22,445 nucleotides of DNA from a virus, in the IMG/VR virus record IMGVR_UViG_3300032240_001373, positions 1 to 22,445 of that record, one strand, 5' to 3'. Positions within the stretch are counted from its first letter, which is position 1, and every line of letters starts with the position of its first letter. The notes beneath the pieces are model-generated. The model was not told the origin of the DNA. It did no database searches and saw only the letters and a program-made list of their open reading frames with translations. The position numbers were made by a program, and so were the translations under genes. Shown here piece after piece: positions 1-22,445 of the stretch.

Positions 1-1317
1 GCGCTTTCTTGGCGCCCAAACTTTTCCCGAAGCAAATAAATCGGAGACAGCGTTTACCCTGGAAATTTTATCATTTCCACGGGTCGGTGTATATTCTTGC
101 ACGGGTATACCCATCCTACGCATCTCAAAAATAAGTGGCGCACCCGATGCTTTAGCCTCTACTATACACGCATCTGGCTCCCATTCCTTGTACATTTTGA
201 ATGCCCGTTCTTTTAATTGCGGAAACTCTAGCCGTTCTTTGAGCGCATCTAGCAAAATTAAATGGGGATCAAATTCATTTTCATCTTTGTAAAACACGCC
301 CCAGGTGGTACAGGCGGAGTAGTCTGAACGTTCAGATTTAGTAAAGGCCGTGTCCCAAGACTGAATAATAAATTGGCATTGTGGCGGTTTTTCGGATTCC
401 CATTCTTTCCACCATTCCCGTTTGATCAGCGCCCCTTCTTCTGAGGTAGGGTCTTGTTGATACTGGGCTTGCCACTTAGATAATGGCAATTCAATGCGTA
501 GTTTGTTTAATTCTTCATATGACCAGAACTCTGGCCAGAGGGGTTTTTCGTTGCGTTTTATGGCTGGAAGGCTAATGATTTCCCATTCGTCCCCATCCCG
601 ATCTATCATGGCTTGGCATATCTTGCCTGTTAAATCCCGCTTAGACCAGCGGGTCATCACCACTACAATCGAGCCACCTGGTTGTAGACGTTGACGAGGG
701 CCTGATGTATACCATTCGTACACCTTATCAAAAACAGAAGGATCGTTAGCCGCCATCGCTGCTTCCTGCTCTGAATGAGGATCATCAATAATGAGGAGAT
801 CAGCTCCTTTACCAGTAACAGTACCACCAACACCAATAGCAAAATACTCGCCATTAGCATTAGTGGACCAACGACCAGCAGCTTTACTATCTGATCTAAG
901 AGCCACATTAGGAAATACTTTGCCATACCTTTCTCCGTCAACCAAGTTACGAACTTTACGGCCAAAACCTACGGCTAGTTCAGCCGTGTTAGAACATTGA
1001 ATAATCTTTTTGCCTGGGAACCGACCAAGATACCAAGCAGGAAGCAGATAACTAGCAAACTCGGATTTTGTGTGACGTGGCGGCATATTGATGATAAGCC
1101 GTTTGGATTTACCATTAGCGATGTCCTCAAATTTAGCGGCCATTAATGCATGATGTTGGCCATGAATAAACCCAGGCCACATGGTTTGCACAAAAGACAT
1201 AAAGTCTATTTGGCCAGTTTCACGGGTCAAAGATTCTTGATAGGCCGTAGCCAGCGGCAACAGAGGAGCCTGTTCGTCCTCTGGCAGCAGTTTAATAATC
1301 TCTAGTAGATTATCCAT
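1..1317 (-). CDS. terL: Terminase large subunit, C-terminus cut by window edge
   Basis: Packaging motor ATPase and headful/cos nuclease that drives phage DNA into proheads. 439 residues are visible and the frame is still open at base 1, so the C-terminal end is missing. The ATPase part shows a Walker A-like PPRHTKSE at residues 79-86, Walker B LLIIDDPHSE at 174-183 and the coupling motif VVVMTRW near 218-224. The RNase H-like nuclease part has D322 (QSWDTAF), E387 (VEAKASG) and D426 as candidate metal ligands. This is the Terminase_6 type of large subunit. The ATG lies inside the last codons of the upstream small HTH gene (8-base overlap), so translation is probably coupled. Late leftward operon. 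Confidence 0.96.
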   Translation of the reverse strand, partial: MDNLLEIIKLLPEDEQAPLLPLATAYQESLTRETGQIDFMSFVQTMWPGFIHGQHHALMAAKFEDIANGKSKRLIINMPPRHTKSEFASYLLPAWYLGRFPGKKIIQCSNTAELAVGFGRKVRNLVDGERYGKVFPNVALRSDSKAAGRWSTNANGEYFAIGVGGTVTGKGADLLIIDDPHSEQEAAMAANDPSVFDKVYEWYTSGPRQRLQPGGSIVVVMTRWSKRDLTGKICQAMIDRDGDEWEIISLPAIKRNEKPLWPEFWSYEELNKLRIELPLSKWQAQYQQDPTSEEGALIKREWWKEWESEKPPQCQFIIQSWDTAFTKSERSDYSACTTWGVFYKDENEFDPHLILLDALKERLEFPQLKERAFKMYKEWEPDACIVEAKASGAPLIFEMRRMGIPVQEYTPTRGNDKISRVNAVSDLFASGKVWAPRKR

Positions 1318-1537
1318 TAAGGTACTTTAACTTAATATACGCTGGACGGATACTACGGGTTTTACGGGTATCTCCCTTGCATACCCCAATTTGAATTAAA
1401 TATTTCATTTTTCTGGCAACGTTACCCCTACCTTTTTCGCCAGTCATATGCATGATGTCATCAATGGTTGGGCCGTAACCGTAGGTTTCCCAAAACTTCT
1501 CAATGATGTGAAACGTTTCTTTTTGTATAGGTGTCAT
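1310..1537 (-). CDS. Small LexA-like winged-helix protein
   Basis: 75 residues. The whole protein looks like the N-terminal DNA-binding domain of LexA: a TPIQKETFHIIEKF helix, then YGYGPTIDDI (LexA has a similar GYPPT-type turn), a recognition-helix region around GNVARKMKYL and a wing ending TRKTRSIRP. There is no peptidase domain, so it is not a self-cleaving repressor. The ATG at 1537 overlaps the upstream stop as ATGA and is preferred over an in-frame start 15 bases upstream. It sits between the two terminase genes. It may regulate late transcription or assist terminase-DNA binding; the role is inferred only from the fold. Confidence 0.8.
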   Translation of the reverse strand: MTPIQKETFHIIEKFWETYGYGPTIDDIMHMTGEKGRGNVARKMKYLIQIGVCKGDTRKTRSIRPAYIKLKYLNG

Positions 1538-1758
1538 AATCCTGGCTTCCAAGTTTTGGCTTTTTTCAATGCTCTTTTAACAGGTATTTGTCTTTTTGAA
1601 TATGCCCCATATGGCAATTTTTGTGACCTGTCATTAAATGGTTCATGTTGAATAGGTTCTTTTATAGGTTTTATATTTTGTGCTTGTTTACGCAATTCGG
1701 CACAAACTGGGCATGGCCCAGAATAATTAATCATGTAGTGGTTGCACCAATTAATCAT
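1534..1758 (-). CDS. Small CxxC protein of unknown function
   Basis: 74 residues, unrecognised. It has a CPVC motif near residue 16 and a preceding WCNH, so a single metal-binding knuckle is possible, followed by a Lys/Arg-rich C-terminus. Two in-frame ATGs exist nine bases apart. The second is chosen because an AGAAGG ribosome site lies nine bases before it and it makes an ATGA overlap with the upstream gene. It also overlaps the HTH gene downstream by four bases, placing it firmly in the terminase operon. Confidence 0.7.
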   Translation of the reverse strand: MINWCNHYMINYSGPCPVCAELRKQAQNIKPIKEPIQHEPFNDRSQKLPYGAYSKRQIPVKRALKKAKTWKPGL

Positions 1759-1931
1759 TTGCCACATCCTTCTACATGGCGTAATCGTTCAATTAGCTTT
1801 TCCGTAAGTATTTCTGAGCTTGCTTTAAGCCCTTCTAATTGCTGGACGGTGAGTTTTTTTTCTAAAAGCAGTCTTTTTAACATAGTAGTAGTCCTGTCTA
1901 TATCTTTTTGAATAGCATATATCGTTCTCAT
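1755..1931 (-). CDS. Short coiled-coil protein
   Basis: 58 residues, starting MRTIYAIQKDIDRT. Nearly all of it is predicted helical with leucine/isoleucine heptads (TTTMLKRLLLEKKLTVQQLEG and onward), so a two-helix coiled coil is likely. The start is the ATG at 1931, ten-odd bases after the small terminase stop, behind a G-rich run GGGGTAGGGGG that can act as ribosome site. A longer reading frame upstream overlaps the terminase gene and is rejected. No family recognised. Its position beside the terminase genes is the only clue to function. Confidence 0.72.
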   Translation of the reverse strand: MRTIYAIQKDIDRTTTMLKRLLLEKKLTVQQLEGLKASSEILTEKLIERLRHVEGCGK

Positions 1932-1944
1932 TTTTATATACCCC

Positions 1945-2781
1945 CTACCCCTTTTGTTCTGGATTTGATAAGGGGGGCGTTTCTGTTGGCGCATCAATTG
2001 TTTCATGTGAAACATTTTGTACCCCCTCCCCTGCAATTTTTGGTAATTGATTGTCTGGAATACTATGCATATGCCCTGCCATCGCATCGGGCAAAAAAGG
2101 GGGAATGGGGGTCGGTGGGGTCGGCAAAGTGCCATTCTCTAGGCCATCCCCATCCTCAAAGATAGGATTTTCTTCTAGATCTTTAATATCCCCAGCTTCG
2201 ATATCAATGGGTTCATTGAGTTCATTGAGCAGCTGCTGCGCATCACGCTTGGTTGCATGGCGCAAACTCTTACTGTTCTCTATTGCCAGCTGGACTGCTT
2301 CCATTAGCTTGGACTTCAGGCTGCTTGAGTCTAGGGAATGCACGATCTCCCGTCTCTCGCTAAACAGGGATACCTCACTCATCTTGCCCACCAGCTCCAA
2401 AGCCCTAAGCTGCTCCGATGGTTTGAGGTCATCGTTGAGCGCCATCGAGGATAACTTGTGGATTGCCATGCTCCGAAGACGAGCTGGTAATAGATATTCC
2501 TCCGCTGCTTTACTAGCTTCCAGCGCCAATATGTAGGTGGCTACATTAGGGTTCTTTGATACCTTGTTCGCTTCAGCAGCTGCCGTAGTTCTCTTGCCCT
2601 TGGTGTTATAAGCCCTTCGGTATGCTTCCGTCTTGTTCCCAGTAGACACCGCAGCTTCGGCAAACTCCTTCTGCTTCTTGGTTAACTTGAGATTGGCTGG
2701 GTTATTAGCCCCCAGCAGAATGCGCTCTATTGGCATCGTCTTCATGGCTTCAGCGATCTCTCTCTTACTTAGCTTCTTCAT
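1945..2781 (-). CDS. terS: Terminase small subunit
   Basis: Recognises the packaging site and loads the large subunit. About 278 residues from the ATG at 2781, chosen over an ATG 21 bases upstream because AAGG sits seven bases before it. The N-terminal part carries the Terminase_2-like helical DNA-binding pattern: LTKKQKEFAEAAVSTGNKTEA, then AYRRAYNTKG, then a KNPNVATYILALE helix. A mixed helical middle follows, and a low-complexity Pro/Glu-rich tail (around TPPTPIPPFLPD) that is probably disordered. It is first in the late leftward operon, with the large terminase four genes downstream. Confidence 0.85.
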   Translation of the reverse strand: MKKLSKREIAEAMKTMPIERILLGANNPANLKLTKKQKEFAEAAVSTGNKTEAYRRAYNTKGKRTTAAAEANKVSKNPNVATYILALEASKAAEEYLLPARLRSMAIHKLSSMALNDDLKPSEQLRALELVGKMSEVSLFSERREIVHSLDSSSLKSKLMEAVQLAIENSKSLRHATKRDAQQLLNELNEPIDIEAGDIKDLEENPIFEDGDGLENGTLPTPPTPIPPFLPDAMAGHMHSIPDNQLPKIAGEGVQNVSHETIDAPTETPPLSNPEQKG

Positions 2782-2802
2782 AGGTATACCTTGAGTATTC
2801 AT

Positions 2803-3091
2803 TACCCCATAGTATATCCCAGCAGCTGGGGACGGGTCTATTACTACTCTCTACTCTCTCTCTTATCTCTTACTACATGAGCAGCTGCCTGACTGTTCGG
2901 CTTCGCCTTAGCCGCCTTTTTACTTCGGCTGCGCACCGAGTTTGCGCTGCAAGCTGCGCATCACAAGCAGCTGCTTCGCATTCTTATGGCCGTCTTACCA
3001 CAAGCATAGGATTGTAGGCTGCCTAATCACCAGGGACATTGCCCTTCCAAGCCCCATTCTATAAGGGTGAAAAAATATTTTCATAAAATGC
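2803..3091. other. Intergenic control region with palindromes
   Basis: No credible gene lies in this 289-base stretch between the divergent late (minus) and early (plus) operons. It holds a hairpin CCCAG-CAG-CTGGG at about 2815-2827, a polypyrimidine tract at 2837-2876, a 12-base perfect palindrome at 2965-2976 (AAGCAGCTGCTT), a TGCGC/GCGCA hairpin just before it, and an A/T-rich run at 3069-3087 that looks like an UP element for the rightward promoter. I found no convincing sigma70 promoter for the terminase operon. Confidence 0.6.
2837..2876. repeat. Polypyrimidine CTCT-rich tract
   Basis: Forty bases on the plus strand are almost all C/T with CTCT repeats; the minus strand is correspondingly purine-rich, with GTAGTAA at one end and GTAGTAAT near the other. 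It lies in the leader of the small terminase gene. A packaging-site role is possible but inferred only from position. Confidence 0.6.
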
Positions 3092-3121
3092 TTGACAGTC
3101 AAATAATCTATGCTTGAGAAT
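3092..3121 (+). promoter_or_regulatory. Rightward sigma70-like promoter
   Basis: A perfect -35 TTGACA (3092-3097) is followed, 18 bases on, by a weaker -10 GAGAAT (3116-3121). The A/T-rich block just upstream (AAAAAATATTTTCATAAAA) could be an UP element. It precedes the 23-gene rightward operon. The weak -10 leaves room for an activator. Confidence 0.45.
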
Positions 3122-3124
3122 GTA

Positions 3125-3144
3125 ATCTCATCACTAGATGAGAT
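3125..3144 (+). promoter_or_regulatory. Perfect inverted repeat, operator or leader hairpin
   Basis: ATCTCATC-ACTA-GATGAGAT: an 8-base perfect stem with a 4-base spacer, immediately downstream of the -10. As DNA it would be a typical repressor operator; as RNA it would be a 5' hairpin about 22 bases before the CTAGGAG ribosome site of the first gene. Confidence 0.65.
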
Positions 3145-3174
3145 GCAAACGAACCACCTACTAGGAGAAATTGA

Positions 3175-3378
3175 ATGGACGAACAAGCGATGATTCAAGC
3201 AATACGCAAACACGCTGAAGCCAATTACAACAAGGGCTGGGACTATGTTGTGGAATGCTGGGCAGATGGGGATATCTTGGAAAAATTGTCTGATGCTGAG
3301 GGCAATCTAAAACAGGCTATTAAGGATATTCAGTCAATCATTAATATTCAAGCTGAAGTGAGATCCAGCTGCTGGTAA
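3175..3378 (+). CDS. Small conserved phage protein, first gene of rightward operon
   Basis: 67 residues. The segment HAEANYNKGWDYVVECW (about residues 12-28) matches a pattern I associate with small proteins widespread in aquatic and proteobacterial phages; no function is known. It is preceded by ACTAGGAGAAATTGA, a good ribosome site, and by the palindromic leader. No cysteine pairs or membrane segments. As the promoter-proximal gene it may act early, but this is inference. Confidence 0.8.
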   Translation: MDEQAMIQAIRKHAEANYNKGWDYVVECWADGDILEKLSDAEGNLKQAIKDIQSIINIQAEVRSSCW

Positions 3379-3383
3379 TACCT

Positions 3384-3444
3384 ACAAGCCCATGCCAGTC
3401 GTGGGTTTGTGGATTATTACCTGATAATCATTAACTGCTAGGAG
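3384..3444 (+). promoter_or_regulatory. Intergenic RNA module A: two stem-loops plus GCTAGGAG
   Basis: Stem-loop 1 pairs 3384-3394 with 3400-3410 (11 pairs, two of them wobble). Stem-loop 2 is GATTATT-ACCT-GATAATC (3412-3429), followed by ATTAAC and CTGCTAGGAG. The same layout recurs at two other gaps in this operon with covarying stems. Confidence 0.7.
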
Positions 3445-3449
3445 GTCAT

Positions 3450-3629
3450 ATGATCATTGAAGTTGAAGTCAAAAATGTATACGGCAAGGATATCTTCTAT
3501 CCCTTGTGCAATCAGGCTATCCTGTTTGCCCGTCTCGCCAGCACTAAGACTCTTACCCTTGATGCCCTGAACACTATCAAGGCGCTGGGCTATGAGGTCG
3601 CAGTTCAACAAAAACACTACGCACTATAA
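3450..3629 (+). CDS. Small conserved phage protein
   Basis: 59 residues, MIIEVEVKNVYGKDIFYP at the N-terminus, then a central TKTLTLDALNTIKALGYEV. This strand-helix pattern recurs in many phage small proteins near replication genes; I know of no assigned function. Start supported by CTGCTAGGAGG five bases before the ATG. It is the first gene after RNA module A. Confidence 0.78.
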   Translation: MIIEVEVKNVYGKDIFYPLCNQAILFARLASTKTLTLDALNTIKALGYEVAVQQKHYAL

Positions 3630-3639
3630 GGGGATAAGC

Positions 3640-3783
3640 ATGATTCTGCCTACACTTGTATCACCGATGGATATCCATCAATGCCTTGAGTATTGTGGCA
3701 TTCGCTACACTTTTTGGAGACTGACTGAGTGCGATGGCTGCTCTGTTAGTCGGGCTATTTACCTGATTCTTTTATCTATTTAA
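3640..3783 (+). CDS. Small unknown protein
   Basis: 47 residues, starting MILPTLVSPMDIHQCLEYCG. Preceded by AAGGGGATAAGC, a good ribosome site that is nearly identical to the one before the gene at 4193. Five cysteines in 47 residues is high, but they are not in a recognisable zinc-finger spacing. A longer frame reaching back to 3592 is rejected because it would lack a ribosome site and overlap the preceding gene. No function recognised. Confidence 0.65.
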   Translation: MILPTLVSPMDIHQCLEYCGIRYTFWRLTECDGCSVSRAIYLILLSI

Positions 3784-3793
3784 GGAGCTGATT

Positions 3794-4189
3794 ATGTGGA
3801 CTTGTATCAATAAAACCGAAGCCCAAAAATGCTTTTCTCACTTCATATTCCATGAAGACGCAATGAGTCGTATTGCCATTGCAGACCATTCCCTATCCAG
3901 CTTCGCTGATCCTTCCAGCACCGATGACGGGCTGCTGCTTTGGACGGGTGAAGTCGGGACTCTCTCATCCAGCAGAGATCATTGCTACATCATGGTTCGG
4001 GTAGCCAAGGCAGACGGGGATTTATCCTTTGTCGGGGTTAGCCTTCTGACTGCGCTGCGCATCGAGCAGATGATGTGCAAACAAGTCATCCCCACCAATC
4101 CTGAAATTGAGGATTATTGCAATGCCGATAGCTATTCCCCTAACCAGCGGGAATACTGCCCTGAGCTGGTCATCTCACCAAGGGGATAA
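3794..4189 (+). CDS. Unknown phage protein
   Basis: 131 residues with no domain I can name. Ribosome site AAGGAGCTGATT precedes the ATG. The middle (GLLLWTGEVGTLSS, then HCYIMVRVAKADGDLSFVGV) reads as alternating beta strands, suggesting a small beta-rich globular protein. It lies ten bases downstream of the preceding gene and three bases upstream of the next, so it is part of the same transcript. Confidence 0.78.
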   Translation: MWTCINKTEAQKCFSHFIFHEDAMSRIAIADHSLSSFADPSSTDDGLLLWTGEVGTLSSSRDHCYIMVRVAKADGDLSFVGVSLLTALRIEQMMCKQVIPTNPEIEDYCNADSYSPNQREYCPELVISPRG

Positions 4190-4192
4190 GTC

Positions 4193-4417
4193 ATGCAAAA
4201 TCATCACTTTTACGGCTCCAATATCGGGGAATGGAAGACCAGCGATAACCTTGTGGAGGTCATCGACTGGTTCCAAAAGCAAACCCTCCCATACAGTCTA
4301 TGGATGGTTCCGCTGGCAGCTGATGCCCACTATCAGATTAGGCGCTACGCACCTGACGTGGACGGCAGCATTCTTTTGGGGACATTCCATAAGAAAAAGG
4401 TATTTCAACCTGAGTGA
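4193..4417 (+). CDS. Small conserved phage protein
   Basis: 74 residues, MQNHHFYGSNIGEWKTS at the start, and an LPYSLWMVPLAADAHYQIR core. The pattern resembles small phage proteins of unknown role. Ribosome site AAGGGGATAAGTC. It is followed directly by RNA module B, whose first stem-loop begins four bases after the stop codon. Confidence 0.75.
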   Translation: MQNHHFYGSNIGEWKTSDNLVEVIDWFQKQTLPYSLWMVPLAADAHYQIRRYAPDVDGSILLGTFHKKKVFQPE

Positions 4418-4420
4418 TTC

Positions 4421-4480
4421 CTCTAAGCCCCCACAGGGGGTTTAGGGATTGTCATTCGACAGTCATTAACCGCTAGGAGA
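4421..4480 (+). promoter_or_regulatory. Intergenic RNA module B: two stem-loops plus GCTAGGAG
   Basis: Stem-loop 1 pairs 4421-4432 with 4436-4447 around loop ACA (up to 12 pairs). Stem-loop 2 is GATTGTC-ATTC-GACAGTC (4447-4464), then ATTAAC and CGCTAGGAGA. No T-run follows stem-loop 1, so it is not an ordinary intrinsic terminator. Confidence 0.72.
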
Positions 4481-4485
4481 AAAAG

Positions 4486-4839
4486 ATGCAAACTCAAACC
4501 ATCGATTTATCGCAGTTCTTCGGGACATCCCAGTATTGGAGGACACAACCGATGTTCGCACCGAAGCTGGTGCATACAGACGGGGTGCAAGCCTTTGCCG
4601 ACCAAGCTGGCGCTTACTGGTTTTTAGACATTATCGCCACCGAAGTCTACGAGCTGCACAAGAGCGAACCCTTTATCGGTCTGACACTATCAGTCGATGA
4701 CGGCAAAGCCCGTATCGTTGCCAATGACGGGGACGATAAGCTGGTCTTCGATAAGAAGATTGACTACACCGATTGCCCAGCTGGGAAGTATCACTTCTTC
4801 CTTTGTGACAATGTATTCATGCTGACATCGGAGTATTGA
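4486..4839 (+). CDS. DUF6876-like phage protein
   Basis: 117 residues. The N-terminal IDLSQFFGTSQYWR, the TDGVQAFADQAGAYWFLDIIA segment (around 32-52, shown here in part), and the C-terminal ending MLTSEY match the pattern I recall for DUF6876, a family of phage and mobile-element proteins of unknown function. Start set by GCTAGGAGAAAAAG upstream. Seen: the motif pattern. Inferred: family membership, from memory without a search. No enzymatic residues are evident. Confidence 0.75.
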   Translation: MQTQTIDLSQFFGTSQYWRTQPMFAPKLVHTDGVQAFADQAGAYWFLDIIATEVYELHKSEPFIGLTLSVDDGKARIVANDGDDKLVFDKKIDYTDCPAGKYHFFLCDNVFMLTSEY

Positions 4840-4841
4840 TC

Positions 4842-5144
4842 ATGGCAGACTTGATTGACACTATGACAGTCAAGTCTCCCCTCAAGCTGGAGGGCAGCTG
4901 GGGGGAGCGAGACTTAGGGGAGCATGAGTCTACTTTGGAGCTTTACTACCACAAGGACGCTACGGGCTTCATAGAATGGGATATACCCAGCTTAGATAGG
5001 TTTGAATACATCGGGCTATGGTTTGATATCGATAAGGACGGCAAGCGCTCTTTGAGCGAATATGACGGGGTTATGAGCTTGAATGACCATGCCATTGCCT
5101 TGCTGCGCAAAAACAATGTTCATGTAGGGGAGGATTTCGAATAA
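4842..5144 (+). CDS. Unknown acidic phage protein
   Basis: 100 residues from the ATG at 4842, two bases after the preceding stop. The computed frame also allows a TTG six bases earlier, which is less likely. Rich in acidic and aromatic residues (ESTLELYYHKDATGFIEWDI, then YIGLWFDIDKDGK), probably a small beta-sandwich-like fold. The DIDKDGKRSL segment superficially resembles an EF-hand loop but lacks the second half. Function unknown. Confidence 0.75.
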   Translation: MADLIDTMTVKSPLKLEGSWGERDLGEHESTLELYYHKDATGFIEWDIPSLDRFEYIGLWFDIDKDGKRSLSEYDGVMSLNDHAIALLRKNNVHVGEDFE

Positions 5145-5329
5145 TGATGACGGCATTGATTGTGACAACGGATGCAAAGCGCATCGGGCAGCATCAATGC
5201 CAGTCTTGGACGGAGTGCCAAGAATGGTCTGAGATGTTCATTGGATATAACGGCCTGAAGCGCTTACGCAGCCACAAAGCTAACGGCCAATTAATTACAT
5301 GGGTGGAACCAAATGAAACTAAGTCTTGA
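5144..5329 (+). CDS. Small unknown protein
   Basis: 61 residues, start ATG overlapping the preceding stop as TAATG; the next codon is also ATG, so the exact start is uncertain by one residue. Contains a Trp/Cys-rich stretch HQCQSWTECQEWSEMF and a basic middle (LKRLRSHKANG). Overlaps the next gene by 17 bases. No family recognised. Confidence 0.65.
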   Translation: MMTALIVTTDAKRIGQHQCQSWTECQEWSEMFIGYNGLKRLRSHKANGQLITWVEPNETKS

Positions 5330-5525
5330 AATAAATATGGATAACGATGCCTTTGATTCTGAAACAGTCAACGGCAGTCAATGGGCAGCCGAGACGATCA
5401 GCTGCTTGCAAAAGGTCATAGCGCAGCTGGAACAGGAGCGGCAATGGGGGAAGATTCACGACACCAACGGCAATACAGTTGGTTGCTGGGATATCGATTA
5501 TCAAGACGAAGAGGAGATGATATGA
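5313..5525 (+). CDS. Small DTNGNxVG-family phage protein, copy 1
   Basis: 70 residues: a beta strand with MDNDAF, a helix around AETISCLQKVIAQLEQE, and a C-terminal HDTNGNTVGCWDI hairpin. The same order (strand, TDNAA/NDAF, helix, DTNGNxVG hairpin) occurs in the gene at 5987, so the two are paralogues. The family is common among phage small proteins; function unknown. The start lies inside the previous gene. Confidence 0.78.
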   Translation: MKLSLEINMDNDAFDSETVNGSQWAAETISCLQKVIAQLEQERQWGKIHDTNGNTVGCWDIDYQDEEEMI

Positions 5526-5656
5526 GCAGATGGGATTATTTTTATCGGTCTATGACGGAGGTCTGGAATGACTTGCTGGGGTTTGGCATAGTCATTGCTG
5601 GGTTTTATGTGTTGTGGGTGGCAGCTTCGGCAATTGTTAAATGGGGGACAAAATAA
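5522..5656 (+). CDS. Small single-pass membrane protein
   Basis: 44 residues, starting MSRWDYFYRSMTEVW, with one hydrophobic helix LLGFGIVIAGFYVLWVAASA (about 18-37) and a Lys-containing C-terminus. ATGA overlap with the preceding stop sets the start. A holin role is possible for any small phage membrane protein, but it is not beside a lysozyme or spanin gene, so host-membrane interaction during early infection is equally plausible. Confidence 0.72.
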   Translation: MSRWDYFYRSMTEVWNDLLGFGIVIAGFYVLWVAASAIVKWGTK

Positions 5657-5826
5657 TGTTTTGTTTACATGACGGAGAATCAAGCTGGGACGAGTATGAT
5701 GCGCAGGGCATTTACTTGTGTAGGGTCTGCGATAAATGCGCAGATGAAAAACTAAGCCAGTATCGACCAGAGATCCTTACGGGCTATTCACAATCTGATG
5801 TAGACGAACCAATTGAGGAGCAATAA
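5656..5826 (+). CDS. Small CxxC phage protein
   Basis: 56 residues. CLHDGE at the start, then YLCRVCDKCADEKLSQYRP (about 20-38), then EILTGYSQSDVDEP. The CRVCDKC cysteines with the N-terminal Cys-His could bind zinc. The EKLSQYRPEIL...GY..SDVDE pattern is one I recognise from small hypothetical proteins of many phages; function unknown. TAATG overlap with the membrane-protein gene. Confidence 0.78.
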   Translation: MFCLHDGESSWDEYDAQGIYLCRVCDKCADEKLSQYRPEILTGYSQSDVDEPIEEQ

Positions 5827-5828
5827 TT

Positions 5829-5990
5829 ATGGATAAGTATTATCAATATTTGGAAGAGCTGCGTGATTCAGGCGAGATCAATATGTGGGGCGCTGGAGCG
5901 CATCTCGAAGCAGAGTTTGACCTGAGCCGCAAAGAAGCAAAGGATGTTCTTTTAACTTGGATTAGATCATTTAATAAGGGGGATTTATGA
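5829..5990 (+). CDS. Small conserved phage protein
   Basis: 53 residues: MDKYYQYLEELRDSGEINMW, then LEAEFDLSRKEAKDVLLTWI. All-helical, with the layout of a small three-helix bundle. The LRDSG.INMxGA...L...F.L.RKEA..VL..W pattern is widespread in phage accessory regions, without known function. It is below the usual length cut-off but is supported by tight packing: two bases after the preceding stop and an ATGA overlap with the next gene. Confidence 0.78.
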   Translation: MDKYYQYLEELRDSGEINMWGAGAHLEAEFDLSRKEAKDVLLTWIRSFNKGDL

Positions 5991-6181
5991 GTAAATTTAT
6001 CGTAGAAATACGCACCGATAATGCTGCGTATGAAGAAGATTTTTATGACGAAATTATTGCTAATTTGAAGAACATTTGCCAACAGGTGGATAGCTCTCAA
6101 TTAGAGGGAATTGTCAAAGACACCAACGGAAACAAGGTTGGTAAATTTTATTGTTTAACTGATGGTGAGGGAGGGAATTAA
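5987..6181 (+). CDS. Small DTNGNxVG-family phage protein, copy 2
   Basis: 64 residues: MSKFIVEIRTDNAAYEED, a helix around IIANLKNICQQVD, and the KDTNGNKVGKFY hairpin near the C-terminus. Paralogue of the 5313 gene, three genes upstream. Ribosome site AAGGGGGATTT lies inside the preceding gene. Function unknown. Confidence 0.8.
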   Translation: MSKFIVEIRTDNAAYEEDFYDEIIANLKNICQQVDSSQLEGIVKDTNGNKVGKFYCLTDGEGGN

Positions 6182-6182
6182 G

Positions 6183-6551
6183 ATGGGATGGACAGGAATG
6201 CAGCCCCCGTATCATGGGGACAAAAAGCGCTGGTTGGAAGAGCAGTTTAATCAGAACGGGGAGGTTGGCACTAACCCGTCATTTAAATTGACGGATATCA
6301 GCATAAGGGGACGGGAAGCCTACGGCATTCTCAATGTTGTCAAAGCAGACGGAACCAAGACTGGTTGTGGCATGGTGATGCTGCTGGAGTGCAGCCAGCG
6401 TGAATGGGCTATTAAGGACATGAGTGAAGATATGCTGCCCTACTATTACAACGCACCAAAGAAATTGATTCATAAGCTGGATGAGCTTTACCCAGCGACT
6501 AATGACAATCAACGGGAATGGCGCAATAGATGCCTTGCTAAAGTGCAGTAA
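6183..6551 (+). CDS. DUF6927-like phage protein
   Basis: 122 residues beginning MGWTGMQPPYHGDKKRWLEE. The MGWT start, the YGILNVVKADG...GMVMLLE strands and the closing KDMSEDMLPYYYNAPKKLI with the final WRNRC match the pattern I recall for DUF6927, seen in phages and plasmids, function unknown. The start at 6183 is set by GGAGGGAATTAAG; a longer frame upstream overlaps the previous gene. Stem-loop 1 of RNA module C begins two bases after its stop. Confidence 0.78.
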   Translation: MGWTGMQPPYHGDKKRWLEEQFNQNGEVGTNPSFKLTDISIRGREAYGILNVVKADGTKTGCGMVMLLECSQREWAIKDMSEDMLPYYYNAPKKLIHKLDELYPATNDNQREWRNRCLAKVQ

Positions 6552-6552
6552 T

Positions 6553-6613
6553 CCTGATGCCCTTCGGGGCATTGGGATTGCCATTTGGTAATCATTAACT
6601 TAACTGCTAGGAG
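6553..6613 (+). promoter_or_regulatory. Intergenic RNA module C: two stem-loops plus GCTAGGAG
   Basis: Stem-loop 1 pairs 6553-6562 with 6567-6576 around a TTCG tetraloop (10 pairs). Stem-loop 2 is GATTGCC-ATTT-GGTAATC (6576-6593). Then comes ATTAACTTAAC, in which TTAAC is duplicated relative to modules A and B, and CTGCTAGGAGA. Confidence 0.72.
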
Positions 6614-6619
6614 ATTGTT

Positions 6620-7060
6620 ATGGGTTTAGATATGTATTTAACGGCAAAGCAATACTTATGGGCGCACAGACCTGAAGAAGAGCATTTGCGCAAAGATGTG
6701 GCAGCGGTGCTGGGTGTCAAAGACTACGATGCCAAAGAGGTATCTTTTGAGGTAATGTATTGGCGCAAAGCCAATGCCATACACCAATGGTTTGTCGACC
6801 ATGTTCAAGACGGGAGTGACGATTGCAAAGAATACTGGATGGATTCTGCCAAGCTGGACGAGCTGGTGGAGCTATGTAATCTTGCGCTGCTTAACAGAGA
6901 TGTTAATTTATTAGAGCCAGCTGCTGGATTCTTTTTTGGTTCCACAGAAAAGGATGAATACTATTGGAAAGAGATTGAAAGGACTAGGGACGAATTGTCG
7001 AAGATCCTGACGAACCCAGCTGCGGTTAACTGGGAATTTTATTATCAATCGAGCTGGTGA
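6620..7060 (+). CDS. Conserved phage protein, MGLDMYL family
   Basis: 146 residues. It starts MGLDMYLTAKQYLW and contains YWRKANAIHQWFV at 47-59, both hallmarks of a small-protein family found in many tailed phages, for which I know no function. The rest is helical, with conserved-looking Trp and acidic residues. It follows RNA module C with the ribosome site CTGCTAGGAGATTGTT. Cytoplasmic: no signal or membrane segment. Confidence 0.85.
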   Translation: MGLDMYLTAKQYLWAHRPEEEHLRKDVAAVLGVKDYDAKEVSFEVMYWRKANAIHQWFVDHVQDGSDDCKEYWMDSAKLDELVELCNLALLNRDVNLLEPAAGFFFGSTEKDEYYWKEIERTRDELSKILTNPAAVNWEFYYQSSW

Positions 7061-7064
7061 GATC

Positions 7065-7244
7065 ATGCCTAAATACAATGTTTTAATCACGATTAACCAG
7101 TATGTGGAAATAAGCGCAGTAACTGCCAAAGATGCAGAGATGGCGGCATACAGGGGTTATAAGCGTGGGGAGATTGCAATAGATGAATCCCCTATTTTTG
7201 TTTGTGAAGAATGCGACCTTGTTGAGGAGGATGAAAATGCCTAA
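7065..7244 (+). CDS. DpnD/PcfM-like small protein, copy 1 of 3
   Basis: 59 residues: MPKYNVLITINQYVEISAVT, then KDAEMAAYRGYKRGEIAIDE and a C-terminal CEEC. The short antiparallel strands followed by an Ala-rich helix with an A-x-x-x-A-x-x-A rhythm resemble the DpnD/PcfM-like domain. That function is unknown in phages. It is the first of three adjacent genes that all begin MPKY. Its stop codon lies inside the ATGCCTAA that starts the next copy. Confidence 0.75.
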   Translation: MPKYNVLITINQYVEISAVTAKDAEMAAYRGYKRGEIAIDESPIFVCEECDLVEEDENA

Positions 7245-7410
7245 ATATGAATTTTTTGTATCAGTCAAATACACCAAAGCAATTGAGATTGAAGCAGAAG
7301 ACAGAGATGCGGCCTACGATCTTGCTTGCGAGACAAAAGATGCCGATATCATCAATGACGGAGATCACGAATTTAATTGTGAATATAACGGGGAGATTGC
7401 AGATGCCTAA
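7237..7410 (+). CDS. DpnD/PcfM-like small protein, copy 2 of 3
   Basis: 57 residues: MPKYEFFVSVKYTKAIEIEA, then EDRDAAYDLACETKDADI. Same strand-strand-helix layout as its neighbours. The ATG at 7237 follows GAGGAGG by six bases, inside the end of copy 1. A longer frame from 7183 is rejected. It overlaps copy 3 by eight bases through the same ATGCCTAA junction. Confidence 0.78.
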   Translation: MPKYEFFVSVKYTKAIEIEAEDRDAAYDLACETKDADIINDGDHEFNCEYNGEIADA

Positions 7411-7588
7411 ATACATTATCAGAGCAGAAACTAATGTGATGTATGAAAAGGTTATCGAAGCTGCCAGCATGGAAGATGCGTGGGAAAAGGGTAAGCAGCT
7501 GCCTGAATGCGACTTTCATTGCGTAGGGGAATTTGACCATGTGGTCTACGATGTTGAACAAACTGATGACGATGAGGAGATTGATTGA
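7403..7588 (+). CDS. DpnD/PcfM-like small protein, copy 3 of 3
   Basis: 61 residues: MPKYIIRAETNVMYEKVIEA, then SMEDAWEKGKQLPECDFHCV and an acidic tail EQTDDDEEID. Same layout as the two preceding genes, though the helix has diverged. The ATG is embedded in the final codons of copy 2; a longer out-of-place frame from 7247 is rejected. Ribosome site GGGGAGATTGCAG. Confidence 0.78.
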   Translation: MPKYIIRAETNVMYEKVIEAASMEDAWEKGKQLPECDFHCVGEFDHVVYDVEQTDDDEEID

Positions 7589-7812
7589 TGTATGAGGTGC
7601 AGCACTACACCATATGCGATGGTTGGATTAATTGTTGGACGGATACTGACGAAGCTGGGGTATCCATTCCTACAATTTTTAAGACTTATGCCGAAGCCCT
7701 AGATGCCCTGAATGAATTATTTGAGGATGATCTTGAAGAATACAATCGGGGCAATATTCATTCAATGTTTGAAATAGACGAATTTAGAATAATGGAGATT
7801 GACAGATGGTAG
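7588..7812 (+). CDS. Small conserved phage protein
   Basis: 74 residues: MYEVQHYTICDGWINCWTDT, then TIFKTYAEALDALNELFEDD, then FEIDEFRIMEI. Two N-terminal strands, a helix and a C-terminal strand. This MYEVQ.YT.CDGWIN..-type protein is common in phage small-gene clusters; function unknown. The ATG at 7588 (TGATG overlap, GGAG eight bases before) is preferred to a TTG three bases earlier. Confidence 0.78.
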   Translation: MYEVQHYTICDGWINCWTDTDEAGVSIPTIFKTYAEALDALNELFEDDLEEYNRGNIHSMFEIDEFRIMEIDRW

Positions 7813-7991
7813 ATAAAACAATAAACGATTACAAGATTGACTTAATACTTTTAAATGAATTAAAAGGATGGATTAGGATGGAACATTACCAGCTGCTAGA
7901 TTTGCTTTTAGAGCAGCGTAGATTTTTTTTGGAGACTGAAGTAGATCAAGGAAATGAAGAATACCTTGATGAAATATTGGAGGAATTATGA
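7806..7991 (+). CDS. Small helical protein, unknown
   Basis: 61 residues, helical and leucine-rich (KIDLILLNELKGWIRMEHYQ, then LLDLLLEQRRFFLETEV). Leucine/isoleucine spacing suggests a helical hairpin. ATG lies in the last codons of the preceding gene and the stop overlaps the next ATG as ATGA. No family recognised. Confidence 0.65.
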   Translation: MVDKTINDYKIDLILLNELKGWIRMEHYQLLDLLLEQRRFFLETEVDQGNEEYLDEILEEL

Positions 7992-8158
7992 ACAAATATA
8001 TTGAAGAACTATTGACAGAAATGATATTTGACTTTAACGATCTAGCAATGGGCTACACCTATAAGGACGTTGGATACGATACCAAAAAAGAGTTTTTTGA
8101 AGAAATGAGCAAAAAAGCAAATGAGCTTTACTCTAGATTATCTAAGGAGGTAGTATGA
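7988..8158 (+). CDS. Small unknown protein
   Basis: 56 residues: MNKYIEELLTEMIFDFNDLA, then MGYTYKDVGYDTKKEFFEEM and SKKANELYSRLSKEVV. Mainly helical and charged. Supported by ATGA overlaps at both ends and by GGAGGAATT before the start. No family recognised. Confidence 0.65.
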   Translation: MNKYIEELLTEMIFDFNDLAMGYTYKDVGYDTKKEFFEEMSKKANELYSRLSKEVV

Positions 8159-8322
8159 ATCAGGCAGATAAAGATGCAGCAAAGTGGATGGAAGCCAATG
8201 CCAAATGGCAAAGGGATAAAATGATTTATGCCAAAGAATCAGGCAAGCTATACCATATTGATGAAACTGGCTATGTAATTATTGAAAAGGAAAAAGATGA
8301 ATCTGCGCCTAGCAAAGGGTAA
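8155..8322 (+). CDS. Small unknown protein
   Basis: 55 residues: MNQADKDAAKWMEANAKWQR, then DKMIYAKESGKLYHIDETGY and a charged tail. Ribosome site AAGGAGGTAGT, the strongest in this stretch. It overlaps the sigma-like gene by 26 bases. Function not recognised. Confidence 0.65.
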   Translation: MNQADKDAAKWMEANAKWQRDKMIYAKESGKLYHIDETGYVIIEKEKDESAPSKG

Positions 8323-8572
8323 AGTGCCAGTCTATGTAGGGGGCGATGCCCCTTACCAGCTGGTTCCATTCCCTACCAAACACCAGTTTGATGAGATGTT
8401 CAAGCGCAATAATAAGATTTTGCGGGAGAAATACTGGAATGTATTAAAGATGCGGTCTAAGGGTCATACGCTACAATCTATAGGTAGCGAATACACTTTA
8501 ACTCGTGAAAGGATCAGGCAGATTGAAGCGAGGTTTTTAAGGAAAGTAGCATCTTCTTTAAATCCTGACTAG
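8297..8572 (+). CDS. Sigma70 region-4-like helix-turn-helix protein
   Basis: 91 residues from the ATG at 8297 (AAAAGG six bases before; a TTG 15 bases upstream is rejected). The C-terminal half (about 45-84) matches sigma70 region 4.2: a helix with KMRSKGHTLQSIG, then the nearly canonical TRERIRQIEARFLRK at 69-83, where host sigma factors contact the -35 element. There is no region 2, so it cannot melt promoters as a full sigma factor. It may be a DNA-binding regulator or bind host RNA polymerase in place of, or together with, host sigma. Last gene of the rightward operon; its 3' end overlaps the convergent primase gene by 59 bases. Confidence 0.82.
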   Translation: MNLRLAKGKVPVYVGGDAPYQLVPFPTKHQFDEMFKRNNKILREKYWNVLKMRSKGHTLQSIGSEYTLTRERIRQIEARFLRKVASSLNPD

Positions 8573-9362
8573 CTTTGAAATTGCCTACTCGCCTATGGTA
8601 ATCATTGAAATCCTCCCCAGTTGCTGGGGAGATCCAATACGGATGGCCTGTTTTTTTGGCGCTAGTTTCACCGACACTACTGGGGTCATTATCAGCAATA
8701 ATGATCCCCTTCCCGATGTTCCTTGCTATCAGCTCCATATTGCTTGCGGAAAAGCAAATGTAAATCGTATACGGGATATTCATTTTGCTCATGATATCCC
8801 TGACAGAGAGTCCAGTAGCGTATCCTTCGCACAGTATCGGAGTGCCTTTTGTGCCGATGACGAATGTTGCCCCCTTGCTAGTTTGACCATGCAAGAACTT
8901 TTTACCCCCATCCTCGTCAATGAGCTGGCAGCCAACCAAATGGGATTTTCCCGATCTCATTGGAATGACTAAAAGTTTCCTGTTCTGTTTGACGAAGACA
9001 TTTCCTTGCTCTGCAATAAAGCCCTTACGCTCAAGGTATGGATGTGTTTCTAAGCTGCATTGTGAAAGTATCCATTCTGCCTTTTGAGCAGCTTGTGCAG
9101 CTATTTTGTTCCTCTCTTGGTTTGACGAAGACAAACGCTGCCGAACTTCAGGGCTAATAGCCGTTTTGCCCTCGGCAAACCATGTGACGGGCTTATCCAT
9201 CTTAGCCCAGTTAATGACCCATCCTACATCTCCTAAAAACTTGTATCGACCATTGGATGATCTTGGGTGATCTTCTGTTGGTGTTGCAACCCATTTGTCG
9301 TAGACAACGGAATTTTTCATAATCAAACCATGATTTCTGGCGAAATTAACAAACTCATGCAT
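8514..9362 (-). CDS. Toprim-domain DNA primase-like protein
   Basis: 282 residues. Makes or helps make RNA primers at the phage fork (family role). The HPYLERKGF motif (107-115) is typical of phage/plasmid Toprim primases. The Toprim core follows: PILCEGYATGLS with catalytic E179, then GIIIADNDPSSVG with D224/D226 as metal ligands, then a GEDFNDYH end. The N-terminus lacks the four-cysteine zinc ribbon of DnaG, so template recognition must come from elsewhere, perhaps from the helicase's own zinc ribbon. ATG at 9362 (GAAGG six bases before) is preferred to a TTG six bases upstream. Co-transcribed with the helicase. Confidence 0.88.
   Translation of the reverse strand: MHEFVNFARNHGLIMKNSVVYDKWVATPTEDHPRSSNGRYKFLGDVGWVINWAKMDKPVTWFAEGKTAISPEVRQRLSSSNQERNKIAAQAAQKAEWILSQCSLETHPYLERKGFIAEQGNVFVKQNRKLLVIPMRSGKSHLVGCQLIDEDGGKKFLHGQTSKGATFVIGTKGTPILCEGYATGLSVRDIMSKMNIPYTIYICFSASNMELIARNIGKGIIIADNDPSSVGETSAKKTGHPYWISPATGEDFNDYHRRVGNFKASQDLKKMLLSLKTSLQSA
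8613..8631. promoter_or_regulatory. GC-rich hairpin past the end of the rightward operon
   Basis: CTCCCCAG-TTG-CTGGGGAG, a perfect 8-base stem with a 3-base loop, 40 bases beyond the sigma-like gene's stop and inside the primase coding region. A GGTAATCATT string as in RNA module C sits just upstream (8597-8606). No T-run follows on the plus strand, so it is at best a weak transcription end or RNA-stability element. Confidence 0.45.
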
Positions 9363-10845
9363 TGGCAACCTTCATCTTCTGTAATCTTTTGCTCCAGGCG
9401 ATGTTCCTGTGTTGAACCCAACGCTCTGTTTCCAAGCTGGGGATTCTTGCATCGTCTTTTAATCCCCTAGGCCATACTCCAAACTTCTCACGATACTTGT
9501 TGGATGCCCAGTTAATGTTGTATTCCTTACGCTTGGCAATATGGATTAGCTCTGAATAGAACTGCTGCTTGGTATGCATCGTGGCACGATTGTCAAAGCC
9601 CAGCTCTACCAGCTCGCCATTGACTGCTTCTATTTGTCTTCTTGGTCTGACATAGCCACAAGATGCGCATGACAAAGACGCTTTAGGCCAAAGTGCCGAA
9701 CACGCTGGACATTTAGCTTCTATCTTTTCTTTTTCGGTAGGTTCCCGTTTAGTTTTTTCGCCTTTATCATCTAGGTCTTTAACACCTTCGGCATAGATCC
9801 TATCCCAGTCATCACGAAATCGTATGTAATTGCCTGAGTGATCTAGCCACAAACCAAATTGCTTATCAGGGTGAGATCGCATAACCCTGCCCATTTGTTG
9901 AATATGAGAAGAAAGTGACTTACTAAAAGGGCGAGCTGATATCCCAACCATAACATCAGGAACATCAAAGCCCCTAGTAAGAATATCAGTAGCGATAAGC
10001 CCATGAATACTTGTGTCGTGCTTAGAGAATTCATCTATTACCTCCTGTTTATATTCTCCACCATCAAGGTAGGAGATGTTGACAAAGTTATAACCTTTAC
10101 GGGCAAACTGCTCTGCTAAATCTTGCCCATGTTTTACACCAGCACAAAATACGATAGTCTTCATCGGTTTGCCGAAGACCTCATAAGTTTTCTTTATCCA
10201 TTCTGCCACAATATCGCCAGTAATTTGCATACCACGTTCTGTTACTTGGTCAGGACTCCATTCACCAGCCAGTTTCTTTACCCCAACCATGTTAATTTCT
10301 TTGGCAATAAACACTTTTAATGGGGTAAGCCATTTGTCAGATACCAAAGATTCTGTGGTGGCAGCGCAGACTACATTGCTGTAGATTTTGCCAAGCCCTT
10401 TGGTAAACGGGGTAGCGGTAAGACCGATGACCTTGATCTTGTCATTGGTTTTAATAATCTCTGTAATCTTTTCCCTAGTAATGTGGCATTCATCTACGAT
10501 AAGTAAATCAATGTCAGGGAAGTTGTTTCTTCTTTCAATAGTCTGTGAAGAACACACTTGTATTCGCCTGGTCTTATCCTGCAGCTTGTGATTGGCCTGT
10601 AGAACGCCATGACCAAGATGATATTTATGCAGCCGCTTGCTAGTCTGATCTATCAAAACAATGCGGTCAAGAATCATGGCAGCCCGTTTGTAATTGTCTG
10701 ATGTAGCCTTCATTAGATAAATGGCTACTTCAGTTTTGCCAAATCCTGTTGGCGCATACAAAAGCTGGCAACGATGACCGTCTTTAAATCCTTGACGAAG
10801 AGCATCAACCACACCCAATTGGTGTTCACGCAATGCAAGTTCCAT
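9355..10845 (-). CDS. SF2 DEAH/DECH-box helicase with C-terminal zinc ribbon
   Basis: 496 residues. ATP-dependent helicase/translocase of the RecG-UvsW-like or restriction-helicase class; probably the replicative or recombination helicase. Walker A APTGFGKT (31-38), DECH box (118-121), motif III LTATP (142-146), motif V ATDILTRGFDVP (285-296) and motif VI QQMGRVMRS (316-324) are all present, so both RecA-like lobes are complete. A four-cysteine zinc ribbon follows: C379, C382, C393, C396. The C-terminal basic helix region may bind DNA. It overlaps the primase gene and starts right at the coiled-coil gene's stop. Ribosome site is weak (AAGAAG), suggesting coupling to the upstream gene. Confidence 0.94.
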   Translation of the reverse strand: MELALREHQLGVVDALRQGFKDGHRCQLLYAPTGFGKTEVAIYLMKATSDNYKRAAMILDRIVLIDQTSKRLHKYHLGHGVLQANHKLQDKTRRIQVCSSQTIERRNNFPDIDLLIVDECHITREKITEIIKTNDKIKVIGLTATPFTKGLGKIYSNVVCAATTESLVSDKWLTPLKVFIAKEINMVGVKKLAGEWSPDQVTERGMQITGDIVAEWIKKTYEVFGKPMKTIVFCAGVKHGQDLAEQFARKGYNFVNISYLDGGEYKQEVIDEFSKHDTSIHGLIATDILTRGFDVPDVMVGISARPFSKSLSSHIQQMGRVMRSHPDKQFGLWLDHSGNYIRFRDDWDRIYAEGVKDLDDKGEKTKREPTEKEKIEAKCPACSALWPKASLSCASCGYVRPRRQIEAVNGELVELGFDNRATMHTKQQFYSELIHIAKRKEYNINWASNKYREKFGVWPRGLKDDARIPSLETERWVQHRNIAWSKRLQKMKVANA

Positions 10846-11115
10846 TTACTTCTTCTTGGAAAATTTAAGCTGGCGGATCAGTTCTGAGTTTCTTTGTTGA
10901 TACATATTTCTGCTATCAATTACGGCTTCAATTTCAATTTCTTGAATCCTAATCTTTTCACGCAGCTCTTGTACCAATTCGTGAATGTAATCTACTTCTA
11001 TGTCTGTTGCATCCCAGCGGTGGGATGAAATAATATCTTTTGCTTTGGTTAATTCGCAATCTAAGTGGGCTACGGTGTCAGCTAATTCTACAATCTGTTC
11101 GTTAACAAAATCCAT
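10846..11115 (-). CDS. Coiled-coil protein
   Basis: 89 residues, almost entirely helical with heptads (FVNEQIVELADTVAHLDCEL, later VQELREKIRIQEIEIEAVID) and a basic Lys tail. The start follows CTGCTAGGAGAAATAA, the same extended ribosome site seen in the rightward operon. Located directly upstream of the helicase and stop-to-start adjacent to it, so it may be an accessory factor; that is inference. Confidence 0.8.
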   Translation of the reverse strand: MDFVNEQIVELADTVAHLDCELTKAKDIISSHRWDATDIEVDYIHELVQELREKIRIQEIEIEAVIDSRNMYQQRNSELIRQLKFSKKK

Positions 11116-11158
11116 TTATTTCTCCTAGCAGGTGAAGTTTTATTTTATCTTTTTTGAT

Positions 11159-11587
11159 TTATTTAATCAAGGTTATTTCGGTAAAAAATTCTTTTGGCAC
11201 ATCGTAAAAACACTCTCCTTGCGCTATTCTTTTGTTAGGAATTTCCCTAAGTGGGCTTGACAAAATATCATTTGTGTTGATGTACCATGCCCTAGTTAAG
11301 CTACGATTGACAACAAAATAAATGGTGCGCATATCGTTGCCAAACAATTTCTTTTTACGCTGCGGGACATGAATTGTAGCAAAAGGACAATCTTCCCAGT
11401 CACGCATTTCTACTTCTGCGTATCCCATCTTTTCTTGACGATGGTTTTCTACCAACAAATCTACCTTATACAACTCATAGCCAGTCGCTGTCAGGTTCCA
11501 GATATCTTTAAGATACCTAGTGACTGCCTCTCTTGCTGGAGGATCACATTGATCATGCACATGACGATTGAATTTAGCTGTAATCAT
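11159..11587 (-). CDS. Putative PD-(D/E)XK-type nuclease
   Basis: About 142 residues from the ATG at 11587. The centre has YKVDLLVEN followed by GYAEVEMRDW: an Asp at the end of one strand and Glu-x-Glu on the next, the geometry of a PD-(D/E)XK core in which the usual Lys is replaced. After it comes TIHVPQRKKKLF, a basic segment that could contact DNA. I recall similar proteins in marine phages, but this is from memory. A GTG 93 bases upstream would extend the frame through a hairpin region and is less likely. No clear ribosome site precedes the ATG. Heads the nuclease-coiled coil-helicase-primase operon. Confidence 0.6.
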   Translation of the reverse strand: MITAKFNRHVHDQCDPPAREAVTRYLKDIWNLTATGYELYKVDLLVENHRQEKMGYAEVEMRDWEDCPFATIHVPQRKKKLFGNDMRTIYFVVNRSLTRAWYINTNDILSSPLREIPNKRIAQGECFYDVPKEFFTEITLIK

Positions 11588-11809
11588 TAATAATATATAT
11601 TTAATATATACCCGATACCTTTTGGTGGACGCACTCCGCCCTAGAAGTGCGCCTTTAACTATGATACCTTTCGGAGCCACAGCACTCGCCAGTCGTTCAT
11701 GTCGTAGGCACTAGCTTCGCCACCTACTTTGCGCTGTTACAGACATTTCCCCAGTAACGCTTGTATTTATATCGCTGGTGTTTCTCTGCCGTCCAATATA
11801 AACCGCATA

Positions 11810-11859
11810 GAGAAGATAATTAGATTAACGAAATTAATCGTTAACAACGTTATCTTCTC
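11810..11859 (-). repeat. Bipartite inverted repeat (hairpin)
   Basis: Outer arms GAGAAGATAA (11810-11819) and TTATCTTCTC (11850-11859) pair perfectly over 10 bases. A second perfect 6-base stem TTAACG/CGTTAA (11825-11830 and 11839-11844) lies inside, separated by 5-base internal loops on each side. Strong in either strand's RNA. Confidence 0.75.
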
Positions 11860-12003
11860 CTAGCCTGTTCAGAATACACCAAGTAATTTTTTTTTGCAAC
11901 TCCAAAAAGGAAGAACCCCAGTTTTTTAGTCTGGGGTTCTTGGATCAAGGGGATCGATCCGTGGGCTTGCTTTGCACAAGTCTCTGCTAGGAGATGATAA
12001 CGT
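11847..12003. repeat. 18-base inverted repeat pair carrying GCTAGGAG
   Basis: Left arm 11847-11864 read on the minus strand is GCTAGGAGAAGATAACGT; right arm 11986-12003 on the plus strand is GCTAGGAGATGATAACGT. They match at 17 of 18 positions in inverted orientation, 121 bases apart, flanking the terminator. Confidence 0.8.
11904..11941 (-). terminator. Leftward intrinsic terminator
   Basis: Perfect 11-base stem AAGAACCCCAG/CTGGGGTTCTT (11911-11921 with 11931-11941) around a 9-base loop. Read leftward it is followed by CCTTTTT. No T-run follows on the plus strand, so it acts leftward. Confidence 0.75.
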
Positions 12004-12024
12004 GCGTGTCAGAGGGGGACTGAC
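11904..12024 (-). ncRNA. Predicted small RNA with anti-ribosome-site loop
   Basis: A leftward transcript of about 121 nt is predicted from the promoter at 12031-12060 to the terminator at 11911-11941. Near its 5' end CTCTG (12014-12010) pairs with CAGAG (11986-11982), exposing a 23-base loop with ATCTCCTAG, the complement of the ribosome-binding motif CTAGGAG that is repeated before many genes here. Promoter, hairpin loop and terminator are seen in sequence; the RNA itself is inference. Confidence 0.4.
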
Positions 12025-12030
12025 ATACTA

Positions 12031-12060
12031 AATATACTACATGAATCCAATTTGTGTCAA
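12031..12060 (-). promoter_or_regulatory. Leftward sigma70 promoter, TTGACA-18-TATATT
   Basis: Reading leftward: consensus -35 TTGACA at 12060-12055, an 18-base spacer, and -10 TATATT at 12036-12031 (5 of 6). This is the best sigma70 match in the window. It begins in the last bases of the DUF1364-like gene and fires into the non-coding region. Confidence 0.65.
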
Positions 12061-12347
12061 TAGGTAGTATTTATTTTGTTGTTTTCAAATAGCCAGCCAA
12101 TAGTTTTGCGGTGTGCTTCTTCCCATGCTTCAATACGTTCAGCCTTGGAGAGCGATTTGCCTTGGTCAAGATTAGCATGGCAGGTGAAACATAGGGCAGC
12201 GCATCGGTAGTCATGGGCTTTAAGTCCTCTACCTTTACCGTCTCGAAGCTGATTGGAATGTGCAGCCACAACTGTGCCGTCTTCTCTACCACACGCCTGG
12301 CATGGGGATTGTCGTAATACATCTAAAAGTTTCCTATTTCTATACAT
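12057..12347 (-). CDS. DUF1364-like HNH-type nuclease domain protein
   Basis: 96 residues. Probable nuclease/recombination accessory (family: DUF1364, HNH/Rap-like). SPCQACGREDGTVVAAHSNQ at about 14-33 carries the first Cys pair and the His of an HNH-like beta-beta-alpha-metal motif; CFTCHANLDQGK around 53-64 carries the second Cys pair and His. Length fits the family. It is a single-gene leftward unit. No clear ribosome site precedes its ATG (ATATAACAAATG), although it is the only sensible start. It sits between the control region and the divergent metallophosphoesterase gene. Confidence 0.85.
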   Translation of the reverse strand: MYRNRKLLDVLRQSPCQACGREDGTVVAAHSNQLRDGKGRGLKAHDYRCAALCFTCHANLDQGKSLSKAERIEAWEEAHRKTIGWLFENNKINTTY

Positions 12348-12366
12348 TTGTTATATATTTCAATGA

Positions 12367-12393
12367 TTTACATTTATTTGTAATAAATATAAT
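12367..12393 (+). promoter_or_regulatory. Rightward promoter for phosphoesterase-SprT pair
   Basis: -10 TATAAT is perfect (12388-12393); the best -35 is TTTACA (12367-12372) with a short 15-base spacer. The region is very A/T-rich and includes a TTACA/TGTAA inverted repeat that overlaps the spacer and could be an operator. Confidence 0.55.
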
Positions 12394-12430
12394 GTTATTA
12401 TCTGAAACATTACACCTTAAGGGGAAGTGA

Positions 12431-13393
12431 ATGGCCGCATACCATCTAACAGACGATCAGTTTATCGCATCTTGGAAAGAAATAGGAAGCCCCGTAAAGT
12501 TTGCTAAAAAACATAAAATGGATGTGCGTTCAGTTTACAACAGAAGGCGCTCTATTGAGTCTAGATTAAACATTGAGCTTCCTACCTTAAATGACGATAG
12601 ATTCTCGCCATTGCGCAAAGTAGAACAAGTTTTAGGAAATGCCAGACGAGGTATTAATTTGGAAAAGGGCAAGATAGTGGTTTTTTCTGATGCTCATTTT
12701 TGGCCTGATGACTACACAACAGCCTATAAAGCGCTGCTGATGATTATAAAAGAGTTCCGTCCCAAGGTGGTTGTTGCTAACGGAGACGTTTTCGATGGAA
12801 GTCAAAATAGCAGGCATCCCAGGATCGGCTGGTCCAAAAGCCCCTCAGTCCGAGAAGAGTTAGAAGCCTGTCAAGAGTTCATGGGAAACATTGAAAAGGC
12901 CTCTGTAGGCTCTGAATTAATCTGGACAATGGGAAACCATGATGCAAGGTTTGAAACCTTCCTAGCGGCTCAGGTTCCTCAATATGAAGGTGTGTCAGGG
13001 TTTACCCTTAAAGATCGTTTTCCAATGTGGAAACCTTGTTGGTCTTACTGGGTTAACGAAGACACTTGTATTAAACATCGTTGGAAAGGTGGTTTTGGTG
13101 CAGGACGGGCAAATGCCCTTAATGCTGGAGTGAATATGGTAACTGGCCATACGCACAATTTGGCTGTACAACCGCTGACTGACTATAATGGAACCAGATA
13201 TGGGATCCAGACTGGCTGCTTGGCAGATCCAAATTCAGAACAGTTTGTCCATTACACCGAAGATGGTCCTAAAGACTGGCGGTCTGGATTTGCCCTATTG
13301 TCTTTTGAGCGTGGCAGATTAATGCTGCCAGAATTGATTCAGGTTTGTGGAGAAGATGAGTTTGAATTTAGAGGCTGCATCAACAAAGTATGA
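12431..13393 (+). CDS. HTH-metallophosphoesterase fusion
   Basis: 320 residues. The first ~45 residues look like a helix-turn-helix of transposase/resolvase type (PVKFAKKHKMDVRSVYNRRR). Then comes a calcineurin-like phosphoesterase: FSDAH (85-89), NGDVFDG (117-123), GNHDARFE (168-175), IKHRW with a His ligand near 216, and GHTHN (239-243), so all metal-ligand motifs are present. It probably hydrolyses a phosphodiester in nucleic acid or a nucleotide. The N-terminal domain suggests DNA targeting. Ribosome site AAGGGGAAGTGA. It overlaps the SprT-like gene as ATGA. This pair is the only plus-strand unit in a long minus-strand region. Confidence 0.92.
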   Translation: MAAYHLTDDQFIASWKEIGSPVKFAKKHKMDVRSVYNRRRSIESRLNIELPTLNDDRFSPLRKVEQVLGNARRGINLEKGKIVVFSDAHFWPDDYTTAYKALLMIIKEFRPKVVVANGDVFDGSQNSRHPRIGWSKSPSVREELEACQEFMGNIEKASVGSELIWTMGNHDARFETFLAAQVPQYEGVSGFTLKDRFPMWKPCWSYWVNEDTCIKHRWKGGFGAGRANALNAGVNMVTGHTHNLAVQPLTDYNGTRYGIQTGCLADPNSEQFVHYTEDGPKDWRSGFALLSFERGRLMLPELIQVCGEDEFEFRGCINKV

Positions 13394-13737
13394 AGTTAAC
13401 CCCGTCCATCCTGCGTAATTTATACAGCGCAATCTATTGCATGAAGCCCTTTCACAAGTGGCCTATGCCGTTGCCTGAGCAGATTAAGTTTATTGTGGAT
13501 TCTGACCCAGAGACTATGGGTACTTATTTATACGATGATGGCGAAGACTACGAACACGTTATTACCATATCAGATAAAAGGTGTGGACACCTTTCGACTG
13601 TAATCCGTGTCCTAATCCATGAAGCCGTTCATATGAGCCGTTGGAAAACCAATCGTTGGTCGCACCACGATGCTGAGTTCCGTAGGCGCACCAAAGTCAT
13701 ATCAGACGAACTGGGCTTTGATCCGCTGGAATTGTAA
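13390..13737 (+). CDS. SprT-like zinc metalloprotease
   Basis: 115 residues. HEAVH at 77-81 is the HExxH zinc site, preceded by hydrophobic RVLI and followed by SHHDAEF at 91-97, which supplies a third His ligand. This is the SprT/Spartan core; cellular relatives digest DNA-protein crosslinks. Shorter than bacterial SprT and without the C-terminal zinc ribbon. It starts within the phosphoesterase stop (ATGA) and is followed two bases later by the bidirectional terminator. A role in clearing proteins from phage DNA, or in lysis/virion processing, is inference. Confidence 0.82.
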   Translation: MKLTPSILRNLYSAIYCMKPFHKWPMPLPEQIKFIVDSDPETMGTYLYDDGEDYEHVITISDKRCGHLSTVIRVLIHEAVHMSRWKTNRWSHHDAEFRRRTKVISDELGFDPLEL

Positions 13738-13738
13738 A

Positions 13739-13758
13739 AAAGGGGCTTTTGCCCCTTT
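13739..13758. terminator. Bidirectional intrinsic terminator
   Basis: AAAGGGGC-TTTT-GCCCCTTT, followed by TCTTT rightward and by TTT more T's leftward. It separates the convergent SprT-like gene (plus) and the end of the 20-gene leftward operon (minus), so it can end both transcripts. Confidence 0.85.
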
Positions 13759-13760
13759 CT

Positions 13761-13898
13761 TTACTTCTTCTTGCTATACAAGTCTTTCCAAGTATCCATT
13801 ACGCAGTTGTACCAAAACTCATAGGCATCCTTAGTTTGCTTGGTTAAGGTTTCAAACTTCTCTAATGCATCTTTATATTGTTTTTCAAAATCAAACAT
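13761..13898 (-). CDS. Small helical protein, unknown
   Basis: 45 residues: MFDFEKQYKDALEKFETLTK, then QTKDAYEFWYNCVMDTWKDL. Amphipathic helix with a phasin-like look (FEKQ...ALEKFE...F), but too short to assign. Ribosome site AAGGAG seven bases before ATG. Last gene of the leftward operon, ending directly at the terminator. Confidence 0.75.
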   Translation of the reverse strand: MFDFEKQYKDALEKFETLTKQTKDAYEFWYNCVMDTWKDLYSKKK

Positions 13899-13950
13899 AT
13901 TGCTCTCCTTAATTATGTTGCAATGCAGCAATTGTAGCATATATTAAACA

Positions 13951-14097
13951 TTATTTGGTAGCCATCATATACAAACCCACATTAGCGCCAGCATAACAAG
14001 CGTAGCAAATACACATAGGAAAGTTACCTTTGATTCCTTGTTCCACCGCAATATACGCATAAATTAGCCCAGTTAGAATAATTAGCCAGCTGCTCAT
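13951..14097 (-). CDS. Small two-helix membrane protein
   Basis: 48 residues: helix 1 SSWLIILTGLIYAYIAVEQG, a short loop with KGN, helix 2 CICYACYAGANVGLYMMATK. Both are long and hydrophobic enough to span the membrane, giving a hairpin topology. I recall similar short proteins in aquatic phages; function unknown, holin-like activity possible. Starts two bases after the upstream stop. Confidence 0.75.
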   Translation of the reverse strand: MSSWLIILTGLIYAYIAVEQGIKGNFPMCICYACYAGANVGLYMMATK

Positions 14098-14099
14098 GG

Positions 14100-14318
14100 T
14101 TAGCAGCGCCCGTCCATATCATCTTCATCTTCACCTCGCAATTGATCGGCCATGTCTAGCAGACTGCATAGGCAAGTTGGGCAAAATTGAACGGGCAAAA
14201 TGCCAAATTCGCCAATAATCCCGCCTTCCTCTTCTGGGACAAAATCACAGCTGCAAACAGAGCATTCGTATGATGGGGGTTCCGCTGCCTCACGGTCTTC
14301 TGTAGTAAATGTAGTCAT
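14100..14318 (-). CDS. Small four-cysteine zinc-ribbon-like protein
   Basis: 72 residues. CSVC (about 19-22) and CPTC (about 46-49) could form a zinc ribbon, with a third CxCSLL just after. The C-terminus is acidic (GEDEDDMDG). The start is an ATGA overlap with the upstream gene; the AAGG ribosome site is provided by that gene's KAQEK-coding tail. Function unknown. Confidence 0.75.
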   Translation of the reverse strand: MTTFTTEDREAAEPPSYECSVCSCDFVPEEEGGIIGEFGILPVQFCPTCLCSLLDMADQLRGEDEDDMDGRC

Positions 14319-14332
14319 TTTTCTTGTGCCTT
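14315..14332 (-). repeat. KAQEK stop-start repeat, copy 1
   Basis: On the minus strand AAGGCACAAGAAAAATGA encodes KAQEK-stop for the upstream gene while its AAGG and ATGA serve the downstream start. One base differs from the other two copies. Confidence 0.8.
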
Positions 14333-14494
14333 TCTATGTGTTTCTTTAACAGCGTCCATAAATCCTTTAGCAACATCTGGATACATCTCATGCAAACGGA
14401 CAATAATTTCTTTTAATGTATCGTCAAAATTTTCATTTTCAAATGCTGGGCGCAATACGTTATCTACTAATTCTTTTCTTGTTACTTTTGTCAT
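14315..14494 (-). CDS. Small helical protein with KAQEK tail
   Basis: 59 residues: MTKVTRKELVDNVLRPAFEN, then ENFDDTLKEIIVRLHEMYPD and VAKGFMDAVKETHRKAQEK. Helical, function unknown. Both its start and its stop lie in copies of the same 18-base repeat. ATGA overlaps on both sides. Confidence 0.72.
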   Translation of the reverse strand: MTKVTRKELVDNVLRPAFENENFDDTLKEIIVRLHEMYPDVAKGFMDAVKETHRKAQEK

Positions 14495-14508
14495 TTCTCT
14501 TGTGCCTT
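14491..14508 (-). repeat. KAQEK stop-start repeat, copy 2
   Basis: Minus-strand AAGGCACAAGAGAAATGA, identical to copy 3. Encodes the C-terminal KAQEK of the 53-residue protein and the ATG of the 59-residue gene. Confidence 0.85.
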
Positions 14509-14652
14509 TCTTTCTTCTAGCTCTACCTTGGCTCGTTCTATTATGTATTGATTTTTATCTATACCAAATTTCTCAGCAAGAACTAATACCGAGTTAGGCA
14601 CAATAAATTGATGGAATGTTTTACCATCTTTTTTTAACTTTATAGTCTTCAT
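14491..14652 (-). CDS. Small protein with KAQEK tail
   Basis: 53 residues: MKTIKLKKDGKTFHQFIVPN, then SVLVLAEKFGIDKNQYIIER and a helical, charged AKVELEERKAQEK end. N-terminal strands followed by two helices, loosely like a ribbon-helix-helix or a small antitoxin, but not assignable. ATGA overlap with both neighbours. Confidence 0.72.
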   Translation of the reverse strand: MKTIKLKKDGKTFHQFIVPNSVLVLAEKFGIDKNQYIIERAKVELEERKAQEK

Positions 14653-14666
14653 TTCTCTTGTGCCTT
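14649..14666 (-). repeat. KAQEK stop-start repeat, copy 3
   Basis: Minus-strand AAGGCACAAGAGAAATGA, identical to copy 2. A weaker relative (AAGGCAAAGAAATGA) ends the next gene upstream at 14855-14869. Confidence 0.85.
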
Positions 14667-14858
14667 ATTAAAATTTGCAACATCTTTCCACCATTTGTCT
14701 GTAAATTTTTTTTCCACTATTGAAATATGCCTTTGCAAATCAAATAGATCATCCTGTAATTGTCGCAAAGTTGGAATAACTTTTTCTTTTACCAATTTTG
14801 CAATCTCACTAATACTTTTAGCATTTTCTAATGCATCAGCTAATTGATATCCGTTCAT
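14649..14858 (-). CDS. Small coiled-coil protein with KAQEK tail
   Basis: 69 residues: MNGYQLADALENAKSISEIA, then a long helix (TLRQLQDDLFDLQRHISIVE) with heptad hydrophobics, a WW pair (TDKWWKDVANFN) and the KAQEK end. Coiled coil likely. ATGA overlaps both sides. Function unknown. Confidence 0.75.
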   Translation of the reverse strand: MNGYQLADALENAKSISEIAKLVKEKVIPTLRQLQDDLFDLQRHISIVEKKFTDKWWKDVANFNKAQEK

Positions 14859-15091
14859 TTCTTTGCCTTTTTCGCCAAAGGCTTTTTTTTGGCTGACCTT
14901 GTTTTTTTAGCAGGGACAACAGTAGTTCTACTCGCAATTTGGTCGGAAGTGGCGTATTCATCAATTGCTTGCTTAAGCATACTGATAAGCCCCCATTGGA
15001 CGAGTGTTTCAAGTCCTTGTTTGTCGAATCGCACGACAGCGTCAGCCGAACCATCTTTATTCTCCTTAGTAATTTTCACAGAAATATCCAT
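14855..15091 (-). CDS. Small protein with lysine-rich tail
   Basis: 78 residues from the ATG at 15091 (GGAG six bases before; a TTG twelve bases upstream is rejected). N-terminal half is a strand-rich domain (MDISVKITKENKDGSADAVV, then a helical LETLVQWGLISMLKQAI); the C-terminus is very basic (PAKKTRSAKKKPLAKKAKK) and should bind nucleic acid. The KDGSADA pattern is familiar from phage small proteins; function unknown. Confidence 0.75.
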   Translation of the reverse strand: MDISVKITKENKDGSADAVVRFDKQGLETLVQWGLISMLKQAIDEYATSDQIASRTTVVPAKKTRSAKKKPLAKKAKK

Positions 15092-15092
15092 A

Positions 15093-15305
15093 TTATTCTC
15101 CAAAATGTAAAATTGATTTATCTAAAGCTTCCATACTCCATTTTAAATATTGTTTAATTTCTTTTTTATCAGCTCCGCCCATTGTGGCAGCGGAGTGGCC
15201 TAATGGTTTACCCATTTGGTCGTAGTAAACTTCCCTAATTTCTATGTAAGGATCATCAGGAAATTCTGGGTCTGTCATTTCAACTAATCTAAGGTTCCAA
15301 GTCAT
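15093..15305 (-). CDS. Small conserved phage protein
   Basis: 70 residues: MTWNLRLVEMTDPEFPDDPY, then IEIREVYYDQMGKPLGHSAA and a helix YLKWSMEALDKSILHF. The MTWNLR...EIREVYYD..G.P.GHS...GG pattern is frequent in phage small-gene clusters; role unknown. TAATG overlap with the preceding gene; its own final codons hold the GGAG site for the next gene. Confidence 0.8.
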   Translation of the reverse strand: MTWNLRLVEMTDPEFPDDPYIEIREVYYDQMGKPLGHSAATMGGADKKEIKQYLKWSMEALDKSILHFGE

Positions 15306-15460
15306 TATTTTCCTTTCGATGCAAATTTACGTTCACTAATTTTTTTTAAACAATTCTGACATTTAAACCGCTTTAAATTTTTATTAGCAGTTTGCACTAA
15401 TTTACCAGTTTTTTCGGGTTGAAACGACATACAAGATGAACAATATTTAAGTTTGTTCAC
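15305..15460 (-). CDS. Small zinc-ribbon protein, GTG start
   Basis: 51 residues. The GTG at 15460 is preferred: GGAG lies eight bases before it, and it places CSSC (about residues 7-10) and CQNC (about 33-36) at the two ends of a classic short zinc ribbon with a basic tail (KKISERKFASKGK). A longer frame upstream overlaps the previous gene in another frame. Possibly nucleic-acid binding. Confidence 0.72.
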   Translation of the reverse strand: MNKLKYCSSCMSFQPEKTGKLVQTANKNLKRFKCQNCLKKISERKFASKGK

Positions 15461-15638
15461 TCTTTTTTCTCCGTTTAATTGGTGGAAGGCCAGCAGCTGG
15501 TTTTTGATCTCTAGCCTCAAGCATTGCATCTGCCATTTCCCAAACCTCTTGCCAACTAAATGCACTAGACCTACTTATCATTCCATTGACTATAAACATG
15601 GCAAAACAATCTCTTAGATCTTGTTCATTCATCGTCAT
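15447..15638 (-). CDS. Small conserved phage protein
   Basis: 63 residues (61 if the second ATG six bases on is used). NEQDLRDCFAMFIVNGMISR, then SWQEVWEMADAMLEARDQKP and a basic end. The pattern D-x-RD-x-FA...EMADAMLEAR is common in phage proteins of unknown role. Overlaps the previous gene by 14 bases and the next by 14. Confidence 0.72.
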   Translation of the reverse strand: MTMNEQDLRDCFAMFIVNGMISRSSAFSWQEVWEMADAMLEARDQKPAAGLPPIKRRKKSEQT

Positions 15639-15840
15639 CGCTCACTTGTACATTGTTTTCAACTAACAAAGCTTTAGCGGAATCATCAATAAAATAACCA
15701 GTAGTCCATTCTTCATCAGCATTTTCAAATTTATACTGTCTTTTTGCTTTTCTCATAGCTTCTTTTTCGCCTCTGGCAATGACTTCATAAATTAAAGTTT
15801 TTTTAACTGTTTCAAATAATGTTATTTCGTATCGGTTCAT
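15625..15840 (-). CDS. Small DpnD/PcfM-like protein
   Basis: 71 residues: MNRYEITLFETVKKTLIYEV, then a helix GEKEAMRKAKRQYKFENADE and an acidic tail VSDDDE. Two strands followed by an A-x-x-x-A-rich helix, like the three tandem MPKY genes in the rightward operon, so a distant relative is likely. ATGA overlap with the upstream gene. Confidence 0.68.
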   Translation of the reverse strand: MNRYEITLFETVKKTLIYEVIARGEKEAMRKAKRQYKFENADEEWTTGYFIDDSAKALLVENNVQVSDDDE

Positions 15841-16121
15841 TTACGAATCTCCAACTCAGCAATACGCTCAGACAGAATAACACCTAAATCTTTACCTTTG
15901 ACGGCAATCATTTGTGCCTCTTCGCAATCGTAAATCACTTTAGCAGCATCGTTAATTGCTTTGTTATAGCCAGATGTATATACATCGGTTCCATCCACTA
16001 ACATACCAATAGCATTACGGATTAGCTCAGATGCCTTACGCTCTTTAGCAAACTCTTTGAGCTTGATGTGATGGTCTTCTGGCAAATAGACAGAATACGG
16101 TATTAGTTTTTTTGGTTCCAT
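15837..16121 (-). CDS. Ribbon-helix-helix-like DNA-binding protein
   Basis: 94 residues. IPYSVYLPEDHHIKLKEFAK at about 7-26 reads as the beta strand and first helix of a ribbon-helix-helix fold, and ERKASELIRNAIGMLVDG as the second helix. The remaining 50 residues form an extra helical domain. Likely a dimeric transcriptional regulator of phage operons. It overlaps the upstream gene by 19 bases and lacks a strong ribosome site, so coupling is likely. Confidence 0.72.
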   Translation of the reverse strand: MEPKKLIPYSVYLPEDHHIKLKEFAKERKASELIRNAIGMLVDGTDVYTSGYNKAINDAAKVIYDCEEAQMIAVKGKDLGVILSERIAELEIRK

Positions 16122-16525
16122 TGTGTGTATTCTCTGTGAAGTTTATCTAAAAGTATCTGAGCTTCACGATTGGTTTTAAGGTCTGACCTGGAGGGGACAT
16201 CGAGATAACCCCGTAGCCATTTTGTGGCCTCTTCCATGTCTTCATCAATAATACGGTCATCGGAATGCAGAAACTTCCAAAATTTAGGATCACGGCAAAG
16301 TAAACCAGCAATACGAATTGCCTTATTGCCAGCAAATTCTTTTTCCTTATCCATTGGTTTTTCATTGCCATCAATCCTGACCATGACTACTTGATACCTA
16401 GCACCGACAAAATCCCGTAGGAGATCCTCTGGGATATCGTCTGGGTGCATAGATAGGGTTAGTACATAGCCAGTCTTATCCTGTTTAAGGGCAACTTTAA
16501 CGCCTTCAAACTGAATAGTCTTCAT
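16103..16525 (-). CDS. Conserved phage protein in recombination cluster
   Basis: 140 residues from the ATG at 16525 (GGAG six bases before). The N-terminal FEGVKVALKQDKTGYVLTLS, the MHPDDIPEDLLRDFVGARYQ segment and VVMVRI, then a helical C-terminus with RDPKFWKFL and SDLKTN, match a family I know from many phages beside single-strand annealing or binding proteins. Function unassigned. Its position two genes after the annealing protein supports a recombination/replication role. Confidence 0.82.
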   Translation of the reverse strand: MKTIQFEGVKVALKQDKTGYVLTLSMHPDDIPEDLLRDFVGARYQVVMVRIDGNEKPMDKEKEFAGNKAIRIAGLLCRDPKFWKFLHSDDRIIDEDMEEATKWLRGYLDVPSRSDLKTNREAQILLDKLHREYTQWNQKN

Positions 16526-16527
16526 CC

Positions 16528-16785
16528 TTACTCCCAAGGATTCTTAGCATCAGCTGGCTTCTCATACGGCTCAGAAGCTTTGATGGAGAGATAATTCAAA
16601 CCATTCTGGGATGTATTCTTCCAAGCTGCTACAGAGATCTTGACCAATGGGCCTTTGGATTTGTCCATTTGCTCAATGATGAAAGTCTTATCCAAATGAA
16701 GATCGCCCTTCATATCTGGATGCATATCGGCCTTCTTCTGATTAGGAAATAAAGCGCCTGAGTTGGGTTTTTGTTCGTATGCCAT
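16528..16785 (-). CDS. Small conserved phage protein, MAYEQK family
   Basis: 85 residues: MAYEQKPNSGALFPNQKKAD, then HPDMKGDLHLD, then KISVAAWKNTSQNGLNYLSI. The order (MAYEQ..NSG.LF.N, HPD..G, a beta pair with AW..TS..G..YLS) resembles small phage proteins with a DUF736-like OB-type layout; assignment is tentative. Strong ribosome site AAGGAGTAATACAC. Directly downstream of the annealing protein, so single-strand DNA association is plausible but inferred. Confidence 0.78.
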   Translation of the reverse strand: MAYEQKPNSGALFPNQKKADMHPDMKGDLHLDKTFIIEQMDKSKGPLVKISVAAWKNTSQNGLNYLSIKASEPYEKPADAKNPWE

Positions 16786-16790
16786 GTGTA

Positions 16791-17480
16791 TTACTCCTTA
16801 GGGAACATATTGCGGGTTTCAGTAAATTTGACCATCATTTCTGTAAAGAAAATAGGATCGGCTGCTTTGACGGCATCAAAAATAACTTTGTTCTTTTTAA
16901 ATATCGTCATAACATCTGCATCGCTAGAACATAGGTCTAGCAACATATGGGATGAAGTCTTAATTAAATTAAGCCATTCTTTCTTATCGCCTTCTGGGGC
17001 AGCTGGGGCTACGATTTGAAATTCACCTCGCTGACCCTCAAGCTTTTTTGGTGGAACATTTACCTTGATGTTTGGGATTGCTGGTTGTGGCTTTGTTGCC
17101 TGTGGTTTGACTGGCTCATCTTCCTCTGGCAAATCCTCACCAGCATAGATGTATAGGCCAATACCAAAGGTGGCAATACACTTAGCCAAGCAGCGCATCT
17201 GGGCATCGCTGATCTTACGAGCATCAGGGTTGACGATGGCATTGTTACGGTTATCCATAACAGGCAGCTGCATCTCCATAATCTTGGAGAACGCAATTAC
17301 CTTGCAGCGAACCATCATTGTGCCGTTGTATTCAATAGGCGGCTCAAATGTCCATGTAGCATCAGGATCATTTGTTAGCAGTTGATCTACCGCCCATGCC
17401 CAAGACAAATAGGTAAGATTACCCTTCTTCTCAGTATGCTCATTCACGTTGATCTTTTTTAATTCAGCATATGTTTTCAC
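16791..17480 (-). CDS. DUF1071 (Sak3-type) single-strand annealing protein
   Basis: 229 residues. Phage recombinase that anneals complementary single strands (family role). The N-terminal INVNEHTEKKGNLTYLSWAW (10-29), the VMDNRNNAI segment, the ARKISDAQMRCLAKCIATFG helix and the GLYIYAGEDLPEED end of the core are diagnostic for DUF1071. A Pro-rich linker follows, then a helical C-terminal domain. The start is GTG, overlapping the upstream stop as GTGA; the protein begins MKTYAELKK, the usual family N-terminus, so GTG is accepted. Partners nearby: PD-(D/E)XK nuclease and RusA. Confidence 0.93.
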   Translation of the reverse strand: MKTYAELKKINVNEHTEKKGNLTYLSWAWAVDQLLTNDPDATWTFEPPIEYNGTMMVRCKVIAFSKIMEMQLPVMDNRNNAIVNPDARKISDAQMRCLAKCIATFGIGLYIYAGEDLPEEDEPVKPQATKPQPAIPNIKVNVPPKKLEGQRGEFQIVAPAAPEGDKKEWLNLIKTSSHMLLDLCSSDADVMTIFKKNKVIFDAVKAADPIFFTEMMVKFTETRNMFPKE

Positions 17481-17689
17481 GCTGTTTGTTCCTTCCAGTT
17501 AAGTTGTTTCCATAATTCATCGTTCTTATGCTTTAAGTCTGCAATCTCTGCTTCCAGCTTAGAGATAGTAATCGTAAAGTTATATTGTGCTATCAATAAA
17601 CCTTCGATTTGATCTTCTTGAACTTTTAATGCTTGAGATGCTGGGGCTACTATACGCTCTAACTCTCTTGCAATTTCTGATGCAATCAT
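17477..17689 (-). CDS. Small coiled-coil protein
   Basis: 70 residues: MIASEIARELERIVAPASQA, then a long helix with ITISKLEAEIADLKHKNDEL that forms clear heptads. Ribosome site GGAGGATTAATT. Between the 88-residue unknown gene and the annealing protein, to which it is coupled by GTGA overlap. Could be an accessory oligomerising factor; inferred only. Confidence 0.78.
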   Translation of the reverse strand: MIASEIARELERIVAPASQALKVQEDQIEGLLIAQYNFTITISKLEAEIADLKHKNDELWKQLNWKEQTA

Positions 17690-17691
17690 AA

Positions 17692-17958
17692 TTAATCCTC
17701 CAAAATATCTGCTGCCAGAGCAGAAAAGTTATAGTTATCATCTTCAGCAAGGGAAATCATAAACTCGTAAATTAAAAATTCTTTACTTTTTGAAGCAAAG
17801 TATTCATAAATTTTTTCTGCATCTGTTAATGAATATTCTACATCCCCAGTTTCAATTAAAATATTTTGAATGTAATTAACACAATTATCTTTAGTTATGT
17901 TTTCTACATCTAACACTTGCTTTGGGGTCATACCACTTAAACTCATTGCTGTTAACAT
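17692..17958 (-). CDS. Small acidic helical protein
   Basis: 88 residues: MLTAMSLSGMTPKQVLDVEN, then ITKDNCVNYIQNILIETGDV, and a C-terminal FLIYEFMISLAEDDNYNFSA. Acidic and helical, no recognisable family. AAGGAG eight bases before the ATG; overlaps the nuclease gene's stop by seven bases. Confidence 0.72.
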   Translation of the reverse strand: MLTAMSLSGMTPKQVLDVENITKDNCVNYIQNILIETGDVEYSLTDAEKIYEYFASKSKEFLIYEFMISLAEDDNYNFSALAADILED

Positions 17959-18830
17959 AATTGCTGCTCCTTATAGTCTTGATACTGTTTACACCATTGA
18001 TTAACTGCACAATAGCTTTCGCATCTTGTGCGCTCTCCTGGGCGATGCTCTATGTCATATGCATCTCCCAGCTCTGCTACTGCTGACATTGCCTTTTCAG
18101 GGGTGTCATAGAGCGAATGCGCTCTCTTATTGCCAGTCTTTTTAACTGCCCAAACCGCTGGCTTTTCCCACATTTCTTCTTTGGTACAATCAGGTAAGGA
18201 TCCATTAGTTTCCAAGGCAAAATCACATTCAGAATGTGCTGAGATACGGGCTTTTATAAACTCCTCTCGCTCTTGAAAACTCCATAAAACAATTGGAATC
18301 TCAATAACTCTAGCTTGTGGATAGTTATCTTTCTTGCCAACATCGTCCTCTCGCCAATCCTTTAAGAACGCAATAATAGAAAGCCCAGTAACTGGAATGT
18401 TCTTAACCTTTTCTACCAAATAAGCATACAAATTGAGCTGGTATTCCCATTCAATCTTTTCGTTCATAACAGCCCAGACTGAAGTTGTTTTGTAGTCTTT
18501 AACAATAATCCCGTCTGGCGTAGGGCATTGCAAATCAATCGCCCCACTCAACTTCCAGCCATCAATTTCGGTATGCAAACGCTCTTCAGAAATATCATGC
18601 TCATCTTTGTGACGATCTAGTATCTCGTGAATAGCGGTTCCCATCAAAGCCCATAAAAGGTCATTAACATCTTGCTCCATCTCATCGTCATACTTTTTGC
18701 TCAAAGCCACAATTTTGGGGCTATTGATCAATTGCGTAACGGACATATGGGCAACGCCTTTGTTATAGGTTGGCTTAGAAACAGCATTAACAAACGCTTT
18801 AGGCAAATTAAACTTGTTGGTTAGTTTCAT
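17952..18830 (-). CDS. Cas4/RecB-like PD-(D/E)XK nuclease
   Basis: 292 residues. DNA exonuclease that would produce single strands for the annealing protein. Motifs: GTAIHE with H68, GAID with D99, DYKTT with D112 and K114, then Q131-x3-Y135 (YQLNLYAY). The C-terminus has C270, C274 and C280 (CESYCAVNQWC), the pattern that in Cas4 and AddB-type nucleases binds an iron-sulphur cluster together with a more N-terminal cysteine. All catalytic residues are present. Phage nuclease-annealing pairs of this kind are functionally like Red alpha/beta. Overlaps the upstream small gene by 23 bases. Confidence 0.9.
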   Translation of the reverse strand: MKLTNKFNLPKAFVNAVSKPTYNKGVAHMSVTQLINSPKIVALSKKYDDEMEQDVNDLLWALMGTAIHEILDRHKDEHDISEERLHTEIDGWKLSGAIDLQCPTPDGIIVKDYKTTSVWAVMNEKIEWEYQLNLYAYLVEKVKNIPVTGLSIIAFLKDWREDDVGKKDNYPQARVIEIPIVLWSFQEREEFIKARISAHSECDFALETNGSLPDCTKEEMWEKPAVWAVKKTGNKRAHSLYDTPEKAMSAVAELGDAYDIEHRPGERTRCESYCAVNQWCKQYQDYKEQQLC

Positions 18831-18969
18831 TGGCTACCTTATCCAAGCGAATGTTAAAGGCCTTGAGTTGTTCTTCTGTCAGGGGACAAATGCCTAGCTC
18901 TTGATCCATAGATCTAAAGACGGCTCTTAAAATTTCGTTTTGCATCGGTGTAAAAATATTATCTTCCAT
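18808..18969 (-). CDS. Small helical protein
   Basis: 53 residues: MEDNIFTPMQNEILRAVFRS, then MDQELGICPLTEEQLKAFNI and RLDKVANETNQQV. All-helical, no family recognised. Ribosome site GCTAGGAGAAGAC, in which the TAG is also the stop codon of the upstream membrane-protein gene. Its end overlaps the nuclease start. Confidence 0.72.
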   Translation of the reverse strand: MEDNIFTPMQNEILRAVFRSMDQELGICPLTEEQLKAFNIRLDKVANETNQQV

Positions 18970-18977
18970 GTCTTCTC

Positions 18978-19199
18978 CTAGCTAAATAAAAAAACGGCAA
19001 AAACTACAAATAAACCAACTAACGTACTTAGTGCTACAGCTGCATCGTGCAAATGTTTTTGTCTTATGTACTCTGGTGTTGCCAGCAGAGCTTCTTGCAA
19101 AAACAACATATCTGGATCATCAATTGGCATTGTGATACCATTCTCACGATACCTACATCCAATTTGGATACCAGTTTTAGTTGTATAAGGTGTATGCAT
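18978..19199 (-). CDS. Small tail-anchored membrane protein
   Basis: 73 residues from the ATG at 19199, which follows CTGCTAGGACAACAA; a longer frame upstream is rejected. Soluble N-terminal part (TKTGIQIGCRYRENG, PIDDPDMLFLQEALLATPEY, IRQKHLHDAAVAL), then one C-terminal transmembrane helix LSTLVGLFVVFAVFLF. The EALLATPEYIRQKHLHDAAVA pattern is familiar from phage small proteins; function unknown. First gene of the long leftward operon. Confidence 0.78.
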   Translation of the reverse strand: MHTPYTTKTGIQIGCRYRENGITMPIDDPDMLFLQEALLATPEYIRQKHLHDAAVALSTLVGLFVVFAVFLFS

Positions 19200-19238
19200 T
19201 TGTTGTCCTAGCAGTAAATCAGTCTGTAGTTTGGCTGA

Positions 19239-19256
19239 TATACTATCCCATGTCAA
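19239..19256. promoter_or_regulatory. Divergent promoter elements between membrane protein and RusA genes
   Basis: Rightward -10-like TATACT at 19239-19244 without a good -35. Leftward a perfect -35 TTGACA at 19256-19251 whose best -10 at 17 bases is poor (CAAACT). A GATA-TACTATC near-palindrome lies between them. Promoter activity in both directions is expected from gene orientation, but the elements are incomplete. Confidence 0.4.
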
Positions 19257-19285
19257 TAGGTTGTACCCACATTTATTCATCTACT

Positions 19286-19624
19286 ATGAAAACTGTTGTT
19301 TTTCCTTGGCCTCCCAAAGAATTATCCCCAAATACCCCTTTGCATTGGGCTAAAAAGGCCAAATACAAGAAAATGTATAGACACGCTTGCTGGGCTTTGG
19401 CATTAGAAGCCAAGCTAGAAGGTGACTTCTCAGGGAAAATCCCTATGGAGATTACTTTTTACCCGCCAGACAGACGGCACAGGGATGCCGACAATATGGT
19501 GGCATCAATTAAATCAGGATTAGATGGGCTTGCAGATGCCCTAAAGGTCAACGATAGGCAGTTTGTGCCTAGTTTTCACTTTGACCAAGAAATTAAGGGA
19601 ATGGTAAGAATTAAGTTAAAATGA
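19286..19624 (+). CDS. rusA: RusA-family Holliday junction resolvase
   Basis: 112 residues. Cuts four-way DNA junctions made during recombination and concatemer replication. FPWPPKELSPNTPLHW at 6-21 is the RusA N-terminal signature, and PDRRHRDADNMVASIKSGLD at 61-80 holds catalytic D67 and D69 with K76; D90 (KVNDRQF) is the third acidic residue. The ATG at 19286 is fixed by the family N-terminus; no ribosome site is visible before it. Single-gene rightward unit, followed by a strong terminator. Confidence 0.95.
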   Translation: MKTVVFPWPPKELSPNTPLHWAKKAKYKKMYRHACWALALEAKLEGDFSGKIPMEITFYPPDRRHRDADNMVASIKSGLDGLADALKVNDRQFVPSFHFDQEIKGMVRIKLK

Positions 19625-19646
19625 AGGCTGCAGTCCTTCACGTTTT

Positions 19647-19674
19647 GGGGTGGCCTAAAAACCACCCCTTTTTT
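19647..19674 (+). terminator. Rightward intrinsic terminator after rusA
   Basis: GGGGTGG-CCTAAAAA-CCACCCC (19647-19653 with 19662-19668) followed by TTTTTT. A small hairpin GAAGG/CCTTC lies just before it at the rusA stop. Leftward there is no T-run after the main stem, so it should not stop the convergent LPD38 transcript efficiently. Confidence 0.88.
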
Positions 19675-22445
19675 ACAGTCCAGCTTTGAATCTAAACTTG
19701 ATGGTGTCTTGCAAGATTTCATCTTTCTTCATTTTGTATTCATCAAGCTGCTTGCGCTTTTCTTCAGAAGTTAGCTGTTTATCATCGCTAATTCTACGCA
19801 TATTGGCATTGATTCCTTGCAGGGCTTTGCCAGCACCTTCTGTAAATCCATAAGCCTGAATCAATCCTTTATTAACTTCAAGCCATTGCTTGGCTTCTTT
19901 TGGATTTTGTTTAACAGCCAGATCTTTAAAGGTTCCCATAGCAGTCTCAGAACGCTGTTTAAGGTCGTAGAATAGGTCTTCCCTACCACGAGGCACTTCA
20001 GGGGCTATAAACGAGCCATAGAGAGGATTATTGCGCTCTTCCTGTGATGCCCTATTACCAGAGAACAGATTTGATCCCCACATGGCTATACCAGCCACAG
20101 AGCCAGCCAATCCACGCATAAGATGGTCAGCTTCCAAAGGATTTAAAATTCTTGTTTTACTACCTTCTACGGGATTACCCTGAGAGTCTGTTTTCCCAGT
20201 ATATGGTATTTGGCTGGCAGCGCTAAACCATTTGCCTAGCTCAGAAGTACTCATAGTGTATTGGCGGAAAGCTTCAATATTTTTCATTCCTTCAGGGGTT
20301 ACGTTACCGCCAGTAAAGAAATTGTGATTCAGCCCTATTTCGGCAATTGGTTTGAAACCAGTAGGAATTGGACCCGATCCTAATGGACCAAGTAATGCAT
20401 CCACCATACCTTCTCTAAGGGCTGAGATAAGTCTTGTGTTGTCAACCGCATCTTTTGTTCCGTCCTTTAGCATTTTGTAAGTGAGCAATTCTGGAATAGA
20501 TTTGAAGAAGTAACTGGCAGAAGTATGCATAGGCAGCAGCAATGTATGGTCATAGCCAATGTTTTTCATTAATCTGCGTGGAATAACAAAGTTACGCATC
20601 TTGGTCTGGTCATCCATACGCTTGTATTCATCGTCATCACCAACTAACAGCGCATATAAAATACAAGTCATGGCCAATAATCCACCAGCAAGAGCCAATC
20701 TCTTCATTGCATCTTCACGAGAAAGACCTCTTAATTTACCGCTAACGCTAGTTACTTTAGCCCCCGTAGTTTTCTCTACTGCATAAGCTACTGGTTCTGC
20801 TAGAGCCTGTGCCAATACATCAATCTGCTGGGCGTAAGCATTCATAAACGCAATAGTACGGTTAAAAAATTGAGCAGCTCTACCATCGCCACGTTTGTCA
20901 AAGTCAATAACATTGGTAGCAGCCAAAACCGCAGCTCTGGTATCGCCTTTGGTTTCTTTCATAACACGAATAAATACGGCTCTACGTTGTGCCAAATCAG
21001 ATGCATCGGCAATTCGGTCAAGAATGCTGGCTGCTTTAGACATTGTAGATTCATTTAAAAGACCAATCTCTTGACGATATTGATGCTCTGCAGTTCTTGC
21101 AGAAGAGTGATATCCGCCAATACCATAAGATCTGAGATATTGGATAATTGGATCTTCCTTGGCTAGATTTGTCTTTAATGGTGTGTATTTGTTCATTAGA
21201 TAATCTACTGGCTTCATTGCAACTGGAGTCAATGATTTGATAAAAGAACCAAATACGCTACCGTATAGTTTTACAGGGTTTTTAACGCCAGACACTAGCG
21301 CAGCTGTAGGGGCATCCATAAACAACTGTTTAACCTGGAATACGCCAGAGAATGTAATTGACCTGCGCAGAGCATTAGAGAAGAATGACAAGATCTCATT
21401 CATTGGGATCTGGATATGCTCAATGCCAATAGCTGCTCTAGCAATCAATGGGTCAGCAATTTGAATATTGACCTTTCTGCCATTCATCAATATAGAAACA
21501 ATGCCTTTAGAAAAGTCTTCCTTGGGAAATACTTTAAGTTTGCCTTTTTCATTGCGCACACCATACTCAACCGCAATACGATTAGCAGCATAGTTTTTAA
21601 TTGAGTTACGGGTAATAGTCATAACATTGTGTAGCATATTGTCTACGATGTCATCGATATCAGCTGTAACTTTACCCTCTTTAAAACGATGCTCTCTAGA
21701 AATGTTTCTAACGCCTTTTGAGCCATAAATTGGAGTGTGTGGGTCAGACTGCTCATCCTGAATGCGCTGCCAAGGAACATAGTCTTCAATATCACGCAAA
21801 GTATCAGCCCGTTTTTTGCTGATGATGCGAGACTGTTCCATCATGTTAATCATATTTTGATTAACAGCATTCCAGTTTTTCATCATTTCTTTAAGTTCTG
21901 GATAATCTTTTTCTAGTTTTATGAAGTCCTCAATAGCCTCTTCTGTCATGTTGACTTTTTGCAAGGCAATCGTAATGCTTCTAAAGTTATCTTCTGCTTC
22001 AGCCACTTCTTGCAATAGCTTTAGCTGGCGCTCTATAGATGTGCCAGGATCCATTTGCTCTGATCTTAAATCTTCCAATTCAGAAAGGCGATCAGCATAC
22101 TCTTGGTTAATACTCTTAGAACGTTTGGCCTCAAAGTAGGCTTGAATAACATTGGCTGTACGTTGAACGCCAACACGTTTTTCCAATTGATGCTTAATGG
22201 TCAAAATGTTTGCCATTGAGAACTTATCTTTTACGGCACGAAACATCTGAATGTTTGGATCAAATACCAATTTACCCATCATAATGACCTGTGTGCCAAT
22301 ACGAGCAGCCTTGAGCGCTTGATTCATAGCTACAGAAGCAATTGCACGACCTGCGCTGTCTACTAACATACGACCATAGCGCTCTGCATCGGCAGCTGTT
22401 AGGCCAGCAGTAAAGTCTATAGTGTTAATACGGATAGCCAGTAAA
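19673..22445 (-). CDS. LPD38-type large virion-associated protein, N-terminus cut
   Basis: 923 residues visible and the frame is open at the right edge, so the full protein is larger. The region RRAVFIRVMKETKGDTRAAV followed by TNVIDFDKRGDGRAAQFFNR matches the Large polyvalent protein-associated domain 38, found in giant phage proteins thought to be internal virion or ejected proteins. A long helical N-terminal part (QEYADRLSELEDLRSEQ, a second heptad region) precedes it. One hydrophobic helix LALAGGLLAMTCILYALLVG could insert in the host membrane. The C-terminus is charged and helical. Likely the last gene of the structural operon. An in-frame ATG at 22369 is probably internal. Confidence 0.85.
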   Translation of the reverse strand, partial: LLAIRINTIDFTAGLTAADAERYGRMLVDSAGRAIASVAMNQALKAARIGTQVIMMGKLVFDPNIQMFRAVKDKFSMANILTIKHQLEKRVGVQRTANVIQAYFEAKRSKSINQEYADRLSELEDLRSEQMDPGTSIERQLKLLQEVAEAEDNFRSITIALQKVNMTEEAIEDFIKLEKDYPELKEMMKNWNAVNQNMINMMEQSRIISKKRADTLRDIEDYVPWQRIQDEQSDPHTPIYGSKGVRNISREHRFKEGKVTADIDDIVDNMLHNVMTITRNSIKNYAANRIAVEYGVRNEKGKLKVFPKEDFSKGIVSILMNGRKVNIQIADPLIARAAIGIEHIQIPMNEILSFFSNALRRSITFSGVFQVKQLFMDAPTAALVSGVKNPVKLYGSVFGSFIKSLTPVAMKPVDYLMNKYTPLKTNLAKEDPIIQYLRSYGIGGYHSSARTAEHQYRQEIGLLNESTMSKAASILDRIADASDLAQRRAVFIRVMKETKGDTRAAVLAATNVIDFDKRGDGRAAQFFNRTIAFMNAYAQQIDVLAQALAEPVAYAVEKTTGAKVTSVSGKLRGLSREDAMKRLALAGGLLAMTCILYALLVGDDDEYKRMDDQTKMRNFVIPRRLMKNIGYDHTLLLPMHTSASYFFKSIPELLTYKMLKDGTKDAVDNTRLISALREGMVDALLGPLGSGPIPTGFKPIAEIGLNHNFFTGGNVTPEGMKNIEAFRQYTMSTSELGKWFSAASQIPYTGKTDSQGNPVEGSKTRILNPLEADHLMRGLAGSVAGIAMWGSNLFSGNRASQEERNNPLYGSFIAPEVPRGREDLFYDLKQRSETAMGTFKDLAVKQNPKEAKQWLEVNKGLIQAYGFTEGAGKALQGINANMRRISDDKQLTSEEKRKQLDEYKMKKDEILQDTIKFRFKAGL

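Follow-up and report, generated by a model that had tools for sequence, protein, structure and literature searches.

Double-hairpin RNA modules, type I hammerhead ribozymes, and promoter leaders occupy the same slot before the start boxes of phage genes

The window, a 22.4-kb IMG/VR phage fragment, contains a rightward operon of 23 small, tightly packed genes. The sole three long gaps in this operon (71, 68, and 68 nt) are all occupied by a double-hairpin module; the 19 other gaps are 11 nt or less, or the genes overlap. A DNA search of the deposited phage collection gave no match to the operon. The terminase encoded in the window shares 56% identity with its counterpart in Pelagibacter phage HTVC027P, and a Betaproteobacteria-1 sRNA lies on the opposite strand (Table 1); on these grounds, a beta-proteobacterial host is plausible. 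L129 has the same sRNA (98.2 bits), as do L134 and L148 judging by motif. The C-terminal part of a 96 amino acid protein matches sigma-factor PHROG 351 (E 1e-6), and the protein may be a sigma-like regulator of the phage. A second conserved noncoding element, located between operons, consists of a terminator-like hairpin, GGGCTTGC(G/T)TTGCACAAG, and CTGCTAGGAG, in that order in eight of eight aligned sequences.

Each of the three gaps follows a single plan: two adjoining hairpins, a start box, and then the ATG of the next gene. An earlier note on this DNA had described the double-hairpin layout and had tied the modules to gene starts; the layout is present in all three gaps, and a start box and ATG do follow each module. 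When folded in isolation, all three modules form both hairpins (z -4.4, -6.6, and -3.8); when folded with their flanks, the minimum-energy folds of modules 1 and 3 lack stem 2.

Table 1. Positions of the features discussed, in window coordinates
Feature	Position	Strand	Remarks
Operon	3175-8572	+	23 genes
Promoter-like leader	3092-3174	+	form of the slot before the first operon gene (start 3175); fold z -2.8
Leader TTGACA	3092-3097	+	part of promoter-like leader
Leader 5' hairpin, ATCTCATC..GATGAGAT	3125-3144	+	part of promoter-like leader
Leader CTAGGAG	3161-3167	+	part of promoter-like leader
Module 1	3381-3429	+	model R1: 75.2 bits over 3378-3444
Module 1 stem-loop 1	3381-3411	+	arms 3383-3394 / 3400-3411, CC before
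Module 1 stem-loop 2	3412-3429	+	GATTATT / GATAATC
Start box ATTAACTGCTAGGAG	3430-3444	+	precedes gene 3450-3629
Module 2	4421-4464	+	model R1: 78.9 bits over 4417-4479
Module 2 stem-loop 1	4421-4446	+	
Module 2 stem-loop 2	4447-4464	+	GATTGTC / GACAGTC
Start box ATTAACCGCTAGGAG	4465-4479	+	precedes gene 4486-4839
Module 3	6553-6593	+	model R1: 64.3 bits over 6551-6613
Module 3 stem-loop 1	6553-6575	+	arms 6554-6562 / 6567-6575, C before
Module 3 stem-loop 2	6576-6593	+	GATTGCC / GGTAATC
Start box ATTAACTTAACTGCTAGGAG	6594-6613	+	5-nt tandem duplication, ATTAACTTAACTGC; precedes gene 6620-7060
96 amino acid protein	8282-8572	+	
CTAGGAG, opposite strand	11122-11128	-	
Betaproteobacteria-1 sRNA (RF02932)	11684-11803	-	92.5 bits, Rfam
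CTAGGAG, opposite strand	11857-11863	-	
Second conserved noncoding element	11905-12040	+	between operons
CTAGGAG, opposite strand	18975-18981	-	

The first stems had been described as unrelated in sequence yet all able to pair. They do pair, but they are not unrelated, as one consensus, CCU...GCCC...GGG...GG, is common to the copies and can be aligned. Loops 1 and 2 differ among copies in both sequence and length, and the arms also vary in length. No conserved unpaired core was seen inside or between the stems of the aligned copies, nor any extra conserved helix or pseudoknot, the search for these giving only isolated columns outside the stems. Two other pairings were considered and rejected. 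In many copies an extended stem 1 (AUCC with GGAU) could alternate with stem 2, but L096 and L145 have lost the AU, so this switch is not conserved. The minimum-energy fold of module 2 pairs the 5' UCCU with the AGGA of the box, but L123 and L130 have CUU for CCU, and stem 1 explains the CCU better. No Rfam 15 covariance model matched the modules (the whole window was searched to E 5, and modules 1 and 2 alone to E 1), and no hammerhead core (CUGANGA ... GAAA ... NUH, with three helices) was found in the window, even when the core was relaxed. The modules are also not plain terminators, as had been stated: an intrinsic terminator combines a G+C-rich hairpin with a T-run, and the lack of a T-run rules this out. 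A terminator scan flagged only stem 1 of module 2, the tail of which (ATTGTCATTC) has no T-run, and matches in the region were no more numerous than in shuffles.

Homologues of the modules, whose absence or loss of pairing had been proposed as grounds for refutation, were found in ~50 IMG/VR contigs, some of which represent near-identical phages; their stems stay paired, and the claim survived. This total combines an exact pattern, a second pattern, and a later scan. The exact pattern, TCATTAACNGCTAGGAG, was present in 40 contigs, with the hairpins in all except L091. A covariance model (R1) made from 20 distinct copies gave one to four copies per record, some of which had been overlooked by the patterns; since a box by itself scores 20-24 bits, matches at or below ~26 bits were left out of the module count. 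Twelve exact box-pattern matches in 84,980 bacterial genomes were rejected, those scoring at all with R1 reaching only 20-24 box-driven bits.

Covariation had been claimed from the three window copies, which alone are weak evidence; 30 distinct copies make it strong. In stem 2, pairs 5 and 6 do vary as the earlier note described. Over the 30 copies (alignment A3), 98.7% of stem cells are paired, both sides have changed at 11 of 18 pairs and, within stem 2, at six of seven, and the covariation score is 0.520, versus 0.226 when shuffled and at most 0.112 with slid partners; the copies are related (effective number ~7) and A3 was fitted to the R1 structure, which limits any single count. An independent MAFFT alignment (A2) agrees, with 98.0% paired and a score of 0.440 versus 0.205. 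On the + strand of the 30 copies, G-U cells number 103 and A-C cells two, or 33 to two when pairs in which G-U is commonest are omitted. A DNA dyad would give both alike; therefore, the + strand RNA is the conserved object, and its structure is kept by selection. The count largely refutes a DNA-level palindrome at which a DNA-binding protein would recognize an operator or an internal promoter. Dyad symmetry would fit such a site, and Cluster K mycobacteriophages have similar repeats, ESAS, that are regarded as sites in DNA (PMC3203893), but loop and arm lengths are variable, there is no promoter match over the modules, and this reading is extremely unlikely.

ATTAAC had been taken as part of the module. 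That assignment failed, for the conserved sequence is (W)AACTGCTAGGAG, and it also follows hammerheads and promoter leaders; this start box, common to all three, is an element separate from the module. It lies 5-8 nt from the start codon in nearly all cases. The later survey of AACTGCTAGGAG boxes selected on the box itself, so the first set of sequences is the proper measure of how well the box is conserved. CTAGGAG also occurs at three opposite-strand sites, two of which precede genes; neither a module nor a hammerhead was found upstream of these three sites in the window.

Hammerhead ribozymes are frequent in phage transcripts. Weak R1 matches in relatives led to a hammerhead-like element in the position of the module, and three interchangeable forms were recognized 5' of the start box: the module, a promoter-like leader with a hairpin, and a type I hammerhead. 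The hammerhead layout is CTGANGA, helix, GAAA, helix, and (A/G)TC or a similar triplet, all enclosed by an outer helix of 4-8 bp, and the end of the element, the predicted cut site, is ~11 nt upstream of GCTAGGAG. A start box followed in 20 of the 20 distinct examples from the first hammerhead screen; the same screen yielded one match elsewhere, where 1.0 was expected by chance from shuffled sequence. The AACTGCTAGGAG box survey added further modules and hammerheads. These elements, called from sequence and helices, have the core and three helices of type I hammerhead ribozymes and are assigned to that class, although one example scored 18.7 and 18.5 bits against Rfam, below the gathering cut-offs. 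One lenient hammerhead call, in L142, was false, and on inspection the element was a double-hairpin module. Among deposited phages, those whose terminase or helicase is related (L172 and L191-L193, partial records) had no hammerhead and at most one box. The leader before the first gene of the operon is the best promoter-like match in the region (10/12), the number of matches being the same as in shuffles; its layout is repeated in L041, L053, and L178. Elements before MRVVEE genes in L203, L238, L245, and L269 are hammerhead-like with altered cores (CCGATGA, TTGATAA) but retained helices, and may be ribozymes that cut slowly or not at all and are kept for structural reasons. The degenerate cores in L203, L238, and L245 hint that structure may matter as much as cleavage in this slot.

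When the genes behind the boxes were grouped by sequence into families, swaps in the slot were found in at least five. Of the contexts of the gene 4486 family, 13 have a module before the gene, six a hammerhead, and one a leader; for the gene 6620 family, the counts are 10 with a module and three with a hammerhead. The KIKAYDAV/KYEVKVY genes follow modules and hammerheads four times each, and the form also changes before MANWKQ and MIKNVIAKCIDR genes. Hammerhead-led genes in L205, L207, L217, L275, L278, and L292 share 54-60% identity with gene 4486, and others in L125, L273, and L278 share 47-53% with gene 6620; together, orthologues of these two window genes lie behind hammerheads in nine distinct contexts. 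Proteins of L124 (module) and of L205 and L207 (hammerheads) are identical over their first 24 residues and match window gene 4486 equally (60%). Among the box elements, the inner sites of the window operon are modules with no hammerheads, only hammerheads were found in L254 and L273, and many phages carry both forms. Judged by these families, sharing of the slot shows interchangeability in evolution; that the forms act by the same mechanism does not follow.

The swaps bear on several explanations. A repeat kept as a recombination linker, allowing exchange of gene cassettes at matching joints, would account for one type of module or hammerhead preceding different genes and for one gene having different elements. 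In addition, L095 (2638-2780, + strand) has, behind a hammerhead, a tandem repeat of the box together with the start of an MQPSLL gene, which looks as if a cassette had been duplicated. A linker, however, needs identity and not pairing, whereas the arms change yet stay paired; linkage may be a by-product of the module rather than its reason, and we consider this explanation unlikely. Alternation with hammerheads in one slot before the same genes could also mark the module as a new class of self-cleaving RNA, cutting as a hammerhead does; other ribozyme classes have been found by such association, the RAGATH approach. Catalysis is argued against because the module has neither a conserved unpaired core nor a further helix or pseudoknot, and with no match to an Rfam ribozyme, a new class is very unlikely. 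Two adjoining hairpins in a phage transcript also constitute put of phage HK022, which functions in antitermination, and the modules likewise place two adjoining hairpins within a phage operon. Compared by description alone, they differ from put in position, copy number, and linkage to a start box; they stand directly before gene starts, several per operon, and are replaced by hammerheads, whose cleavage would part the RNA from the polymerase on which an antitermination RNA acts. Such a role is highly improbable.

The earlier note had suggested processing, stability, or translation control, which was the right area but missed both the swaps with hammerheads and leaders and the separate AACTGCTAGGAG box. 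Its further suggestion that a protein binds the element has no direct support and is weakened by the hammerhead swaps. The corresponding explanation is a translational operator, on which a phage or host RNA-binding protein would repress or activate the gene, the module genes forming one regulon. Several copies per genome and a conserved structure adjoining the ribosome site are what an operator would predict, but the same genes stand behind hammerheads in other phages, and beyond the box these have no sequence in common with the module. Moreover, both loops differ among copies in sequence and in length, unlike those of most known operators. An operator is therefore rather unlikely.

We consider it probable that the module is a functional substitute for a self-cleaving ribozyme, serving as an intercistronic insulator or processing element. 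It would be a folded RNA in a polycistronic phage mRNA, between a stop codon and the AACTGCTAGGAG box of the next gene, its two adjoining hairpins folding during RNA synthesis. By taking over the job of the ribozyme, it would provide the downstream gene with a 5' context independent of upstream sequence, and would define where the upstream message stops, either by acting passively, as insulator and stability barrier, or by being cut by a host endoribonuclease. All three forms share a fixed context immediately 5' of the box, supplied by a transcription start, a self-cleavage site, or a rigid double hairpin, and the simplest account is that the module replaces the ribozyme as an insulator or processing site. 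Predicted accessibility of the start box gives this insulator reading modest support. GCTAGGAG is predicted to be unpaired at 0.50 with the module, versus 0.40 when the module is shuffled (p 1e-5) and 0.40 when upstream sequence replaces it (p 0.008), but plain deletion of the module gives 0.48, hardly below 0.50. Genes behind start boxes on the opposite strand of the window lack such an element, which also counts against this reading.

Clustered type I hammerheads are known in phages and prophages and were proposed to cut long transcripts into shorter mRNAs (Perreault 2011, PMC3088659). In relatives of the window phage, the module shares their slot, start box, and genes, but it has no hammerhead core and consists of two hairpins instead of a three-way junction. 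In Cluster K mycobacteriophages, the 13-bp SAS, GGGATAGGAGCCC, lies 3-7 bp before the start codon, and about half of the sites have upstream 17-bp inverted repeats (ESAS), for which RNA pairing was unsupported according to the authors (PMC3203893). Both systems have an AGGAG box a few nucleotides before the ATG, an inverted repeat upstream, large gaps, and non-structural genes; here, however, the box is AACTGCTAGGAG rather than GGGATAGGAGCCC, its spacing is 5-8 nt, and in place of one 17-bp repeat pair there are two hairpins that covary as RNA. RiboJ-type insulators are engineered self-cleaving RNAs placed 5' of a ribosome site for context-independent expression (PMC6206723); they resemble the hammerhead form of the slot, whereas the module has no ribozyme. 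No description of the module, or of its alternation with hammerheads, was found in the literature searched, which included few subscription journals.

Phage by phage, the same gene and box follow a ribozyme, a coreless double hairpin, or a promoter leader, which amounts to a natural controlled swap. Comparison of these forms may reveal whether self-cleavage, definition of a 5' end, or plain insulation is selected. If insulation is the answer, the double hairpin would be a ribozyme-free insulator, and these phages would have arrived by evolution at standardized expression cassettes that closely resemble the RiboJ parts of synthetic biology.
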